Of a DNA stretch of 64,000 bases, positions 1 to 64,000 are shown piece after piece. Under the pieces are notes generated by a model. The model saw only the letters and a list, made by a program, of their open reading frames with translations. It was not told the origin of the DNA and did not search any database. Where the stretch lies: contig NZ_CAMFHX010000014.1 in the NCBI RefSeq assembly GCF_945952365.1, forward strand, positions 1 to 64,000, written 5' to 3'. Each line of letters starts with the position of its first letter. Within the stretch, counting starts at the first letter, position 1. This DNA is from an uncultured Cetobacterium sp. (GTDB lineage: Bacteria; Fusobacteriota; Fusobacteriia; Fusobacteriales; Fusobacteriaceae). The translations under genes were made by a program, and so were the position numbers.

Positions 1-87
1 TGTTATTTTCATAACTTCTGACTATTTTCTCTATTCGGTTGTTAATGTCCTTTTCAATGCTGTGCGGTTGTTCCCGCTACAAGAAGT

Positions 88-116
88 ATAATAACATAAT
101 TTTTAAACTGTGTCAA
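88..116 (-). promoter_or_regulatory. Strong outward promoter, rRNA-type
   Basis: On the minus strand TTGACA (111-116) is followed after exactly 17 bases by TATTAT (88-93). The predicted transcript runs off the left edge with a leader of about 80 bases and no reading frame opening in it. A near-consensus promoter with an untranslated leader is typical of rRNA or tRNA operons, so a 16S gene may lie just outside the window. That identity is inference. Confidence 0.6.
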
Positions 117-144
117 CAAGTTTTTTTATTTTTTATTAAATTTT

Positions 145-786
145 TTATAAATTTAATTTAAATCTATTTTTTCCATCTCTTTCCAATACACCCTCTTCCA
201 CAAATTCACTGATAACTCTAGATAAAGATGGCCTACTAACCCCAAACATCTCTGATAACTCCTTTATAGAGTGTTTAAATAATACTTTATCCTCTACTTT
301 ATTCTGTTCAATATAATCAAGCATTTTTTCTCTTATTGTTTTCGAATTAAAACTTTTCCAAACTTTATTTGATAAAAATTGAGTTTTATCTGAAATTTCA
401 TTTAAAAAGTTTATTAGTATAGTTTCTTTTAAATTAAATAACTTTAAAAGGTTTCTTTTATCAATATGTAAAACTTCAGTTTTTTCTAAAGCTATTAAAT
501 CAACAGGTATAATATTGTTTTCACCAAAAATAAAAGCTGAAGCTATTAAATCTCCTGTAGATAAATTCTCTATTTTTTGAACATCACCTGTATCTTTTAA
601 CATCTCAGCACTTAAATTTCCATTAATAACAATTGAAATTCCATCTAATGTATCTCCTCTAAAAAAAACTATGTCATCTTTTTCAAATTTTTTTATATCA
701 AAACTTATAGCCTTAAATATTTCTTTTATTTCACTTTCCTCTATATCTTTAAATAATGTTATTTTTTTTAAAAAACTAAAGTTCAA
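145..786 (-). CDS. Crp/Fnr-family transcriptional regulator
   Basis: A 213-residue protein with a cyclic-nucleotide-binding-type beta-roll (about residues 10-120) and a C-terminal winged helix whose recognition region reads SRPSLSRVISEF (about 173-195), the usual Crp/Fnr layout. It contains no cysteine, so it cannot carry the Fe-S cluster of a true FNR. The effector is unknown. The start is TTG, placed 7 bases after a GGAGG. It is a single gene, divergent from aroE on the other side and from the outward promoter near the edge. Family assignment is firm; the regulon cannot be read from this window. Confidence 0.88.
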   Translation of the reverse strand: MNFSFLKKITLFKDIEESEIKEIFKAISFDIKKFEKDDIVFFRGDTLDGISIVINGNLSAEMLKDTGDVQKIENLSTGDLIASAFIFGENNIIPVDLIALEKTEVLHIDKRNLLKLFNLKETILINFLNEISDKTQFLSNKVWKSFNSKTIREKMLDYIEQNKVEDKVLFKHSIKELSEMFGVSRPSLSRVISEFVEEGVLERDGKNRFKLNL

Positions 787-830
787 TCTATTACCTCCGC
801 GAATTATTTTTATTTATAAATATAATATCA

Positions 831-859
831 TTGTTTATTCAAAAAAATAATAATATAAT
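831..859 (+). promoter_or_regulatory. Promoter of aroE
   Basis: TTGTTT (831-836) and TATAAT (854-859) are separated by 17 bases and lie about 28 bases before the aroE start. Confidence 0.6.
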
Positions 860-887
860 TATATATAAAAAAGGAGTGATTTAATTT

Positions 888-1691
888 ATGAAAAAATTTG
901 GATTGCTTGGAAAAAATATTTCTTACTCTTTTTCTCCAACACTTCATAATAAAATATTTGAATTATACAATTTTGAAGCTGAATACAAAATCTATGATGT
1001 AGAAGATGAGGGATCAATAGAAGGCTTCTTAAAAAGTATGAAAGAAGATAACATTTTAGGATTAAACATCACTATTCCATATAAAACAACTATTTTAAAA
1101 TTTGTTGATGAACTTTCTTCAGAAGTTAAAGATATCGGTGCTGCAAATTGTATAAAATTTTCTAAAAATAAAATAACAGCCTACAACACTGATTACTTTG
1201 GACTAATAAAAACTTTTGAAAAAATGGGATTATATTTAAAAAATAAAAAAGTTATTATTTTAGGTAGTGGTGGTGCTGCAAAAGCCTGTATCAAAGCACT
1301 TATAGATCTTAATGCTATTGTTTATACAGTCTCTAGAAACCCTGAAAAAACTAAAATGAATTTACTAAATTGCTTTACTATTTCCTATGAAGAACTTTTA
1401 GAAACATCTGGTTATCTAATTATAAATGCTACTCCTGTCGGAACTTTCCCTAATACAGAGATTTCTCCTGTATCTAGTGATGTTCTTCAAAATTTTGACT
1501 TTGCCTTAGATTTAATATATAATCCTAAAGAAACTTTATTTTTAAAATTTGCACATTCTAAAAACAAAAAAATTGAAAATGGATTTTGTATGTTAGTTTC
1601 ACAAGGTGTTAAATCAGAAGAGATTTGGAATGATGTAGAATTAAACTATGAAAAAATTTACGATGAACTTGTCGATGAAATTTATAAATAA
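888..1691 (+). CDS. aroE: Shikimate dehydrogenase
   Basis: AroE reduces 3-dehydroshikimate to shikimate with NADPH in the chorismate pathway. The 267-residue protein has the N-terminal shikimate site (SFSPTLHN, residues 14-21), the catalytic lysine in TIPYKTT (Lys66), Asp102 in NTDYFG, and the nucleotide-binding glycine loop ILGSGGAAKA. The length is typical. AAGGAGTG precedes the ATG. The following zinc-ribbon gene starts 15 bases after its stop and probably shares the transcript. No other aro gene is in the window. Confidence 0.95.
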   Translation: MKKFGLLGKNISYSFSPTLHNKIFELYNFEAEYKIYDVEDEGSIEGFLKSMKEDNILGLNITIPYKTTILKFVDELSSEVKDIGAANCIKFSKNKITAYNTDYFGLIKTFEKMGLYLKNKKVIILGSGGAAKACIKALIDLNAIVYTVSRNPEKTKMNLLNCFTISYEELLETSGYLIINATPVGTFPNTEISPVSSDVLQNFDFALDLIYNPKETLFLKFAHSKNKKIENGFCMLVSQGVKSEEIWNDVELNYEKIYDELVDEIYK

Positions 1692-1706
1692 CGGAGGATT
1701 ATAAAT

Positions 1707-2060
1707 ATGAAAAAAATAGTTATTACATGTCCTAAGTGTAAAGAGAAAATGAGAATAATGGATAAAGTTGCTAAATATAGATGCCCTAGTTGCAAAGAGA
1801 TTTATAAATTTACAACTTTTAAAAGAATAATCCAAAAGTTTCTTGGTTTTTTCCAAGGAATTACACAAACTTTTGTTGATATAAAAACAAATTTTGTAAC
1901 AAAATATAGAAATACTAAAGCTACATATAATTATATGAAACAGATGAAAACTAATATGAAAAATAATCCTAATTGGTCTAACTATCATAAAGAGCAAGCT
2001 GAAGAAAAAAAGATGAGAGATGCACAAAAACCAAATTTCTGGGATAGATTCAAAAAATAA
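1707..2060 (+). CDS. Small zinc-ribbon protein, function unknown
   Basis: A 117-residue protein opening with two CxxC knuckles (Cys8/Cys11 and Cys26/Cys29), a zinc-ribbon like those in the MJ0042 or FYDLN-type families. The remainder is strongly basic and helical, rich in Lys, Asn and Met, with no membrane segment. It follows aroE closely behind a CGGAGG site. The cysteine pattern supports metal binding. A nucleic-acid role would fit the charge but is speculation. Confidence 0.72.
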   Translation: MKKIVITCPKCKEKMRIMDKVAKYRCPSCKEIYKFTTFKRIIQKFLGFFQGITQTFVDIKTNFVTKYRNTKATYNYMKQMKTNMKNNPNWSNYHKEQAEEKKMRDAQKPNFWDRFKK

Positions 2061-2061
2061 A

Positions 2062-2097
2062 AAACGGAGAGCAGATTTTTTTGCTCTCCTAATTTTT
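2062..2097. terminator. Bidirectional terminator between converging genes
   Basis: Stem GGAGAGCA (2066-2073) pairs with TGCTCTCC (2082-2089). It sits between the zinc-ribbon gene and leuS, which converge. The U-run is better on the minus strand, so it mainly ends leuS. Confidence 0.8.
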
Positions 2098-4708
2098 ATT
2101 TTACAACTATATTTACAATTTTTCCTGGTACAACAATAACTTTAACTACTGTTTGTCCCTCTATAAATTTCTTAACATTTTCTATTTCTAAAGCTCTAGC
2201 TTGAACTTCTTCTTTAGAAATTGTTCTTTCAACTTCTAAAGTTCCTCTTAGCTTACCATTAACTTGAACTGCTATTGCAATTTCATCAGCTATTGTTAAC
2301 TCTTCTTTATGAGTTGGCCAAGCTTGTAAGAATAACATACCTTCATTCCCCATCTCTTGCCATAACTCGTCACAGAAGTGAGGAGTAAATGGAGATAACA
2401 TTACAACCACATTTACCATAGCTTCTCTAAATATTTTTTTAGATTCAGATGTCTCTTTATCTGTTCCCAAAACTTGAGTTCTAAAGTCTTGCATCTCATT
2501 TAATAACTCCATAGTTGCAGCAATCGAAGTATTGAAGTGATAATCAGCTTCAATAGATTCAGTTACCTTTTTAATTGTTTGATGTAACTTTCTTACTAAA
2601 GCTTTATCCTCTTTAGTTAACTTAGAGTAGTCAATTTCTGAAGTATCAGCTAAATACTCTTTATTTTCTAAAACTAATCTCCAAATTTTATTTAAGAATC
2701 TAGCAGCTCCTGCTAATCCATTTTCATTCCACTCTAACTCTCTTTCAGGAGGTGCAGCAAACATTATGAATAATCTTGTTGTATCTGCTCCATACTTGTC
2801 TATCATTATTTCTGGGTCAACACCATTATTTTTTGATTTTGACATTTTTTCTACTTTTACTTGTAACTCTTCTCCAGTAGTTTTTAAGAATGCTGAGCTT
2901 CCTTTAACTTCTACTTCTTCAGGATATAAGAATCTATTCTCATTAGCTGAATAATATGATGGTCCTAATACCATTCCTTGAGTTAATAATCTTTTAAATG
3001 GCTCATTAGATGAAAGAAGTCCCATATCTCTTAAAACTTTTGAGAAGAATCTAGAGTATAGTAAGTGCATTACAGCATGCTCTATTCCTCCAATATATTG
3101 ATCTACTGGTGCCCATCCATCAGCAATCTCTTTTGCAAATGGTAAGTTCTCATTTTTAGGATCACAGTATCTTAAGAAATACCAAGATGAGTCTACGAAA
3201 GTATCCATCGTATCTGTATCTCTTCTTGCTGGGCCACCACAACATGGACAGATTGAATGCTTAAAGCTTTCTGATGTCTCTAATGGATTTCCATTTCCTG
3301 AAAACTCAACGTCTGTTGGTAATAAAACTGGAAGATTTTCATCATTTTCCATTACTACTCCACACTTTTCACAGTATAAAGCTGGAATTGGTGTTCCCCA
3401 GTATCTTTGTCTAGAAACTCCCCAATCTTTTAATCTATATTTTGTAGTTCTTTCTCCAAAACCTTTCTCTTCTACAAATTCTGCTATTTTAGCTAAAGCC
3501 TCTTTAGAAGATACTCCATTAAAATCAGAAGAGTTAGTCATTATTCCTGAACCAATAAATGCATTCTTCATCTCAGATGCAACTATTACAATTTCCTCTT
3601 TTGATTCCTTATCTATAGGATTGATTACAACTTTAATTGGTAAATCATATTTTTTAGCAAAAGCAAAATCTCTCTCATCATGAGCAGGAACAGCCATTAC
3701 AGCTCCTGTTCCATAGTTCATTAGTACATAATCTCCTATCCATAGTTGTACTTTTTCACCATTTACAGGATTAATTACATGCCACCCTGTATTTACTCCA
3801 TTCTTCTCTTTTCCTTCAGCCGTTCTTTCTATCATATCTGTATTCTTCATCTCTGAAACAGCACTTTTTATTGATGGATTAACTTTTATTATTTCATCAA
3901 CTAATGGATGCTCTGGAGCTATTACTGCATAAGTTACTCCAAATAAAGTATCTACTCTTGTTGTGAATACTGGTAAGTTTTCATCTTTTTCCACTAACCT
4001 AAAGTTAACTTCTGTTCCAATAGATTTTCCAATCCAGTTCTTTTGCATTGTCAGTACTTTTTCTGGCCATCCAGCTACTAACTCTTTATGCCCTTCTAAT
4101 AACTCTTCAGCATAGTCTGTTATTTTAAAGAACCATTGCTCTAAATCCTTTTGAATAACTGGAGTTTTCGAATGTCTCCAACACATACCATCTTCAACTT
4201 GCTCATTAGCTAAAACAGTTTGGCAATCTGGGCACCAATTTACTGTTGATTTTTTCTTGTAAACTAATCCCATTTCAAACATTTTCTTGAATATCCATTG
4301 ATTCCATTTGTAGTATTCAGGAGTATAACTCGCAATCTCTCTATCCCAATCATAAGATAATCCTATCATCTTTAACTGTCTGTTCATATTATCTATGTTA
4401 GATTTTGTCCAAATTGCAGGGTGTGCTCCATTTTGAATTGCAGCATTTTCAGCAGGTAATCCAAAAGAATCCCATCCCATAGGATGTAATACATTATACC
4501 CTTTCATTCTTTTATATCTAGCTATTACATCTCCAATAGTATAGTTTCTAGCATGTCCTACGTGCAATTTTCCTGATGGATATGGCAACATCTCTAAAAC
4601 ATAGTAGTTCTCTTTTCCTTCTACTTTATCTTCAGTTTTAAATATATTCTCATCTTTCCATTTCTGTTGCCATTTTTCTTCTATTTGGCCAAAGTTATAT
4701 TCTCTCAT
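2096..4708 (-). CDS. leuS: Leucyl-tRNA synthetase
   Basis: A class I aminoacyl-tRNA synthetase charging tRNA-Leu. The 870-residue length is normal for bacterial LeuRS. The HIGH-type signature is in PSGKLHVGHARN near residue 45 and KMSKS lies near residue 621. An editing CP1 insertion is present between them (GTGAVMAVPAHDERDF), followed by a second zinc-type CxxC...CCxC region and the C-terminal anticodon-binding domain. The ATG follows a GGGGTG site. It is monocistronic, with its own terminator downstream and the rlmB terminator upstream. Confidence 0.98.
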   Translation of the reverse strand: MREYNFGQIEEKWQQKWKDENIFKTEDKVEGKENYYVLEMLPYPSGKLHVGHARNYTIGDVIARYKRMKGYNVLHPMGWDSFGLPAENAAIQNGAHPAIWTKSNIDNMNRQLKMIGLSYDWDREIASYTPEYYKWNQWIFKKMFEMGLVYKKKSTVNWCPDCQTVLANEQVEDGMCWRHSKTPVIQKDLEQWFFKITDYAEELLEGHKELVAGWPEKVLTMQKNWIGKSIGTEVNFRLVEKDENLPVFTTRVDTLFGVTYAVIAPEHPLVDEIIKVNPSIKSAVSEMKNTDMIERTAEGKEKNGVNTGWHVINPVNGEKVQLWIGDYVLMNYGTGAVMAVPAHDERDFAFAKKYDLPIKVVINPIDKESKEEIVIVASEMKNAFIGSGIMTNSSDFNGVSSKEALAKIAEFVEEKGFGERTTKYRLKDWGVSRQRYWGTPIPALYCEKCGVVMENDENLPVLLPTDVEFSGNGNPLETSESFKHSICPCCGGPARRDTDTMDTFVDSSWYFLRYCDPKNENLPFAKEIADGWAPVDQYIGGIEHAVMHLLYSRFFSKVLRDMGLLSSNEPFKRLLTQGMVLGPSYYSANENRFLYPEEVEVKGSSAFLKTTGEELQVKVEKMSKSKNNGVDPEIMIDKYGADTTRLFIMFAAPPERELEWNENGLAGAARFLNKIWRLVLENKEYLADTSEIDYSKLTKEDKALVRKLHQTIKKVTESIEADYHFNTSIAATMELLNEMQDFRTQVLGTDKETSESKKIFREAMVNVVVMLSPFTPHFCDELWQEMGNEGMLFLQAWPTHKEELTIADEIAIAVQVNGKLRGTLEVERTISKEEVQARALEIENVKKFIEGQTVVKVIVVPGKIVNIVVK

Positions 4709-4751
4709 TTTTTCACCCCATTAATTTTTCATTTTATCTCATAATATAGCA

Positions 4752-4780
4752 TAAAAAAACCTGTACTTCCACAGGTTTAT
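4752..4780 (-). terminator. Terminator of the murA-rlmB operon
   Basis: AACCTGT (4758-4764) pairs with ACAGGTT (4771-4777). On the minus strand the stem is followed by a run of seven T, directly after rlmB. Confidence 0.8.
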
Positions 4781-4784
4781 TTAT

Positions 4785-5495
4785 TTAATATAGGTTTTTA
4801 GCTATTTCAGAAAGTATGATTCCTCCAGCAACTGATACGTTTAGAGAGTTTATCTTTCCGTGCATTGGTATTTTTACTAAAATATCACAATTTTCTTTTA
4901 CTTTCTTTCTAATTCCTTCCCCTTCACTTCCTAAAACTAAGGCTGTTTTATTAGGGTACTTCTCTTCATGATAGAACTTAGTTCCAGAACCTTCAGCTCC
5001 ATAAACCCAGAAGTCCAACTTCTTTAATTTTTCTATCGCATCTGATATATTTGTAACTTTTACTATATCAACATGCTCAATAGCTCCTGTTGATGTCTTT
5101 ATTACTGTTTCATTAATTTTTACAGAATTTCTTTCTGGAATAATAATTCCTTTTACACCAAATATTTCAGCACTTCTTATTATTGCACCGAAGTTTCTTG
5201 GATCTTGAACTCCATCTAAAATTAAAACTATTGATTTTTCATCTCTAGCTATTTTCTCTATAAACTCACCTAGTTCAATGTAGTAATCATAATCACTAAG
5301 ATATGCTACAACTCCTTGAGAGTTCTCCTCTTTTTTTCCAACTGAGAATATTTTTATATTTCTTGCAGAAGCTAAAGCTTTTAATTTTCCAAGCTTCTCC
5401 TCTCTCATTCCTTTAAAAATCTCAATTTTCTCAATATTGTTAGACTTATTTTGTAATAACTCTATTACAGGATTTATTCCTATTACTTTTTCCAT
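4785..5495 (-). CDS. rlmB: 23S rRNA 2'-O-methyltransferase, TrmH/SPOUT family
   Basis: The 236-residue protein has the short N-terminal substrate-binding domain and the knotted SPOUT methyltransferase domain. The three SPOUT motifs are visible: DGVQDPRNFGAIIRSAE, ALVLGSEGEGI and SLNVSVAGGIIL. RlmB methylates G2251 of 23S rRNA; paralogues of this family also modify tRNA, so the exact target is inferred from similarity. It follows murA by 14 bases and ends the operon. Confidence 0.88.
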   Translation of the reverse strand: MEKVIGINPVIELLQNKSNNIEKIEIFKGMREEKLGKLKALASARNIKIFSVGKKEENSQGVVAYLSDYDYYIELGEFIEKIARDEKSIVLILDGVQDPRNFGAIIRSAEIFGVKGIIIPERNSVKINETVIKTSTGAIEHVDIVKVTNISDAIEKLKKLDFWVYGAEGSGTKFYHEEKYPNKTALVLGSEGEGIRKKVKENCDILVKIPMHGKINSLNVSVAGGIILSEIAKNLY

Positions 5496-5509
5496 TTTCT
5501 CACCCTTAT

Positions 5510-6781
5510 TTATATTTCTACTTTTATTCTTTCTATATCTGCACCTAAAGCTCTAAGTTTAACCTCTAAGTTTTCATATCCTCTATCTACATGGTAAATT
5601 CTATTTACTATAGTTTCACCATCTGCTAGTAAACCAGCTAAAATAAGTGATGCTCCAGCTCTTAAATCACTGGCCATAACTTCAGCTGAAGAGAAGTTAT
5701 CTATTCCATCTATCCTAGCCATATTAGCATCTGTTGTTATCTCTGCTCCCATTCTATTTAACTCTGGAACGTGCATAAATCTATTCTCAAATATCGTTTC
5801 TTTTATTTCACTTGTACCTTTAACTAAACACATTAAAGTCATCATTGGTGATTGTAAATCTGTTGGGAATCCTGGATGAGGCATTGTTGTTGCCTTCACT
5901 GGCTTTAAGTCTTTAAGTTTTGTTTTAGTTGTTAACGTATCTCCAACTATTTCAAACTCTGCTCCCATCTCTTCTAATTTAGATACAAAGCTCTCTATAT
6001 GATCTCTTACAACACCTTTAACTGTTATAGCTCCATCAAACATAAGAGATGCAACTATAAATGTTCCCGCAACTATTCTATCAGGAATAATAGAGTATTC
6101 ACAAGGATTTAATTTTTCAACACCTTCTATCTCTAATCTTCCACTTCCTATGCCGTTTATTTTAGCTCCCATTTTCACTAAGAAGTTACATAGATCATCT
6201 ATTTCTGGCTCTCTAGCAGCATTTTCTATAGTAGTTTTTCCTTTTGCTTTTACTGCTGCCATTATAACATTTTCTGTGGCTCCAACACTTGGAAAATCAA
6301 AAACAACTTTCCCACCGATTAATTCTTCTGCTTCTCCCGCTACATATCCATGATCTATATCGATTTTAACTCCAAGAGCTTCAAATCCTTTTAAATGTAA
6401 ATCTACAGGTCTCGAACCAATTGCACACCCACCAGGCAAAGAAACCTTCGCTTTTTTTTCATGAGCTAACATAGGTCCCATAACTAAGAAAGAAGCTCTC
6501 ATTTTTTTTACTAAATCGTACGATGCAACTAATGATTTTAATCCGTTATTTACGATTTTATAAGAGTGATCTCCTAATTTTTCTATTTCAAGTCCTAAAC
6601 TTTCTAAAAGTTGAACTAAAGTATTTATATCTCTTAAATTTGGTACATTATTTAAAATATATGTTCCTTTCTCTATTAAAGTAGCTACAAAAATTGGAAG
6701 TGCTGCATTTTTTGCTCCTTCAACTTTAAGCTCTCCACTTATTTTTTTTCCACCAATTATTTTGAATGCCTCTACGCTCAT
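5510..6781 (-). CDS. murA: UDP-N-acetylglucosamine 1-carboxyvinyltransferase
   Basis: MurA transfers enolpyruvate from PEP to UDP-GlcNAc, the first committed step of peptidoglycan synthesis in the cytoplasm. The catalytic, fosfomycin-targeted cysteine is present in [10 protein letters not shown] (Cys119 from this start). The substrate-binding KNAALP motif is near the N terminus and the C terminus is complete. I chose the ATG at 6781 because AGGAG sits 8 bases upstream; a longer frame to 6802 runs into the previous gene. It sits between the YueI-like gene and rlmB. Confidence 0.96.
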
Positions 6782-6782
6782 G

Positions 6783-7346
6783 CTATCTCTCCTTTTTGTC
6801 AAATCTATCTATTGGACACACTTTCCCAAATAATCTATCAAAAAAATTCATTTCTTGAAACTTATCTAAATGCGATGGTAATTTTTCTTTTAACTCTTTA
6901 TAATGTTTTGGACAAATTTTATGCCCTTCTCCATAAATAAAGCCTTCACTTAAACCAGCATCTGTATATACCTTTGTTGCACTTTCTATTACAACCTCTT
7001 TATCTTCATTATCTAAAGCTTCACTTGAGACAACTACTAAACCAATATTTCCTCTAAAGGTTATATCATCAACTAGTGTATATCTAAGTCCTATTTTTTC
7101 AGCTTCATCTATGTAAGTTTTTATACATTCAAAGTGAACATCTCTTCTAATTTTTAATAAAATCGCTCTCTTATCTTTCATTACTTCTTTTATCTCGTTG
7201 TGAATAAGATTTCTCTCTATCTCTTGTCTATCTAAAGCTGCTAATACATTCTCTTTAAATTCACCTAAATAAATTAGTTTTTCAGTTTGAGTTTTTAAGA
7301 AGTGTAGTTTTGCTTTTTCTCTTTCGTTTATTATATCATCTACCAC
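6783..7346 (-). CDS. YueI-family (DUF1694) protein
   Basis: A 187-residue soluble protein. The segment [20 protein letters not shown] resembles the start of the YueI/DUF1694 family, whose members have no firmly known role. The central part has an alternating beta/alpha pattern ([20 protein letters not shown]) that could form a Rossmann-like fold. It starts at GTG after GAAGGTGA and ends one base before the murA start, so it heads the murA-rlmB operon. Confidence 0.68.
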
Positions 7347-7446
7347 GAAATCACCTTCTATAAAATTTTATTTTTATTAATAATTATAGCATATAAAATC
7401 AAAAAAGTGATATAATTAAATATAACATCACTATACAGGAGGTACT

Positions 7447-8262
7447 ATGAGATTCAAACTTTTCCTTTGTTTTATTCTAGTTTTTTCATTAAGAACTTTT
7501 ACACAGAACGAAATAGTTAACATCTCTGGATTCGTAACTGATAAAGAATTTAGATTAGGAAATGCTACTGTATTTTTTTCTAATAGCTCAAATGTTGTAA
7601 AAACAGTAAAAAGTGATATCAATGGAAATTTTAGTATAAAACTTCCTAAAAATAAATATCGAATTATTGTAAAAAAAGAGGGGTATACCTCTTTAATTGG
7701 AGATGATTTTTTTGTAGATTATATTTTTAACGAACCTAAACAGCTTATTTTAAATATGACAGATAATAAAATTCATATCTATGGAAAAATTATCAATAAA
7801 TTTGGAGAAACTATTAAGAATGCCGACGTTAAAATTAAAGTAGGAGAAAATTTAATAGATTTAAAGAGTAATTCAAACGGAGAGTTCTCTTTTGAAGGTC
7901 AAATAGGACTTGTCTCTATATTTGCTCAAAAAGATGGATTCTATGGTAATGGGACATCTATGTTAATTCAAAATGAGAAATTTATAAATGATATCTCGAT
8001 TACTTTAGAAGCTAAAACATTCTATATCTCAGGTGCTCTTGTAAAAAATAACAACTATTTAAAAGATACATATCTTGAACTTATAAATGGTTCTAACAAT
8101 AAAGTTATTTCTACTATAAAAACTACAAAAGATGGTCTTTTTGAATTTAGAGACATTCTCACTTATGAAAAAGCTTATTTTAGAATTCCTAACTTAGGTT
8201 ATAAAAGTGAAATTTTTACAATCAATAAAGATTTAAGACAATTTAATATATTTACAGATTAA
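7447..8262 (+). CDS. Secreted protein with three carboxypeptidase-regulatory-like domains
   Basis: A 271-residue protein with a signal peptide (MRFKLFLCFILVFSL) followed by three consecutive beta-sandwich repeats of the CarboxypepD_reg/Cna-B type (about residues 25-100, 105-185, 190-265). Each carries the V...G.V..Knnn...T..DGnF.f pattern. There is no enzyme domain and no C-terminal membrane anchor, so a periplasmic or exported structural or adhesive role is likely but unproven. It is a single gene with an AGGAGG site and its own terminator. A similar domain is inserted in the secretin at 12088-13644. Confidence 0.75.
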   Translation: MRFKLFLCFILVFSLRTFTQNEIVNISGFVTDKEFRLGNATVFFSNSSNVVKTVKSDINGNFSIKLPKNKYRIIVKKEGYTSLIGDDFFVDYIFNEPKQLILNMTDNKIHIYGKIINKFGETIKNADVKIKVGENLIDLKSNSNGEFSFEGQIGLVSIFAQKDGFYGNGTSMLIQNEKFINDISITLEAKTFYISGALVKNNNYLKDTYLELINGSNNKVISTIKTTKDGLFEFRDILTYEKAYFRIPNLGYKSEIFTINKDLRQFNIFTD

Positions 8263-8303
8263 AAAATAGCAGCTCACAAAAATAACGTGAGCTGCTTTTA
8301 TTT
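8262..8303. terminator. Bidirectional terminator
   Basis: AGCAGCTCAC (8268-8277) pairs perfectly with GTGAGCTGCT (8287-8296), with A-rich and T-rich flanks. It separates the converging secreted-protein gene and pgi. Confidence 0.88.
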
Positions 8304-8307
8304 TTTA

Positions 8308-9657
8308 TTATTTCTTTAATCTTTTATTTAACTCTTCAGCTTGCTTTTCAAATCCTTTTTTCCCTAAAAGAGCAAACATATTTGCTTTGTAAGCTTCTAC
8401 TCCAGGTTGATCAAATGGATTTACTCCTAATAAGTATCCACTTACTCCACATGCCTTTTCAAAGAAGTAGAACATATATCCTAAGTGATAAGGTGTTGCT
8501 TCTGGTATGTTTACGATTAGGTTTGGTACTCCTCCATCAACGTGAGCTAGCACTGTTCCTTCAGCAGCTTTTTTATTAACAAAGTCCATTCCTTTTCCTG
8601 CTAAATAGTTTAATCCATCTAAATCTAAATTATCAGCTTCTATTAAAATATCATGCTCTGGAGTTTCAATGTTTACTAAAGTTTCAAATAAAACTCTTTT
8701 TCCATCTTGGATGTATTGCCCCATTGAGTGTAAGTCTGTTGAAAAATCTGCAGCTGTTGGTAATAATCCTTTTCCATCTTTACCTTCTGATTCTCCAAAT
8801 AACTGTTTCCACCACTCACCAATATAATGTAATCTCGGTTCGTAGTTTATTAACATCTCTACATCCTTACCTTTTCTATTTAAAATATTTCTAATTGTTG
8901 CATATTTTAAACAGTCGTTCTCTGCATATGGAGCCTTATAGGCTTCTTGAGCATCTCTTGCTCCAGCCATTAACTCATCTATACTTATTCCTGCTGCGGC
9001 TATTGGTAATAATCCTACTGCTGTTAATACAGAGAATCTTCCTCCTACATTATCAGGTACCACAAATGTTTCATATCCTTCATCAGTAGCTAACTTTTTC
9101 AAAGCCCCTTTGCTTGCATCTGTTGTAGCATAGATTCTTCTTCTTGCTTCCTCTACACCATATTTTTCCTCTAAATGCTTTTTGAATATTCTGAAAGCTA
9201 TAGCTGGTTCTGTTGTTGTTCCTGATTTTGATATAACATTTACAGAGTAGTCTCTATCTCCGATTACCTCTAATAAATCTTTTATATATTTACCTGATAT
9301 GTTTTGCCCCGCAAAATATATTTCAGGTCCTTTTCTATTTTCTTTTGTTTGGTTGTTATAGAATGTATGTGATAAGAACTCAATTGCTGACCTAGCTCCT
9401 AAATATGATCCACCAATACCAATAACTATTAAAACTTCTGAATCATTTTTTATTTTTTCTGCAGCTAATTTTATTCTATCGAACTCTACTTTGTCATAGT
9501 TAGTTGGTAAATCTATCCAACCTAAAAAATCATTTCCTGCTCCTGATCCACTCATCAGAGTTTCTGTTGCAGTTTTACATTGAGCCTCCATTAATGCTAA
9601 TTCATTTTCATTAAAAAAACCTAGTGCATTTGAATAATCAAACGATAACTTTCTCAT
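8308..9657 (-). CDS. pgi: Glucose-6-phosphate isomerase
   Basis: Pgi interconverts glucose-6-phosphate and fructose-6-phosphate in glycolysis. The 449-residue length matches the short bacterial (Firmicutes-type) form. SIS-domain motifs are clear: [12 protein letters not shown] for the sugar phosphate site and [16 protein letters not shown] further on. I chose ATG at 9657 because GGAGG lies 8 bases upstream; the ATG at 9675 overlaps that ribosome-binding site. The upstream SLH-domain gene ends 23 bases before it, so they may be cotranscribed. Confidence 0.96.
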
Positions 9658-9680
9658 AATAATATCTACCTCCATATTAA

Positions 9681-10133
9681 TTAAATCCCTGCATTTTTTT
9701 CTAAAGCCTCGATTCTTTTCCTTAACTCATTTACTTCTTTTTGAGTTTCATCATTTTTCTGCCTTATAACCTCAACATCAACTCTTATATTTTCTATTTT
9801 TCCATTGAATAAATCTGCATCAAATCCAATCTTAGTTAACTCTCTTGAAAATTCATAAACTAAACTTTCCAAAATTATCAAATCTCCTCTATTAGCTTTT
9901 TTTTCATCCAAGCTATTAAACGATCGACTCAACCCTTCTGCAAAACTATATCTCGAAACTGGAAACTCTCCTTTGAATAAAAAACTATCCTCAGAAATAA
10001 TACCTTCATTTACAAGATTCTCTATTGCTTTATATGCCCAATGATTTTTAGGAACATCGTCAAATATCAGCTCTTTTCCCTGTCCATAAGCTAATGCTAT
10101 CAGTGTAAAGTATATCACAATTATTTTCTTCAT
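9681..10133 (-). CDS. Exported SLH-domain coiled-coil protein
   Basis: A 150-residue protein with a signal peptide ([17 protein letters not shown]), one S-layer-homology domain ([20 protein letters not shown] onward, to about residue 75) and a C-terminal heptad-rich helix ([20 protein letters not shown]). In diderm Negativicutes and relatives, an SLH domain plus coiled coil at the N terminus of outer-membrane proteins tethers the membrane to the wall. Here no beta-barrel follows, so it is a free-standing SLH-coiled-coil protein. A tethering role is inferred. Confidence 0.75.
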
Positions 10134-10177
10134 ACACTACCTCTTTATGGTTAATTTTTTTTCAATTATAGCACAAA

Positions 10178-10208
10178 GAATAAAAAAAAACAGCCCTAAA
10201 GCTGTTTA
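10178..10208 (-). terminator. Terminator of the tRNA operon
   Basis: On the minus strand AACAGC and GCTGTT form a stem around a 6-base loop and are followed by nine T. It lies just downstream of tRNA-Cys. Confidence 0.8.
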
Positions 10209-10219
10209 TATCTTAATTT

Positions 10220-10294
10220 TGGAGGCGACGACCAGATTTGAACTGGTGAATAGAGATTTTGCAGACCTCTGCCTTACCACTTGGCGACGTCGCC
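10220..10294 (-). tRNA. tRNA-Cys (GCA)
   Basis: A 75-base cloverleaf with acceptor stem GGCGACG/CGTCGCC, anticodon GCA in a CTGCAAA loop, T-arm loop TTCAAAT and an encoded CCA end. It is the last gene of a four-tRNA transcript. Confidence 0.95.
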
Positions 10295-10308
10295 TTCTAT
10301 TAAATTAA

Positions 10309-10384
10309 TGGTGCCCAGAGGCGGAATCGAACCACCGACACGGGGATTTTCAGTCCCCTGCTCTACCGACTGAGCTATCTGGGC
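10309..10384 (-). tRNA. tRNA-Phe (GAA)
   Basis: A 76-base cloverleaf with acceptor stem GCCCAGA/TCTGGGC, anticodon GAA in CTGAAAA, T-loop TTCGATT and an encoded CCA. Confidence 0.96.
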
Positions 10385-10389
10385 AATAA

Positions 10390-10466
10390 TGGCGGGAGTG
10401 ACGAGGGTCGAACTCGCGACCTCATGCGTGACAGGCATGCGCTCTAACCAACTGAGCTACACCCCC
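10390..10466 (-). tRNA. tRNA-Asp (GTC)
   Basis: A 77-base cloverleaf with acceptor stem GGGGGTG/CACTCCC (containing a G-T pair), anticodon GTC in CTGTCAC, T-loop TTCGACC and an encoded CCA. Confidence 0.96.
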
Positions 10467-10476
10467 ATTAATTATA

Positions 10477-10552
10477 TGGTGGAAACAACTGGACTTGAAC
10501 CAGTGACCCCCTGCTTGTAAGGCAGGTGCTCTCCCAACTGAGCTATGCTTCC
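10477..10552 (-). tRNA. tRNA-Val (TAC)
   Basis: A 76-base cloverleaf with acceptor stem GGAAGCA/TGTTTCC, anticodon TAC in CTTACAA, T-loop TTCAAGT and an encoded CCA. It is the first gene of the tRNA operon. Confidence 0.96.
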
Positions 10553-10566
10553 TTGAAGACAAAACT

Positions 10567-10595
10567 AGTATAGCACAATCTATTCATTAATGCAA
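10567..10595 (-). promoter_or_regulatory. Promoter of the tRNA operon
   Basis: On the minus strand TTGCAT (10590-10595) and TATACT (10567-10572) are 17 bases apart, placing the transcript start a few bases before tRNA-Val. Confidence 0.75.
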
Positions 10596-10613
10596 CTATA
10601 TTTTTTATTATTT

Positions 10614-11090
10614 TTATTTTTTTTGTAAAAGAACAACACAATAAGATTTTATTCCATCTTCATTTCCTGTAAAACCTAGTTGCTCTTCTGTTGTTGCTTT
10701 TACACTAATATTTGAGAGCTCTGTTTCTAAAACTCTAGCTATTCTTTCTCTCATCAAATCTAAATATGGTTTTAATTTAGGTTTTTGTGCAACAATTATG
10801 CAATCTAAATTTCCAATTCTATAATCTCTATTTTTTATTAACTGAAAAACTCTTTCTAACAAAATCATACTATCAATATCTTTAAACTCATTTGAAGTAT
10901 CTGGAAAATGTTGGCCAATATCTCCTAAAGCTAATGCACCCAATAATGCATCCATTACTGCATGAATTAATACATCTCCATCAGAATGCCCCAACACACC
11001 TTTTAAGTGAGGTATCTCTACCCCACCTAAAACTAATCTTCTACCCTCTACAAGTTTATGAACATCATATCCATTTCCAATTCTTAGCAT
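10614..11090 (-). CDS. ispF: 2-C-methyl-D-erythritol 2,4-cyclodiphosphate synthase
   Basis: IspF forms the cyclic diphosphate in the MEP isoprenoid pathway. The 158-residue protein carries the metal-binding DVHKL near the N terminus, the GHSDGDVLIHAVMDALLGA signature and the C-terminal TTEEQLGFTG motif. I placed the start at ATG 11090, with AGGTG six bases upstream, over the GTG at 11099. It directly follows the heptose kinase gene and is the last gene of a long minus-strand operon that also encodes the secretion cluster. Confidence 0.95.
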   Translation of the reverse strand: MLRIGNGYDVHKLVEGRRLVLGGVEIPHLKGVLGHSDGDVLIHAVMDALLGALALGDIGQHFPDTSNEFKDIDSMILLERVFQLIKNRDYRIGNLDCIIVAQKPKLKPYLDLMRERIARVLETELSNISVKATTEEQLGFTGNEDGIKSYCVVLLQKK

Positions 11091-11099
11091 AATACTCAC

Positions 11100-12086
11100 C
11101 TATTTCCATTCATTATAGATTCTGTTATAAAAATCTAAAATCTCTTCTTTTGTAACTGTTGATGTTCCCATTTTCCCCACAACAACTCCTGCTGCTGTAT
11201 TTGCAATCTTTGCTGCTTCATGAAGACTTACTCCTGCTGCACATGCTAAAGTAAATACAGATATTACTGTATCTCCTGCTCCTGTTACATCAAAAACTTC
11301 TTTTGCATATGTCGGTATATTTATTACATCCTCTTCGTGGAAAAGACTCATTCCCTCTTCACTTCTTGTCAATAATAGATTGTCTAATTGTAATTTTTCT
11401 TTTAATTCTTTTCCTATAGTTAACATATCATCAAAACTCTTTTTTCCTAAACACTCTACAGCTTCTTTTCTATTTGGAGTCATTGATGTAGCTCCAATGT
11501 AATTAAGTGCATTTTTAGGTTTTGGATCTACTGTTACAATTATCCCTTTTTCTCTACATAAAGTTATTATTCTTTTTACAACTCTTGGAGTTAAAACCCC
11601 TTTATCATAATCTGATAAAATTATTGCATTTAATCCATCTATTCTTTTTTCTACTTGTTCTAATAAATTATTTTCTAAATTTTCAGGAATTGCTCTAGCA
11701 TCCTCCCAATCTAATCTTAATAATTGCTGTGTTCCACTTATTATTCTTCTTTTTACTATTGTTGGTCTATCATCTGTTTTTACAATTCCAGATGTCTCTA
11801 TTGATTTTGCTTCTAGTTCTCTAACTAGTCTCTCACCATCAAAATCTTCCCCTATAACGCCAAAACAAACAGCCTTTGCTCCTAATGTAGATAGATTGTT
11901 AACTACATTTGCTGCTCCTCCAAGTACAAATCTCTCTTTTTTTATTGATACAACCGGAACTGGTGCCTCTGGAGATATTCTATCAACTGATCCAATCAGA
12001 TAATCATCTAACATCATATCTCCAACTACTGCAACCTTTAAATTTTGAAAACTATTAAGTATCTCTTCTAATCTACTTTTTTCCAT
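11100..12086 (-). CDS. hldA: D-glycero-beta-D-manno-heptose-7-phosphate kinase (RfaE domain I)
   Basis: A 328-residue PfkB-family (ribokinase-fold) kinase that phosphorylates heptose-7-phosphate in ADP-heptose synthesis for lipopolysaccharide core. The RfaE-type N terminus VVGDMMLDDYLIGSVDRISPEAP is visible in part and the PfkB anion-hole/catalytic motif is DVTGAGDT near residue 267. The nucleotidyltransferase domain of bifunctional HldE is absent, so that activity must be encoded elsewhere. It starts just after the secretin gene and abuts ispF. It supports a diderm, LPS-bearing cell. Confidence 0.9.
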   Translation of the reverse strand: MEKSRLEEILNSFQNLKVAVVGDMMLDDYLIGSVDRISPEAPVPVVSIKKERFVLGGAANVVNNLSTLGAKAVCFGVIGEDFDGERLVRELEAKSIETSGIVKTDDRPTIVKRRIISGTQQLLRLDWEDARAIPENLENNLLEQVEKRIDGLNAIILSDYDKGVLTPRVVKRIITLCREKGIIVTVDPKPKNALNYIGATSMTPNRKEAVECLGKKSFDDMLTIGKELKEKLQLDNLLLTRSEEGMSLFHEEDVINIPTYAKEVFDVTGAGDTVISVFTLACAAGVSLHEAAKIANTAAGVVVGKMGTSTVTKEEILDFYNRIYNEWK

Positions 12087-12087
12087 T

Positions 12088-13644
12088 TTAAATCTCCTCT
12101 ATTACTTCAGCTTTTAATTTTATATATAAATCTGTATGTTCTAATCTACTCGATCTACTTTTAAATAAAACTCCAATAGCAGGAATATCTGCTAAAATTG
12201 GAACTTTACTATTTATCTTTTGATCTATTTTTCTTTTTAATCCACCAATTAAAATAATATCGTTATTTTTTATTCTAACTTTTGTTTTTAGTTGCCTAGA
12301 AATTTTAGAGCCACCCTCTGAATTAAATGTCCCTGAATTTTCATCATTTGGTTTAAATGATTTTTTCAATTTAAAATCACTAGCTTCTAAATCCAAGTCT
12401 AGATACACACTATTGTCCTCTTTTATAGATGGTAGTACTTTTAATATTATACCTGCTTCCTTAAATATCGGCCTATAATTTATCGTATCACTACTTGTAT
12501 TTTCCTCTTTATCTTCACCCACAATTACCTCTTCAGTCATCTTTAAAGTTCCTGTTTCTCCATTTAATAATATAATTGATGGCAAAGCATTCACTGTTAA
12601 ATCCTGGGTTGTTTCTAATAAATTTAAAGTTAAATCTAATACATCTTTTCCACTATTAAATTTACTTACAAAATTAATAGAACTCCCCATAATTTCACCT
12701 AACCCATCAATTCCTGTCGAAACTAATGTTTCAAGATATACACCACTATTTTTATTAGACAGTCGCCCTTGACTATCATAAGCCCAATTAAAACCTAAAT
12801 CCTCGAATAGATTCTCTTTTACATCAATAATCTCTGCAGTTACTCTCACCTGTTTTTTTCTTTTATCCAATTGATTTATCAATCTCTTAGCTGAATAAAT
12901 TGCTTCACCATTACCAAAAATTATGATTGAATTATTTCCAGGACTCGTCGAAACTTTCAATTTATCCTCAAAAGTTTCTTTTAAAATCTTTTCTATCTCT
13001 TTATAATTTAAATTTTCTAATAAAATATTTTCTATTATATCATCTTTTTTACTTTTTTGTTCCCTTTCTTGAGCTATATTTTTTATAGGTTTATAATTTT
13101 TTTTCTCAATATAAAAATCAAATCTATTCACACCCTCTTTTATATCTAAAAAATCCCCCTCATATCTATAATCATCTGAAAGTACTGATATAAAATAAGT
13201 GCCTCTAGTTAAACTATCAACTAAATATTCACCATACTCTCCTGATATTGCCTCTAAAGCTTCTCTTCTTTTTAAAATAATTCTAACTCCTTCAACCTCT
13301 CTATTTGTATTTATATCATAAACTCTTCCCACCAACATATCTTTATCCTCAGATTTTCTTCCTCTAAAAATAAAAGTATTTCCACTTTGTATTCTTGTTA
13401 ATCCATAGGTTCTTTCCACTGTTCTTAAAATCTCATCAATTGAAGTACCTTTTTTAAAAAAAACATCTACATTTATATCTTTTATGTATGAATCACCTAT
13501 TAAAGTATATTTGGAATATTTTGATAGATGTGCTAATAAATCTGTGATTGGAACCTCTTTTAAATCTAACTCCTTTGGATAATTTTCTATTGAAAAAGTT
13601 GTTAAGCATATAAAAAGAAATAATATAATTTTCTTAGCCCCCAT
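12088..13644 (-). CDS. GspD/PilQ-type secretin with an inserted regulatory-like domain
   Basis: A 518-residue outer-membrane secretin. Visible in order: signal peptide (1-18), an STN-like domain (about 25-95), a carboxypeptidase-regulatory-like beta-sandwich (about 104-165), a secretin N domain (about 205-270), and the multimerising secretin core (about 330-515) with ILIGGLKRK and VPILADIPAIGVLF. The second domain is unusual for secretins. The ATG overlaps the stop of the GspM-like gene as TAATG after AGGAG, implying translational coupling. It is the last secretion gene of the operon and would form the exit pore. Confidence 0.88.
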   Translation of the reverse strand: MGAKKIILFLFICLTTFSIENYPKELDLKEVPITDLLAHLSKYSKYTLIGDSYIKDINVDVFFKKGTSIDEILRTVERTYGLTRIQSGNTFIFRGRKSEDKDMLVGRVYDINTNREVEGVRIILKRREALEAISGEYGEYLVDSLTRGTYFISVLSDDYRYEGDFLDIKEGVNRFDFYIEKKNYKPIKNIAQEREQKSKKDDIIENILLENLNYKEIEKILKETFEDKLKVSTSPGNNSIIIFGNGEAIYSAKRLINQLDKRKKQVRVTAEIIDVKENLFEDLGFNWAYDSQGRLSNKNSGVYLETLVSTGIDGLGEIMGSSINFVSKFNSGKDVLDLTLNLLETTQDLTVNALPSIILLNGETGTLKMTEEVIVGEDKEENTSSDTINYRPIFKEAGIILKVLPSIKEDNSVYLDLDLEASDFKLKKSFKPNDENSGTFNSEGGSKISRQLKTKVRIKNNDIILIGGLKRKIDQKINSKVPILADIPAIGVLFKSRSSRLEHTDLYIKLKAEVIEEI

Positions 13645-14264
13645 TATAACATTCTCCTTTTCCCTTCAATATTTCTACTTTTTATTTTTTTAAAAATTCC
13701 ATTATTATAGTAATCATAATCCATTTTATTTTTTTTATTATTGATTATATACATAACATTCGCTTTTAAATATAAATCAACCCCATCTGTTTCTAACATT
13801 ATTGAATTCATTTTTAAAGCTATAAATTTTTGTTGTTCTTCCAATTCAGAAATAAAATTATAAACTCCTAACTCACTTCCATATAATTCATAATAAAAAT
13901 TTCCATAAATTTTTCCATCTACCTCTTCTAATACTTCTCTTCCTACAATTTCTAAATTTAAATTATTTTTTTTATTTAAACTGTTCAAATAATCAAGAAC
14001 ATCTTCAGTTCCCTCAAAAATAAAGTCATCATATTCTTTACTCTCTTTTTTAAATTCAATTTTTTCTAACTTTTCATTATACTCTTTCAAAGCTATCTCT
14101 TTTTCTAAAAGAGTTTTTTTTAAACTCTTTTGGATTTGATTCAAACTCTTTTTTTCATGACTTAATTCTTTTAAAGAAATTACTCGATCTATACATATAA
14201 ACAGTATTATTAAATTTATTATCCAATAAATAATTAGTTGTTTATTTAAATTTATTTGTTTTAT
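13644..14264 (-). CDS. GspM/PilO-like inner-membrane assembly protein, apparent ATA start
   Basis: From ATG, GTG or TTG codons alone the protein could only start at TTG 14144, leaving no membrane anchor. The frame stays open upstream and encodes a basic N terminus, a transmembrane helix (LIIYWIINLIILFICI) and a coiled coil, the architecture of PilO/GspM. The best start is ATA at 14264, five bases after GGAG. The periplasmic part ends in a ferredoxin-like PilO fold (GNFYYELYGSELGVYNFISEL). It overlaps the end of the GspL-like gene. The non-standard start is inference. Confidence 0.72.
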   Translation of the reverse strand: MKQINLNKQLIIYWIINLIILFICIDRVISLKELSHEKKSLNQIQKSLKKTLLEKEIALKEYNEKLEKIEFKKESKEYDDFIFEGTEDVLDYLNSLNKKNNLNLEIVGREVLEEVDGKIYGNFYYELYGSELGVYNFISELEEQQKFIALKMNSIMLETDGVDLYLKANVMYIINNKKNKMDYDYYNNGIFKKIKSRNIEGKRRML

Positions 14265-14956
14265 TTTCTCTCCAATTCTATTAAGAAATATAATATCTCC
14301 CCCTCTTTTCTTACAAAATCAAACTTTGAATTATCAATATCTTTAAATCCTGAAATAAATTTTTTTAATTTGGATATATTTTTCATATCTTTTCCAAATC
14401 CCTCTATTTTTATTTTTTTATCTATATATTGAATTTTTTGATATTTTACATCTGATTTTCTAGAAACTTCAGATAGAAAAATTAAATATTCACTCAGATT
14501 ACTTTTTTCAAAAAAAATTATATTCATATCGTTGTCATCTATTTCTAGATTCATTTTCTGATCGAACTCTGTAATTACTTTTCTATAATTCATATTCTCT
14601 TTTTTTAATTCAAAAATTTCATCTCTAAAAACTGAGCTTTTAAAAAAAATAACTCCACATAAAACTAACTCTAAACTTGTTAATAATATCAATATATATT
14701 TAACTTTTTTAGAAATTTTATTAACTTTTTTTAATTTCCATCCAATCTCTTCCACTACATTTTTTATCTCTGACTGAATATCTTCATCTAAAGAGATTAA
14801 AATTTTTAATACAATTATATCAACATTATCGTAAATGGATAGTAAGTCTTTTACTTCAAAAGGAATATCTTCTTTTTCATTAAAAAGACCTTGATTAATT
14901 ACTTCTCCATCTTCAATCAATTTTATTCCTCTATCATTAATCTCTAATATTTTCAT
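14261..14956 (-). CDS. GspL/PilN-like inner-membrane protein
   Basis: About 231 residues: a cytoplasmic N-terminal part beginning MKILEINDRGIKLIEDGEV, which looks like a shortened GspL/PilM actin-like domain, one transmembrane helix (YILILLTSLELVLCGVIFF) and a periplasmic coiled coil plus PilN-like domain. GspL links the secretion ATPase to the pseudopilus. The start is uncertain: 14956 gives the conserved-looking N terminus but a weak ribosome-binding site, and 15016 is an alternative. It overlaps the genes on both sides. Confidence 0.7.
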   Translation of the reverse strand: MKILEINDRGIKLIEDGEVINQGLFNEKEDIPFEVKDLLSIYDNVDIIVLKILISLDEDIQSEIKNVVEEIGWKLKKVNKISKKVKYILILLTSLELVLCGVIFFKSSVFRDEIFELKKENMNYRKVITEFDQKMNLEIDDNDMNIIFFEKSNLSEYLIFLSEVSRKSDVKYQKIQYIDKKIKIEGFGKDMKNISKLKKFISGFKDIDNSKFDFVRKEGEILYFLIELERK

Positions 14957-15497
14957 ATTTGATTTTTGCCTCAACTCCTCTAATCTCTCTTTTATTACTT
15001 TTAGAAAAATCTCCATCTGGTTTCAAATATTCATAATAAATATCCACTACTATTTCTATTTTCTTTGCTTCTATTTCAATCTCTTTTACAAGCTTTATCT
15101 CTAATATATTCATCATCATAGGAGTCAAAATTACCTCACCTGAAATAAGCTTTTTGTTTTGTATTAAACTTTCTCTCTTATAACCGCTTTTGGATATCAG
15201 ATTAGGTTTTATCCAAATTAAACTCTCATCTTCAAAATATTCAATAATATCTTTATATTCATTTAACTTTATCGCTTTATCACCTTTAAATAGTTCATAT
15301 TCTGCAATCGTAGATATATTCTCCAACTCCCAATAGATATCATTTGAGGATTTTAAAGCTTGAATCTCATTTACTTCAGCTTTATAAAATAATAAAGTAA
15401 TCGAAAACATCCATAAAAGGAGTGAAATTATTAATAAAACTAATGGTAATACCATACCTTTATTCCTTAAGTTCTTTTCTATATTCTTTTTTAAAAT
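14937..15497 (-). CDS. GspK-like minor pseudopilin, apparent ATT start
   Basis: The first ATG (15455) would begin the protein at MVLPLVLLIISLLLW, the hydrophobic pseudopilin helix, with no leader. Reading the same frame upstream adds 14 codons that spell a classic prepilin leader, LKKNIEKNLRNKG, ending in the glycine cleaved by prepilin peptidase. These begin at ATT 15497, which has GGAGG six bases upstream. The mature protein lacks Glu5, as GspK does. At about 172 residues it is far shorter than usual GspK (around 300), so the large alpha domain is missing. Confidence 0.72.
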   Translation of the reverse strand: MLKKNIEKNLRNKGMVLPLVLLIISLLLWMFSITLLFYKAEVNEIQALKSSNDIYWELENISTIAEYELFKGDKAIKLNEYKDIIEYFEDESLIWIKPNLISKSGYKRESLIQNKKLISGEVILTPMMMNILEIKLVKEIEIEAKKIEIVVDIYYEYLKPDGDFSKSNKREIRGVEAKIKYENIRD

Positions 15498-15981
15498 AGA
15501 ACCCCTCCAAAGTTACGCCAAACTCTTCTAAATAAAATCTAATTGTCATTCTTCTTAAGACAACTTCGCCACCTTTTAATTCTCTAATAATGTTGTCTGA
15601 CTTTTTACTAGCATAATGAGAAACTATATAATTACTTGATGTTTGATAATAAATCTCCACCTCTGTTTCATCTTGAAAAGGTATATACCTCTCTATTACT
15701 AACATATTTCCCTCTTTTAAACTTTCTTTTGAGTAATCAATAAATCTTGGAATATTTAAATATTCATAAATTTTATAAGATGAAGCTTCATGAAAAGAGG
15801 ATTGAATTTTTTTTAAAATAATATCACTATCTAACTTTGTTTGTATATCAATAAAAACTCTTCTATTTTCTATATTTAAATACTTAAAATAGATATTTAA
15901 AACCTGAAATATCACTGTACTTAGAAAAAAAATAACTATCAATTCAAGCAGTGTCGCTCCTTTATTTTTGTTTATATACAT
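15460..15981 (-). CDS. GspJ/PilW-like minor pseudopilin
   Basis: A 173-residue protein with a short type IV prepilin leader ending KNKG, followed by ATLLELIVIFFLSTVIF, giving Glu5 and the hydrophobic assembly helix. The globular part is beta-rich. Its position after the GspI-like gene and before the GspK-like gene matches the gspIJK order. It overlaps the stop of the preceding gene by about 20 bases. The GspJ label rests on order, length and leader. Confidence 0.78.
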   Translation of the reverse strand: MYINKNKGATLLELIVIFFLSTVIFQVLNIYFKYLNIENRRVFIDIQTKLDSDIILKKIQSSFHEASSYKIYEYLNIPRFIDYSKESLKEGNMLVIERYIPFQDETEVEIYYQTSSNYIVSHYASKKSDNIIRELKGGEVVLRRMTIRFYLEEFGVTLEGFYFKKEYRKELKE

Positions 15982-16297
15982 ATAAAACTCTCTCTCTTTT
16001 TAGCTTTTCTTTTGAAATAGATATTTTTAAAATATAAAAATCTTCATACACATTTCTATTTTGTATCTCTATCTCGAAAGAATCATCTATAGAGATATAT
16101 TTTGATTCAATACTATTTTTTTTATAAAACACCCTAATTTTTTCAATCTCATTTTCTAATACTTCATAAATATTTACTCTGTTTAAATTTTTTTTTAAAG
16201 ATATCAGACCAGAGAATAACGGATTTAATAGCAACAATATTATAATCAATGCTACTAAAACCTCTATATATGTTGAACCTCTTTCAGAATTTAACAT
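15962..16297 (-). CDS. GspI/PilV-like minor pseudopilin
   Basis: About 111 residues with prepilin leader MLNSERG and mature N terminus STYIEVLVALIIILLL (Glu5 present), typical of GspI/PilV. The start at ATG 16297 was chosen because GGAGGAG lies directly upstream; a longer frame to 16324 would read through that site. It overlaps the end of the peptidase gene by 14 bases. Confidence 0.78.
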   Translation of the reverse strand: MLNSERGSTYIEVLVALIIILLLLNPLFSGLISLKKNLNRVNIYEVLENEIEKIRVFYKKNSIESKYISIDDSFEIEIQNRNVYEDFYILKISISKEKLKRERVLYVYKQK

Positions 16298-16745
16298 ATA
16301 CTCCTCCATATTTAAGTAAGACATATGAAAAAATTAAAAATGGACCAAATGCAATCTCTTTATCTATGTTCTTAAAAATAAAATATCTAATAACTATAAA
16401 AATTAATGCAGAGATAAAACTTATGTTTATAAACAATAATACATTAAAAAAATTATCAAATTTTAATAGTGTCCCTATAGATATCATTAGTTTTACATCT
16501 CCTAATCCGAGGCACTCCTTTTGAAAAAAATCGCTTCCGTAAGTATAAATTAATATAAAAGGTAGTGTATAAAGGGCACTTCCAATAATTCGTGCCCATA
16601 AATCATCATTTAAAATCCCGAAATATAGACCTATGAATAAAAGAGTTAAGTTGCTTCTATTCAATATTATTTTCTCTTTAAAATCTCGAATAATTATTTC
16701 TACTAAAATAAACATCTCTAATATAACTATTAAATCTCTTTCCAT
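16284..16745 (-). CDS. Short prepilin peptidase (A24 family)
   Basis: A 153-residue multi-pass membrane aspartic peptidase that would cleave the prepilin leaders encoded around it. The two catalytic aspartates are the D in IIIRDFKEK (about residue 21) and the D in GLGDVK (about residue 82). The N-terminal zinc/methyltransferase domain of full-length PilD/GspO is absent, so N-methylation must be done elsewhere or not at all. It sits within the pilin genes, between the GspG- and GspI-like genes, and overlaps both. Confidence 0.85.
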   Translation of the reverse strand: MERDLIVILEMFILVEIIIRDFKEKIILNRSNLTLLFIGLYFGILNDDLWARIIGSALYTLPFILIYTYGSDFFQKECLGLGDVKLMISIGTLLKFDNFFNVLLFINISFISALIFIVIRYFIFKNIDKEIAFGPFLIFSYVLLKYGGVYVKF

Positions 16746-17182
16746 TTTTCCCCACGAATATTAAATTCTAAAGCAGGAGCTACTGGCTCTAAATATAAAT
16801 CATTTTTATTATTCTCTATTTCTACTTTAACTTTTCCACCATATGTAATTGAATCCTCTGGATTTGCTTTACTTCCTCCTATTTCAAGTAATAAATCTTC
16901 TTGTCCATCTCCTATCTTCACTTTATTTCCAATATAATTCTCCAATTTTTCTAAAATAGTAGACATCTTAGTTCCATCTTCACCTGACCACGGATATAAA
17001 CCTTTTTCTAAATAATAAGTTTCAGAAGCAACTCTCAAATTTTGTAGTGTGTTTATCGCTTTAGAATCTTTTGCCATAGCTAAATAATCTCTTACTTTTG
17101 GTACTATAAAACTACTTAAAATTCCAATAACTCCTAAAACTAAAATAATTTCAATAACACTAAAACCTTTTTTCCTTCTCAT
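16730..17182 (-). CDS. GspG/PilA-like major pseudopilin
   Basis: A 150-residue pseudopilin with leader MRRKKG and mature N terminus FSVIEIILVLGVIGILSS, including Glu5 and the long assembly helix. GspG-like features follow (DSKAINTLQNLRVASETYYLEKGLYP), then an acidic, glycine-rich C-terminal part. It has the best ribosome-binding site of the cluster (GAGGAGGGG), fitting the most abundant pilin subunit. It is probably the main filament subunit. Confidence 0.85.
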   Translation of the reverse strand: MRRKKGFSVIEIILVLGVIGILSSFIVPKVRDYLAMAKDSKAINTLQNLRVASETYYLEKGLYPWSGEDGTKMSTILEKLENYIGNKVKIGDGQEDLLLEIGGSKANPEDSITYGGKVKVEIENNKNDLYLEPVAPALEFNIRGEKWKEI

Positions 17183-17192
17183 TACCCCTCCT

Positions 17193-18215
17193 CTAGATTT
17201 CTAATAAATCACCCATATTTAAAATTGGTAAATACAATCCTACAACAAAAATACTTATAATTACTCCTATTATCAATAATAAAATTGGTTCAATTAATTT
17301 CAGGATAATTTTTATTCTTTTATTCAACTCCTCCTCTCTTACTAAAGCTATCTCTTTTAAAATAAGTGGAACTGTACCACTCTCTTCACCAATCTTAACC
17401 ATATCAATCTCTTCTAAAGAAAAAACCTCTAACTTTTTTAAGCAACTTGAAAGTACCTCCCCTTTTTTTATATTTTTTAATATATAAATTCTATTTCTAA
17501 AAAAACCTTTATCTAAGTTTTCTAAAATAATATCAACCGCTTTATCTATTGATATTCCTGATTCTAAAAGTAACGCTAGATTATCCAAAATACTTATTAT
17601 ATACTTTTCAATTAAAAATTTTCGAATTAAGGAGTTTTTATATAATAATTTTTTTATTTTTTCTGATTTTAAGCCAAAAAAAACTACACAAATATAAATA
17701 GGTATCGTGTAGGGATATTTTGACAATATATATTTAATTTTTAAAATAAATTTTGTTATCAATGGTAATTCATTTTGATTTAGAGAATAAACCGACTCAA
17801 AGTTTGGAACTATAAAATAAAAAATAAAAAGAATTATTATTGTTGATATAACTAAAATAAAAATTGGATAAGACAGTGCAATTTTTATTTCGTTATTTAA
17901 CTTTTCTTTTTTCTCTTTCATTTTTGAAATCTTTAAAAATCCGTCGCCCATTCTTCCTATATTTTCAGAAACATAGATTATTAAAAGCTCTCTCTCTTTT
18001 AATAAATTTTCATCTTTCAATATAGAGTATATATTCTCTCCTTTCTCTAATCTTTCACAGAAATTTAAAATTTTAGATTTTAATATTGGATTTTTCGAAC
18101 TATTCTTTTGAAATTCAATTGCTTTTTTTAAAGAGATTCCAGCATTTAATAATCTTCCAATTCTCAAATACAAATTTTGTAAATCTTTATCCTTTATTTT
18201 TTTCTTTATAATCAT
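17193..18215 (-). CDS. GspF/PilC-type inner-membrane platform protein
   Basis: About 340 residues with two repeated GspF domains (about 15-135 and 205-325) and three hydrophobic segments, near residues 112-135, 160-180 and 305-330. It anchors the secretion/pilus motor in the inner membrane and couples to the ATPase. The start is ATG 18215, eight bases after AGAGAG, so it overlaps the ATPase stop by four bases. Confidence 0.88.
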   Translation of the reverse strand: MIIKKKIKDKDLQNLYLRIGRLLNAGISLKKAIEFQKNSSKNPILKSKILNFCERLEKGENIYSILKDENLLKERELLIIYVSENIGRMGDGFLKISKMKEKKEKLNNEIKIALSYPIFILVISTIIILFIFYFIVPNFESVYSLNQNELPLITKFILKIKYILSKYPYTIPIYICVVFFGLKSEKIKKLLYKNSLIRKFLIEKYIISILDNLALLLESGISIDKAVDIILENLDKGFFRNRIYILKNIKKGEVLSSCLKKLEVFSLEEIDMVKIGEESGTVPLILKEIALVREEELNKRIKIILKLIEPILLLIIGVIISIFVVGLYLPILNMGDLLEI

Positions 18216-19357
18216 ATAAAGCACTCTCTTACAACTTCTTCTTTAGTTGTTATACCATGCTCAACTTTTGAAAGACCATTCTCTAAAAGATTTTTAAATC
18301 CACTTTCTTTTAAATACTCTTTTAGCTCTTTCGTTGATCTATACAGTATTAAATCTCTAACTTCTTTATCAAAAAAAATTATTTCTTCAACAGCCTCTCT
18401 ACCTATAAAACCATCATTACAGCATTCTTCTCCTTTTCTTCCTTTACAAATAGAACATATTTTTCTAACTAAACGTTGACTTTCTATAGCTGTTATTGCT
18501 GTAGCTATTATAAATTTATCTATTCCAAAATTTATAAGTCTATCTATCGCTGTTAAAGAATCAATCGTATGAAGAGTACTAATAACCAAATGACCAGTTA
18601 AAGAAGCCATTAGGGCTATTTCTGCAGTCTCTTTGTCTCTTATCTCTCCAACTAAAATTATATCTGGATCTTGTCTTAAAACACTTCTCAATATTACTGA
18701 GAAGTCCAGCCCTATTTCATTTTTACATTGAATTTGATTTATATCTGAAAATTGATACTCTATTGGGTCCTCTATTGTTATTATATTAAGATTTTCATTT
18801 TCTAAATAGTTAACTATAGAGTAAAGAGTTGTTGTTTTTCCACTTCCAGTTGGACCACAAAATAAAAGTAATCCACTTTTTTTCTTTAATAATTCTTGGA
18901 TTTTTACTAAATTCTCTGTTGAAAAACCCAAGTTCTCTATCAATAAATCAGAAACATTATTTTTTAATAGACGTATTACTACTCTTTCTCCAAATATTGT
19001 TGGCGTTATTGAAACTCTAAAATCTATTTTTTGTTCATTGAACTGGCCTTTAAATCTTCCATCTTGAGGTAATCGTTTCTCTCCTATATCAAGTTCACTC
19101 AACAGTTTTATTTTAGTTATAAGCCTAACACCCAAATTTTTTTCTATATCTTCATAGTTTTTAAGATACCCATCTATTCTAATCCTTATTTTTACACTAT
19201 TTTCTTTTGATTCTATGTGAATATCAGAGGCTCTTTCTCTTATACTCTTTAGGATAAGAATATTCAATATTTCAGCTATATCCTCTCTATTGTATTTTAA
19301 ATCTTTTGATTCTTTTATTTCTAAAACATCTCTTTTAAAATAAATTTCTTCACTCAT
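18212..19357 (-). CDS. GspE/PilB-type secretion ATPase, compact form
   Basis: A 381-residue hexameric ATPase that powers pseudopilus assembly. Walker A is GPTGSGKTT, the Asp box/Walker B region is LVGEIRDKETAEIAL, and the His box is TGHLVISTLHT. A C-terminal zinc-binding cysteine cluster (CSICKGRKGEECC) is retained. Full-length GspE/PilB is about 550 residues; here the N-terminal MshEN/N1E domain is missing. The ATG directly follows the stop of a 49-codon open frame. Confidence 0.92.
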   Translation of the reverse strand: MSEEIYFKRDVLEIKESKDLKYNREDIAEILNILILKSIRERASDIHIESKENSVKIRIRIDGYLKNYEDIEKNLGVRLITKIKLLSELDIGEKRLPQDGRFKGQFNEQKIDFRVSITPTIFGERVVIRLLKNNVSDLLIENLGFSTENLVKIQELLKKKSGLLLFCGPTGSGKTTTLYSIVNYLENENLNIITIEDPIEYQFSDINQIQCKNEIGLDFSVILRSVLRQDPDIILVGEIRDKETAEIALMASLTGHLVISTLHTIDSLTAIDRLINFGIDKFIIATAITAIESQRLVRKICSICKGRKGEECCNDGFIGREAVEEIIFFDKEVRDLILYRSTKELKEYLKESGFKNLLENGLSKVEHGITTKEEVVRECFI

Positions 19358-19507
19358 TTAAAATCCTCTTTCAATTAATAGTACTTTAAAATCTGTTTTT
19401 GTTTCAAAGTTCGAAACTCTAACGTATTTTTTCAAAAAACCTTTCTCAGATTCTACTTTTATCGATATGACTGTTAAAACTAACACTATAAAAAATTTAT
19501 TTTTCAA
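19358..19507 (-). CDS. Small 49-residue hydrophobic protein, unknown
   Basis: A short frame starting at TTG 19507 with an excellent AGGAGGAG site five bases upstream. The TTG overlaps the TGA of the GspH-like gene as TTGA, a coupling arrangement, and the stop abuts the secretion ATPase start. The product begins with a membrane or signal helix (KNKFFIVLVLTVISI) followed by about 30 mostly polar, basic residues. I recognise no family. Position suggests a small accessory membrane protein of the secretion system. Confidence 0.6.
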   Translation of the reverse strand: MKNKFFIVLVLTVISIKVESEKGFLKKYVRVSNFETKTDFKVLLIERGF

Positions 19508-20073
19508 TAAAACTCCTCCTCTTTCCATCCAATTTTTCCTTCTCCTTCTGAAGAGTAATGATAATCTAAAATATTATTGTAATTAATACCTTCAAGGCTT
19601 TTATTTAAATATGTATTTATTTTTAAAATCTTTTCTCTTTGAAAAGTATAAAATGCCAATCTATTTTCTACTTGATTATTATAACCAAAAATATAGAGAG
19701 TAAAAGCTTTGCTTAAATTTCCTGTTTTGGTTGTTTCAAAGCTAAATTGTGGATTTCTAATTTTATTGTAAGGAATTTCATAATTTAATTTTTTTGATAA
19801 ACTCAAGGTCTCTATCACTGTATTGTTCTTTTTTACTCTTATTTCTTTTTCTATAAAATTTAATTCTATCAGATATCTTTCTTTACTGTAAAAAGATTGA
19901 ATTGAGTATTTGGATACTATAACTTGAAATATTTTTCTATTTTTTTCTAGATCAAGCTTTTCATTAATTTTTATAATTTTTATAAATAAAAAAGAGCTAA
20001 AAATAAAAATAATAGTAACAACTACTATTGTCTCTAAAAAAGTTAGCCCTTTGCTTTTTATATTTTTGTTCAT
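19504..20073 (-). CDS. GspH-like minor pseudopilin
   Basis: About 189 residues with prepilin leader MNKNIKSKG and mature N terminus LTFLETIVVVTIIFIFSS (Glu5 present). The rest is beta-rich, as in GspH/FimT. ATG 20073 was chosen since AAGG lies six bases upstream; a GTG at 20079 is less likely. It is the first secretion gene of the operon and follows the PHP phosphatase gene by 22 bases. Confidence 0.75.
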   Translation of the reverse strand: MNKNIKSKGLTFLETIVVVTIIFIFSSFLFIKIIKINEKLDLEKNRKIFQVIVSKYSIQSFYSKERYLIELNFIEKEIRVKKNNTVIETLSLSKKLNYEIPYNKIRNPQFSFETTKTGNLSKAFTLYIFGYNNQVENRLAFYTFQREKILKINTYLNKSLEGINYNNILDYHYSSEGEGKIGWKEEEFY

Positions 20074-20095
20074 AATCACCTTCTTTTAAAGAAAA

Positions 20096-20911
20096 TTATT
20101 TTATTTTTTTAAAAGATACATCTAGTTGATCAAAAGATGATATATATTTTACTCCTATACTTTCTAAAAAATCATAAGCTCTTCTAAAGTCTTTTCCTAA
20201 ATCTGATGCTTTATGTGAATCTGAACCTATTGTTATTATCTCTCCTCCTAATTCAAAATAACGTTTTATTATATTATCACATGGATAAAATCTATTTTCA
20301 TTGTATCTTATACCTGATGTATTTATTTCAATCCCTTTTCCTTTAGAAATAAGTTTTTTCAAAATCGAATCAATTAGGTCTTGGTATCTTATATAATCTA
20401 TAAATCCTTTTTTGTCAAGCCCTCCATATCTTGTAATAAAGTCAAGATGTCCCTGAACACTGAATTGATTAAAGTTTTCAACACTTTTTAATATTTCAAA
20501 AAAATATTTATCATGTGCTTCATCTCTAGTTTTATCATTCCAAAATTCTTTTTGATCAACTAACAATTTATCAACAGTATGAACAGATGAAATTATAAAA
20601 TCAAATGGATATTTTTTGATAAGCTCATCTCCTATCTCTCCTAAGTGTTTTTGTACTCCAAACTCCATACCTAATTTTATATCTAAATCTTTTTTATAAA
20701 ACTCTTTTAACTTTAAAATTGTAGGAACATATTCATCTAAATTCAAATAAAAGTTTAAATCATCTTCTGCTACTTTAACATCTAAATCCATATGATCTGT
20801 TATTGCAATCTCTTTAATACCTAATTCAATGGCTTTTTTACAAATTCGATTTAAATCTTCAACGCTATCTCCTGAAAAGCTGCTATGTATATGATAATCA
20901 CTTATAATCAA
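20096..20911 (-). CDS. PHP-domain histidinol-phosphatase-like hydrolase
   Basis: A roughly 271-residue PHP-family metal-dependent phosphoesterase of the HisK/HisJ type. The metal ligands are in DYHIHSSFSGDS, TDHMDL, SSVHTVD, GHLDFITRY and GSDSH. HisJ removes phosphate from histidinol phosphate, but no other his gene is near, and PHP proteins of this type act on other phosphates as well. The start is TTG 20911 with GGAGG six bases upstream. It appears to head the operon that continues into the secretion genes. Confidence 0.82.
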   Translation of the reverse strand: MIISDYHIHSSFSGDSVEDLNRICKKAIELGIKEIAITDHMDLDVKVAEDDLNFYLNLDEYVPTILKLKEFYKKDLDIKLGMEFGVQKHLGEIGDELIKKYPFDFIISSVHTVDKLLVDQKEFWNDKTRDEAHDKYFFEILKSVENFNQFSVQGHLDFITRYGGLDKKGFIDYIRYQDLIDSILKKLISKGKGIEINTSGIRYNENRFYPCDNIIKRYFELGGEIITIGSDSHKASDLGKDFRRAYDFLESIGVKYISSFDQLDVSFKKIK

Positions 20912-20952
20912 TTCTATCCTCCTCAATATTTTATTACAAATATAAGTATAAC

Positions 20953-21004
20953 AAAAAAAACTGTAATTACAAGTTTATTTAACTTTGTATTTACAGTTTT
21001 TATT
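20953..21004 (-). terminator. Terminator of mnmG
   Basis: AAAACTGTAA (20957-20966) pairs with TTACAGTTTT (20991-21000) around a long loop, followed on the minus strand by a T-run, directly after mnmG. Confidence 0.65.
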
Positions 21005-21017
21005 TTTGTTCGTAGTA

Positions 21018-22868
21018 CTATTTTTTTAATGTTGCTAATAGAAGTGCTATATCATTTCCAGTAACACCACTTATTCTAGAAGCCTCTCCTATTGATAGTG
21101 GTTTTATCTCTTTCATTCCAGCTCTTGCTATATTAGAGATTCCAACAACAGTATCAAAATCAAAATCTTCAGCTATAGTTAAAGCTTCTAATCTTTTAAA
21201 TCTTTCTATCTGTTCTCTCTCTCTTTCAATAAATACTTCATATTTTATCATTGTTTCTATTTGATTTTTAACAAACTCAGGATATTCTGAAATATCTAAA
21301 AGATGTGCTAAGTCATCATAAGAAACCTCTTTAAACTTTAGAAGTTCACTTGCTTGAACTCCTTTTGTTAATCTTTGTGCAGTTCCTTTTCTTTCTAATA
21401 TCTCGTTAGCATCTTTCATTGGAACTTTTGTTTCTTTTATTCTTTCTATTTCAGAATAAACATCTGCTCTACATTTTTTTAAAAACTCTATCTTTTCTTT
21501 TGATACTATTCCTATCTCTTCAGCTTTATCTAAAAGTCTCATAAAGCCATTATCAAATCTCAGAGTTAATCTATACTCAGATCTTGACGGAAGCACTCTA
21601 TAAGGCTCTGGAGTCTTTTTATGAATGATATCATCAACTAATACTCCTATATATCCTTCGCTTCTATCAAATATCACTGGAGCTTTATTTAAAGTTTTTC
21701 TAGCTGCATTAACTCCAGCTATAAATCCTTGAGTAGCTGCCTCCTCATATCCAGAAGTACCATTTATCTGTCCTCCAAAATATAAACCTTTTATTTTTTT
21801 ACTTTCTAAACTTGGATAAAGTTGTGATGCTGGTGCATAATCATATTCCACAGCATAACCATATCTCATTATTTTTGCATTTTCCAATCCTTTTATAGAT
21901 TTTAACATTGCATCTTGAGCAAATGGAGGCATTGCTGTTGTAAGTCCATTCACATAAAGTTCATTTGACTCACTCGATTCTAATTCTAAGAAAATTTGGT
22001 GATCAAATTTATCTGGGAAATTTAAAACCTTTCTATCTAACGAAGGGCAATGTCTTGGTCCATGTGTTTCAATTATTCCTGAAACTATAGGAGAGTACTT
22101 TAACATCTCTTTTGTCACATTCAATGTCTCTTCTGATGTATGTGTTAACCATGTTGGAACAACATTATTTCTCTCTTTCTCTGTATAGATTGAGAAATAT
22201 CTTGGGTGTTCCTCTCCATATAAAGGTTTCATTACAGAAAAATCAACGGTTCTTTTATCTATTCTTGGCGGAGTTGCTGTTTGATACCTCTCAAGTAAAA
22301 TTCCATTTTTTTCTAAACTCTCTGATAATTTTTCAGCAGAATTCTCTCCCATTCTTCCTGCAGGATATTTAACATCTCCTATAACTATTCTACCTTTTAA
22401 GAATGTTCCTGTTGCTAAAACTACAGTTTCAGAATAATATTCTATTCCTAAAGCTGTTTTTACTCCTTTAATAACTCCGTTTTCAACTAATAACTCATCT
22501 ACACTATCCTGCATAATTTCTAAATTCTCAGTTGCTTCTAAAAGAGTTTTCATTTTTGTTCTATATAAAAATTTATCTGCTTGCCCTCTTGTTATTCTTG
22601 CAGCAGGTCCTTTACTTGTATTAAGGTGTTTCAATTGAAGATTATACTGATCTGTATGTCTTCCCATTTCTCCACCCAAAACATCTATTTCAGCTACTAA
22701 ATTACTTTTTCCTGGTCCTCCTATAGAAGGATTACAAGACATCATTCCTATATTGTCCAATGATAAAGTAAATAACAGAGTATTTCTATTTAATCTAGCA
22801 CTTGCTAAAGCCGCTTCAACTCCAGCATGCCCTCCACCTACAACAATTACATCATATTTAAAACTCAT
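21018..22868 (-). CDS. mnmG: tRNA uridine 5-carboxymethylaminomethyl modification enzyme
   Basis: MnmG (GidA), with MnmE, installs the cmnm5 group on wobble uridine 34 of several tRNAs. The 616-residue length is standard. The FAD-binding dinucleotide fold VVGGGHAGVEAALASARL is at the N terminus, and the family motifs SCNPSIGGPGK and GTFLKGRI are present. The partner mnmE lies just upstream, separated by a terminator. The mnmEG pair beside khpB-yidC-rpmH is the conserved origin-proximal neighbourhood. Confidence 0.97.
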   Translation of the reverse strand: MSFKYDVIVVGGGHAGVEAALASARLNRNTLLFTLSLDNIGMMSCNPSIGGPGKSNLVAEIDVLGGEMGRHTDQYNLQLKHLNTSKGPAARITRGQADKFLYRTKMKTLLEATENLEIMQDSVDELLVENGVIKGVKTALGIEYYSETVVLATGTFLKGRIVIGDVKYPAGRMGENSAEKLSESLEKNGILLERYQTATPPRIDKRTVDFSVMKPLYGEEHPRYFSIYTEKERNNVVPTWLTHTSEETLNVTKEMLKYSPIVSGIIETHGPRHCPSLDRKVLNFPDKFDHQIFLELESSESNELYVNGLTTAMPPFAQDAMLKSIKGLENAKIMRYGYAVEYDYAPASQLYPSLESKKIKGLYFGGQINGTSGYEEAATQGFIAGVNAARKTLNKAPVIFDRSEGYIGVLVDDIIHKKTPEPYRVLPSRSEYRLTLRFDNGFMRLLDKAEEIGIVSKEKIEFLKKCRADVYSEIERIKETKVPMKDANEILERKGTAQRLTKGVQASELLKFKEVSYDDLAHLLDISEYPEFVKNQIETMIKYEVFIEREREQIERFKRLEALTIAEDFDFDTVVGISNIARAGMKEIKPLSIGEASRISGVTGNDIALLLATLKK

Positions 22869-22908
22869 ATATTTCTCCTTTTATTTTTGTTCATATACAT
22901 AAATAAAT

Positions 22909-22950
22909 GTCAAAAAAATTATAGCCACAGACAATAAATCCGTGGCTAAT
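22909..22950 (-). terminator. Terminator between mnmE and mnmG
   Basis: TAGCCAC (22922-22928) pairs with GTGGCTA (22942-22948), extended by an internal mismatch, with a T-rich tail on the minus strand. It implies mnmG has its own promoter or depends on read-through. Confidence 0.75.
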
Positions 22951-22954
22951 ATCT

Positions 22955-24322
22955 TTATTTTCCTACACAGAAATTACTAAAGATGTGATCTAAAAGATCC
23001 TCATTACTAATCTCTCCTGTTACTTCTGACAATGAATCTAAAGCTTCTTTTAAATCTACTGCTATTAAGTCCATTGGCAATCCCATATCTATTGTTTCAA
23101 ATATATTTTCTACAGCTGCTTTAGTTTTTTCTAAAGCTGATTTATGTCTAACATTAGTAATAACTAATTTTTCAGAACTATCTTCAACTTGTCCAGAAAC
23201 TATATAGTTATAAATCTCTTTTTCCATTGAGTCTATTCCAATTTTTTCCAGTGCAGAAATTTTTATCCATTTTTTTATTTTTGTTAATGGTGTCGTATCT
23301 AACTTAGACTCAATATCTGTTTTATTTATAAGTCCAATAACTTTATCAGCTTGAATTCTTTCATGGATTTTTAAATCCTCTTCATCTAACTCTCTAGAGT
23401 TATCAACTACAAATAAAATTAAATCCGCTTTATCTATAAGTTCTTTTGATTTTTCTACACCTATATTTTCTACTAAATCATCTGTTTTTCTGATTCCCGC
23501 TGTATCAACTAAAACCAGTGGAACACCGTTTAAGTTTACAACTTCTTCAATTATATCTCTAGTAGTTCCAGCTACATGAGTTACTATAGCTCTCTCTTCT
23601 CTTAAAACAGAGTTTAATAAACTTGACTTTCCAACATTTGGTTTTCCAACAATTGCTGTTTTTACACCCTCTTTAATCATTTTTCCTTTATTATAAGATT
23701 TAATTAAAGCATCTGTTGTATTAACGACATTATGTAAATTGTCTACTAAATCATCTGGTAAAGGATCATCTATCCCCTCTTCTGGATAATCTAATACAAC
23801 ATTAACATGAGCTGAAACATCTAAAAGTTGCTTTTTTAAGATATCTATTTGCTCTCTTAAATCTCCTCTTAATTGATTTAAAGAAAGAGAGATACTTTTA
23901 TCTGTTTTTCCATGAATTAAATCAATTACAGCTTCTGCTTGAGTTAAATCAAGTCTTCCATTTAGGAAAGCTCTTCTTGTAAACTCACCAATTTCAGCAA
24001 TTCTAGCACCACTTTTCAATACTAGTTCTAAAACTCTCTCTGTAATTAAGAATCCTCCATGACAGTTAATTTCTACAATATCTTCTTTTGTGTATGTGTT
24101 AGGTCCTTTCATTATAGAAACCAAAACTTCATCTATTAACTCTTCACCATCATAAAGATGTCCGTAGTTTATACTAAAATTTCTAAGATCACTAACTTTT
24201 TTATTTGATATGGGTTTAAATATTTTTGTTAGTATACATAAAGAATCGCTTCCTGACATTCTAACAATTCCTATTCCACCTTCTCCTCTTGGAGTTGAAA
24301 TGGCAGCAATAGTATCAAACAT
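22955..24322 (-). CDS. mnmE: tRNA modification GTPase
   Basis: MnmE (TrmE) works with MnmG on wobble uridine modification. About 455 residues: an N-terminal folate-binding domain ([19 protein letters not shown]), a helical domain, an inserted G domain with [16 protein letters not shown] and NKTD motifs, and the C-terminal CVGK whose cysteine is characteristic. The ATG at 24322, preceded by GGGGTGAG, was chosen over the GTG at 24331. It is 11 bases from khpB. Confidence 0.97.
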
Positions 24323-24333
24323 ATAACTCACCC

Positions 24334-25068
24334 CTATTTCTTTTTTCTAATAACAATATATCTTTTAGGGTCTTTTCCTTCACTGTAAGTATCTAATTCT
24401 GAATATTTATTCACAACTTCATGTATTATTTTTCTTTCTCTTGGTGGCATTGGATTTAATTTTATAGGTTTAGTAGTTTTCATAGCCTTTTCAGCCATTT
24501 TTCTAGCTAAATCTCTTAAAGTTACATTTCTTTTTTCTTTAAATCCTTCAACATCAACATCTATTCTAACATCCTTAATTAACGTATTAAGCAAGTATTC
24601 ATAACTGTTTAATGTTTTACCTTTTTTCCCAATAATAATACCGTTGTCTTCACCATAAAGGTTTATGACACAGTTTTTACCCTCTAATCTTAAAACTTCA
24701 ACTTCTAATTCAAGTCCCATTTTGTTTAATAGCTCTTGAGAAAGTTTAACAATATCTTTCTCTCTATTTTCTTTTAGCTCTTTTCTAGCTTCTTTTTTTA
24801 TTTGTTCAGCTTCAATATTAGTTTCTGCTTGTAATACTGTTTCTGCTACTTCTTTATTTAAACCTGAAATCTTAATTTCTTCAGTTTCTACTTTTCTGCT
24901 AATTTCAACTTTATATAATCCATCTTTAGCAAAAAATCCAAAGAATGATCTAGGTTTCTCTAGTTCTGTAACTTTAACAACTTGATCAGCAGTAACTTCC
25001 AATATTTTTGTAGCTCTAGCAATGGCAACTTCTTTATTGCTTGCTTTGATTTCAATCATATTTTCCAT
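24334..25068 (-). CDS. khpB: RNA-binding protein KhpB (Jag/EloR)
   Basis: A 244-residue protein with an N-terminal Jag domain (about residues 4-55), an acidic/basic linker, a KH domain with [13 protein letters not shown], and a C-terminal R3H domain ([12 protein letters not shown]). KhpB binds RNA and affects cell elongation in Gram-positives. It sits between yidC and mnmE as in many genomes. The true start may be the ATG nine bases inside the annotated one. Confidence 0.92.
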
Positions 25069-25078
25069 AACTTTAGTA

Positions 25079-25687
25079 TTAGTCTCCTTTTTTCATTATG
25101 AAATATTGTTGTACAATTCCTACAAAACTTGATGTTAACCAGTAAATTTGTAATCCAGCTGGCATTTTATAAGAAATAAATATCATCATAATTGGGAATA
25201 CATACATCATTTGTTTCATTTGTGGGTTACTATCAGTTCCTGTTAATTTTTGTTGAATAAATGCAACAATACCATTTAAAACAGGTAATATATAATAAGG
25301 ATCCGGTTGTAATAAATTCATCCATAAGAATGATTCAGCAGGAACAATTCCTCTTTCAGCTCTTAGAACACCAAATAGTGCCCATAAAATAGGTAACTGA
25401 ACTATCAGAGGTAAACATCCTCCAGCCGGATTAACATTTTTTTCTTTGTAAAGTTCCATTGTTTTTTGGTTCAATAAATTTTTATCGTGACCATATTGTT
25501 CTTTGTATTTTTCTAACAATGGTTGTAGTTCTTTCATTTTTTTCATTGACTTGTCTTGTTTTAAAGTTAATGGTAATAATAATATTTTTATTAATATCGT
25601 TAAACCAATTATAGCTAAACCGAAATTTCCTGTAAGTCCATTTATAAACATTAATATTTGTTCAAATATCTTGTATAAAAATTCCAT
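25079..25687 (-). CDS. yidC: Membrane protein insertase YidC/Oxa1, short form
   Basis: A 202-residue insertase with about five transmembrane segments. The large periplasmic P1 domain of Gram-negative YidC is absent, and there is no lipoprotein signal of the Gram-positive SpoIIIJ type. The hydrophilic-groove arginine is replaced by lysine (TILIKILLLPLTLKQ), keeping the positive charge. The family motifs NPAGGCLPLIVQLPI and WLTSSFVGIVQQ are intact. It follows yidD by one base and precedes khpB. Confidence 0.94.
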   Translation of the reverse strand: MEFLYKIFEQILMFINGLTGNFGLAIIGLTILIKILLLPLTLKQDKSMKKMKELQPLLEKYKEQYGHDKNLLNQKTMELYKEKNVNPAGGCLPLIVQLPILWALFGVLRAERGIVPAESFLWMNLLQPDPYYILPVLNGIVAFIQQKLTGTDSNPQMKQMMYVFPIMMIFISYKMPAGLQIYWLTSSFVGIVQQYFIMKKGD

Positions 25688-25688
25688 T

Positions 25689-25925
25689 TTATTTTTTTCC
25701 TCCGCATTTTTTTAATGGTGGCACTGGGTCATATCCTCCTTTAGAATATGGATGGCACCTTAAAATTCGTATTATTCCTAAATAAATCCCTTTCAAAATT
25801 CCATGTATTTCAATTGCGTCATACATATATTTTGAACAAGATGGATAGAATATACATTTTTTCCCCAAAAATATTGATATATATTTTTGATAAAATCTTA
25901 TTAAATTTAAGATAATTTTTTTCAA
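25689..25925 (-). CDS. yidD: Membrane protein insertion efficiency factor
   Basis: YidD assists YidC. The conserved core [20 protein letters not shown] then CSKYMYDAI and [14 protein letters not shown] is complete. The start is uncertain: TTG 25925 gives a normal-length 78-residue protein just after the rnpA stop but has no clear ribosome-binding site, while TTG 25979 or GTG 25973 would overlap rnpA and add residues. Confidence 0.85.
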
Positions 25926-25938
25926 AATACAAATTAAA

Positions 25939-26280
25939 CTATTTTTTACATAGTTTAGAATTTTTAAGAACACGGTCAAGATCTTTTTTCATCTCCTCAA
26001 AACTTAATGTTTTAAATTTTTCGCCAGCTGTTCTTTTAGCAACAAAAATTATGTCATAACCAAGATTTAGGTTTTCTTCATTTAAACGACAATACTCTCT
26101 AAATAATCTTTTTAATCTGTTTCTACAAACTGCATTTCCTGTTTTTTTACTAACAACAAATCCAAATTTGTTTTCATTTGTATCATTTGCTTTAAAAAAA
26201 ATAAGAGAGTAATATCCAAATGATTTTTTTCCATGATTATAAACATTTTGAAACTCCCTATTTTTTTTTAAATTAATCAT
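25939..26280 (-). CDS. rnpA: Ribonuclease P protein component
   Basis: RnpA is the protein subunit of RNase P, which matures tRNA 5' ends. The 113-residue protein has the RNR-type motif [16 protein letters not shown] and the N-terminal [14 protein letters not shown]. It lies between rpmH and yidD in the conserved order. A terminator separates it from rpmH. Confidence 0.95.
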
Positions 26281-26311
26281 ATTTTTAACTCCCTAAAATA
26301 GTCCTTAAATC

Positions 26312-26345
26312 TTTAAAAACCCGGTGTTTTAGATCACCGGGTTTT
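26312..26345 (-). terminator. Terminator after rpmH
   Basis: AAAACCCGGTG (26316-26326) and CACCGGGTTTT (26335-26345) form a strong GC-rich hairpin followed by T residues on the minus strand. It overlaps the rpmH stop codon and probably lets only part of transcription continue into rnpA. Confidence 0.88.
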
Positions 26346-26478
26346 ATGCTGATAATACTTGTCTTCCTCTTGCTCTTCTTCTCTTTAATACTTTTCTTCC
26401 GTTTTTAGTTGCCATTCTAGCTCTAAATCCGTGATCTTTTTTGTATTTTCTGTTATTTGGCTGGTAAGTTCTTTTCAT
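26344..26478 (-). CDS. rpmH: 50S ribosomal protein L34
   Basis: A 44-residue, highly basic protein read as [17 protein letters not shown] followed by [19 protein letters not shown], an unmistakable L34. The ATG follows AGGAGGTG. L34 is classically the gene beside dnaA and oriC; here the neighbour across the intergenic region is a Rep-like gene. Confidence 0.98.
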
Positions 26479-26516
26479 TTTTTCACCTCCTAAAAATATC
26501 TATATTTCAGATAAAT

Positions 26517-26545
26517 ATTTTAGAAGAATTTTTGAGTTTTGTCAA
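26517..26545 (-). promoter_or_regulatory. Promoter of rpmH
   Basis: On the minus strand TTGACA (26540-26545) is 17 bases from TAAAAT (26517-26522), with the start of rpmH about 40 bases beyond. Confidence 0.75.
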
Positions 26546-26727
26546 GTAAATTCTAATAAATAAAAATTTAAGTTAAAATCCTTTTAAATTCATTGAATAA
26601 ATTATTCTAAACAAGATTCACGCACATAGTTGTTTTTTGTTTTTTGTATAATGTTATATGTACAGACTAAGTTAAAAAAAAAACATGTGTTCAACCATTG
26701 ATTTATAAGAGTTTATATGAAAAAAAA

Positions 26728-27163
26728 TATTATTGATAGTATACACTAATAATATTCCTTGATTTTATTATACTTATAGGTATTGTATATTTTATAAACC
26801 TAGAAAAATCAAGGGTTTATAAATAAAACAATATATTATTGATAGTATACATAATAAGAAAGCTTGATTTTAAAGAGATTATAATCAATTAAATATTAAA
26901 GACTTCAATAAAATCAAAGGGTTATATAATATAAAAAATATTAATGTTCATATACACAATAAGAAGACTTGATTTTAAAGAGAGTTATTTATTCAGACTA
27001 TAAAAAATGTCAATAAAATCAAGGCATTTTGAAATATAAAAAATATTATTGTTAATATACATTTTTTAAGCCTTGATTTTATTGAATAAAAATAATTAAA
27101 AATTAAGAAAACCTTTGTAAATAAAGGGTTTGAAAAACTAAAAAATATTATTGTTAATATACA
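26728..27163. repeat. Five 18-bp direct repeats spaced 102-106 bp (iteron-like array)
   Basis: Copies begin at 26728, 26834, 26939, 27044 and 27146. The first two read TATTATTGATAGTATACA, the last two TATTATTGTTAATATACA, and the third is a variant, TATTAATGTTCATATACA. Start-to-start distances are 106, 105, 105 and 102 bases, close to ten helical turns, so all sites face one side of the DNA. Most copies are preceded by an A-run. The array is immediately upstream of a Rep-like gene, suggesting initiator-binding sites. Confidence 0.85.
26757..27084. repeat. Inverted ATCAAGG / CCTTGAT arms around the phased repeats
   Basis: CTTGATTTT occurs 10-12 bases after repeats 1-4 (starting 26758, 26863, 26968, 27072). 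The complementary AAAATCAAGG-type arm ends 18-20 bases before repeats 2-4 (26814, 26920 with one extra A, 27024). Around repeat 4 the arms are a perfect 14-bp inverted pair, CAATAAAATCAAGG (27011-27024) and CCTTGATTTTATTG (27071-27084). Each unit could form a stem-loop or bind a second protein. Confidence 0.78.
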
Positions 27164-27185
27164 GAAAAAATGCTATATTATATTA

Positions 27186-27225
27186 CGCTAAATATATTTA
27201 TTACTGTATATATACATATTTAGTG
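27186..27225. promoter_or_regulatory. Inverted repeat before the initiator gene, possible operator
   Basis: CGCTAAATAT (27186-27195) and ATATTTAGTG (27216-27225) are complementary with one mismatch, separated by 20 bases, and end 25 bases before the start of the Rep-like gene. Rep proteins often repress their own genes through such inverted half-sites. That role is inferred. Confidence 0.5.
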
Positions 27226-27250
27226 TTATAAAATTTATAGAGAGGTTTTT

Positions 27251-29101
27251 ATGGAGAAGAAGGTGAAAAAAGAAAAAGGTGATTTAGTTGAAAATTTTAA
27301 TATAAGTTCAACAGGATCCCTTTTAACAGATATAACAAAAATAGATATCAGATTAAACCAGCTACCGGATATAGAGGTTAGAGAGGTTATAATAAAAGAA
27401 ACAGGAAACTTTTTAAATTTAAAAGACAATGTGATAAATATACCTGTTGAAATGATAGTTTTTCCGTTTTTTACTCCACAAAAACAAAATAAGAGAGTAA
27501 ATTTTCAATATTCATTTGAGGATTTAGGTGTAACAATGTATTGTACATTAGTAGCTAAAGATTCAAAAGATAAAGTCTTTCAACCTTCAATATTTGAAGA
27601 AAAAATATACACATATTTAATTTCAACATATGAAGCTAAAAAAGATTTAGATAATGAAGATGAGTATATAGAATTTGAAATTTCAGATTTTATAGTTCAT
27701 TTTTTAGGAAATAAAATGAATAGAACTTATTATACAAAAGTAGAGCAAGCTTTAAAAAATTTAAAAAATACAGAGTACCAATTTATTGTATCCAATCATA
27801 CAAAGTTAGGGAAATACAAATTTGAAGATGAAGAATTCAAACTATTAACATATCAGAAATTGAAAAAAGGAAAAAAGATTTATTATAGAGTTACTTTAAA
27901 TAAAAATATAAGAAAAAAAATTAGTGATAAAAGATATATTAAGTATAACTCAAAAGCTTTAATGGAAATATTAGCTAAAGATCCAATAGCAGGAAGAATT
28001 TATAAATATATTAGTAAAATAAGATATGAAAAGCAAGAGGATCGTATGAATCTTAGAACAATAGCTGCTATTGTTCCATTAAAAACAGAACAAACAACAG
28101 AAAGAGTTAATAAAAATGGAGAGACTAAAACATATGTTTTATGTAGAATGAAACAAGTCTTAAAAAGAGTGGAAAAAGCTTATGATGTTTTAGTTGAATT
28201 AGGATATGTTGAGTACTATGAATCATATCAAGAAAAAGAGGAAGATACATATTATATTATATATAAATTTAATAGTGAGAAAGATGGAGAGTGTCATGTT
28301 TCTTCGTTTATAGAAAACAATAAAGTAAGTAAGCCAAAAGAGATTACATACTCAAAGGATAAAGAAAAATATAGTACTAAAAAAGAGTTGAATGTAGAGG
28401 AGATTGAAGAAGCCGAAGTTATAGAGGTTTTAGAAAAATCTGTAATTGAAGAAAAGCGAAAAGAAGACATTATTGAAAATGTTAAGAGAAAAATAATAAA
28501 GAAGCAGCCTGAAAGAGATGAGGCATTTAGTTATCCGGAAGAGGTAATAAAATATATTCAGAAAGCTAAAAAAAATATTTATGTTTCAAGATCTTGGGAT
28601 AAAAGAACAGATACTAAAATTAAAAAGATCTTTTTAGAAGAAGGAGAAGTAATTTTATTAGAGGTTTTAAAAATTATATATAAAAACTTAAATTCTAATA
28701 TAAAAACAACATTAGTTCAATATATAAATGGTGTTCTGAAAAATCTACTAAGTCAAGAGAATGATGTTTCAAAACAAAACTTAACACTTTTTAATAACAT
28801 AGTTAAAGAAAAAGGGTTAATTAGCAAAAAAAAGATAAATCAAGCGAGAAAAACAGTAAAAAAACCAGTTATAAATAGTATAAAAGAACTTATAGATGAA
28901 AATGAAATATCAATAGATATATTAAAGGTTTTTGATGAATATGATGAGTATGAAAAATTGAAAATAGAAGAACAAGCGATAAACTTATGTTCTTTAGAAG
29001 AAAATATTGATGTTAACTTTTTATTGACTATGAAAAGAAAATCAAAAAAAATCTATTTTAATACAATAAAGAAGTATATTGAGAGAGTTATTAATGAATA
29101 G
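27251..29101 (+). CDS. Rep-like replication initiator protein
   Basis: A 616-residue protein in the position usually held by dnaA. It has no AAA+ motifs of DnaA. The segment IPVEMIVFPFFTPQKQNK and the region up to about residue 200 resemble plasmid replication initiators of the RPA/Rep type. Two helix-rich segments, NRTYYTKVEQALKNLKNTEY (near 153) and MKQVLKRVEKAYDVLVELGY (near 300), look like the paired winged helices of iteron-binding Rep proteins. A charged linker (about 350-425) leads to a helical C-terminal domain. The site AGAGAGG precedes the ATG. Family assignment is by eye. Confidence 0.65.
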   Translation: MEKKVKKEKGDLVENFNISSTGSLLTDITKIDIRLNQLPDIEVREVIIKETGNFLNLKDNVINIPVEMIVFPFFTPQKQNKRVNFQYSFEDLGVTMYCTLVAKDSKDKVFQPSIFEEKIYTYLISTYEAKKDLDNEDEYIEFEISDFIVHFLGNKMNRTYYTKVEQALKNLKNTEYQFIVSNHTKLGKYKFEDEEFKLLTYQKLKKGKKIYYRVTLNKNIRKKISDKRYIKYNSKALMEILAKDPIAGRIYKYISKIRYEKQEDRMNLRTIAAIVPLKTEQTTERVNKNGETKTYVLCRMKQVLKRVEKAYDVLVELGYVEYYESYQEKEEDTYYIIYKFNSEKDGECHVSSFIENNKVSKPKEITYSKDKEKYSTKKELNVEEIEEAEVIEVLEKSVIEEKRKEDIIENVKRKIIKKQPERDEAFSYPEEVIKYIQKAKKNIYVSRSWDKRTDTKIKKIFLEEGEVILLEVLKIIYKNLNSNIKTTLVQYINGVLKNLLSQENDVSKQNLTLFNNIVKEKGLISKKKINQARKTVKKPVINSIKELIDENEISIDILKVFDEYDEYEKLKIEEQAINLCSLEENIDVNFLLTMKRKSKKIYFNTIKKYIERVINE

Positions 29102-29222
29102 ATTTAACAAAATGTTAAATATGTTAAATCAGAGTGTATAAAAGAGTTAAAATATCATAAAATACACAATTAAAGACTTAAAAATGAACATTTTTTGACA
29201 AAAAAACAATTCAAAATAAAAA

Positions 29223-29251
29223 TTGACAAAATTTTGAAAATTAAGTATTCT
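29223..29251 (+). promoter_or_regulatory. Promoter of ptsHI
   Basis: TTGACA (29223-29228) and TATTCT (29246-29251) with a 17-base spacer, about 75 bases before ptsH. The rest of the 226-base gap after the initiator gene is A-rich, with GTTAAAT repeats near 29105-29130. Confidence 0.7.
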
Positions 29252-29327
29252 ATATTAGAATAATAGATTTAAATTTTTATATTTTTATTTAATAATAAAC
29301 AATAAATGTAGAAAGGTGAGTAGGATT

Positions 29328-29591
29328 ATGGCAAATAAAACAGTTGAAATTAAAAATGAAACAGGACTACATACAAGACCTGGGAACGAATTTGTAAGTT
29401 TAGCAAAAACATTTACATCTCAAATTGAATTAGAGAACGAAGAGGGGAAAAAAGTAAAGGGGACTTCTTTATTAAAATTACTTTCTTTAGGAATTAAAAA
29501 AGGTGCAAAAATAACAGTTCATGCTGCTGGAGAAGATGAGAACGAAGCAGTTGAGAAGTTAGCTCACCTACTAGAAAATCTAAAGGACTAA
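29328..29591 (+). CDS. ptsH: Phosphocarrier protein HPr
   Basis: HPr passes phosphate from enzyme I to sugar-specific EIIA proteins of the PTS. The 87-residue protein has the phosphorylated histidine at His15 in TGLHTRPG. Ser47 in VKGTSLL aligns with the regulatory Ser46 of Firmicutes HPr, though no HPr kinase gene is in view. I chose ATG 29328 over the GTG at 29316, which lies in the ribosome-binding region. ptsI follows after a terminator-like hairpin. Confidence 0.96.
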   Translation: MANKTVEIKNETGLHTRPGNEFVSLAKTFTSQIELENEEGKKVKGTSLLKLLSLGIKKGAKITVHAAGEDENEAVEKLAHLLENLKD

Positions 29592-29620
29592 TAACATAGT
29601 ACGATAGTTTGAAGTGTGAG

Positions 29621-29650
29621 AAGGATGGGGGTAACTCTATCCTTTTTTTT
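29621..29650 (+). terminator. Terminator-like hairpin between ptsH and ptsI
   Basis: AAGGAT and ATCCTT form a 6-bp stem followed by eight T. It lies inside the ptsHI unit, so it is probably a leaky attenuator giving more HPr than enzyme I. Confidence 0.7.
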
Positions 29651-29680
29651 GTCAAAAAAAAATTTTGGGAGAGATAAAAT

Positions 29681-31423
29681 ATGAGAAAATTTGTAAAAGG
29701 TATAGATGCATCTCCAGGAGTAGCTGTTGGAAAAGTATTTTTATACAAGGAAGAAGAACTTTTCATAGACAAAACTGAGTGTTCAAATATTGAGATTCAA
29801 AAAGAAAAGTTAATCGAGGGAAGAGATAAAACTAAAGAGCAATTATTAAAAATTAGAGAGAAAACTGCTAGACAATTAGGTGAAGATAAAGCAGCAATAT
29901 TTGATGGACATATAACACTATTAGAAGATGAAGATTTATTTGATGAAGTTATCGAGTTAATCGAAGATGAAAGAATAACAGCAGAAAATGCATTAGAGCA
30001 AGGTATCAGCGGATATTGTGATATGTTAGCAAATTTAGAAGATGAGTACTTAAGAGAAAGGGCAGCAGACTTAAGAGATATTGCAAAAAGATGGTTATAC
30101 AACATTGTTGGAATTGATATAGTAGATCTATCTTCATTACCAGCTAATTCAGTAGTTGTAGCAAGAGATTTAACTCCATCGGATACAGCTCAATTAGATT
30201 TAAAAAATGTTGTGGCATTTATAACTGATATTGGAGGAAAAACAGCTCATTCATCGATTATGGCTAGATCATTAGAAATTCCAGCTGTAGTAGGAACAGG
30301 AAACATAACATCATTAGTTTCAAATGAAGCAGCTATAATAGTTGACGCATTAACAGGAGATGTTATTTTAAATCCAACAGAAGAGGATGTTGTAAAATAT
30401 ACAAAGAAAAGAGAAAATTATTTAGGAGAAAAAGAACTTCTAAAGCAATTAAAAGATAAAACAGCTACATCTAAAGATGGAGTAACAGTGGGAGCTTGGG
30501 CAAATATAGGGTCACCAAAAGATGTTGCAGGAGTTTTAAGAAATGGAGCTAATGGAATAGGTCTTTATAGAACAGAGTTCTTATTCATGGCTAATGATAG
30601 ATTCCCAACAGAGGATGAGCAGTTTGAAGCTTATAAAATAGTTGCAGAGTCAATGAAAGATGAAAATGGAAATCAATTCCCAGTAACTATAAGAACAATG
30701 GATATTGGTGGAGATAAATCTTTACCATACATGGAGTTACCTCATGAGGAAAATCCTTTCTTAGGATGGAGAGCTTTAAGAATATGTTTAGATAGACCTG
30801 AAATCTTAAAAACTCAATTTAGAGCACTTTTAAGAGCATCAGCTTTCGGATATATAAAAATAATGTTACCTATGGTAATCTCAATAGAAGAGTGTAGAAA
30901 ATCAAAAGAATTACTAGAAGAGTGTAAAGCTGAATTAAGATCAGAGGGAATAAAGTTTGATGAAGATATTCAATTAGGAATAATGATTGAAACTCCTGCA
31001 ACAGCTTTCAGAGCTAAATGGTTTGCACAAGAAGTAGATTTCTTCTCAATTGGAACAAACGATTTAACTCAATACACACTTGCTGTAGATAGAGGAAATG
31101 AGAGAATATCTCATCTATATGATACATACAACCCAGGAGTTTTAGCAGCGATAAAAGCAGCTATAGATGGAGCTCATGAAGGTGGAATCTCTATATCTAT
31201 GTGTGGAGAGTTTGCTGGAGAAGCTAGAGCAACAGCTTTATTATTTGGAATGGGATTAGATGCATTCTCAATGTCAGCTATATCGGTTGCAAAAGTAAAG
31301 AAAAATATAATGGCTATGGATAAAGCAGCAGCAGAAGCACTTGTAGAAAGAGTAATGGCTATGAGTACAACAGAAGATGTTTTAGCAGAAGTAGATAAAT
31401 TTAACGAAGAATTATTAGGATAA
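29681..31423 (+). CDS. ptsI: PTS enzyme I (phosphoenolpyruvate-protein phosphotransferase)
   Basis: Enzyme I takes phosphate from PEP and transfers it to HPr in the cytoplasm. The 580-residue length is standard. The active-site histidine is in GGKTAHSSIMARS (about His190). The C-terminal PEP-binding TIM-barrel has GIGLYRTEFLFM, and the dimer-side motif SIGTNDLTQYTLAVDRGNE with the catalytic cysteine in SMCGEFAG. GGGAGAG precedes the ATG. Confidence 0.97.
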   Translation: MRKFVKGIDASPGVAVGKVFLYKEEELFIDKTECSNIEIQKEKLIEGRDKTKEQLLKIREKTARQLGEDKAAIFDGHITLLEDEDLFDEVIELIEDERITAENALEQGISGYCDMLANLEDEYLRERAADLRDIAKRWLYNIVGIDIVDLSSLPANSVVVARDLTPSDTAQLDLKNVVAFITDIGGKTAHSSIMARSLEIPAVVGTGNITSLVSNEAAIIVDALTGDVILNPTEEDVVKYTKKRENYLGEKELLKQLKDKTATSKDGVTVGAWANIGSPKDVAGVLRNGANGIGLYRTEFLFMANDRFPTEDEQFEAYKIVAESMKDENGNQFPVTIRTMDIGGDKSLPYMELPHEENPFLGWRALRICLDRPEILKTQFRALLRASAFGYIKIMLPMVISIEECRKSKELLEECKAELRSEGIKFDEDIQLGIMIETPATAFRAKWFAQEVDFFSIGTNDLTQYTLAVDRGNERISHLYDTYNPGVLAAIKAAIDGAHEGGISISMCGEFAGEARATALLFGMGLDAFSMSAISVAKVKKNIMAMDKAAAEALVERVMAMSTTEDVLAEVDKFNEELLG

Positions 31424-31429
31424 TATAAA

Positions 31430-31458
31430 AAGGTGAAACAGTGTTTCACCTTTTTTTC
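31430..31458 (+). terminator. Terminator of ptsHI
   Basis: GGTGAAAC (31432-31439) pairs with GTTTCACC (31443-31450), followed by seven T. Confidence 0.9.
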
Positions 31459-31500
31459 ATTTTAGAGTATACTATGATAAAAAAATAAGGAGATGAAGTT

Positions 31501-32550
31501 ATGGGATTTAAAGATTTTAAAGTGGAAGTAAACAAAACAAATATTCTTCATAACTATCAGTATCTAAAAGAGCTTAGAAAAAAAGAGATTATTGCTGTGG
31601 TAAAGGCTAATGCTTATGGGCATGGAATAGAAAATATAGTCTCATTATTGTCAGAAAATGGATGTAGATACTTTGCTGTTGCAAGAGAGTGTGAAGCAGA
31701 AAAAATATTAAGTTTAAATTTAAAAAATATAGATATATTGATTTTAGAAACGATAGAGGATTTAAATTTTTTAAAACAACATAAAAATGTCGAAATGGTT
31801 GTAAGCAGTTTTAAAGATCTTATATTTTTATTGAATAATAATGTTTTCACTGAACAACTTCATTTAAAATTAGATTTTGGATTTGGAAGAAACGGAGTTG
31901 TAGAAGATGATTTTTTAAAATTAAAGAAATTAATTTTAGAGAAAAATTTAAAATTTAAAGGAATTTGTACTCATGTTTTTGCAGCTGATTATGAAGATAT
32001 GCTAGTTGTTGAGAGTAAATTTAATAAGATGTTATCAGAATTAGGTAAAGAGCGATTTGAGATTATACATATGCAAAATAGTGCAGGAGTTATTTCTATT
32101 GAAGGAGATGGATGTACTCACATAAGATGTGGGACAATTTTATTTGGACTTCAAGAGATAGGTTACTATGATCCTAATATAAAAAGAGCTTTTAAGCTAA
32201 TTGGAAAAATATTAGGTGTAAAAGATTTGAATGATTTAAAGTATATTGGATATGAGAAAAAAGAAAAAATAGTTTTGAATGAGCATAAAAAAATAGCAAA
32301 AATAAGATTAGGTTATGGAGATGGATTTTCTAAAAGAGGAGAAGGTATTATGTCTATAATCAATAATAAAAAGTTTGAAATAGTTCACATCAGTATGGAT
32401 AGTTCATTTATTTTAGTTGATGAGTCAGTAAAAGAAGGGGATTTTATAGAGATTTTTTATGATTTAGAAGACAGTATAAAATATTTAAAAGTTCCACATT
32501 ACGAATTTTTATCTTGTATCAATGATAGAATAAAAAGAGAATTAACATGA
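31501..32550 (+). CDS. alr: Alanine racemase
   Basis: A PLP enzyme making D-alanine for peptidoglycan. The PLP lysine is Lys35 in VVKANAYGHG. The second catalytic residue region is RLGYGDGFSKRG, whose tyrosine matches the family YADG site near residue 262. At 349 residues it is slightly shorter than usual. It stands alone between two terminator/promoter regions. Family membership is clear despite a divergent middle. Confidence 0.92.
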   Translation: MGFKDFKVEVNKTNILHNYQYLKELRKKEIIAVVKANAYGHGIENIVSLLSENGCRYFAVARECEAEKILSLNLKNIDILILETIEDLNFLKQHKNVEMVVSSFKDLIFLLNNNVFTEQLHLKLDFGFGRNGVVEDDFLKLKKLILEKNLKFKGICTHVFAADYEDMLVVESKFNKMLSELGKERFEIIHMQNSAGVISIEGDGCTHIRCGTILFGLQEIGYYDPNIKRAFKLIGKILGVKDLNDLKYIGYEKKEKIVLNEHKKIAKIRLGYGDGFSKRGEGIMSIINNKKFEIVHISMDSSFILVDESVKEGDFIEIFYDLEDSIKYLKVPHYEFLSCINDRIKRELT

Positions 32551-32586
32551 CTACGAACAAAAATAAAATTTTATTTTAAAAAAATA

Positions 32587-32615
32587 TTGACATTTTTTTT
32601 CAAATAAGATATTAT
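32587..32615 (+). promoter_or_regulatory. Promoter of the metNIQ operon
   Basis: TTGACA (32587-32592), a 17-base spacer and TATTAT (32610-32615), just before the SAM riboswitch. Confidence 0.85.
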
Positions 32616-32621
32616 TACTCA

Positions 32622-32712
32622 AAACCATCAAGAGAGACCGAGGGACTGGCCCGTCGACGTTTCAGCAACCTACCAAAGAGTGTGGTGCTAATTCCAGAAA
32701 GATGGGAGAGGT
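32622..32712 (+). promoter_or_regulatory. SAM-I (S-box) riboswitch
   Basis: The S-box core is recognisable: CAAGAGAGACCGAGGGACTG, the GGCCC, the CAGCAACC and the GGTGCTAATTCC elements. P1 is CCATC (32625-32629) with GATGG (32701-32705). SAM binding should expose the downstream terminator and shut off methionine import when SAM is plentiful. Confidence 0.95.
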
Positions 32713-32726
32713 CTAAATTTGATTAA

Positions 32727-32771
32727 TTTACTCTCATCTTAATTAAAAATTAAGATGAGAGTTTTTTTTTT
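32727..32771 (+). terminator. SAM-controlled attenuator terminator
   Basis: ACTCTCATCTTAATT pairs perfectly with AATTAAGATGAGAGT and is followed by nine T. The GGGAGAG at the end of the riboswitch can pair with its 5' arm as an anti-terminator. Confidence 0.92.
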
Positions 32772-32791
32772 ACTCGGGAGGATTAAAAATT

Positions 32792-33799
32792 ATGATTAGA
32801 TTAGAAAATGTTAATAAGATTTATAACAACGGTTTTCATGCAGTAAAAGATGTGTCACTAAATATTAAAAAAGGTGAGATTTTTGGAATTATAGGGTTGA
32901 GTGGAGCAGGAAAATCATCTTTAATAAGATTGTTTAATGGATTGGAAAATTTAAATACAGGATCAATAAAAGTCGAAGATACTGATATAGCAAAACTTTC
33001 TAAAAAAGATCTTTTAGAAAAAAGAAAAAAAATTGGAATGATATTTCAACATTTTAATCTTTTGAAATCTAAAAATGTAAAAGAAAATATTGCTTTTGCT
33101 TTGGAAGTTGCGGGATGGAAAAAATTTGATATAAGAAATAGAGTTGACGAATTACTAAAATTAGTTGAACTTCAGGATAAAGGAGATTTTTATCCAGCAC
33201 AACTTTCTGGAGGACAAAAACAAAGAGTTGCAATAGCTAGAGCTTTGGCAAACAATCCGAAGATTCTTTTATCGGATGAGGCAACTTCTGCACTTGATCC
33301 AAAAACTACAAAATCAATTTTAGCTTTAATAAAAGATATACAGAAAAAAATGGATTTAACAGTTGTACTTATTACTCATCAAATGGAAGTTATAAGAGAG
33401 ATTTGTGATAAGGTTGCAGTTATGTCAAATGGAGAGATTATAGAGAGTGGTAGAACTCACGAAATATTTTTAAATCCTCAAACTGAAGTTACAAAAGAGT
33501 TAATTTCGTACGTGCCAGCTCAAGAGAAAGAGGAGATAGAGTTTATAAAGAAACCTGGAAATAAAGTTATTAAACTTATGTTTTTAGGGTCAATAGCTGG
33601 TGATCCGATTCTTTCTAAAGCAGTTAGAAAATTTGATTTAGATATAAATGTACTTGGTGGATCAATCGATTTATTGGCAACAATGCAGGTAGGACACCTG
33701 ATTGTGGAGTTAATTGGAGACTTAGAAAAACAAAATGAAGCGATAGAATGGTTTCCTAGTTTAGATGTAGGAGTGGAGGTAGTTTATAATGGTGTTTAA
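32792..33799 (+). CDS. metN: Methionine ABC transporter ATPase
   Basis: MetN powers D/L-methionine import with MetI and MetQ. The 335-residue protein has Walker [10 protein letters not shown], signature [15 protein letters not shown] and Walker [16 protein letters not shown]-terminal NIL domain (about 255-335) binds methionine for transinhibition. The SAM riboswitch directly upstream supports the substrate. The stop overlaps metI by 11 bases. Confidence 0.96.
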
Positions 33800-34439
33800 T
33801 ATGTTAATACAAGCAACAATAGAGACAATTTACATGGTTATATTTTCAGCGATAGTTTCTCTTTTGATAGGATTCCCATGTGGAATTTTAGCTGCAATAA
33901 CATCTGAAGGACATATTTATGAAAATAAAGTAATTAATAGTTTTTTAAATGGAGTTATAAATATAACAAGATCTTTTCCTTACATTATTCTTATGATTCT
34001 GTTACTTCCATTATCAAGATTTATAATAGGAACAACGATAGGGAGTACAGCGGCTATTGTACCGCTTTCAATATCAGCAGCACCTTTTGTAGCAAGAATA
34101 GTAGAGAACTGCGTTTTAGAGGTAGATAGAGGTGTTATAGAAGCCAGTGAGAGCTTAGGAGCTAACAACTATACGATAATAAGAAAAGTTATAATACCTG
34201 AATCATTACCATCATTAACTCAAGGAATAACTTTATTAATAATTAACCTAATCGGTTTATCTGCAATGGCAGGTGCAATAGGTGGAGGTGGTTTAGGAGA
34301 TTTAGCTATAAGATTTGGTTATAATCGTTTTAAACTAGATATAATGATTTATTCAGTTTTAGTAATTATTATACTGGTTCAAGGAATTCAGTTAATAGGA
34401 AATTTAATATCAAATAGATTGAAAAAAACTGGGAGGTAG
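33789..34439 (+). CDS. metI: Methionine ABC transporter permease
   Basis: A 216-residue inner-membrane permease with five predicted transmembrane helices and the coupling-helix signature [24 protein letters not shown] 33789 lies inside the end of metN, seven bases after the GGAGG of TGGAGGTAG, so the two are probably translationally coupled. metQ follows two bases after its stop. Confidence 0.95.
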
Positions 34440-34441
34440 TT

Positions 34442-35212
34442 ATGAAAAAATTAGTTTTATTATTGGGATTAGTAGGTTCAATTGTGAGTTATGGAGCAAA
34501 ACTGAAAGTCGGAGCATCACCTGTTCCACATGCACAGTTATTACAACTTGTAAAAGATGATTTAAAAAACCAGGATATTGATTTAGAAATAATAGAGTTA
34601 ACAGATTATGTAACACCAAATTTACTTTTAGATTCGAAAGAGTTAGATGCTAATTTCTTCCAACACAAACCATATTTAGATACTTTTTCAAAAGAGAAAA
34701 ATTTAAAATTAGCAATAGCAGGAAATATACATGTAGAACCGTTAGGTGTTTATTCAAAAAAAGTAAATAAATTAGAAGACTTAAAAAAAGGTGGAGTTGT
34801 AGCTATTCCAAATGATCCAACAAATGGTGGAAGAGCTTTAATTTTACTTCATAATAAAGGGATTATAAAGTTAAAAAACCCTACAGACCTTTTAGCAACA
34901 GAGTTTGATATAGTAGAAAATAAAAATAATCTTAAATTTAAATCTTTAGATGCAGCACAAATTCCAAGAGCATTAACAGATGTAGATTTAGCGGTTGTAA
35001 ATGGAAACTATGCCTTAGAAGCTGGACTTAATCCTTTAACAGAAGCTCTTATAATAGAGGGAAAAGAATCTCCATATGCTAATTTAGTAGCAGTAAGAGA
35101 AGGGGATGAAAAAAGAGAAGATATTCAAAAGTTAATAAAAGCGTTACAGAGTGAAAAGGTAAAAGAGTTTATAGAAGTGACATATAAAGGAGCAGTAGTA
35201 ACAGCATTTTAA
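34442..35212 (+). CDS. metQ: Methionine-binding protein
   Basis: The periplasmic solute receptor for MetNI, 256 residues, NlpA/YaeC family (VGASPVPHAQLL, ELDANFFQHKPYLD). The N terminus is a plain signal peptide ending near SYGA. There is no lipobox cysteine, so unlike E. coli MetQ it is probably a soluble periplasmic protein. It is the last gene of the SAM-controlled operon and is followed by a terminator. Confidence 0.95.
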   Translation: MKKLVLLLGLVGSIVSYGAKLKVGASPVPHAQLLQLVKDDLKNQDIDLEIIELTDYVTPNLLLDSKELDANFFQHKPYLDTFSKEKNLKLAIAGNIHVEPLGVYSKKVNKLEDLKKGGVVAIPNDPTNGGRALILLHNKGIIKLKNPTDLLATEFDIVENKNNLKFKSLDAAQIPRALTDVDLAVVNGNYALEAGLNPLTEALIIEGKESPYANLVAVREGDEKREDIQKLIKALQSEKVKEFIEVTYKGAVVTAF

Positions 35213-35220
35213 TTTTTATA

Positions 35221-35251
35221 AGACGAGAATATATTTTCTCGTCTTTTTTTT
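35221..35251 (+). terminator. Terminator of metNIQ
   Basis: GACGAGAA (35222-35229) pairs with TTCTCGTC (35236-35243), followed by eight T. Confidence 0.9.
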
Positions 35252-35363
35252 GAATTTTGTGTCAAATTTATTTATAAAAAGAACTCTTTTCAAAGCATGG
35301 AGTATATGATATAATTTATACTATGATTTTTTATTAAAAAAGTCAAGATTTGTATTTTTGAAA

Positions 35364-35392
35364 TTGACTATTAAAAATATTTTTGATAATAT
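35364..35392 (+). promoter_or_regulatory. Promoter of the sigma-54 activator gene
   Basis: TTGACT (35364-35369) and TAATAT (35387-35392) with a 17-base spacer, ahead of the activator start at 35429. Confidence 0.6.
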
Positions 35393-35428
35393 ACATATAT
35401 TAAATTGGTGTAGTTTAAAAGGAGTAAG

Positions 35429-37186
35429 ATGAAAACTGATTTGTTGGTTATAAAGGACGAGTTAAAAAAATATGCTAAAACAATATCTAAACTATTTTCT
35501 ATGGATGTAGGAATTTGTGATAAAAACTTAATTAGAATTACAGGAAGTGGGCCACAGAAAATAGGTGAGCAAATAAAAGGGCGAGCAAATAAAAAAACAT
35601 TAGAGACAAAAGAATCTACAGTTATTTTGAATCCTAGAGAGGATGAAATTTGTAATGGATGTTCAGAAAAAAATTGTTGTTTAGAAGTTCTTGAAATATC
35701 AACTCCAATAATGTATGAAGGAGAAATAATCGGTTTAATTAGTTTGGTTTCATTTGATGAAAAACAAAAAAAAAGGGTTTTAGATAATCTAAAAAATTAT
35801 TTAGATTTTGTAGAGCAAATGGCAGAGTTAATAAGTATTAGATTTATAGAATATAATGAAAATTTAGAAAAAACAGAAAGAGAAAATATACTTTCAACAA
35901 TATTAAATACAATACAAAAAGGTGTATTAAGATTTAATAAAAATGGAGATATCACAGCAATAAATAATTTTGCTTTAAAAAAAATAGATTTAGGCAGAGC
36001 TATTATAGGTGAAAAAGTTTTTATAGAATCTCAAAATGATTTTATAATGGAGCAAGAAGTTTATAAATTAAAAGTTAGAAATAAAGATTTGCTTGTTCTA
36101 GGAAAAATTCTTCCTTTTGAAGCTTTTGGAAAAAATGAAAAAATTTTTATTTTTGATGATATGAATAAAGTAAATGAAGGAATTAGAGAGCTAGTTGAAA
36201 CATCAAATAGTGTTTCTTTAAAAAACATTATTGGAGAATCACAGTTTACAAAGCTATTGAAGGAAAGAATAAAACACGTAGCACCTTCTAAGTCAACGGT
36301 ATTAATAACAGGTGAAAGTGGTACTGGAAAAGAGTTGGTAGCAAGAGCTTTACATTATCATAGTGATAGAAGAAATGCCCCTTTTGTAGTTATAAATTGT
36401 GCAGCTATTCCAGAATCTCTTTTAGAGAGCGAACTGTTTGGTTATGTTAGAGGAGCTTTTACAGGAGCTGATAAAAATGGTCGTATGGGAAAATTTGAAT
36501 TAGCTAATGGTGGAGTTATATTTTTAGATGAAATAGGTGATATGCCCCTTTATCTTCAGGCAAAAATTTTAAGAGTTCTTCAAGAGAGAAAAGTTACAAG
36601 AATAGGTTCAAATAGAGATATAGAATTGGACATCAGAATAATTGCAGCAACAAATGTTGATTTGGAAAAAAAGATACTAGAAAAAGAATTTAGAGAGGAT
36701 CTTTATTATAGATTGAAAGTGATACCTTTTGAAGTAGCTCCTCTAAGAAAAAGAGTTGAAGATATCCTTCCAATTACAAAAAATTTAATAAAAAAATATA
36801 ATAAAATAACAGAAAAATATATAAACTTTATAGATATTGAAGTTGAAAGGTTATTTTTAAATTATTCTTGGCCTGGAAATATAAGAGAGTTAGAGAATGT
36901 TGTAGAATTTATGTTTAATCTCTCTGATAATAGTGATATTTTAAGTTTATCAACTATTCCAGAAAAAATATTAGAGGTAAAATATTTAGATAAAGATTCA
37001 AATAAAGATTGTTATTTATCTGAAGAAAGTTGTTTTTTAGAAGATTTTGAAAGTATAGAAAGAAAATATATTCAAAAAGCTTTAGAAATATTTGGTAAAG
37101 ATACTGAAGGAAAAAAAATAATTGCAGGTAAAATGAATATAGGATTAACAACACTATATAGAAAAATTCAAAAGTATAGTATATAG
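35429..37186 (+). CDS. Sigma-54-dependent activator with cysteine-rich sensor
   Basis: A 585-residue enhancer-binding protein. The N-terminal sensor (about 1-155) carries a CNGCSEKNCC cluster near residue 74. A PAS-like segment spans about 155-220. The AAA+ domain (about 235-470) has Walker A GESGTGKE, the sigma-54 loop GAFTGA and Walker B IFLDEIGD. The Fis-type helix-turn-helix is at the end (TTLYRKIQKY). It lies just before a sigma-54 promoter with palindromic upstream sites and cysteine-degrading genes, so it probably activates them in response to cysteine or a related thiol. That ligand is inference. Confidence 0.9.
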   Translation: MKTDLLVIKDELKKYAKTISKLFSMDVGICDKNLIRITGSGPQKIGEQIKGRANKKTLETKESTVILNPREDEICNGCSEKNCCLEVLEISTPIMYEGEIIGLISLVSFDEKQKKRVLDNLKNYLDFVEQMAELISIRFIEYNENLEKTERENILSTILNTIQKGVLRFNKNGDITAINNFALKKIDLGRAIIGEKVFIESQNDFIMEQEVYKLKVRNKDLLVLGKILPFEAFGKNEKIFIFDDMNKVNEGIRELVETSNSVSLKNIIGESQFTKLLKERIKHVAPSKSTVLITGESGTGKELVARALHYHSDRRNAPFVVINCAAIPESLLESELFGYVRGAFTGADKNGRMGKFELANGGVIFLDEIGDMPLYLQAKILRVLQERKVTRIGSNRDIELDIRIIAATNVDLEKKILEKEFREDLYYRLKVIPFEVAPLRKRVEDILPITKNLIKKYNKITEKYINFIDIEVERLFLNYSWPGNIRELENVVEFMFNLSDNSDILSLSTIPEKILEVKYLDKDSNKDCYLSEESCFLEDFESIERKYIQKALEIFGKDTEGKKIIAGKMNIGLTTLYRKIQKYSI

Positions 37187-37188
37187 TT

Positions 37189-37244
37189 TTTTTCAAAATG
37201 AAAATAATAATTTTCGTTTTGAAAATAATTTTCATTTTGAAAAA
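37189..37244. promoter_or_regulatory. Three palindromic activator sites (enhancer)
   Basis: Three 17-bp near-palindromes: TTTTTCAAAATGAAAAT (37189-37205), ATTTTCGTTTTGAAAAT (37210-37226) and ATTTTCATTTTGAAAAA (37228-37244). The first is the exact reverse complement of the third. Centres are 21 and 18 bases apart. They lie 107-162 bases upstream of the -24/-12 promoter, a normal distance for sigma-54 enhancers. Confidence 0.8.
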
Positions 37245-37350
37245 ATAAAAAAGATTAAGCTATTTCAAATTGTGTTAAGTAGAATTAAAAAATAAAAATA
37301 ATAATACAAAAAAAATTAAAAAATAACATAAATATTTAAAAATATATCTA

Positions 37351-37367
37351 TTGGAACAGAAATTGCT
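37351..37367 (+). promoter_or_regulatory. Sigma-54 (-24/-12) promoter of the cysteine operon
   Basis: TTGGAACAGAAATTGCTT matches the sigma-54 consensus, with the invariant GG (37353-37354) and GC (37365-37366) exactly ten bases apart. rpoN itself is at 53505-54710. Confidence 0.88.
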
Positions 37368-37432
37368 TATTATAATACTTGTATATTGCTTATATTAGTA
37401 TAAAATTTAAATTTAGGAGGATTTTTGTAAAA

Positions 37433-38710
37433 ATGATAGATAAAATTTTAAATATTTTAAATGAAGAGATAGTACCAGCAGAAGGGTGTACAGAGCCAAT
37501 AGCTTTAGCTTATATAGGAAGTAAGTTGACAACAATATTAGGTGGAGTTCCAGAAAAAGTTGAAATAGCTCTTTCAGGAAATTTGATAAAAAATGTTAAA
37601 AGCGTAAAAATTCCTAACTCAGAAGGAATGGTAGGAATTGAAGCTGCTGTTGCATTAGGAACAATATTAGGTGACTCTAAAAAAGATTTAATGGTTATAT
37701 CAACTATTGATAAATCAAGATTAAATGAAGTGAGAGAGTATTTAGATAATAAAAAAGTGGTGGCTACTAAGATTGAGGGAGATGTGAAACTTCATATGAG
37801 AGCTACAGGATTTTTAGGTGAAGATACTGTAATAATAGAGATAAAAGATTATCATACAAATATTGTAAAAATAGAAAAAAATGGAGAGATAATAAAAGGT
37901 GGAGCTTGTGATGAAGTTGTTACAGGAGACAAGATGACAGATAAAGAGTTTTTAACTGTAGAGTTAATTTATGATTTAGCTAAAACAATAGATTTAGATT
38001 TAATCACTCCAATTTTTGAAAAAGTTATAGCTTACAATTCAGCAATCGCAAACGAAGGGTTAAAAAATGACTATGGAATTGGAATGGGTAAAGGAATCTA
38101 CGAAGGAATGGAAGAGGGAGTTTACGGTAAAGATTTAAAAAATAAAATCGTAAGTTTTGCAAGTGCTGGTAGTGATGCTAGAATGAACGGATGTTCTATG
38201 CCAGTAATGACAACAAGTGGAAGTGGAAATCAAGGGATGTCAGCTTCTTTACCAGTTATAAAATATTGTGAAGAAAAAGGATTATCACATGAAGAGTTAA
38301 TAAGAGGATTATTCTTCTCTCATATGACAACAATTCATATAAAATCGAATGTAGGAAGATTATCTGCTTACTGTGGTGTTGTATGTGCAGGTGGAGGAGT
38401 AGCTGGAGCATTAGCATTTTTAGATGGATTGTCATTAGATAGAATTGATGCTGCAATAGAGACAACATTAGCAACATTGTCAGGAATGCTTTGTGATGGG
38501 GCAAAAAGTTCTTGTGCTACAAAGATTGCAAGTTCAATAGGAATGGCTTTTGATTCATACTATTTATCAAAAAAGAAAAGAAACTTTGAGTATGGAGAAG
38601 GAATTGTTGGTAAGAATGTTGAATCAACATTAGCTAATGTAAAAGTTTTAGCTCAAGAGGGATTAAGAAAAACAGATGAAGTTGTTTTAGAAATAATGTT
38701 AAATAACTAA
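37433..38710 (+). CDS. L-cysteine desulfidase (CyuA/YhaM family)
   Basis: A 425-residue protein of the UPF0597/serine-dehydratase-alpha-like family that splits L-cysteine to pyruvate, ammonia and sulfide. Conserved cysteine segments are PAEGCTEPIALAY, MNGCSMPVMTTSGSGNQG, YCGVVCAGGG and CDGAKSSCATK; in this family such cysteines hold an Fe-S cluster. I placed the start at ATG 37433 after TAGGAGG. It is the first gene of the sigma-54 operon. A role on serine or another thiol amino acid is possible, but the transporter and reductase alongside favour cysteine. Confidence 0.88.
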   Translation: MIDKILNILNEEIVPAEGCTEPIALAYIGSKLTTILGGVPEKVEIALSGNLIKNVKSVKIPNSEGMVGIEAAVALGTILGDSKKDLMVISTIDKSRLNEVREYLDNKKVVATKIEGDVKLHMRATGFLGEDTVIIEIKDYHTNIVKIEKNGEIIKGGACDEVVTGDKMTDKEFLTVELIYDLAKTIDLDLITPIFEKVIAYNSAIANEGLKNDYGIGMGKGIYEGMEEGVYGKDLKNKIVSFASAGSDARMNGCSMPVMTTSGSGNQGMSASLPVIKYCEEKGLSHEELIRGLFFSHMTTIHIKSNVGRLSAYCGVVCAGGGVAGALAFLDGLSLDRIDAAIETTLATLSGMLCDGAKSSCATKIASSIGMAFDSYYLSKKKRNFEYGEGIVGKNVESTLANVKVLAQEGLRKTDEVVLEIMLNN

Positions 38711-38736
38711 TTATAAGTAAAGTTTTAGGAGGAAAA

Positions 38737-40080
38737 ATGAAAATAATAATTATCGGTGGAGTTGCTGCTGGAATGTCAGCTGCGGCAAAAGCAAGCAGAT
38801 TAAACAAAAATGCAGAATTAGTAATCTATGAAAAGACAGAGATTGTTTCTTGGGGAGCATGTGGATTACCATACTATGTTGGAGATTTCTTTGAAGACCC
38901 AAATAATATGATAGCTAGACCTGTAGAAAAGTTCATAGAAGCAGGAATGAATATTAAAATAAAGCACGAAGTAATTGGAATAGATGTTGAAAAGAAAGAG
39001 GTAACTATTAAGAATTTAGTGACTGGCGAGATATTCACAGACAACTATGACAAGTTAATGGTAGCAACAGGAGCTCACGCTATTATGCCTCCTATTAAAA
39101 ACTTATCAGCAAAAGGTGTATATACTTTAAAAGATTATACAGATGGAATTGAGCTAAAAGAGGAGATTTTAAAAGAGGAAAATCAAGAGATTGTAATTGT
39201 AGGAGCTGGATATATCGGTCTTGAGGTTGCTGAAGCTGCAAAGCATTTAGGAAAAAGAAATGTAAGAATCATTCAACTTGGAGATAGAGTTTTATTAGAA
39301 AGTTTTGATAAAGAGATTACTGATGTTATGGAAGAGGAAATCAGAGCTCATGAAGGAGTGGAACTTCATTTAGAGGAGATTGTAGAAGAGATTCTTGAAG
39401 AGAACGGAAAAGTTGTTGGAGTAAAAACAAACAAAGGTCAATACCCAGCAAATATAGTAGTTATTTCAACAGGAGTTAGACCTAATACTTCATTCTTAAA
39501 AGAAACAGGAATTAAAATGTTAGGAAATGGAGCTTTAGTAATTGATAACTATGGAAGAACAAGTATTGATTCAATTTACTCAGCAGGAGATTGTGCAACA
39601 GTTCCACATCTAGTAAGAAATGAAGATGTATATATTCCATTGGCAACAACAGCTAATAAAATTGGAAGAGTTGTTGGAGAAAATTTAGCTGGATTAGAAA
39701 CAGAGTTCAAAGGAACTTTAGGATCAGCGGCTGTTAAAGTAATGGAAGTAGAAGCAGGAAGAACAGGAATTACAGAGGCTGAAGCTATAAAAATGGGGAT
39801 TAATTATAAAACAGTATTCATAAAAGATAAAAATCAAACAAACTATTATCCAGGAAGAGAGGATATATTTGTAAAATTAATATATGATGCAGATACAAGA
39901 GTTCTTTTAGGAGGACAAATAGCAGGAAAGAAAGGTGCTGTATTAAGAGTTGATTCTTTAGCAACAGCAATCTATTCAAAACTAACTGTAGATGAAATTG
40001 GAATGATGGATTTCTGTTATGCACCGCCATTCGCAAGAACATGGGATGTAATGAACGTAGCTGGAAACGTGGCAAAATAA
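38737..40080 (+). CDS. CoA-disulfide reductase / NADH oxidase-like flavoprotein
   Basis: A 447-residue flavoprotein with an FAD fold (IIIGGVAAGMSAAAKASRL), a second dinucleotide fold (VIVGAGYIGLEVAEAA) and the single redox cysteine Cys42 in SWGACGLPYYVG, the hallmark of CoA-disulfide reductases and NADH oxidase/peroxidase. The C-terminal dimer domain is complete. Placed between a cysteine desulfidase and a cystine transporter, it may reduce cystine or CoA-cysteine mixed disulfides, or protect against oxygen. The substrate is inferred. Confidence 0.87.
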   Translation: MKIIIIGGVAAGMSAAAKASRLNKNAELVIYEKTEIVSWGACGLPYYVGDFFEDPNNMIARPVEKFIEAGMNIKIKHEVIGIDVEKKEVTIKNLVTGEIFTDNYDKLMVATGAHAIMPPIKNLSAKGVYTLKDYTDGIELKEEILKEENQEIVIVGAGYIGLEVAEAAKHLGKRNVRIIQLGDRVLLESFDKEITDVMEEEIRAHEGVELHLEEIVEEILEENGKVVGVKTNKGQYPANIVVISTGVRPNTSFLKETGIKMLGNGALVIDNYGRTSIDSIYSAGDCATVPHLVRNEDVYIPLATTANKIGRVVGENLAGLETEFKGTLGSAAVKVMEVEAGRTGITEAEAIKMGINYKTVFIKDKNQTNYYPGREDIFVKLIYDADTRVLLGGQIAGKKGAVLRVDSLATAIYSKLTVDEIGMMDFCYAPPFARTWDVMNVAGNVAK

Positions 40081-40123
40081 AAAGGCTTCAATAAAAATTT
40101 AAATATAGAAACGGGAGAAAAAA

Positions 40124-41554
40124 ATGAACAACGTATTTTTTGAACAATTTTTAATGATTAGTGATTTAAAAACTGTTGGTTTCTTAGTAGCGTTATTAGT
40201 TATTTTATACCTAATAAATATGTTACCAAAGAAAAAATTTAACTTTTCTGCAAAAGTTATGGTTGCAACAGTTGTCGGTTTAATTTTAGGATTAGCAATT
40301 CAAGTTGTAGCAGGATTCCCAGAGGATCCAATGAAGTTAGTATTCGTTAGAGAAACTACATTATGGTATAGTTTACTTGGTGGAGGGTTTATATCTTTAA
40401 TAAGAATGCTAGTTATTCCTCTAGTAATGGTTTCAATTATTCATGTTATTATCAATATGAAAGAGGATGCTAACCTAGGAGATTTAGTAAAGAGAAGTTT
40501 AGTTATTACTTTAGTAATGGTAGCTATCTCTGTTGGTGTAGGATTACTTTTAGGAAATATATTCCAAGTTGGAAAAATTTCATCAGATGTAGCAGCAACA
40601 GTTGCAACTACAGGTGGAAGACAAATTAGAGAAGTAAGTAATATAGTTGACACATTAAAAGCTTTAATTCCTTCGAATCCTGTTGAAGCAATGGTTAAAT
40701 TAAACATTGTAGGATTAGTAATATTCTCAGCAGTAGTTGGAGTAGCAGCAAAAAGAATGTCAAAGAAATATATGGATATCGTAAAGCCATTCTTCGACTT
40801 AATCAACGCTTCTCAAAAGATCATAGTATCTATGGCAATGAGCATTATTAGATGGATGCCTTTAGCTGTAGTTCCACTTTTAGCAAATACAATTGCACAA
40901 AAAGGTCTTGGGGCTATAGCAGAAGTAGGAAAGTTTATAGCAGTTTTATACTTAGCGACAGCAATTATGTTTGTTATTCAAATGGTAGCAGTAGCATTCT
41001 TTGGATTAAATCCATTTACATATGTTAAAAAGAGTATCTCATTAATGATCTTAGCATTTACTTCAAGATCAAGTGTTGGATGTTTACCAGTAACAATTTC
41101 AACATTAACTAATAAATTAGGTGTTAGTGAGTCAACTGCAAGTTTCGTAGCAAGTTTTGGTACAACAGCAGGAATGCAAGGATGTGCAGGAATATTCCCA
41201 GCATTAACAATAGTATTCGTAACTAATATGAGTGGGCACTCTGTAGATATGACTTTAATAGTTATGTCTATAATAGTTGTGGCAATCAGTTCTTTAGGAA
41301 TTGCAGGAATTCCAGGAACGGCAACAATGGCAGCATCAGTAGCTTTATCAGGTACTGGTTTAGCAGCTATGTTCCCTTTAATCAATCCAATCTTAGCAAT
41401 CGATCCAATTATCGATATGCCTAGAACAATGTTAAACGTAATCGGATCGGTTACAAATGCATTAATGGTAGATAAGAGTTTAGGAAACTTAAATACTGAA
41501 GTTTATCAAGATATGGAAGCAGGAAATGAAGCAAACTCTTCTGATGATGAATAA
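40124..41554 (+). CDS. L-cystine symporter, TcyP-like (dicarboxylate/amino acid:cation family)
   Basis: A 476-residue inner-membrane protein of the DAACS family with about eight or nine transmembrane segments and two re-entrant regions (FTSRSSVGCLPVT, MQGCAGIFPALTIV). The N-terminal layout (WYSLLGGGFISLIRMLVIPLVMVSI) resembles TcyP cystine transporters. As last gene of the cysteine operon it would import the substrate. A dicarboxylate substrate cannot be excluded from sequence alone. Confidence 0.85.
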   Translation: MNNVFFEQFLMISDLKTVGFLVALLVILYLINMLPKKKFNFSAKVMVATVVGLILGLAIQVVAGFPEDPMKLVFVRETTLWYSLLGGGFISLIRMLVIPLVMVSIIHVIINMKEDANLGDLVKRSLVITLVMVAISVGVGLLLGNIFQVGKISSDVAATVATTGGRQIREVSNIVDTLKALIPSNPVEAMVKLNIVGLVIFSAVVGVAAKRMSKKYMDIVKPFFDLINASQKIIVSMAMSIIRWMPLAVVPLLANTIAQKGLGAIAEVGKFIAVLYLATAIMFVIQMVAVAFFGLNPFTYVKKSISLMILAFTSRSSVGCLPVTISTLTNKLGVSESTASFVASFGTTAGMQGCAGIFPALTIVFVTNMSGHSVDMTLIVMSIIVVAISSLGIAGIPGTATMAASVALSGTGLAAMFPLINPILAIDPIIDMPRTMLNVIGSVTNALMVDKSLGNLNTEVYQDMEAGNEANSSDDE

Positions 41555-41558
41555 TTAA

Positions 41559-41588
41559 AAAAAGTCACCCTTGGGTGACTTTTTTTTA
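41559..41588. terminator. Bidirectional terminator
   Basis: AAGTCACCC pairs with GGGTGACTT around a 2-base loop, with A- and T-runs on the flanks, between the cysteine operon and the converging ABC exporter gene. Confidence 0.9.
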
Positions 41589-43295
41589 TCTAATACCATT
41601 ATAAAGTTTATAAAATTTACCTTTCAACTCTAGCAATTCTGTAAAACTTCCCTCTTCAACAATATTATTTTCACCTAATACATAGATTTTATCGAAGTCT
41701 TCTAACAAACTCAATCTATGAGTTATAGCTATAAGAATTCGGTCACTGTACTTCTCTTTTATATTTTTCAAAATAGATTTCTCGTTTATAATATCTAATG
41801 CATTTGTAGCTTCATCTAAAAGAATTAAATCAGGATTTTTTAAAAATAATCTAGCCATTGCAATTTTTTGTCTTTGTCCTGAACTTACATGAACGCCACC
41901 TTCTCCAATAATAGTATCTTTACCTTCTAAGAATTTATCAAAAATTTCATATACATATGATTTATTAATTGCGAAATGAAGTTCTTCTTCTGAAAAATCT
42001 TCTTTAACAAGAGTAATATTTTCAATCATACTTCCATTGATTATATAATCGCTTTGATCAACAATAGCTAATTTATCTAAATAACTTTTAAAAGCTATTT
42101 CATTTAAAGGAATACCATTGATAAGAATTTCTCCACTACTTGGGATAAGAGATCTTTTTAAAAGAGATGCAGTGGTGCTTTTTCCAATTCCACTTTCTCC
42201 AACTAAAGCTATTTTATCTCCTTTATTGATTTTAAGATTGAAGTTATTTAAAATACTATTTTCTTCAAAAGAGAAATTTATATTTTTAAACTCAATAGTT
42301 TTTATATCTTCTGTAAGATTGAGATTTCCATCCTCTCTATCATTCAAGTTTATAATTTCGTTGAATCGATTAACTCCAGAGATACCTTTTTGATATATAT
42401 CTACTAAACCAACCATTCTCATGATACGCAGTCTAAATCTATCAACAAGTAAAAGAAAAGAAAGGATAATTCCCATAGTTATTCCATCTTTAATATATAA
42501 ATATCCACCAGCTAAGATTATGATAAGTTGAGTTATATTTGAATAAAAGGTAACTCCTGAAACGATTAAGCTCGAAGGAATCATATTCTTTTTTTCACTA
42601 TTAAGTAAAATTTCGTTTCTCTCAATAAATTTATTTTTTGCAAACTCTTCTAAATAATTATCTTTTAAAAAAGTTATAGTCCTTAAAGTATCATGAAAAT
42701 TTGAAGATAATAATCCAGAGTTTTTCCGAACCAATCTGTGCCCAGTTTTCATCTTTTTATTTTCCTTATAAACAAAATAAAGAGTTAAAGGTAAAGGAAA
42801 TAGTGTAATTAAAGATAGTTTTAAATCAAAATCAATCATAATGAAAATTGAAGCAACGATTGTAATAACTGAAAATATAAAATCTTCTAAGCCTCTATGA
42901 CAAAGAGTAGAAACACTATCTAAATCACTGATCACTCTAGAAATAAGATCACCATTTTGATTTTTTTTAAAAAATTCAGAAGGTTGTGATAATATTTTCT
43001 TTACTAAATCATTTCTCATAGATTGTTTTATCTTACTTCCCATAAGTTTTCCATTAGCTTGAGAATTTACTGCAAAAAATAAACGAACAATATATAAAAT
43101 AATTAAGATTATTGAAAACTTTAAAAGTAAATTAATATTCTTAGTTGGTAAAGCTTCGTCAATTAGATTTTTTATTAAAAGAGGAGAGTAGATATCGATA
43201 GCTGTCATCAATAATCTTATTGAAAGAAAAAAAGTTAAAAGTTTTTTCTCTTTTTTTAAATAGTATATTAGAGATTTTGAAGAGGTTATTTTCAT
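41586..43295 (-). CDS. ABC exporter, half-transporter
   Basis: A 569-residue fusion of an ABC exporter membrane domain (six helices, about 15-300) and an ATPase domain (Walker A GESGIGKST, signature HVSSGQRQKIAMARL, Walker B LILLDEATNAL). It probably dimerises to export a lipid, drug or peptide; the substrate cannot be told. It is the only gene between 27 kb and the right end on the minus strand. There is no peptidase C39 domain and no partner half-transporter nearby. Confidence 0.88.
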   Translation of the reverse strand: MKITSSKSLIYYLKKEKKLLTFFLSIRLLMTAIDIYSPLLIKNLIDEALPTKNINLLLKFSIILIILYIVRLFFAVNSQANGKLMGSKIKQSMRNDLVKKILSQPSEFFKKNQNGDLISRVISDLDSVSTLCHRGLEDFIFSVITIVASIFIMIDFDLKLSLITLFPLPLTLYFVYKENKKMKTGHRLVRKNSGLLSSNFHDTLRTITFLKDNYLEEFAKNKFIERNEILLNSEKKNMIPSSLIVSGVTFYSNITQLIIILAGGYLYIKDGITMGIILSFLLLVDRFRLRIMRMVGLVDIYQKGISGVNRFNEIINLNDREDGNLNLTEDIKTIEFKNINFSFEENSILNNFNLKINKGDKIALVGESGIGKSTTASLLKRSLIPSSGEILINGIPLNEIAFKSYLDKLAIVDQSDYIINGSMIENITLVKEDFSEEELHFAINKSYVYEIFDKFLEGKDTIIGEGGVHVSSGQRQKIAMARLFLKNPDLILLDEATNALDIINEKSILKNIKEKYSDRILIAITHRLSLLEDFDKIYVLGENNIVEEGSFTELLELKGKFYKLYNGIR

Positions 43296-43422
43296 AAATT
43301 TTTTCTCCTTTGTGTATTATTATTAATTAAATAGTAACTTTTTTTATATATAAAAGTCAATAGTTTGGGATATAAATAATATAAATAATAGATGATAATG
43401 TTATAAATTTTAGATAATTTGA

Positions 43423-43451
43423 TTGAAATTTGTACGATAAAGTGTTAATAT
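43423..43451 (+). promoter_or_regulatory. Promoter of the cobalamin operon
   Basis: TTGAAA (43423-43428), a 17-base spacer and TAATAT (43446-43451). The rest of the region from 43296 to here is AT-rich and shows no gene. Confidence 0.65.
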
Positions 43452-43466
43452 TACTTATAAAGAAGA

Positions 43467-43635
43467 GTAATGGTTCTATAGATTAAAAGGGAATTGAGTG
43501 TAACTCTCAAACGGTCCCGCCACTGTATAGAGGATGAAAATAGTGATACCACTGAAACCAAAGTTTTGGGAAGGGCTATTAGTAGGATGAATCTAAGTCA
43601 GGAGACCTGCCATTATTAATAATTCTGCGAGGACG
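43467..43635 (+). promoter_or_regulatory. Cobalamin riboswitch
   Basis: The conserved elements appear in order: AAAGGGAA, the CGGTCCCGCCACTGT segment, GGAAGGGC, and the B12-box AGTCAGGAGACCTGCC (43597-43612). Cobalamin binding should reduce expression of cbiK and the importer. Confidence 0.95.
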
Positions 43636-43657
43636 GAGAAGATAATATTATATTTAT

Positions 43658-43699
43658 ACTTCTCTTTAAATTTCATTGGTAAAAGAGAGGTTTTTTTAT
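43658..43699 (+). terminator. Attenuator terminator of the cobalamin riboswitch
   Basis: TCTCTTT pairs with AAAGAGA around a 14-base loop and is followed by seven T, about 40 bases before the cbiK start. Confidence 0.8.
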
Positions 43700-43741
43700 T
43701 GGTGAAATTTTTATAACAAGAAAAAATTATGAGGAGTGAAT

Positions 43742-44584
43742 ATGGATTTTTATAAAACTTTAGAAAAAGGTGCAGTTATAATTGCTCATTTTGGAACAAC
43801 ACATGAAGATACAAGAGAGAGAACAATAGATGTAATAAATGAAAAGATAAGAGGAGAGTTTCCAAAGTTGGACTTTTATCAAGTCTATACTTCAAGAATT
43901 ATAAATAGAATTCTTGCAAAAAGAGGAATAGAAAATTTAAATACAACTCAAATTTTAGAGAAATTATTAGAGGATGGATATAAGCATGTAATTGTTCAAC
44001 CTACATATATAATAAATGGAACAGAGATGGAAGCTTTAAAAAGAGAGATAGATATATTTGCAGATAGATTTGAAGATATAAGAGTTGGAAGTCCACTTTT
44101 AACATCAGTAGAAGATTACTTTGAACTTTTAGAAGTTTTAGAAGATGAAGCAGGTGTTTTAGAGAAAAATGAAGCTCTTGTGATGATAGGTCATGGAACA
44201 GATCATCCAGCACATTCAACATATCCGATGCTAGATTATGTTGCTAGAGATTTAGAAAAACCAATTTATATAGGAACTGTAGAGGGATACCCAGGACTGG
44301 ATAAGGTTGTTAAAGAGTTAAAAAAAGATGGTAAAGAAAAAGTTACATTGATGCCACTTATGTTTGTTGCAGGAGATCATGCTAAAAATGATATAGCCGA
44401 GGATTGGAAAGAAGCTTTAGAGAAAAATGGATTTGAAGTATCTTTAAATTTAAAAGGTTTAGGAGAGATAGAAAAAGTTCAAGATATTTTTATTGAGAAA
44501 GCTAGAGAGTTAGAAAATATTAGACCAGAAGATATACTTGTAAAAAAAGCTGAATATGCAAAAGGAAGAAAAGCAAGTCATTAA
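43742..44584 (+). CDS. cbiK: Anaerobic sirohydrochlorin cobaltochelatase
   Basis: CbiK inserts cobalt into sirohydrochlorin early in anaerobic cobalamin synthesis. The 280-residue length matches the family. The metal-site histidines are in MIGHGTDHPAH and FVAGDHAKND, and the N-terminal VIIAHFGTTHEDTR is typical. It has no signal peptide, so it is cytoplasmic, unlike some periplasmic CbiK forms. The start is ATG 43742, following GAGGAGTG. It is under the cobalamin riboswitch together with an importer. Confidence 0.93.
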   Translation: MDFYKTLEKGAVIIAHFGTTHEDTRERTIDVINEKIRGEFPKLDFYQVYTSRIINRILAKRGIENLNTTQILEKLLEDGYKHVIVQPTYIINGTEMEALKREIDIFADRFEDIRVGSPLLTSVEDYFELLEVLEDEAGVLEKNEALVMIGHGTDHPAHSTYPMLDYVARDLEKPIYIGTVEGYPGLDKVVKELKKDGKEKVTLMPLMFVAGDHAKNDIAEDWKEALEKNGFEVSLNLKGLGEIEKVQDIFIEKARELENIRPEDILVKKAEYAKGRKASH

Positions 44585-44632
44585 ACTTGGAAGAGGTTGT
44601 CTCTTCCGTTTTTTATTCAAAGGAGAAAAAAT

Positions 44633-45496
44633 ATGAAAAAATTATTTTTGTTATTATTTTTATTATTAACTATCTTTAGTTTTTCGAATGATTCTATAAG
44701 AATTGTATCAACATCACAGTTTACAACAGAGATGTTATTGGCTATTGGAGCTGAAGATTATATGATAGGAACCTCTTTTTTAGATGATGAAATTCTTCCA
44801 GAATTACAAGAGAAATATAAAAAAATTCCTGTTTTATCCGCAGGAGCTCCAACAAAAGAGCTATTTTACTCTTTGAATCCAACATTTTTAACAGGATGGC
44901 AATCGATTGCAACATCTAAAAATTTAGGCACTATAGAGGAATTAAATGAAAATGGCGTAGAAGTTTTTTTTACAAAATCTCAAAAAACATCAAACTTAGA
45001 TGATATTTATGAAGATATTTTGTATTTTGGAAAAAGATTAAATCTTGAAGAAAATGCAAAAAAAGTTGTAGAGAATATGAAAAGTGAGATTGAAAAAGTA
45101 AAAGTATTTAATAGTGGAAAGAAAAAAGTAAAAGTATTTGCTTATGACAGTCAAGAGTCAGCGCCGTTTATTATTGGAGGAAATGGAATTGGAAATACCA
45201 TGATAGAGTTGGCCGGAGGAGAGAATATATTCAAAGATAGCAACTTTGGGTTTGGAACAGGAAATTGGGAAAAAGTATTGGATGAAAATCCTGAACTTAT
45301 ACTTATTGTTGATTATGGTGATAAGAGTTATGAGTCTAAGATAAAGTTTTTAAAGCAGGAATCTCCTATTTTAGAGTTACAAGCTGTAAAAGAAAATAGA
45401 TTTGTTAGAATTCCATTGAGCTATATTTCTTCTGGAATTAAAGTAAGTAAAGGGATTGAAAAAATTTCAGAGGGATTAAGAGAGGTTCAGGAGTGA
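44633..45496 (+). CDS. Cobalamin-type ABC substrate-binding protein
   Basis: About 287 residues: a signal peptide (MKKLFLLLFLLLTIFSFS) without lipobox and a class III (BtuF/FepB-like) binding fold of two lobes joined by a long helix. The riboswitch and the downstream permease and ATPase make cobalamin or a corrinoid the likely ligand. I set the start at ATG 44633 after AAAGGAG; an upstream extension contains the end of the cbiK spacer. It overlaps the permease gene as GTGA. Confidence 0.85.
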   Translation: MKKLFLLLFLLLTIFSFSNDSIRIVSTSQFTTEMLLAIGAEDYMIGTSFLDDEILPELQEKYKKIPVLSAGAPTKELFYSLNPTFLTGWQSIATSKNLGTIEELNENGVEVFFTKSQKTSNLDDIYEDILYFGKRLNLEENAKKVVENMKSEIEKVKVFNSGKKKVKVFAYDSQESAPFIIGGNGIGNTMIELAGGENIFKDSNFGFGTGNWEKVLDENPELILIVDYGDKSYESKIKFLKQESPILELQAVKENRFVRIPLSYISSGIKVSKGIEKISEGLREVQE

Positions 45497-46524
45497 AGCT
45501 AAAAAATAAAAATCTTATTTTGACTTCAATAGTTTTAATATTTGTTTTAGGAACTATAGGAGTTACGGTTGGAAGTGTTTCACTATCACCAATACATGTT
45601 TGGAAAATTCTAGTAAATAAAAGCTTGAATAAGGAGATTTTTTCGATAGACTGGAAAAAATCGACAGAGATGATTGTTTGGAATTTGAGAGTTCCAAGAG
45701 TTCTATTAGCTCTTTTAGCTGGAGCTGGCTTATCTTTAGTTGGAATATTGATGCAAGCATTGACAAAGAACTCTTTAGCAAGTCCTTATATTTTAGGGAT
45801 TTCATCTGGAGCTAGTACAGGAGCTGTAATATCAATTGTTTTAGGAGGGCTTTGGGGGATAAATTTTTCTCCAGGAATTGGAGCCTTTATATTTGGAACG
45901 TTAACAGCATTTTTAGTATTTTATATAGCTGGAAATGGAGGATACTCAAGCACGAAACTTGTTTTAATAGGAGTTGCAGTGTCATCACTTTTTTCTGGAA
46001 TAACGACATTTTTAGTTACAACAGCTAAAAATGAAGCTCAATTGAGAGGAGCAATGTTTTGGATATCAGGGAGCTTAGCAGGAGCTAGATGGGATAGCCT
46101 AGCAACTCTTTTTATTGTGCTTTTGATATCGATAGTACTTGTTTCTTTTAAATATAGAGAGTTGAATATTTTAATTGCAGGAGATGAGTTAGCAGAAACT
46201 CTAGGAGTTGATGTTGAAAAGTTAAGGTTTTTCATAGTGATAATCTCTACTTTTTTAACAGGATTTATAGTTTCAGCGACTGGAGTTATCGGTTTTGTAG
46301 GTTTAGTTATTCCTCATATTTGTAGAGGAATGGTTGGAAGTAATCATAAAAGGTTAATTCCTTCAGCAGTTTTATTAGGAGCAATATTTTTATTGGGAAC
46401 AGATACTTTAACACGAGCACTTTTCAAAACTCAAGAAATACCAATCGGCGTAATAACATCTATGCTAGGAGCACCATTTTTTATGAGTATGCTAAGAAAA
46501 AATAGTTACAATTTTGGAGGATAG
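45493..46524 (+). CDS. FecCD/BtuC-type ABC permease
   Basis: A 343-residue inner-membrane permease of the FecCD family with about ten transmembrane helices and the family motifs RVPRVLLALLAGAGLSLVG and GFVGLVIPHICR. It starts at GTG overlapping the preceding stop, with CAGGA just upstream. Its place in the riboswitch operon argues for corrinoid uptake. Confidence 0.9.
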   Translation: MKLKNKNLILTSIVLIFVLGTIGVTVGSVSLSPIHVWKILVNKSLNKEIFSIDWKKSTEMIVWNLRVPRVLLALLAGAGLSLVGILMQALTKNSLASPYILGISSGASTGAVISIVLGGLWGINFSPGIGAFIFGTLTAFLVFYIAGNGGYSSTKLVLIGVAVSSLFSGITTFLVTTAKNEAQLRGAMFWISGSLAGARWDSLATLFIVLLISIVLVSFKYRELNILIAGDELAETLGVDVEKLRFFIVIISTFLTGFIVSATGVIGFVGLVIPHICRGMVGSNHKRLIPSAVLLGAIFLLGTDTLTRALFKTQEIPIGVITSMLGAPFFMSMLRKNSYNFGG

Positions 46525-46528
46525 ATTT

Positions 46529-47278
46529 GTGATAAAAGTAGAAAACCTAGACTTTAAAATAGATAAAAAAGAAATTTTAAAAAATATAAAAATAGGTATA
46601 GAAAAGAAAAAGTTTATAGGGATTATAGGTGAAAATGGATGTGGAAAAAGTACGTTGTTAAAAAATATCTATAGAAATTATATTCCTAAAAAAAATAGTA
46701 TTTTTTTAGATGGAATAGAACTTAATAACTATTCTGTAAAAGATCTTTCTAAAAAATTATCTGTACTTAGTCAAAATCAAAAGATAACCTTTGATTTTTC
46801 AGTTAAAGAGATAGTTGAGATGGGAAAATATAATAGAAGTTCATTATTTAGTAAAAATTTTTTCAAAAAAGATATAGACGACGCTTTAGAACAAGTGGGA
46901 ATGTTACATTTAAAAGAATCTAGTTTTTTAACTCTTTCTGGTGGGGAGATGCAAAGAGTTTTAATAGCTAGAGCAATAGTTCAAGAGAGTGATGTACTGT
47001 TACTTGATGAACCTACAAATCATTTGGATGTCAGATATCAATATCAAATAATGGATTTAGTAAAAAAATTAGATAAAACAGTTATAGCTGTAATACATGA
47101 TATAAATATCGCAAGCCAGTACTGTGATTATATTTTTGCAATGAAAGATGGACAGATAAAATATGAGGGAACTCCAGAAGAGGTTATAACATCAGAAAAA
47201 ATTAATGAGATATTTGAAATAGAGGTAGAGGTAATTAAGCATCCTAAAAATCAAAAGCCCGTAGTTATTTTTTTGTGA
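46529..47278 (+). CDS. ABC transporter ATPase, BtuD/FecE-like
   Basis: A roughly 249-residue ATPase with Walker A GENGCGKST, signature LSGGEMQRVLIARA, Walker B VLLLDEPTNHLD and the switch histidine in VIHDIN. The start is GTG 46529, seven bases after GGAGGA, four bases past the permease stop. It completes a BtuFCD-like importer with the two genes upstream. Confidence 0.9.
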   Translation: MIKVENLDFKIDKKEILKNIKIGIEKKKFIGIIGENGCGKSTLLKNIYRNYIPKKNSIFLDGIELNNYSVKDLSKKLSVLSQNQKITFDFSVKEIVEMGKYNRSSLFSKNFFKKDIDDALEQVGMLHLKESSFLTLSGGEMQRVLIARAIVQESDVLLLDEPTNHLDVRYQYQIMDLVKKLDKTVIAVIHDINIASQYCDYIFAMKDGQIKYEGTPEEVITSEKINEIFEIEVEVIKHPKNQKPVVIFL

Positions 47279-47406
47279 AAAAATATAAAAAATTGTATTA
47301 GTATTCGAAAAAAATACAAAAAAAATAAAAGCTAGACTTAATTTGTTAAAACATGGTAAAATCTATAAAAATTATATTAAATATAAAAAGAAAAGAATGG
47401 TGGATT

Positions 47407-48510
47407 ATGAAAAAAGGAAAAAAGATAGGTATAGGAATTTTAGTCTTTTTAGTAACATCAATTTTTTATAGAGAAATTACATTAAAGAATATAAAGACTA
47501 AAGAGAACCATGTAGTAATAGAAAATAATATTATATCTACAGATGAGAATATTATTCAAAGTGAAGAGTTGACTCTAGCTGTTGAAACAAAAAATATAAT
47601 AGAGGAAAAAGAAGTGACAATTGAAACTACTTTAAACTCTGAAAACTTAGCTTCTATTAAAACTGAAGATAAAGAACTTGAAAATCAAATTTCAAAGGAA
47701 TGGGAAGAACAAGAAGATAAAGAGTTGCTAGCTATTGATGAGAATATTGATTTAGAGGAAAAAATAGTTCTAGAAGATATTGAGTATATTATCAAAAAAG
47801 GAGATACAATCTCTGATCTTTCAAAAGAGTATAAAATAAAGAGTGATTATATCTATGCAAATAATGTTGATAAAAATTTAAGAATATTACAAATAGGAAA
47901 GAAAATTAATATTCCTACAGAACAGGGGATATTCTATTCTGTAAAAAAAGGAGATACTTTTGAAGCTTTATCAAAAAGATTTGAAGTAGATACAGAAATA
48001 ATAAAAGAGGATAACAACATTGATAGACTTTTGATAGGTACAAAAATATTTTTAAGAGAACCTAAAGTTTCAAGATATCTTAATAGTTTTAAACAACAAT
48101 ATGTTAAACAAAACTCAATGGGAAGTTTTACTAACCCTTTAGTTGCAATGAGTTTAACAAGTAGCTTTGGTTCAAGAAAACATCCAGTTCTTAAACAAGT
48201 TTTAAATCATGCAGGAATAGATTTAAGGGCTAAAACAGGAACAAAAGTTGTTTCTGCAAGAGATGGAGTAGTAAGTTTTGCAGGAAGAGCTAGTGGTTAT
48301 GGAAAGCTTATAATTATAAAACATTCAGATGGTTATGAAACTAGATATGCACATTTAAGTAAAATTGATGTTCAAAAGGGACAAAAGATATCTCAAAATC
48401 AATATATAGCTTTAAGTGGAGCTACTGGAAGAGTTAGTGGTCCTCATCTACACTTTGAGATAAGAAAAAATGGAAAAGTAGAAAATCCACTAACATATTT
48501 AAAATTTTAA
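47407..48510 (+). CDS. LysM-M23 murein endopeptidase
   Basis: About 367 residues: an N-terminal membrane or signal helix (KIGIGILVFLVTSIF), an acidic low-complexity spacer (about 35-115), two LysM domains (YIIKKGDTISDLSKEY and YSVKKGDTFEALSKRF) and a C-terminal M23 domain with the zinc ligands in HAGIDL and HLHFEI. It should cut peptidoglycan cross-links in the periplasm. It lies between two importer operons and has its own terminator. The ATG at 47407 follows GGTGG. Confidence 0.9.
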   Translation: MKKGKKIGIGILVFLVTSIFYREITLKNIKTKENHVVIENNIISTDENIIQSEELTLAVETKNIIEEKEVTIETTLNSENLASIKTEDKELENQISKEWEEQEDKELLAIDENIDLEEKIVLEDIEYIIKKGDTISDLSKEYKIKSDYIYANNVDKNLRILQIGKKINIPTEQGIFYSVKKGDTFEALSKRFEVDTEIIKEDNNIDRLLIGTKIFLREPKVSRYLNSFKQQYVKQNSMGSFTNPLVAMSLTSSFGSRKHPVLKQVLNHAGIDLRAKTGTKVVSARDGVVSFAGRASGYGKLIIIKHSDGYETRYAHLSKIDVQKGQKISQNQYIALSGATGRVSGPHLHFEIRKNGKVENPLTYLKF

Positions 48511-48512
48511 TA

Positions 48513-48549
48513 AAAATCCCCCAAATCTTTTGGGGGATTTATTTTTTTG
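48513..48549 (+). terminator. Terminator of the M23 endopeptidase gene
   Basis: AATCCCCCAAA pairs with TTTGGGGGATT, followed by a T-run. Confidence 0.92.
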
Positions 48550-48572
48550 ATAAAATACTTTGGAGGAAAAAA

Positions 48573-49565
48573 ATGCAATCTAAAAATAAAGTCATAATTA
48601 CTATTTCAGTTTTTCTTTTACTATTTTTAGTGGGAAGTTCTCTTTTTATAGGAAATTATAAAATTGAATTTTTAAAAGGGATAGCTCTACTTTTTAGAAG
48701 GGGAGATGTTACTTCATTAGATTATAAAGTTTTATGGACATTAAGATTTCCAAGAGTCATTATGGCAATTATAATAGGGATGCTTTTAGGAAGTAGTGGA
48801 GCAATAACACAAACTCTTTTTAGAAATCCGATGGCAGATCCATATATAATAGGAATTTCAGCAAGTGGAACGTTTGGAGCAGTAGTAGCTTTTTTATTAG
48901 GACTACCTGAAAGTTATTTTGGGATTTTCGGATCTATTTTTTCTTTTATAACCTCATTATTGATATTTAAACTTTCGAATGGAAGAAGAGGAGGTTTAGA
49001 GTTATCAACTCTTTTAATAATAGGAATTGCAATATCAGCACTATTGAGAGCTCTTATATCTTTAGCTATGTACTTAGTGGGAGAGGATAGCTTTAGGGTT
49101 GTTCTTTGGACTATGGGATATTTAGGTGGAGGGGATTGGAAAAAAATATTGATACTTCTGCTTCCATTAGTTTTTTCATTAATCTATTTTTATATAAATA
49201 GATACAACTTAGATATTATTTTACTTTCAGATGAAGAAGCTCATAGTTTAGGAGTAGATATAAGAAAATTTAAATATAAAGTTTTAATGATATCAACTTT
49301 TATGGTTGGATTTTCAGTAGCTTTTTCAGGTATGATAGGTTTTGTAGGATTGATAATTCCTCATTTAGTTAGAATGATCTTTGGAAGTAGTAATATAAAG
49401 TTGATTCCATTATCAATGTTTTATGGAGGAGTATTTTTACTATTATGTGATACTGTTTCAAGAGGGATTTCGACAACAATGGAGATTCCAATTGGAATAG
49501 TAACTGCAATATTTGGAGCACCATTTTTTATATATCTAGCATTTAAAAATAGAAAAGGAGTATAA
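48573..49565 (+). CDS. FecCD-type ABC permease, second importer
   Basis: A 330-residue permease of the same FecCD family as the gene at 45493 (RFPRVIMAIIIGMLLGSSG, GFVGLIIPHLVRM), about ten transmembrane helices. It opens a three-gene importer lacking a riboswitch, so substrate control must differ from the first one. The neighbouring exbBD-tonB genes make iron-siderophore or heme plausible. TTGGAGG precedes the ATG. Confidence 0.9.
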   Translation: MQSKNKVIITISVFLLLFLVGSSLFIGNYKIEFLKGIALLFRRGDVTSLDYKVLWTLRFPRVIMAIIIGMLLGSSGAITQTLFRNPMADPYIIGISASGTFGAVVAFLLGLPESYFGIFGSIFSFITSLLIFKLSNGRRGGLELSTLLIIGIAISALLRALISLAMYLVGEDSFRVVLWTMGYLGGGDWKKILILLLPLVFSLIYFYINRYNLDIILLSDEEAHSLGVDIRKFKYKVLMISTFMVGFSVAFSGMIGFVGLIIPHLVRMIFGSSNIKLIPLSMFYGGVFLLLCDTVSRGISTTMEIPIGIVTAIFGAPFFIYLAFKNRKGV

Positions 49566-49566
49566 A

Positions 49567-50349
49567 GTGAATAGTTTAGAGTTAAAAAAAATAAAATATT
49601 CTTATACAGATAAAGATATTTTAAAAGATATAAATTATAAGTTTTTCGAAGGAGAGCTAGTTGGAATTTTGGGAGCAAATGGATGTGGAAAGAGTACTCT
49701 TTTAAAAGTTATTATGGGATTTTTGGATAAGGAAAATGGAGAGATACTATTAAATGAAAAAAATGTAAATGATTATTCAAGAAAAGAGTTTGCTAAAAAA
49801 GTAGCTTTTATAACTCAACATTCAAGTCAGAATCTTAACTTTACAGTTTTAGAAACTTTGAGATTGGGAAGAGTTCCTCATATAAAAAACTCATTTAAGG
49901 GATTGGACTTAGAAGATGAAGAGATTGTTCAAAGTGTAATTAAACTTTTAAATTTAGAGGGGTTTCTAAATCGAGATATAAATACTTTAAGTGGCGGAGA
50001 GTTTCAAAGAGTTTTATTGGGAAGAGCTTTTATTCAAGAGGGAGATGTATTGCTGTTAGATGAACCTACATCAGCTTTAGATATAAACTATTCATTAGAG
50101 TTTCTAGAACTTTTAAAAGAGAGAATATTAAAGAGAAAATTAATTGGGTTAATTGTAATACACGATATCAATTTAGCATCTATATTTTGTGACAAAATAA
50201 TTTTTATAAAAGATGGAAAGATAGCTTTTTCAGGAAAACCAAAAGATGTTATAAAAAAGAAAACTTTAGAAGAGGTTTATAGATTTAAACCTGTTGTTCT
50301 AGAAGTGGATAATGAAATATATGTTTTACCTAAGAGGAGATTAAAATGA
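49567..50349 (+). CDS. ABC transporter ATPase, second importer
   Basis: A 260-residue FecE-type ATPase: Walker A GANGCGKST, signature LSGGEFQRVLLGRA, Walker B VLLLDEPTSALD and VIHDIN. It starts one base after the permease stop at GTG, with AAAGGAG upstream, and overlaps the following binding-protein gene by four bases. Confidence 0.9.
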   Translation: MNSLELKKIKYSYTDKDILKDINYKFFEGELVGILGANGCGKSTLLKVIMGFLDKENGEILLNEKNVNDYSRKEFAKKVAFITQHSSQNLNFTVLETLRLGRVPHIKNSFKGLDLEDEEIVQSVIKLLNLEGFLNRDINTLSGGEFQRVLLGRAFIQEGDVLLLDEPTSALDINYSLEFLELLKERILKRKLIGLIVIHDINLASIFCDKIIFIKDGKIAFSGKPKDVIKKKTLEEVYRFKPVVLEVDNEIYVLPKRRLK

Positions 50350-51215
50350 AAAGAGTCTTAATTTTATTTGTTGTATTTTATTTAAAGATATTTTCTTTAG
50401 AAATAGTAGGTGATTATGTTGTTGGAGAGAAAGGGGAAAAAGTAAAGTTAAAAGAGTATAATCGTATTTTGATATACAATTTTGGTGCTGTCGAAATTTT
50501 TTATAAAATAGATGCAGAGAAAAAGATTGTGGCTATTGGAAATCATAGCAAAGCAATTTGGCCAGAAGAGAAAACAAAATTACTACCTTTAGCTGGGCCT
50601 ATTTCAAAACCATCTTTAGAAACTATTTTATCTTACAATCCTGATTTAGTAATTTTTAATGTGATGGGCGAGGTTAAAAATGGATTAGATAAGTTTAATA
50701 TACCATCAATAACTTTTGTAAATAGAAGTTTAGATGATATTTTAAAAAATATTGATATTTTAGGAAAATTAACAGGAAGAGAAAAAGAAAGTTTAAATCT
50801 TATTCATGAATTAGAAATAAAAAGAGAGTATATAAAAGAGAATTTTAGTTTAACAGGAAAAGCTTTAGTGCTGTATTCAGATTCTCCTCCAACCTCGTTT
50901 GATAAAAATTCTTTACCAGTAGAAGTTTTAGAAACATTGGGATTAAAAGTTATTCAACCAAAACTAGGAAAAAAATCTATAATATCATCTGAGTATATTT
51001 TAAATGAAAATCCAGATTATATAATAGGAACAAGAGGTGTAAAAAGTATTGATGGAGTTGTAAAATCAATACCGCTTATAGAGGAAACAAAAGCTTTCAA
51101 AAATAAAGATATCTATGTAATAGATTCAAGTGAAATTCTAAGAGCTTCCCATAGAGTCTTTGATGAGATAGAAAAAATTTATTTCGAATTAAAAAAAGAA
51201 AAAAATCAAAAATAA
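50346..51215 (+). CDS. ABC substrate-binding protein, second importer
   Basis: A 289-residue class III binding protein (signal peptide MKRVLILFVVFYLKIFS, no lipobox). It has paired FepB/BtuF-like lobes (YNRILIYNFGAVEIFYKID; YNPDLVIFNVMGE). Ligand-contacting residues cannot be assigned by eye; iron chelates, heme or cobalamin are all possible for the family. The ATG overlaps the ATPase stop and is preceded by AAGAGGAG. Confidence 0.82.
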   Translation: MKRVLILFVVFYLKIFSLEIVGDYVVGEKGEKVKLKEYNRILIYNFGAVEIFYKIDAEKKIVAIGNHSKAIWPEEKTKLLPLAGPISKPSLETILSYNPDLVIFNVMGEVKNGLDKFNIPSITFVNRSLDDILKNIDILGKLTGREKESLNLIHELEIKREYIKENFSLTGKALVLYSDSPPTSFDKNSLPVEVLETLGLKVIQPKLGKKSIISSEYILNENPDYIIGTRGVKSIDGVVKSIPLIEETKAFKNKDIYVIDSSEILRASHRVFDEIEKIYFELKKEKNQK

Positions 51216-51296
51216 TTAGTTTGCCATATTTCAGCCATAAAAGTTTGTTAATATATCTTTATAAATGAAAACGAAGGAAATTTAGGAGGTATAAAG

Positions 51297-51674
51297 ATGA
51301 AGAAATTTTTATTAGTAGCAATGATGGCATTAGGATTAGGAACTGTGGCAATGGCAAAAGGAAATAACGGACACAGAATGTCTGGAGATATGATGAGAAA
51401 TAATGGTGGAAAAATGATGGCTAATCAATGTGGAACAAGTGAAGAGAAATTAGCTATGAGAGAGAAAATGAGAACAAATCCAAAACTTCAAGAGGGAAGA
51501 ATAAAGTTACAAGAGAATAAATTATCTATGATGAAAGAGATGGCAAAAGATACACCTAATTTCACAAATATAGAGAAAATAAATAAAGATAAAGCTAATA
51601 TTCAAGCTGAGATGAAAACAGAGCAAATGAAGATGAGATATGAAATGTTAAAAGCGAATAAAACAACGAATTAA
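51297..51674 (+). CDS. Small exported methionine-rich protein
   Basis: A 125-residue protein with a signal peptide (MKKFLLVAMMALGLGTVAMA), then a glycine-, asparagine- and methionine-rich segment (residues 21-45) and a charged alpha-helical domain. The helical part with repeated Met-Lys-Glu patterns recalls Spy/CpxP-type periplasmic proteins, and Met/His-rich regions can bind copper. Both are only suggestions. It has AGGAGG and its own terminator, between the importer and exbB. Confidence 0.7.
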   Translation: MKKFLLVAMMALGLGTVAMAKGNNGHRMSGDMMRNNGGKMMANQCGTSEEKLAMREKMRTNPKLQEGRIKLQENKLSMMKEMAKDTPNFTNIEKINKDKANIQAEMKTEQMKMRYEMLKANKTTN

Positions 51675-51679
51675 TTGAT

Positions 51680-51709
51680 GAGAGCAAGGCTAATCCCTTG
51701 CTCTTTTTC
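51680..51709 (+). terminator. Terminator of the methionine-rich protein gene
   Basis: GAGCAAGG (51682-51689) pairs with CCTTGCTC (51696-51703), followed by T residues. Confidence 0.88.
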
Positions 51710-51762
51710 ATTATATAATATATACTTTAGCTATAGATTTATTAAAAAATGGAGGAGATAAA

Positions 51763-52371
51763 ATGTTATTTTATTTAAAAGCTGGGGGGCCTATTTTATA
51801 TATTTTGTTAATTTTATCAATAGTTTCAGTTGGGATTATTATAGAAAGAACAATGTGTTTTATAAAAAATAAAACTTCGGTTGATTCTATGTTTAAAAAA
51901 GAGATAAGAGATCTTTTGTTAGGTGAAAAGTATGAAGAAGCTATTGAATTTTCTAGAAGAGAGAAAGGTGTTGTTGGAAAAACACTTACTAAATTTTTAA
52001 TTCGTTACTGCTTAAATGAAGACTTTAAAGATAGTGATGAACTTTTAAGAGAGATTGAACTTGAAGAGATGGATATTTTAGAAAAAAATACATATATTTT
52101 AGGAATTATAGCATACACTGCACCGATGATAGGATTGTTAGGAACAGTTACTGGAATGATATCAGCTTTTGGAAAAATAGCAACAGCAGGAACAGGAGAC
52201 CCAAATGCAATTGCAGGAGGAATATCTCAAGCTTTATTAACAACTGCTGGAGGATTAATTATAGCGATTCCCTCAATAATAGCTTATAATATATTTAATA
52301 AAAAGATAGAGAAAATGAGTTTAGAAGTTGAAAAGATAGCGACATTTATAGTAAATATTGTGAAGAGGTAA
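51763..52371 (+). CDS. exbB: ExbB/TolQ-type proton channel
   Basis: A 202-residue inner-membrane protein with three transmembrane helices (about 10-30, 110-130, 155-180) and the family core YTAPMIGLLGTVTGMISAF. With ExbD it converts the proton motive force into motion of TonB. Named ExbB rather than TolQ because the next genes are exbD- and tonB-like and no tol or pal genes follow. Confidence 0.9.
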   Translation: MLFYLKAGGPILYILLILSIVSVGIIIERTMCFIKNKTSVDSMFKKEIRDLLLGEKYEEAIEFSRREKGVVGKTLTKFLIRYCLNEDFKDSDELLREIELEEMDILEKNTYILGIIAYTAPMIGLLGTVTGMISAFGKIATAGTGDPNAIAGGISQALLTTAGGLIIAIPSIIAYNIFNKKIEKMSLEVEKIATFIVNIVKR

Positions 52372-52376
52372 TATTT

Positions 52377-52766
52377 ATGAAAAGAAGAACTAGAAAAAGA
52401 AGTTTAGCAACTCCAGATTTAACGCCTTTAATAGATGTTGTATTTTTATTGTTGATATTTTTTATGCTTGTAACTACATTTGATAAATATAGTGGATTTA
52501 AAATAGAGCTTCCAAAAACAGAAGCTATATCAGAGAATTCAAATTTAGAATATGAGTTAATTATAGATAAAGATGAGAAATATTTTCTTATGAAAGATAA
52601 AATTTCTATGGAAACAACTTTGGAAACTCTTTCTGAAAAATTGAATAATGTAAAAGAGATTACGATTAGTGCAGATAAGGATTTAAGATATGAAGTAGTT
52701 TTAAAAGCGATAGGGAAATTAAAAAGTATTGGTATAGATAAAGTAGAGTTGAATTTTAATGAGTAA
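52377..52766 (+). CDS. exbD: ExbD/TolR-type protein
   Basis: A 129-residue protein: basic cytoplasmic start, one transmembrane helix, small periplasmic domain. The essential aspartate is Asp20 in LTPLIDVVFLLLIFFML. It starts five bases after exbB and its stop overlaps tonB. Confidence 0.92.
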   Translation: MKRRTRKRSLATPDLTPLIDVVFLLLIFFMLVTTFDKYSGFKIELPKTEAISENSNLEYELIIDKDEKYFLMKDKISMETTLETLSEKLNNVKEITISADKDLRYEVVLKAIGKLKSIGIDKVELNFNE

Positions 52767-53427
52767 ATTTTATATATATTCAGCAGTTCTACATATATTG
52801 GTAATAGTTTCGGTAACATCTTTTTATTCAGAAAAAGAGCAAAAGTTTAAAGAGAAAAATACAATGGTTGTATCTGTAAAAAACCGTAAGGCTATTAGTA
52901 GCCAAACACAGGTTAATTTCACTTCTGAAAAAGAGATTCCTGAAATGAAGACTATCCCTAAAGAGAAGCCTATAGAGAAAGAAAAAAAGAAAGAGATTAA
53001 AAAAATAAAAAGAGATTTGAAAAAAGTAGAAAAATCAGAAGCTCTGAAAGAGACTTCAAAAGAGATTCAAAAAGAAAAATATAACGAGTTTCAAAATATG
53101 AATAAATTTTTACAAGGAGAGGATGGAGTTTTTACAGCGATTTCTTCAGAAGGTATAGAGTATGAGATATTGAAAGAGATTGATCCACAATACCCAGTTA
53201 GAGCTAAGAAATCTGGATATAAAGGAATGGGAAGTGTAAAAGTAAAATTTCTTGTAGATATTGATGGAAGTGTAAAAAACATTCAATTTTTGTCTGGAGA
53301 ACAGAGGTTTGGATTTAAAGAGGAGGTTGAAAAAGCTCTTAAAGAGTGGAAATTTAAACCAATTCAATATAAGAATAAAAATATAAAGGTATATTTTGAA
53401 AAAGAGTTTAAATTTAAAAAAAATTAA
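52759..53427 (+). CDS. tonB: TonB energy-transducing protein
   Basis: A 222-residue protein with an N-terminal membrane anchor (FYIYSAVLHILVIVSVTSFY), a Lys/Glu-rich spanning region (about 65-115) in place of the usual Pro-rich spacer, and a C-terminal TonB domain (DPQYPVRAKKSGYKGMGSVK; EWKFKPI). It spans the periplasm to energise outer-membrane receptors. No TonB-dependent receptor is in the window. A terminator follows. Confidence 0.92.
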   Translation: MSKFYIYSAVLHILVIVSVTSFYSEKEQKFKEKNTMVVSVKNRKAISSQTQVNFTSEKEIPEMKTIPKEKPIEKEKKKEIKKIKRDLKKVEKSEALKETSKEIQKEKYNEFQNMNKFLQGEDGVFTAISSEGIEYEILKEIDPQYPVRAKKSGYKGMGSVKVKFLVDIDGSVKNIQFLSGEQRFGFKEEVEKALKEWKFKPIQYKNKNIKVYFEKEFKFKKN

Positions 53428-53449
53428 GAGAATAAAAAGATAAATTGTA

Positions 53450-53489
53450 TTATAGGTAGAGTTAATAAAAGAAACTCTACCTATTTTTA
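53450..53489 (+). terminator. Terminator of exbBD-tonB
   Basis: ATAGGTAGAGTT (53452-53463) pairs with AACTCTACCTAT (53472-53483), followed by T residues. Confidence 0.9.
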
Positions 53490-53504
53490 TAAAAAGGAGT
53501 AGAA

Positions 53505-54710
53505 ATGGATTTTAAATTAGGATTAGACCAAAATTTAAAAATAGCATTATCATTAGAGATGAAACTCTCAATTGACATATTGAAGATGAGTTTAAAAGAA
53601 TTAAAAGATTTTTTAAAAGAAAAAGAGGAGAAAAATCCAGGAATTGAAATAGTATATCCAAAGCAAATAAAATCAAAATCATTAGAAGCAGAAAGCTATT
53701 TAGAAAATATATCTGATTCAGAGGAAAGTTTAATAGATTTTTTAGAAGAACAAATAAGTTATTTGAATATTTCGAAAGATATTAAAAATATTTTAGAATA
53801 TTTAATAAATAATTTAGATGAACGAGGATACTTAGATGGAACTTTAGAAGGATTAAGAAAAGATGGAGGATATAAAAGTAAAATTTTTAAAGAAGCTCTT
53901 GATATACTTAGAACCTTTGATCCATCAGGAGTTGGAGCGATTGATCTTATAGATTGTTTAAAAATTCAACTTTTGAATAGAGGTATAAAAGATAAAAAAA
54001 TCGAGCAGATTATCGAAAGAAATTTAGAAGACATTGCAAGTAAAAATTTAAACAAAATATGTTTAGAAAGAGAGATTGATTTATTAACGTTAAGTAGTTA
54101 TATAGAATTAATAAAAACCTTGAATCCAAAACCAGCAAGAGGATACTATGTAAATAGAAAAACAAAGTATATTATACCTGATATTTCTGTACATTTAATA
54201 GGAGGAGAACTTATAATAACCTTAAACGAAGAGGATATTCCAAAAGTTAGAGTAACAGGCAATGATAAATATAGCTATAACTTAGCTTTAACTTTAGAAA
54301 GAAGCATTCAAAAAAGACAAAATACTCTTTTAAGAGTTAGTAATTATATCTTAAATTATCAAAAAGCTTACATTCTAAAAAGTGAGTCTTTAAAAACTTT
54401 AAAAATAAAAGATATTGCCTACGATTTAAATTTACATGAATCAACTATATCAAGAGCTGTAAAAGATAAGTATTTAAAAATAGGAAATAAAATAGAGAGC
54501 TTAAAAAAATACATAGTTTTAGATGAAAAACATCAAAATGTTAAGAATGAAATTTTAAAATTAGTGGATTCAGAAGATAAAAAATCACCCTTATCAGATG
54601 AGAAAATTTTAAAAAAGTTGTCAGAAAATGGTGTTATAATAAAAAGAAGAACGATAGCAAAGTATAGAGATGAACTAGGAATACCCTCTAGTCGTAATAG
54701 AAAAAAATAG
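53505..54710 (+). CDS. rpoN: RNA polymerase sigma-54 factor
   Basis: A 401-residue sigma-54. Region I is the activator-interacting N terminus (LDQNLKIALSLEMKLSI), followed by the core-binding domain, a helix-turn-helix (LHESTISRAVKDKYLK) and the RpoN box RRTIAKYRDELGI near the end. It is somewhat shorter than the enterobacterial protein (about 477), mainly in the acidic region II. It should read the -24/-12 promoter found at 37351. Confidence 0.96.
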   Translation: MDFKLGLDQNLKIALSLEMKLSIDILKMSLKELKDFLKEKEEKNPGIEIVYPKQIKSKSLEAESYLENISDSEESLIDFLEEQISYLNISKDIKNILEYLINNLDERGYLDGTLEGLRKDGGYKSKIFKEALDILRTFDPSGVGAIDLIDCLKIQLLNRGIKDKKIEQIIERNLEDIASKNLNKICLEREIDLLTLSSYIELIKTLNPKPARGYYVNRKTKYIIPDISVHLIGGELIITLNEEDIPKVRVTGNDKYSYNLALTLERSIQKRQNTLLRVSNYILNYQKAYILKSESLKTLKIKDIAYDLNLHESTISRAVKDKYLKIGNKIESLKKYIVLDEKHQNVKNEILKLVDSEDKKSPLSDEKILKKLSENGVIIKRRTIAKYRDELGIPSSRNRKK

Positions 54711-54833
54711 GTAATAGAAAAATATTTATGATATAATAAAGCCTAAAGATTATTTTTGTATTAAATATATGAATAGTATAATTGAATAGATAAATTAGTG
54801 TGATTTACGACGAGTTAAAAGAAGGGGAATATA

Positions 54834-55487
54834 ATGGTTATAAAGAAAAAAAAATCAATCCGTGAACAAGTATATGATTATTTAAAAGATGAGATTGTAA
54901 ATGGAAACATAAAAGAAGGGAGTAGGATAGTAGAAGAAGAATATGCTGAAAAGTTAAATATAAGTAGAACTCCCCTTAGAGAAGCTCTTAGAATGTTAGA
55001 GCTAGAAGGGCTTGTAGAAGCTAGAGAAAAAGGTGGACTAACAGTTCCAAAGACTACTAAAAAAGATGTTGAAGAAGTTGTTAAAATAAGGATAGCTTTA
55101 GAAACAGTTATATTTGAAGAGTTATTTGAAAAGGTTACATCAGAAGATATCAGAAAGTTAGAAGAGAATATATGTAAAGCAGATGCGATAGTAAATGATG
55201 AAGTTCAATGTTTAGAAGTATTTAAATACTTCTCAGAATTTAATAAGATTTTATATGCGATTTCTGATTTACCAAGAGTTATTCATTTAATAAATAATCT
55301 GAACTTATATCTAAAAAAGTTTAGAAAGATATCAGCTGAGAATAATGAAAGAAGATTAAGTGCACATGCTGATCATATGAAAATAGTAGAATTAATAAAA
55401 AGTGGAAAAAAGCATGAAGCAATTGAAATTAATAGAAAACACTTGCTAGAAGCTAAAGAGTTTTTAATAAAGCAGGTTGAAAGTTAA
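54834..55487 (+). CDS. GntR-family (FadR/FCD subfamily) regulator
   Basis: A 217-residue regulator with an N-terminal winged helix (LNISRTPLREALRMLELEGLV, about 30-60) and a C-terminal helical FCD ligand domain (about 75-205). FCD regulators usually bind small organic acids. It directly precedes the citrate fermentation operon, whose promoter overlaps a repeated GTATAC element, so it probably controls that operon in response to citrate or a product. That link is inferred. Confidence 0.88.
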   Translation: MVIKKKKSIREQVYDYLKDEIVNGNIKEGSRIVEEEYAEKLNISRTPLREALRMLELEGLVEAREKGGLTVPKTTKKDVEEVVKIRIALETVIFEELFEKVTSEDIRKLEENICKADAIVNDEVQCLEVFKYFSEFNKILYAISDLPRVIHLINNLNLYLKKFRKISAENNERRLSAHADHMKIVELIKSGKKHEAIEINRKHLLEAKEFLIKQVES

Positions 55488-55515
55488 AAATCAGAAGAAA
55501 TTCTGATTTTTTTTT
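55486..55515 (+). terminator. Terminator of the GntR gene
   Basis: AAATCAGAA pairs with TTCTGATTT around a short loop, followed by a run of T. Confidence 0.88.
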
Positions 55516-55578
55516 GGAAAAGTAGGTCACACTGTACTAAAATTATATTTTTTATAGGATTAAAGGTAGAAAAATAAT

Positions 55579-55606
55579 TTGACAAATATAAAAAATGTTG
55601 TATACT
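55579..55606 (+). promoter_or_regulatory. Promoter of the citrate fermentation operon
   Basis: TTGACA (55579-55584), a 16-base spacer and TATACT (55601-55606). Confidence 0.75.
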
Positions 55607-55637
55607 GTATTGTGAATATAAAATTGTATACAGAATA
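55598..55637 (+). promoter_or_regulatory. Paired GTATAC operator overlapping the promoter
   Basis: TTGTATACTGTATT (55598-55611) and TTGTATACAGAATA (55624-55637) are direct repeats 26 bases apart, each with the palindrome GTATAC. The first covers the -10 box and the second lies just after the start site, the layout of a repressor operator. The GntR protein encoded upstream is the obvious candidate. Confidence 0.6.
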
Positions 55638-55665
55638 CTGAACACTGAATGCCAAGGAGGATATT

Positions 55666-57051
55666 TTGAAAAATAAGGTTAAAATAACGGAAACTTGTCT
55701 AAGAGATGGTCACCAATCTTTAATAGCAACAAGATTGACAACTGCTGAAATTCTACCAATTGTTGAGAAGATGGATGAAGTTGGATATCATGCTTTAGAA
55801 GTTTGGGGAGGAGCCACTTTCGATGCTTGTATTAGATTCTTAAATGAAGACCCTTGGGAAAGACTTAGAGAAATCAAAAAAAGAGCTAAAAAGACAAAAT
55901 TACAAATGCTTTTAAGAGGTCAAAATCTTTTAGGATATAGACACTATGCAGATGATATAGTTGAAGAGTTTGTAAAAAAATCAATTGAAAATGGTATCGA
56001 TATAATTAGAATATTCGATGCACTTAATGATACAAGAAACTTAAAAGTTGCTGCTGAAGCAACTAAAAAATACGGAGGACACTGCCAACTTTCAATAGCT
56101 TACACAATAAGTCCTGTTCATACAACAGAGTATTATAAAGAGTTAGCTAAAGAGATGGAAGGTATGGGAGCGGATTCAATAGTAATAAAGGATATGGCTG
56201 GAATACTTCTTCCAGAAACAGGGTATAACTTAGTTAAAGAGTTAAAATCTGTTTTAAGCGTTCCTTTAGAGCTACATACACATGCTACAAGTGGAATAGC
56301 AAGTATGTTATATTTAAGAGCTGTAGATGCTGGAGTTGATATTATTGATACAGGAATATCTACTTTTGCAGGAGGAACAGCTCAACCAGCAACAGAATCT
56401 ATGGTTAGAACTTTTGAAGGTGGAGAAAGAGACCCAGAGTTAAACTTAACACTTTTAAAAGAGATTGCAGAATATTTCAAACCAATAAGAAAAAAATATG
56501 TTGATGAGAAAGTTTTAAATATGCAAGCTTATTTTGTTGAGCCAAGCATTTTAGAATATCAACTGCCTGGTGGAATGTTATCAAACTTAGTATCTCAATT
56601 AACAGCTCAAAAAGCAGCTGATAAATATGAAGATGTGCTAAAAGAGATTCCGAGAGTAAGAGAGGATTTAGGATTCCCTCCATTAGTTACGCCACTTAGC
56701 CAAATGGTTGGAACTCAAGCGGTATTTAATGTATTAACTGGAGAAAGATATAAGATGGTTCCAAAAGAGATAAAAGATTATGTAAAAGGTCTCTATGGAA
56801 AATCACCAGCTCCAATGTCAGAAGAGGTAAAGAAAAAAATAATTGGGGATGAAGTCGTTTTCACAGGAAGACCAGCGGACCTTTTAAAGCCAGAGTATGA
56901 TGAGATAAAAAGAGAGATTGGTGATTTAGCAAAATCTCCTGAAGATGTTTTAATGTATGCTATGTTCCCACAAATAGCTAAACCTTACTTAGAGAATAGA
57001 GATAAACCAAAAGTAGAAAAAGAGTATAGAAATATAAATATAGTTTTTTAG
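55666..57051 (+). CDS. oadA: Oxaloacetate decarboxylase alpha subunit, carboxyltransferase only
   Basis: A 461-residue carboxyltransferase that moves CO2 from oxaloacetate to carrier biotin. The HMGL-like TIM barrel starts ETCLRDGHQSL, with metal ligands in LHTHATSG and the catalytic lysine in VIKDMAG, followed by the PYC/OADA domain. The C-terminal biotinyl domain of Klebsiella-type OadA is absent; a separate carrier lies at 57404. It starts at TTG after AGGAGG. A related methylmalonyl-CoA decarboxylase is unlikely given the citrate lyase genes. Confidence 0.9.
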   Translation: MKNKVKITETCLRDGHQSLIATRLTTAEILPIVEKMDEVGYHALEVWGGATFDACIRFLNEDPWERLREIKKRAKKTKLQMLLRGQNLLGYRHYADDIVEEFVKKSIENGIDIIRIFDALNDTRNLKVAAEATKKYGGHCQLSIAYTISPVHTTEYYKELAKEMEGMGADSIVIKDMAGILLPETGYNLVKELKSVLSVPLELHTHATSGIASMLYLRAVDAGVDIIDTGISTFAGGTAQPATESMVRTFEGGERDPELNLTLLKEIAEYFKPIRKKYVDEKVLNMQAYFVEPSILEYQLPGGMLSNLVSQLTAQKAADKYEDVLKEIPRVREDLGFPPLVTPLSQMVGTQAVFNVLTGERYKMVPKEIKDYVKGLYGKSPAPMSEEVKKKIIGDEVVFTGRPADLLKPEYDEIKREIGDLAKSPEDVLMYAMFPQIAKPYLENRDKPKVEKEYRNINIVF

Positions 57052-57075
57052 TTGAAAGGAGAATGATTTATAAGA

Positions 57076-57387
57076 ATGTTTAAAGACGCAATAACGCTTA
57101 TGATAGCTCTTGAAATAACGTTAATAAGTATGCTTGTTGTATTTACAATATTAGCGATATTAGCTTTCGTTCTTTCACTGTTCAAATATATTCCAGCAGA
57201 GAAAGTAGTAGAGATAAAAAAAGCTACACCAGCACCAACACCAAAAAAAGTTGAAAGAGAAAAGTTTGATCCATCTAAGATAACGAGTGAAGAGATGAGA
57301 GTCGCAATGATGGTAGCATGTATAGAGGCAGCTGGAGAAGATAAAGATGCCAATATAAGAGTTGTAGGAATTAAAGAATTAAACTAA
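57076..57387 (+). CDS. oadG: Oxaloacetate decarboxylase gamma subunit (OadG family)
   Basis: A 103-residue protein with one N-terminal transmembrane helix (ISMLVVFTILAILAFVLSLF), a Pro/Lys-rich linker and a short C-terminal domain. This is the OadG/MmdD layout that holds the alpha and beta subunits of the sodium pump together. It lies between the alpha subunit and the biotin carrier. Confidence 0.83.
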   Translation: MFKDAITLMIALEITLISMLVVFTILAILAFVLSLFKYIPAEKVVEIKKATPAPTPKKVEREKFDPSKITSEEMRVAMMVACIEAAGEDKDANIRVVGIKELN

Positions 57388-57403
57388 TAGGAGTGTAATA
57401 AAA

Positions 57404-57760
57404 ATGATAAAAGTATATAAAGTTAAAATCGGAGAAAAAGTATACGAGGTAGAAGTAGAATCAGTAAAAGAGATAAACGGAACAATATCAACACCAGCAC
57501 CAACATCTTCAACACCAGCACCAGTAGCATCAGCACTAGCAGGAGATAGTACAAAGGTTGAGGCACCTATGCAAGGTTTAGTTGTATCTGTAGATGTAAC
57601 TGTAGGAGCAAATGTAAAAGTTGGGGATACTTTATTAGTTTTAGAGGCTATGAAAATGGAAAATCCAATCGTTTCACCAGTGAATGGAGTTATTCAGTCA
57701 ATAACTGTAAACAAAGGTGACACAGTTGATGGTGGAACAGTAGTAGTAACAATAGCTTAA
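57404..57760 (+). CDS. Biotin carboxyl carrier subunit of the decarboxylase
   Basis: A 118-residue protein with a Thr/Pro/Ala-rich hinge (about 28-48) and a biotinyl domain whose biotinylated lysine is Lys84 in EAMKMENP. It carries CO2 between the alpha and beta subunits. It is a separate protein here, as in methylmalonyl-CoA decarboxylase MmdC, rather than fused to OadA. Confidence 0.92.
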   Translation: MIKVYKVKIGEKVYEVEVESVKEINGTISTPAPTSSTPAPVASALAGDSTKVEAPMQGLVVSVDVTVGANVKVGDTLLVLEAMKMENPIVSPVNGVIQSITVNKGDTVDGGTVVVTIA

Positions 57761-57789
57761 TCAAAATAATAAAGTCGAAAGGAGTTAAA

Positions 57790-58908
57790 ATGGAGTTTTT
57801 AAGTAATCTATTTTCAACAACAGGAATTGCAATGATGACTATGAATCAAGGTATTATGATTTTAGTTGCTCTTTTCCTATTGTTTTTAGCAATAAAAAAG
57901 CAGTATGAACCTTATCTATTACTTCCAATAGCTTTTGGAATGTTATTGGTAAATTTACCAGCACCAGTGAGTGAAGGTATAATGGATAAAAATGGACTTT
58001 TAAATATTTTATATCAAGGAGTAAAATATGGTGTTTATCCTCCGTTAATTTTCTTAGCGATAGGAGCAAGTACAGATTTCGGTCCGTTAATTGCTAATCC
58101 TAAGAGTTTACTTCTAGGAGCAGCAGCACAATTAGGAATATTCGCAGCATTCGTAGGAGCAGTTGCTATGGGAATGACTGGAAATGAAGCAGCATCTATC
58201 GGAATTATAGGTGGAGCAGATGGACCAACAGCTATTTACTTAACATCAAAATTAGCACCACATATGTTAGGACCAATAGCGGTAGCGGCGTACTCATACA
58301 TGGCATTAGTTCCAGTAATTCAACCACCTATTATTAGATTATTTACAACAAAAGAGGAAAGACAAATAAAGATGACTCAACTTAGAACTGTAAGTAAGAG
58401 AGAGAAAATCTTATTCCCGATAGTTGTAACAATAGTAGTAACTTTAATAATTCCATCAGCAATACCTTTGGTAGGTATGTTAATGTTTGGAAACTTAGCT
58501 AAGGAAAGTGGACTAGTTCCTAACTTAGTTGAACATATAAAAGGAGCTTTAATGTATGTAATCACAATATTTATTGGATTAACAGTTGGAGCAACAACAA
58601 ATGCAGAAGCATTTTTAAATTTAGCAACAATAAAGATAATAGTATTAGGACTTTTCGCGTTTGCGTTTGGAACTGCAGGAGGAGTAATCTTTGGAAAAGT
58701 TATGTGTAAACTAAGCAAAGGTACAATTAATCCGATGATAGGAGCGGCAGGAGTAAGTGCTGTACCTATGGCAGCTAGAGTAGTTCAAAAGGTAGGACAA
58801 GAGGAAAATCCAAGTAACTTCTTACTGATGCATGCAATGGGACCAAATGTAGCAGGAGTTATAGGGTCAGCAGTAGCAGCAGGTGTGTTACTAGCTATGT
58901 TTAAATAA
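57790..58908 (+). CDS. oadB: Sodium-pumping decarboxylase beta subunit
   Basis: A 372-residue inner-membrane protein with about nine or ten helices. It decarboxylates carboxybiotin and pumps Na+ outward. The key aspartate is in the conserved GGADGPTAIYLTSKLAP. Together with the three preceding genes it makes a complete primary sodium pump fed by citrate-derived oxaloacetate. Confidence 0.93.
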   Translation: MEFLSNLFSTTGIAMMTMNQGIMILVALFLLFLAIKKQYEPYLLLPIAFGMLLVNLPAPVSEGIMDKNGLLNILYQGVKYGVYPPLIFLAIGASTDFGPLIANPKSLLLGAAAQLGIFAAFVGAVAMGMTGNEAASIGIIGGADGPTAIYLTSKLAPHMLGPIAVAAYSYMALVPVIQPPIIRLFTTKEERQIKMTQLRTVSKREKILFPIVVTIVVTLIIPSAIPLVGMLMFGNLAKESGLVPNLVEHIKGALMYVITIFIGLTVGATTNAEAFLNLATIKIIVLGLFAFAFGTAGGVIFGKVMCKLSKGTINPMIGAAGVSAVPMAARVVQKVGQEENPSNFLLMHAMGPNVAGVIGSAVAAGVLLAMFK

Positions 58909-58931
58909 TTAAAAAAATTGGAGGCCAGGAA

Positions 58932-59210
58932 ATGGAGATCAAAGTAAAAGCAGTGGCAGGAACTCTTGAATCGAGTGATATGTATGTAATAATTGAGCCA
59001 AATGCTACAGGGATTGAATTAGAAATTGAAAGTGTTGTAATGGGGCAATATGGAGATGATGTTAGAAGAGTAATTTTAGAAGCTTTAGAAGAGTTAGGAG
59101 TTACTTCAGCAAAAGTATTAGTAAATGATAAAGGGGCTATTGAGCCAGTAATCAAAAGCAGAATCCAAACAGTTGTTACAAGAGCAGCTCAACAAAAATT
59201 CACTTGGTAG
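58932..59210 (+). CDS. citD: Citrate lyase gamma subunit (acyl carrier protein)
   Basis: A 92-residue carrier protein. Ser14 in GTLESSDMYV is the attachment site for the phosphoribosyl-dephospho-CoA prosthetic group. It starts 23 bases after oadB and lies before citE and citF. Confidence 0.94.
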   Translation: MEIKVKAVAGTLESSDMYVIIEPNATGIELEIESVVMGQYGDDVRRVILEALEELGVTSAKVLVNDKGAIEPVIKSRIQTVVTRAAQQKFTW

Positions 59211-59222
59211 TAGGAGGAAAAA

Positions 59223-60122
59223 ATGAAATTAAGACGTTCGATGCTTTTTATTCCGGGAAATAATCCAGGAGTAATAAAAGATGTACATATTTATAGACCA
59301 GATTCAATAATGTTTGACCTAGAGGATGCAATTGCTATAACAGAGAAAGACTCAGCTAGATTCCTAGTTTACAACATGTTACAAAAAATGAGACCAATAT
59401 ACAAAAGTTTAAATATTGAGACAGTTGTAAGAATAAATGCATTAGACACTGAATTTGGAGTAGAAGATTTAGAGTTTATTGTAAGAGCTCAACCGGATAT
59501 AATAAGAATCCCGAAAACAGATACACCAAAAGATGTTTTAGATGTTGAAGCTCATGTAGAAAGAATCGAAAAAGAAGCGGGAATTCCTGTTGGAACAACA
59601 AAGTTAATGGTTGCAATTGAAAGTCCATTAGGGGCTTTAAATGCTTACCAAATAGCAACTTCTTCAAGCAGATTAGTTGGAATGGCTATCGGTGGAGAGG
59701 ACTATGTTACTAACTTAAAAACTAATAGATCTCCAGAAGGTGTAGAGTTATTTACAGGAAGAGGATTGATTGTAATGGCAGCTAGAGCAGCAGGAATAGA
59801 TGCCTTAGATTCAGTTTATGCAGATGTAAATAATGATGAAGGATTTACAAGAGAAGCTACAATGATAAAGCAGATGGGATTCTCAGGAAAATCATTGATT
59901 CATCCAAGACAAATAGAGTTATTACATAAAGTTTACACACCTTCAGAGCTTGAAATAAAGAAAGCAAAGAAAATTGTAGATGCTACAAGAGAAGCTTTAG
60001 AACAAAATAAAGGGGTATTTACTGTGGATGGAAAAATGGTAGATAAACCAATAATTGAAAGAGCTGAACATGTTTTAAGACTAGCTAAAGCAGCTGGGGT
60101 AAGATTAGGAGGAGACGAGTAG
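59223..60122 (+). CDS. citE: Citrate lyase beta subunit (citryl-ACP lyase)
   Basis: A 299-residue TIM-barrel enzyme cleaving citryl-ACP to oxaloacetate and acetyl-ACP. Family motifs are LRRSMLFIPGNNP, DLEDAI, VRINALDT and the C-terminal GFSGKSLIHPRQ. It starts 12 bases after citD and ends one base before citF. Confidence 0.96.
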   Translation: MKLRRSMLFIPGNNPGVIKDVHIYRPDSIMFDLEDAIAITEKDSARFLVYNMLQKMRPIYKSLNIETVVRINALDTEFGVEDLEFIVRAQPDIIRIPKTDTPKDVLDVEAHVERIEKEAGIPVGTTKLMVAIESPLGALNAYQIATSSSRLVGMAIGGEDYVTNLKTNRSPEGVELFTGRGLIVMAARAAGIDALDSVYADVNNDEGFTREATMIKQMGFSGKSLIHPRQIELLHKVYTPSELEIKKAKKIVDATREALEQNKGVFTVDGKMVDKPIIERAEHVLRLAKAAGVRLGGDE

Positions 60123-60123
60123 T

Positions 60124-61674
60124 ATGATAAATAAAAGAGTTGATGAAAGCCTTTTAAAAACAATAAAAGGTTATGAAGAAAGAAAAGCATATAACTCTCC
60201 ATTTGCTTATCAACCTGAAGGGTCGATCAATGAAGATGCAGAAAGCTTAAAAGGAACTGTAAAAAGAACTAAAGTTTTAGATTCATTAGAAGAAGCTATA
60301 AAAAGATCAGGATTGAAAGATGGAATGACAATCTCTTTCCACCACCATTTTAGAAATGGAGATAAAGTTTTACCTATGGTTTTAGATAAACTAGCTGAGA
60401 TGGGATTTAAAAATCTTAGAGTAGAAGCAAGTTCGTTCACTAAAGCTCACGAAGGTATTGTAAAGCACATTAAAGCTGGAGTAGTAAATAGATTAGGTTC
60501 AAGTGGATTAAGAGGAGATTTAGCAAAAGAGATATCAAATGGAATGTTAGGAGATTATCCAGCAGTTATAAGATCTCACGGTGGAAGAGCAAGAGCTATC
60601 GTAGAGGGAGATATAAAGATAGATGTAGCATTCTTAGGAGCATCATCATCAGACTGTATGGGAAATGCAAACGGAGTTAAAGGAAAATCACTATGTGGAT
60701 CTTTAGGTTATGCAAAAGTAGATGCTGCACATGCAGATAAAGTAGTTATAATAACTGATACTTTAGTTGATTATCCAAATAGTCCAATGAGTATTCCTCA
60801 AACTCAAGTTGATTACGTAGTTGTAGTTGATGAGATTGGAGATCCAAATGGAATTATGTCTGGAGCAACAAGATTTACATCAAATCCAAAAGAGTTACTA
60901 ATGGCTAAAAAAGTTTTAGATGTAATGTTGGCATCAGGATATTTCAATGATGGTTTCTCTATGCAAACAGGTTCAGGAGGAGCTTCACTAGCAGTTACAA
61001 GATTTATAAGAGAAGAGTTAATTAAAAAGAATATAAAGTGTAGTTTTGGACTAGGTGGAATCACAAAAGCCTTTGTTGATTTATTAGAAGAAGGCTTAAT
61101 GGGACAGCTTTTTGATACGCAGTGTTTTGACTTAGCAGCAGTTGAATCGATTGGAAGAAATGAAAAGCACGTGGAAGTAAGTGCAGATTTCTATGCAAAT
61201 CCATTTAATGCATCACCAGCTGTAAATAAGTTAGACTTTGTAATTTTAAGTGCTTTAGAAGTAGATAAAGATTTTAATGTTAACGTAATCTCTGGTTCTG
61301 ATGGGGTAATCAGAGAAGCTTCAGGGGGCCACTCTGATACAGCAGCAGCAGCGAATGTGTCAATAATAGTAGCTCCATTAACAAGAGGAAGAATACCTAC
61401 AATAATTGATAAAGTTACAACAGTAGTAACTCCTGGAAGTACAGTAGATGTAGTTGTAACAGATTACGGAGTGGTTGTAAATCCAACTAGAACAGATTTA
61501 TTAGAAAGATTCCAAAAAGCTGGAATTGAACTAGTAACTATGGAAAAGTTAAGAGAGTTAGCAAACTATATCGTTGGAGAGCCAAAAGAGATAGAGTTTG
61601 AAGAGCAAGTTGTAGCAGTTGTTGAGTATAGAGATGGAAGTATAGTTGACGTTGTTAGAAAAATAAAAAGATAA
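60124..61674 (+). CDS. citF: Citrate lyase alpha subunit (citrate-ACP transferase)
   Basis: A 516-residue CoA-transferase-like subunit that exchanges acetate for citrate on the carrier protein. Motifs include TISFHHHFRNGD, FLGASSSDCMGNANG and FSMQTGSGGASLAV. It completes citrate lyase. The helper genes citC, citX and citG, needed to make and attach the prosthetic group and to acetylate it, are not in this operon. Confidence 0.96.
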   Translation: MINKRVDESLLKTIKGYEERKAYNSPFAYQPEGSINEDAESLKGTVKRTKVLDSLEEAIKRSGLKDGMTISFHHHFRNGDKVLPMVLDKLAEMGFKNLRVEASSFTKAHEGIVKHIKAGVVNRLGSSGLRGDLAKEISNGMLGDYPAVIRSHGGRARAIVEGDIKIDVAFLGASSSDCMGNANGVKGKSLCGSLGYAKVDAAHADKVVIITDTLVDYPNSPMSIPQTQVDYVVVVDEIGDPNGIMSGATRFTSNPKELLMAKKVLDVMLASGYFNDGFSMQTGSGGASLAVTRFIREELIKKNIKCSFGLGGITKAFVDLLEEGLMGQLFDTQCFDLAAVESIGRNEKHVEVSADFYANPFNASPAVNKLDFVILSALEVDKDFNVNVISGSDGVIREASGGHSDTAAAANVSIIVAPLTRGRIPTIIDKVTTVVTPGSTVDVVVTDYGVVVNPTRTDLLERFQKAGIELVTMEKLRELANYIVGEPKEIEFEEQVVAVVEYRDGSIVDVVRKIKR

Positions 61675-61729
61675 AAGGGTATAAAAACAAATTTCAATTA
61701 ACATATAAAATGAAATAAGGGGAGAAAAA

Positions 61730-63082
61730 ATGGCACAAAAAAATTTCAAAGAACTGTTTGACCCAAAACAGACAAAGTGGAGTGGATTATCAGTTCAAAT
61801 GTTCTTAGCATTATTAGCAATTGTTGCAGTAGTAGTTTATGCACCTTTCGGTGGAAAAGAAGCTGCTTTTTTAAGAGGAAATTTCTTAACAGTTTTCACA
61901 ATTTTAGCAGTGTTTGGTATTTTATTTGGTGAGATTGGAGATAGAATACCTGTTTGGAATGATTATATAGGTGGAGGAACAGTTTTAGTATTCTTTACTT
62001 CTGCAGTTATGGGAACTTATAACTTAATTCCTGCAAAGGTTTTAAAATCAATTGATGTTTTCTATGGTGAGCAACCAGTGAACTTCTTAGAACTATTTAT
62101 ACCAGCTTTAATAGTGGGATCTGTTTTAACAGTAAATAGAAAAACATTACTACAATCGATAGCTGGATATATTCCATTAATTTTAATAGGAGTATTTGGA
62201 GCGAGTGTTGGAGGAATTTTAGTAGGATTCCTATTTGGTAAAGAACCACTAGATATATTAATGAACTATGTATTACCTATAATGGGTGGAGGAACAGGAG
62301 CTGGAGCTATTCCAATGTCTGAGATGTGGGCTCAAAAAACAGGTGGAAATCCAAAAGACTGGTTTGCTTTTGCAATTTCAATATTAACAATAGCTAACGT
62401 TATTGCTATATTCACAGGAGCACTATTAAAAGAAATTGGAAAAAAGCACCCTACATTAACAGGGTTTGGAACTTTAATATTAGATGATTCTAAAGAAGCT
62501 GTAAAAGAGGAAGCGGGTCCAAAAGTAGAAGTAGGACAAAAAGAGTTTGCTGCAGCACTTGTATTTACAGGAGTTTTATTTATGTTCTCACACCTTTCAG
62601 GTGTTATCTGGTCATCTTTAAACCTACCATTTGAAATGCATAGATTAGCATTCTTAGTAATTTACGCAATTATTTTAAATGTTTTAGATGTTGTTCCAGC
62701 ACCATTAAAAGCTGGAGCAAAAAATGTACAAACGTTCTTCTCTAAGTATACTATTTGGATACTTATGGGAGCGGTAGGATTTGGAACGGATGTAAGAGAG
62801 ATTATAAACTCTTTATCAATAGCAAATGTAGCAATAGCTATGGCAATTGTTGTAGGAGCAGTTTTATTTATAATGTTAGCGGCTAAAAAAATGAAGTTCT
62901 ACCCAGTAGAAGCAGCTATAACAGCTGGACTTTGTATGGCTAATAGAGGTGGATCAGGAGATATCGCAGTTTTAGGAGCTGCTGATAGAATGGAACTTAT
63001 TTCTTTCGCACAAATTTCATCAAGAGTAGGGGGAGCAATGATGCTTATCCTAGGTTCGATGATATTTGGATTCTTTGCATAA
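61730..63082 (+). CDS. citS: 2-hydroxycarboxylate transporter (CitS-type citrate:Na+ symporter)
   Basis: A 450-residue inner-membrane protein of the 2HCT family with about eleven helices and two re-entrant GGxG loops: MGGGTGAGAIPMSEMW and CMANRGGSGDIAVLGAADRM. Members carry citrate or malate with Na+ or in exchange. The citrate lyase genes upstream point to citrate. It ends the operon, followed by a terminator. Confidence 0.92.
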   Translation: MAQKNFKELFDPKQTKWSGLSVQMFLALLAIVAVVVYAPFGGKEAAFLRGNFLTVFTILAVFGILFGEIGDRIPVWNDYIGGGTVLVFFTSAVMGTYNLIPAKVLKSIDVFYGEQPVNFLELFIPALIVGSVLTVNRKTLLQSIAGYIPLILIGVFGASVGGILVGFLFGKEPLDILMNYVLPIMGGGTGAGAIPMSEMWAQKTGGNPKDWFAFAISILTIANVIAIFTGALLKEIGKKHPTLTGFGTLILDDSKEAVKEEAGPKVEVGQKEFAAALVFTGVLFMFSHLSGVIWSSLNLPFEMHRLAFLVIYAIILNVLDVVPAPLKAGAKNVQTFFSKYTIWILMGAVGFGTDVREIINSLSIANVAIAMAIVVGAVLFIMLAAKKMKFYPVEAAITAGLCMANRGGSGDIAVLGAADRMELISFAQISSRVGGAMMLILGSMIFGFFA

Positions 63083-63115
63083 TCAAGCTCTTAGTTAATT
63101 TAATTTACATACATA

Positions 63116-63149
63116 AAAGAGGTCAGAGTTATCTGATCTCTTTTTCTTT
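63116..63149 (+). terminator. Terminator of the citrate operon
   Basis: AGAGGTCAGA (63118-63127) pairs with TCTGATCTCT (63132-63141) with one G-T pair, followed by T residues. Confidence 0.88.
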
Positions 63150-63202
63150 TAATTTGTAATAAATAATGTATAATAAAGTATATAAAAGGCTAGGAGGAGT
63201 TT

Positions 63203-64000
63203 ATGTTTAGAAAAGATATTTCACAATTTTTAATAGATAAAAAAAATAGTGTTGTTTACATAGCATCATCTAATAAAAATATAGATATCTATTTTGACAA
63301 TATAAAAGATGAAGAGAAAAATATAGTAAAGCTTTCAGATTTACAAGATGAAGAGGAATATTATAAGGTTAACTATGAGCTTTTAGAGAAAATCAACTTA
63401 ACTGAAAAAATTATAATTTTAACTTCATTAGAGGGATTGTTAATGCATTATTCTTTGGATGAGGAAACTCTAAATTTAAAATTAGGAACTACCCTAAGTA
63501 GGAAAAATTTAATAGAAATTCTAGAAAGAAATGGATATAAAAAAAATTATTTAGTTCAGAAAAGATTGGAGTTTTCAATTAGAGGAGATATTATAGATAT
63601 TTTTCCTTTAAATGGTGAAAATCCAATAAGAGTAGAATTTTTTGGAGATGAAATTGATAGAATAACACATTTCTTAATTTCAGATCAAAAAAGTTTTGAA
63701 AAAATATCTAGTATAAATATATATATGAATAGAGATAATTCTCAAAAATTAGACTTTTTACAACTTTTAAATAAATTAGAAGAAAATAGAAAATTAGATA
63801 TATTTTTAGAAAACAGTGAAGTTATTCAATATAAATTAGAAGAGACTATTTTAAGAGAGCGAGCTAGAGAAAATGAATTCAGAAAACTATATGATGAAAT
63901 TGAAAAAAAATCTCAGAAGATAGAGGTTTTGAAAAGTGAAGGAGATAATCAAAAGGTAAAAGTTTCAAATAAAAAAGATGGAGTAAAATATGAGAACCTT
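63203..64000 (+). CDS. mfd: Transcription-repair coupling factor, N-terminal part (runs off the window)
   Basis: The frame is open for 266 codons from ATG 63203 (AGGAGGAG upstream) to the right edge. The UvrB-like damage-coupling region is recognisable in LEFSIRGDIIDIFPLNGENP then RVEFFGDEIDRI (about residues 117-150), typical of Mfd. The RNA-polymerase-interacting and helicase domains lie beyond the window. UvrB shares part of this fold, but the N-terminal 100 residues without a Walker A motif favour Mfd. Confidence 0.85.
   Translation, partial: MFRKDISQFLIDKKNSVVYIASSNKNIDIYFDNIKDEEKNIVKLSDLQDEEEYYKVNYELLEKINLTEKIIILTSLEGLLMHYSLDEETLNLKLGTTLSRKNLIEILERNGYKKNYLVQKRLEFSIRGDIIDIFPLNGENPIRVEFFGDEIDRITHFLISDQKSFEKISSINIYMNRDNSQKLDFLQLLNKLEENRKLDIFLENSEVIQYKLEETILRERARENEFRKLYDEIEKKSQKIEVLKSEGDNQKVKVSNKKDGVKYENL

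Follow-up and report, generated by a model that had tools for sequence, protein, structure and literature searches.

Conserved non-AUG start codons are rare, and they usually mean that a protein is produced at a low rate. The classic example is the AUU start of infC, the gene for IF3. In Staphylococcus aureus, retapamulin ribosome profiling (Ribo-Ret) combined with reporters revealed AUA or AUU starts at infC (AUA), ccpN (AUA), cvfC1 (AUU) and citZ (AUA). Conserved starts of this kind with an extended Shine-Dalgarno (SD) sequence are reported to work at about 10-30% of the level of AUG, and an extended SD and conservation are described for ccpN and cvfC1 (PMC13009471). In Escherichia coli, expression of pcnB is limited by an inefficient AUU start, as cited in PMC9410913. 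Conserved AUA and AUU starts are otherwise rarely documented in bacteria, and the printed cases that we found are regulatory or housekeeping genes. Among the open-access papers searched, we found no report of a non-AUG start in a type II secretion system (T2SS) gene and none on the T2SS of Cetobacterium.

Cetobacterium is a fish-gut bacterium. We analyzed a 64,000-nucleotide stretch of DNA from an uncultured member of this genus (hereafter the window), whose genome assembly is 98.7% complete in 61 contigs. An earlier sequence-only reading had proposed that a GspM/PilO-like gene in the window starts at an ATA codon. Here we present evidence that gspM, which encodes an inner-membrane component of a T2SS-like machine, in this genus very probably starts at an isoleucine codon within gspL, at a position different from the one first proposed.

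Results

A GspM/PilO-like gene in a gsp-like operon

The features of the window on which the analysis rests are as follows.
12088-13644, minus strand: gspD-like secretin gene starting with ATG (Secretin PF00263, E 3.5e-34).
13644-14291, minus strand: gspM/pilO-like gene, with AUA 14291-14289 as proposed start and 215 codons plus stop; homologues align from this Ile onward.
14289-14291, minus strand: proposed AUA start codon of gspM, at a conserved Ile column and with the best SD among in-frame near-cognate codons.
14299-14306, minus strand: SD sequence AGAGGGGG, 7 nt before the gspM AUA.
14262-14264, minus strand: ATA put forward by the sequence-only reading, rejected here as the main start (SD -8.1 kcal/mol; present in 2/12 genomes).
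14261-14956, minus strand: gspL-like gene, starting at ATG 14956; its last 31 nt overlap gspM.
14937-15497, minus strand: gspK-like prepilin gene, probably starting at AUU 15497-15495.
18212-19357, minus strand: gspE-like ATPase gene, also in this operon, starting with ATG (T2SSE PF00437, E 2.8e-113).

The product of gspM matched no Pfam family at E <= 0.1 and had only an unrelated weak match in NCBIfam; neither collection gave anything useful for gspL or gspK. Since family profiles are not matched, the protein is named GspM/PilO-like on the basis of its fold and context. In its AlphaFold model (pLDDT 76.6), a long helix at the N terminus leads into a ferredoxin-like domain. The model matches PilO (2rjz; Z 13.2, rmsd 2.4, 95 residues aligned) and also PulM (8a9x; Z 8.8) and EpsM (1uv7; Z 8.3), which bears out the identity that the sequence-only reading had assigned. 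The gene adjoins gspL in a gsp-like operon. The model of GspL (pLDDT 82.4) in turn matches PulL (5hl8; Z 11.4), XcpY (6ghu; Z 10.8) and also EpsL through its periplasmic domain. The operon further encodes GspD-, GspE-, GspF- and GspG-like proteins, a prepilin peptidase and pseudopilin-like proteins. At 381 aa, the GspE-like ATPase is short. It aligns with the 486-position GspE profile only from position 89 onward and thus seems to lack the usual N-terminal domain. Elsewhere in the window, Rfam identified cobalamin and SAM riboswitches at 43454-43628 (+) and 32622-32708 (+).

An Ile codon occupies the probable start position of gspM at all readable Cetobacterium junctions

The gspM frame opens after an in-frame TGA and continues for 224 codons to its end at 13644. 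As had been noted from the sequence, it contains no ATG, GTG or TTG ahead of the hydrophobic helix; the first such codon is TTG 14144 at codon 59, downstream of the helix. TTG 14144 was rejected as the gspM start because it would remove the helix.

We compared the junction between gspL and gspM in 12 Cetobacterium genomes. A gspM match was found in ten of them, and an eleventh, G002, has its junction at a contig end with the tail of gspM on a separate contig. No gspM was found in G005, which is 67% complete; hence 11 of the 12 junctions were readable. All 11 carry an Ile codon at the column of position 14291, which is ATA in eight (G000, G001, G002, G003, G004, G007, G008 and G009) and ATT in three (G006, G010 and G011). 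This column lies right after the SD and, in 10/11, three codons past Arg-Gly-Gly in the gspM frame. Nine of the 11 junctions have no ATG, GTG or TTG ahead of the helix, and in G007 the first such codon is codon 177. That a normal start is absent again and again across the genus points to more than chance. The two exceptions are G010, with a TTG nine codons past the Ile column and an SD of only -3.7 kcal/mol, and G011, with an ATG 14 codons past that column, at the helix edge, and an SD of only -2.1 kcal/mol.

The same column was examined in a sister genus. The junction in genome G013 reads GGAGGGG-ATTTTGA-ATA-TTT-GAT-AGA, with the TGA in the gspM frame directly before the ATA and no ATG, GTG or TTG before codon 73. 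Since the TGA immediately precedes the ATA, nothing upstream in frame is usable as a start. With G013 included, 12/12 genomes have ATA or ATT at this column. In a second sister-genus genome, G012 (loci L047 and L076), the column reads GTT, with no ATG, GTG or TTG before codon 49, and the GspL codons at this place are AAG for Lys and then TTT for Phe. The GTT could represent a GUU start, another mechanism or a sequence error. Apart from G010, G011 and G012, the Ile codon stands at the only conserved start position and no usable normal start accompanies it.

We consider it highly probable that gspM starts at ATA 14291, inside gspL. The proposal of ATA initiation in the sequence-only reading thus gains support, while the codon it singled out, ATA 14264, was the wrong one. 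The sequences directly give the codon, its spacing, its conservation, the overlap with gspL and the fold; initiation at AUA 14291 and its efficiency are inferred.

Homologues in five other genera start with ATG

When the GspM alignment was run as a profile against the phylum, 39 of 98 genomes matched, and a profile scan at the contig level returned three loci, all from uncultured Cetobacterium. The 26 homologues from genera g3, g4, g5, g10 and g14 all have an ordinary ATG soon after the frame opens. Relatives with a normal start, which the sequence-only reading had named as evidence against its proposal, do exist, then, but only in these other genera. In a GspE tree of 26 rows, Cetobacterium and g2 group together (100/99), the ATG-using g5 comes next (92/92), and G012 forms a long branch. 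The simplest reading is that the non-AUG start of gspM arose once, before the split of Cetobacterium and its sister lineage. Translation of gspM from AUA or AUU was probably already present in their common ancestor.

A strong Shine-Dalgarno sequence precedes the Ile codon

In the window, AGAGGGGG forms a duplex of -11.4 kcal/mol with the 16S tail CCUCCUUUCU. No 16S match was found in the window's own assembly, and the tail (ACCUCCUUUCU) was read from six loci in three genomes of the genus. The duplex energy at the Ile codon is -11.4 kcal/mol in nine genomes, -15.5 in G011, -9.2 in G009 and -10.5 in G013, such that a strong or extended SD lies at a proper spacing in every case (-9.2 to -15.5 kcal/mol). 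The motif GAGGGGG is kept in 10/11 Cetobacterium genomes and reads GAGGTGG in G009. The codon at the Ile column has the best SD of all in-frame near-cognate codons in 12/12 genomes, although in G011 the following codon equals it. The two gspM-frame codons between the SD and the Ile codon are unconserved, as expected for a spacer.

Several comparisons were used to judge this strength. An SD of -11.4 kcal/mol or better is found at gspM in 10/11 Cetobacterium genomes versus 8/80 starts among eight further genes in these operons, where the start was taken as the first ATG after a stop, a choice that is wrong for at least the gspK of the window. Among ATA and ATT triplets elsewhere in gspL, 8/727 reach -9 kcal/mol or better. 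The 26 ATG-starting homologues of the five other genera have weaker SD sequences, with a median of -6.05 versus -11.4 kcal/mol (Mann-Whitney, 12 vs 26, p 4.6e-7), a comparison that ignores relatedness and the strength of SD sequences across the genus. The latter matters: the 33 ATG genes of the window have a median SD of -9.1 kcal/mol, and two reach -11.4, so SD sequences in this genus are fairly strong in general, which counts against the argument from strength. Nor is the SD score a general start finder, since it fails to rank the known ATG of gspL best in 10/11 genomes.

The SD is also part of the gspL coding sequence. The Gly codon beneath it is GGG in 10/11 genomes, though GGG makes up only 7.9% of the Gly codons in the window. 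When gspL was shuffled synonymously, an equal or better SD arose in 15-18% of trials for eight of the 12 genomes, including the window, and in 46%, 83%, 6% and 3% for G004, G009, G013 and G011, respectively. Because shuffled sequences often match the real one, the SD is in part a by-product of the GspL residues Lys-Lys-Glu-Gly, and this test by itself shows no selection for the SD in the 12 genomes.

The overlap with gspL may constrain the start codon

The overlap of gspL and gspM measures 31 nt in 11/11 Cetobacterium genomes and 28 nt in G013. The proposed gspM start codon takes its first base from the third position of gspL codon 222 and its other two bases from the beginning of codon 223, counted from ATG 14956. 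This second GspL codon specifies Tyr in the genomes with an ATA start; in those with ATT it specifies Phe (G006, G010) or, as UUA, Leu (G011). In the GspL model, the residue belongs to the final beta strand (residues 221-230). An AUG start would need a GspL codon beginning with UG and therefore Cys or Trp at this place. As Tyr or Phe in GspL fixes two of the three bases, conservation of the column is confounded by gspL coding. The first base of the start codon is A in 12/12 genomes, for which the chance by codon usage is about 0.003 with no correction for relatedness. The junctions of several species (L066-L070) contain A AAA AAA and U UUU UU(A/G) near the end of gspL.

Alternative explanations

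The first alternative is that GspM exists solely as a GspL-GspM fusion that arises by -1 slippage, ribosomal or transcriptional, toward the 3' end of gspL. The gspM frame is indeed -1 relative to gspL, and the GAGAGAAAATAA at which the sequence-only reading placed a possible frameshift is present at the end of the gspL-like gene. Furthermore, 8/12 genomes have a canonical slippery heptamer open to the gspM frame, either A AAA AAA about 20 nt before the Ile codon or U UUU UU(A/G) just after it. However, no X XXY YYZ heptamer open to that frame exists in the remaining 4/12 (the window, G010, G011 and G013), so that the site is not conserved and a frameshift at GAGAGAAAATAA is not supported; the A runs also follow from Lys-Lys in the gspL frame. 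In G013, any product of a shift upstream of the Ile codon would terminate at the TGA immediately preceding that codon, and no slippery site was found beyond it. A fusion would in addition place the basic N-terminal tail and helix of GspM after a periplasmic domain, against the well-known positive-inside rule. We regard this explanation as very unlikely. A GspL-GspM fusion could be made at a low level in some species, but it is not the conserved feature.

The second is initiation at ATA 14264, 27 nt downstream of ATA 14291, by termination-reinitiation at the overlapping gspL stop. This codon is preceded by GGAG five bases upstream, just as the sequence-only reading had described (dG -8.1 kcal/mol), and the ATAA resembles the common ATGA junction. 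Yet its SD is weaker than that at 14291, and among the 11 Cetobacterium genomes and G013 the column reads ATA only in G000 and G003, most relatives having no start-like codon there. It is most improbable that this is the main start. Nor do we give much credence to the use of both AUA 14291 and a downstream codon, resulting in two forms of GspM: the window does offer ATA 14264 and also ATA 14255 (SD -6.4 kcal/mol), but the downstream codons are not conserved. Finally, a sequencing error or gene decay by which the window lost its normal start, suggested only by a missing start in one draft genome, can be dismissed, because the same architecture with intact reading frames recurs in 11 Cetobacterium genomes whose GspM proteins are down to 24-29% identical.

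Other probable non-AUG starts in gspK and infC

Initiation at AUA 14291 may not be the only unusual start in the operon. In the window, ATG 15455 of gspK encodes residue +1 of the mature pseudopilin (NKG/MVLPLVLL) and so cannot be the start codon. Upstream is an in-frame TAA at 15515-15513 followed by GGAGGGG-TTCT-ATT, where the SD at 15508-15502 has a dG of -9.5 kcal/mol and a gap of 4; an AAG three codons later scores equally. The context suggests that gspK probably starts at AUU 15497. G004 has the same ATT context plus upstream ATGs with weak SD sequences, and nine other Cetobacterium species start gspK with ATG. The expectation of two non-standard starts in one operon is therefore probably correct, the second, which had not been named, being most likely this ATT.

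The infC gene of Cetobacterium also lacks an ATG. It reads GGAGGTGTCT-ATT-ATT in 11/11 matches (L077-L087; L082 in the genome of the window). As the AUU start of infC in this genus comes with a strong SD, Cetobacterium seems to make use of non-AUG starts at Ile codons.

Discussion

We propose that gspM is translated from an Ile codon, AUA or in some species AUU, 31 nt inside the end of gspL. The extended SD, written in the GspL codons for Lys-Glu-Gly, would set the 30S subunit on this codon. The initiator tRNA would then pair through a wobble mismatch, as is familiar for this tRNA, and GspM should begin with (formyl)methionine. The overlap with gspL would hold the weak codon in place, UAY (Tyr) giving AUA, and UUY (Phe) or, in one species, UUA (Leu) giving AUU, and the strong SD would partly offset its weakness. 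The overlap may act as an evolutionary lock on gspM, and initiation at this codon may be subject to discrimination by IF3, whose general behavior is well established.

A broader model would be that the weak starts, namely AUA or AUU at gspM, AUU at gspK in the window and AUU at infC, make the secretion machine answer to IF3 and the growth state, with GspM as the limiting platform subunit and a gspL overlap that has kept the codon weak since before the split from the sister lineage. We consider this model doubtful as a whole. If initiation at AUA 14291 holds true, gspM adds a secretion-machine gene in another phylum to the known cases, with a start that lies inside, and is apparently fixed by, the upstream gene. 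The alternation of AUA and AUU, which tracks Tyr versus Phe or Leu in GspL, would form a natural series in which to ask to what extent a strong SD substitutes for AUG. Start finders limited to ATG, GTG and TTG would predict this membrane protein too short or overlook it.

Compared with known systems, the protein resembles the GspM and PilO proteins of T2SS and type IV pili in its long N-terminal helix, its ferredoxin-like domain and the position of its gene beside gspL. It differs from the other homologues found in the family Fusobacteriaceae, which start with ATG (26/26). With infC (AUU in E. coli, AUA in S. aureus; PMC13009471 and PMC9410913), gspM shares a conserved Ile start and a strong SD; unlike infC, which is autoregulated by its own product, it codes for a platform protein in the membrane, and its proposed start lies within a different gene. 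The pcnB gene lies outside any secretion operon. The ccpN, cvfC1 and citZ genes of S. aureus likewise have AUA or AUU starts, but they belong to Firmicutes and serve other functions, and the passages on them in PMC13009471 mention no start codon that an overlapping gene holds in place. Judged by analogy, the closest precedent for gspM is the group of conserved AUA and AUU starts with an extended SD, represented by infC, ccpN and cvfC1.

What the first reader, a model, noticed from the sequence alone, without database searches (positions are those of the whole stretch)
27251..29101. Rep-like initiator gene where dnaA is expected
The 616-residue protein has no DnaA AAA+ or domain IV signature. 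It looks like a plasmid-type Rep with two winged-helix-like halves plus a long charged linker and a helical C-terminal domain. Combined with the adjacent phased repeats, it suggests a chromosome using a Rep/iteron-style start, alone or together with a DnaA encoded elsewhere.
Basis: partly seen in the sequence, partly recalled or inferred. Interest (0 to 1): 0.82.

Follow-up and report, generated by a model that had tools for sequence, protein, structure and literature searches.

The report
Plasmid-type initiator replaces DnaA chromosome-wide
An entire bacterial family, the Fusobacteriaceae (including Fusobacterium and Cetobacterium), appears to have lost DnaA, the protein that virtually all bacteria use to start copying their chromosome, and carries in exactly its place a plasmid-derived starter protein together with a conserved array of binding-site repeats.

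Summary
The window (a Cetobacterium genome) holds a 616-aa RPA/RctB/RepE-fold initiator at the GC-skew switch, between rpmH and the leading-strand genes. No DnaA (domain III, domain IV or a local profile) was found in this genome or in any of 61 Fusobacteriaceae genomes, including complete ones. DnaA is present in 36 of 37 genomes of the sister families. In Fusobacteriaceae the Rep gene sits in dnaA's exact seat: mnmG-mnmE-jag-yidC-yidD-rnpA-rpmH <gap> Rep-S4-recF-dciA-gyrB-gyrA. The rpmH-Rep gap of every genome examined carries a conserved direct-repeat iteron, ATTWTTGNNNRTRTACAT. It occurs in 2-17 copies, mostly about 105 bp apart; shuffles give about 0.03. A second T-rich element with TG every 7-8 bp usually lies 74-97 bp beyond the first iteron. 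The promoter-proximal iteron often supplies the -35 box of rep. The gaps have no TTATNCACA DnaA boxes. Chromosomal Reps form one clade, track host phylogeny and descend from plasmid Reps (Haliovirga has dnaA on its chromosome and the Rep relative on a ParAB plasmid). Function is inferred, not shown by experiment. I found no report of this in the searchable literature.

The parts
27251..29101 (+). rep gene: 616-aa RPA-type (twin winged-helix) initiator with disordered linker and helical C-terminal module, in the syntenic place of dnaA
26479..27250 (+). putative chromosome origin: 772-bp, 18% GC gap between rpmH and rep
   Evidence: GC-skew switch
26729..26745 (+). iteron 1 ATTATTGATAGTATACA
26835..26851 (+). 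iteron 2 ATTATTGATAGTATACA
26940..26956 (+). iteron 3 ATTAATGTTCATATACA
27045..27061 (+). iteron 4 ATTATTGTTAATATACA
27147..27163 (+). iteron 5 ATTATTGTTAATATACA; contains the putative -35 TTGTTA (27151-27156) of the rep promoter, 17 bp from -10 TATATT (27174-27179)
27200..27216 (+). iteron 6 ATTACTGTATATATACA
26631..26672 (+). conserved T-rich element with TG every 7 bp (TGTTTTTTGTTTTTTGTATAATGTTATATGTACAGACTAAG), candidate unwinding element
13737..13753 (+). satellite iteron
15964..15980 (+). satellite iteron
22883..22899 (+). satellite iteron between mnmG and mnmE, present at this place in other Cetobacterium genomes and in genus g14 (L064)
24222..24238 (+). satellite iteron inside the 5' end of mnmE (coding conservation could also explain its retention)
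35379..35395 (+). satellite iteron, intergenic
26347..26478 (-). rpmH, first gene of the left replichore (rpmH-rnpA-yidD-yidC-jag-mnmE-mnmG), the conserved left border of oriC

Best explanation
In the Fusobacteriaceae the chromosome is started by a domesticated plasmid-type initiator (here Rep), not by DnaA. Shown by sequence: Rep and an iteron array replaced dnaA and its boxes in situ in the family's ancestor and were then inherited vertically. Inferred: Rep binds the 17-18 bp iterons through its two winged helices. Occupancy of the roughly helically spaced array bends the 18%-GC gap and opens it at the T-rich TG-phased element beside iteron 1. The C-terminal helical module, with the retained loader DciA, brings in the DnaB helicase, a job DnaA does elsewhere. 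Rep represses its own promoter by binding the iteron that supplies the -35 box. The satellite iterons within about 14 kb on either side titrate or handcuff Rep to limit re-initiation, as described for RctB on Vibrio chromosome 2.
For: DnaA is absent: PF00308 gives only weak hits to short frames in the family, at most 47 bits. PF08299 gives 0 of 61 over cut-off. A profile of fusobacterial DnaA gives at most 40 bits, partial hits with none reaching domain IV. DnaA is present in 36 of 37 sister-family genomes. Rep is found in 59 of 61 genomes, full-length at the rpmH seat in every complete one examined. Gene order is identical apart from Rep in place of dnaA, and F. vincentii has the same order. 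Iterons are present in all 23 gaps, shuffle mean 0-0.1, spacing clustered near 105 bp. There are no TTATNCACA boxes in 23 of 23 gaps; sister-family oriCs have them and have no iterons. The genome-wide pattern puts all 9 own-genome hits, all on + strand, within 22 kb of the window; the sampled background is 3 per 1.2 Mb. A T-rich element is conserved 74-97 bp from iteron 1 in most genomes. GC skew flips at Rep in the window and in three sampled complete chromosomes. Fold is RctB/RepE/Pi. Chromosomal Reps are one clade (SH-aLRT 99) congruent with host genes (Mantel r 0.60-0.90). DciA is retained in 57 of 61.
Against: There is no experiment: DNA binding, origin activity and essentiality are untested here. 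G039 (93% complete) and G045 (70%) show no Rep, and G060 only a paralogue; these are probably assembly gaps, since G039 and G045 have 18 iteron matches each. The C-terminal module matches no known fold, so helicase recruitment is conjecture. Spacing periodicity fits 10.5 bp only approximately. Skew in G025 is noisy away from the origin.
Confidence: 0.88

Rival explanations
1. Rep belongs to an integrated plasmid or mobile element that happened to land at oriC, and the chromosome is started by an undetected DnaA or by a DnaA-independent route such as recombination- or transcription-driven starts.
For: Plasmid relatives of Rep exist in the same phylum, for example with ParAB on Haliovirga pHIC. 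DnaA-less cyanobacteria reportedly replicate without a known initiator (PMC7198777).
Against: Same seat in every genus examined, no mobile genes beside it in the window, single clade congruent with host genes. Conserved iterons and a skew switch there. No DnaA by three profiles.
Confidence: 0.06
2. A very divergent DnaA exists and Rep is only an accessory or regulatory factor at oriC.
For: [quoted passage not shown] nucleatum polymorphum (PMC1924603).
Against: In F. vincentii and other relatives the gene at that place is Rep itself, which is not homologous to DnaA. No other domain IV anywhere in 61 genomes. DnaA boxes are gone from the gap.
Confidence: 0.04
3. The repeats are a transcriptional operator array of rep and not replication iterons.
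For: The promoter-proximal iteron overlaps the putative -35 box in at least 10 of 23 genomes.
Against: Five or more copies extend over 500 bp, far beyond a promoter, and lie at the skew switch with a second conserved element at a restricted distance. Satellites lie kilobases away.
Confidence: 0.05

Closest known systems
RctB / ori2 of Vibrio cholerae chromosome 2
   Same: Best structural match. A large initiator with extra domains serves a chromosome-scale replicon with direct-repeat iterons, autoregulation and origin-proximal titration sites (PMC6090056).
   Different: RctB drives a secondary chromosome in a cell whose main chromosome uses DnaA, and ori2 needs a DnaA box. Here the main chromosome is served and no DnaA exists. 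The iterons are 17-18 bp about 105 bp apart, against 12-mers 10-11 bp apart.
RPA-type plasmid initiators (PF10134), incl. Haliovirga pHIC and Ilyobacter pILYOP01/02 Reps
   Same: Same protein family, 29-44% identity, same domain order.
   Different: Those drive plasmids or megaplasmids, one next to ParAB; the chromosomal iteron was absent upstream of the eight examined.
Rep_3 iteron initiators (RepE, Pi, RepA)
   Same: Twin winged-helix fold. Some fusobacterial Rep_3 plasmid proteins carry the same C-terminal module.
   Different: No PF01051 match for this protein.
DnaA-less cyanobacteria and endosymbionts
   Same: dnaA lost from the genome (PMC7198777).
   Different: The free-living cyanobacterial cases use multiple origins or irregular-skew replication without an identified replacement. 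Here there is a single regular skew switch and a replacement initiator at the old dnaA place.

Membership tests
RPA replication initiators (PF10134) | Match over curated cut-off | tested here: met
   31.6 bits vs 27; 30 of 45 relatives match at E<=0.1
Iteron-type theta initiators (RepE/Pi/RctB class) | Twin winged-helix fold | tested here: met
   Foldseek RctB 7.8e-7, RepE54 3.9e-3, Pi 9e-3
Iteron-type theta initiators (RepE/Pi/RctB class) | Cognate array of direct repeats next to the gene | tested here: met
   23 of 23 gaps
Iteron-type theta initiators (RepE/Pi/RctB class) | Specific binding to iterons and origin opening | not testable with these tools
   needs biochemistry
Iteron-type theta initiators (RepE/Pi/RctB class) | Cooperation with host DnaA through DnaA boxes in the origin (common, though not universal, in this class) | tested here: not met
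   no TTATNCACA in any gap and no DnaA in the genomes; so it is placed by fold and iterons, as a DnaA-free variant
Rep_3 (PF01051) | Match to PF01051/PF21205 | tested here: not met
   no match for the window protein
DnaA | AAA+ domain III and domain IV helix-turn-helix | tested here: not met
Chromid (secondary replicon) | Separate from a dnaA-bearing main chromosome | tested here: not met
   Rep lies among mnmG-rpmH and recF-gyrAB on the main, often only, chromosome

The most novel reading that the evidence does not exclude
The Fusobacteriaceae are the first known bacterial family in which the primary chromosome of all or nearly all members is started by a domesticated plasmid iteron initiator in a cell with no DnaA. 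A C-terminal module shared among fusobacterial initiators takes over helicase recruitment, and the origin follows a new plan: T-rich TG-phased opening element, 74-97 bp, then iterons about 105 bp apart.
Probability: 0.75. Interest if true: 0.93.

Novelty: new variant of a known kind. Interest (0 to 1): 0.9.

Why it matters
DnaA is taught as the near-universal bacterial initiator ('virtually all bacteria have DnaA', PMC5835720). A family that includes Fusobacterium, a human oral commensal and opportunist, would be a natural experiment in replacing the master initiator while keeping gene order, a single skewed chromosome and DciA. It makes testable how an iteron system achieves once-per-cycle control of a main chromosome, how helicase is loaded without DnaA, and how DnaA can be lost. 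It also means that tools which rotate or classify replicons by dnaA, or by plasmid rep genes, can mislead here: a 2.1-Mb F. vincentii replicon is filed as a plasmid.

Tried and rejected
NCBIfam and PHROGs gave nothing for Rep. Sequence profile against PDB gave only winged-helix chance matches. The C-terminal module alone found no structural relative and no Pfam family. The idea that the F. nucleatum 'low identity to DnaA' ORF is a real DnaA was rejected, because Rep stands at that place in F. vincentii and others. The idea that plasmid relatives share the chromosomal iteron was rejected for the eight examined. A strict 10.5-bp phase law is not claimed: spacing modes are 93-95, 103-106 and 115-118, and the best-fit period is 11.7-11.8. 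Phage relatives: none.

Full report
What is there. The gene at 27251-29101 (+) encodes 616 aa and is a member of Pfam RPA (31.6 bits, cut-off 27). It is the only RPA match in its genome. AlphaFold on a 45-member alignment gives two winged-helix-like halves, a disordered linker (about 350-425) and a helical C-terminal part (mean pLDDT 69, so domain packing is unsure). The closest solved structures are RctB domains 2-3, RepE54 and Pi, the iteron initiators. A profile comparison with fusobacterial DnaA shows no relation. GC skew changes from about -0.3 to +0.3 across the gap, and genes diverge from it. The organism is a Cetobacterium (nearest named relatives).

No DnaA. PF00308 finds nothing in the own genome (98.7% complete). 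Over 98 Fusobacteriota genomes, 36 of 37 from other families have DnaA at 154-252 bits; the exception is 82% complete. None of the 61 of this family has more than short frames with partial matches of at most 47 bits, probably IstB/DnaC-type ATPases. PF08299 (domain IV) is over cut-off in 0 of 61. A profile of eight fusobacterial DnaAs gives at most 40 bits, none reaching domain IV. Complete single-contig genomes (G015, G025-G027, G037, G038) are among the negatives. Family names rest on records of Ilyobacter, Fusobacterium and Propionigenium; G041 is Ilyobacter polytropus and G062 Haliovirga abyssi by replicon lengths.

Same seat. In sister families the order is mnmG-mnmE-jag-yidC-yidD-rnpA-rpmH, gap, dnaA-S4-(recF)-dciA-gyrB-gyrA (L067/L068, L072, L073, L074). 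In Fusobacteriaceae it is identical with Rep in place of dnaA (L051, L054, L056-L062, L078, L080, L081, L084), and F. vincentii matches. In Cetobacterium and some others recF-dciA-gyrBA moved, with ptsH-ptsI now following Rep, but the left side is intact. Rep is found in 59 of 61 genomes. G051 and G056 hold fragments at contig ends, G060 only a paralogue, and G039 and G045 none. G039 and G045 still have 18 iteron matches each.

The origin. A motif learnt from the window's repeats, ATTWTTGNNNRTRTACAT, occurs 2-17 times in every one of 23 rpmH-Rep gaps from the genera fetched, almost always on one strand; shuffles give 0-0.1. This includes a GC-richer genome (G050). Spacing clusters at 103-106 bp with side groups at 93-95 and 115-118; non-randomness exceeds a jitter null, but a strict 10.5-bp law is not claimed. 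No gap has a TTATNCACA box, while several sister oriCs do and have no iterons. The matrix was learnt on these gaps, so the per-gap counts are not fully independent; the genome-wide exact-pattern scan against a reversed-pattern control is the independent check. There the own genome has 9 matches, all + strand and all inside 13.7-35.4 kb of this window, against 1 in the control. A second element, T-rich with TG every 7-8 bp and ending ATGTAnnGA, lies 74-97 bp upstream of iteron 1 in most genomes and beats all 100 shuffles in 19 of 24 when the genome's own genus is left out of the matrix. The iteron 104 bp before rep contains TTGTTA, 17 bp from TATATT; the same arrangement occurs in at least 10 of 23 genomes, which suggests autoregulation.

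History. Chromosomal Reps form one clade (SH-aLRT 99) apart from plasmid Reps (long branches, quick tree). Their distances follow those of mnmE, mnmG, yidC and rnpA (Mantel r 0.60-0.90). Haliovirga, outside the family, keeps dnaA on its chromosome and the Rep relative with ParAB on a 297.5-kb plasmid. The simplest reading is one capture of a plasmid initiator into dnaA's place in the family's ancestor. Skew in three sampled complete chromosomes flips at Rep and again near the opposite side.

Mechanism, shown and inferred. Shown: gene content, seat, fold, repeats, conservation. Inferred: Rep binds the iterons, opens DNA near the T-rich element and loads DnaB with DciA (present in 57 of 61). The C-terminal module is also fused to Rep_3 initiators on fusobacterial plasmids, which fits a shared host-contact role, but it has no known structural relative. 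Satellite iterons fit the titration/handcuffing sites described for RctB (PMC6090056).

Prior knowledge. [quoted passage not shown] Losses are reported for symbionts and a few cyanobacteria (PMC7198777). The F. [quoted passage not shown] Ten searches of open papers found no statement that the family lacks DnaA or uses a Rep. Subscription papers and preprints could not be searched.

Noticed in passing
NZ_CP084075.1 (L121): A 2.1-Mb replicon of Fusobacterium vincentii SB055 with the chromosomal gene order around Rep is filed as 'plasmid pSB055A'.
   Followed up: yes
L101 2866-4347, L102-L106: The Rep C-terminal module (about residues 410-612) is fused to Rep_3 or Rep_3-like initiators on fusobacterial plasmids.
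   Followed up: partly
window 13737, 15964, 16419, 22883, 24222, 32346, 35379: Satellite iterons flank the origin; the one between mnmG and mnmE recurs in other Cetobacterium genomes and in another genus.
   Followed up: partly
L085 3919-5708: G009 contig C6 carries a second, stop-ridden Rep copy in an inverted duplication with ptsHI, and an intact Rep found also on contig C4: an assembly artefact or a pseudogene.
   Followed up: no
window 27251-35212: In Cetobacterium ptsH-ptsI-alr follow Rep, while recF-dciA-gyrBA, next to Rep in most genera, have moved elsewhere (own dciA on contig C29).
   Followed up: partly
G039: A 93% complete genome with 18 iteron matches but no detectable Rep; probably an assembly gap.
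   Followed up: partly
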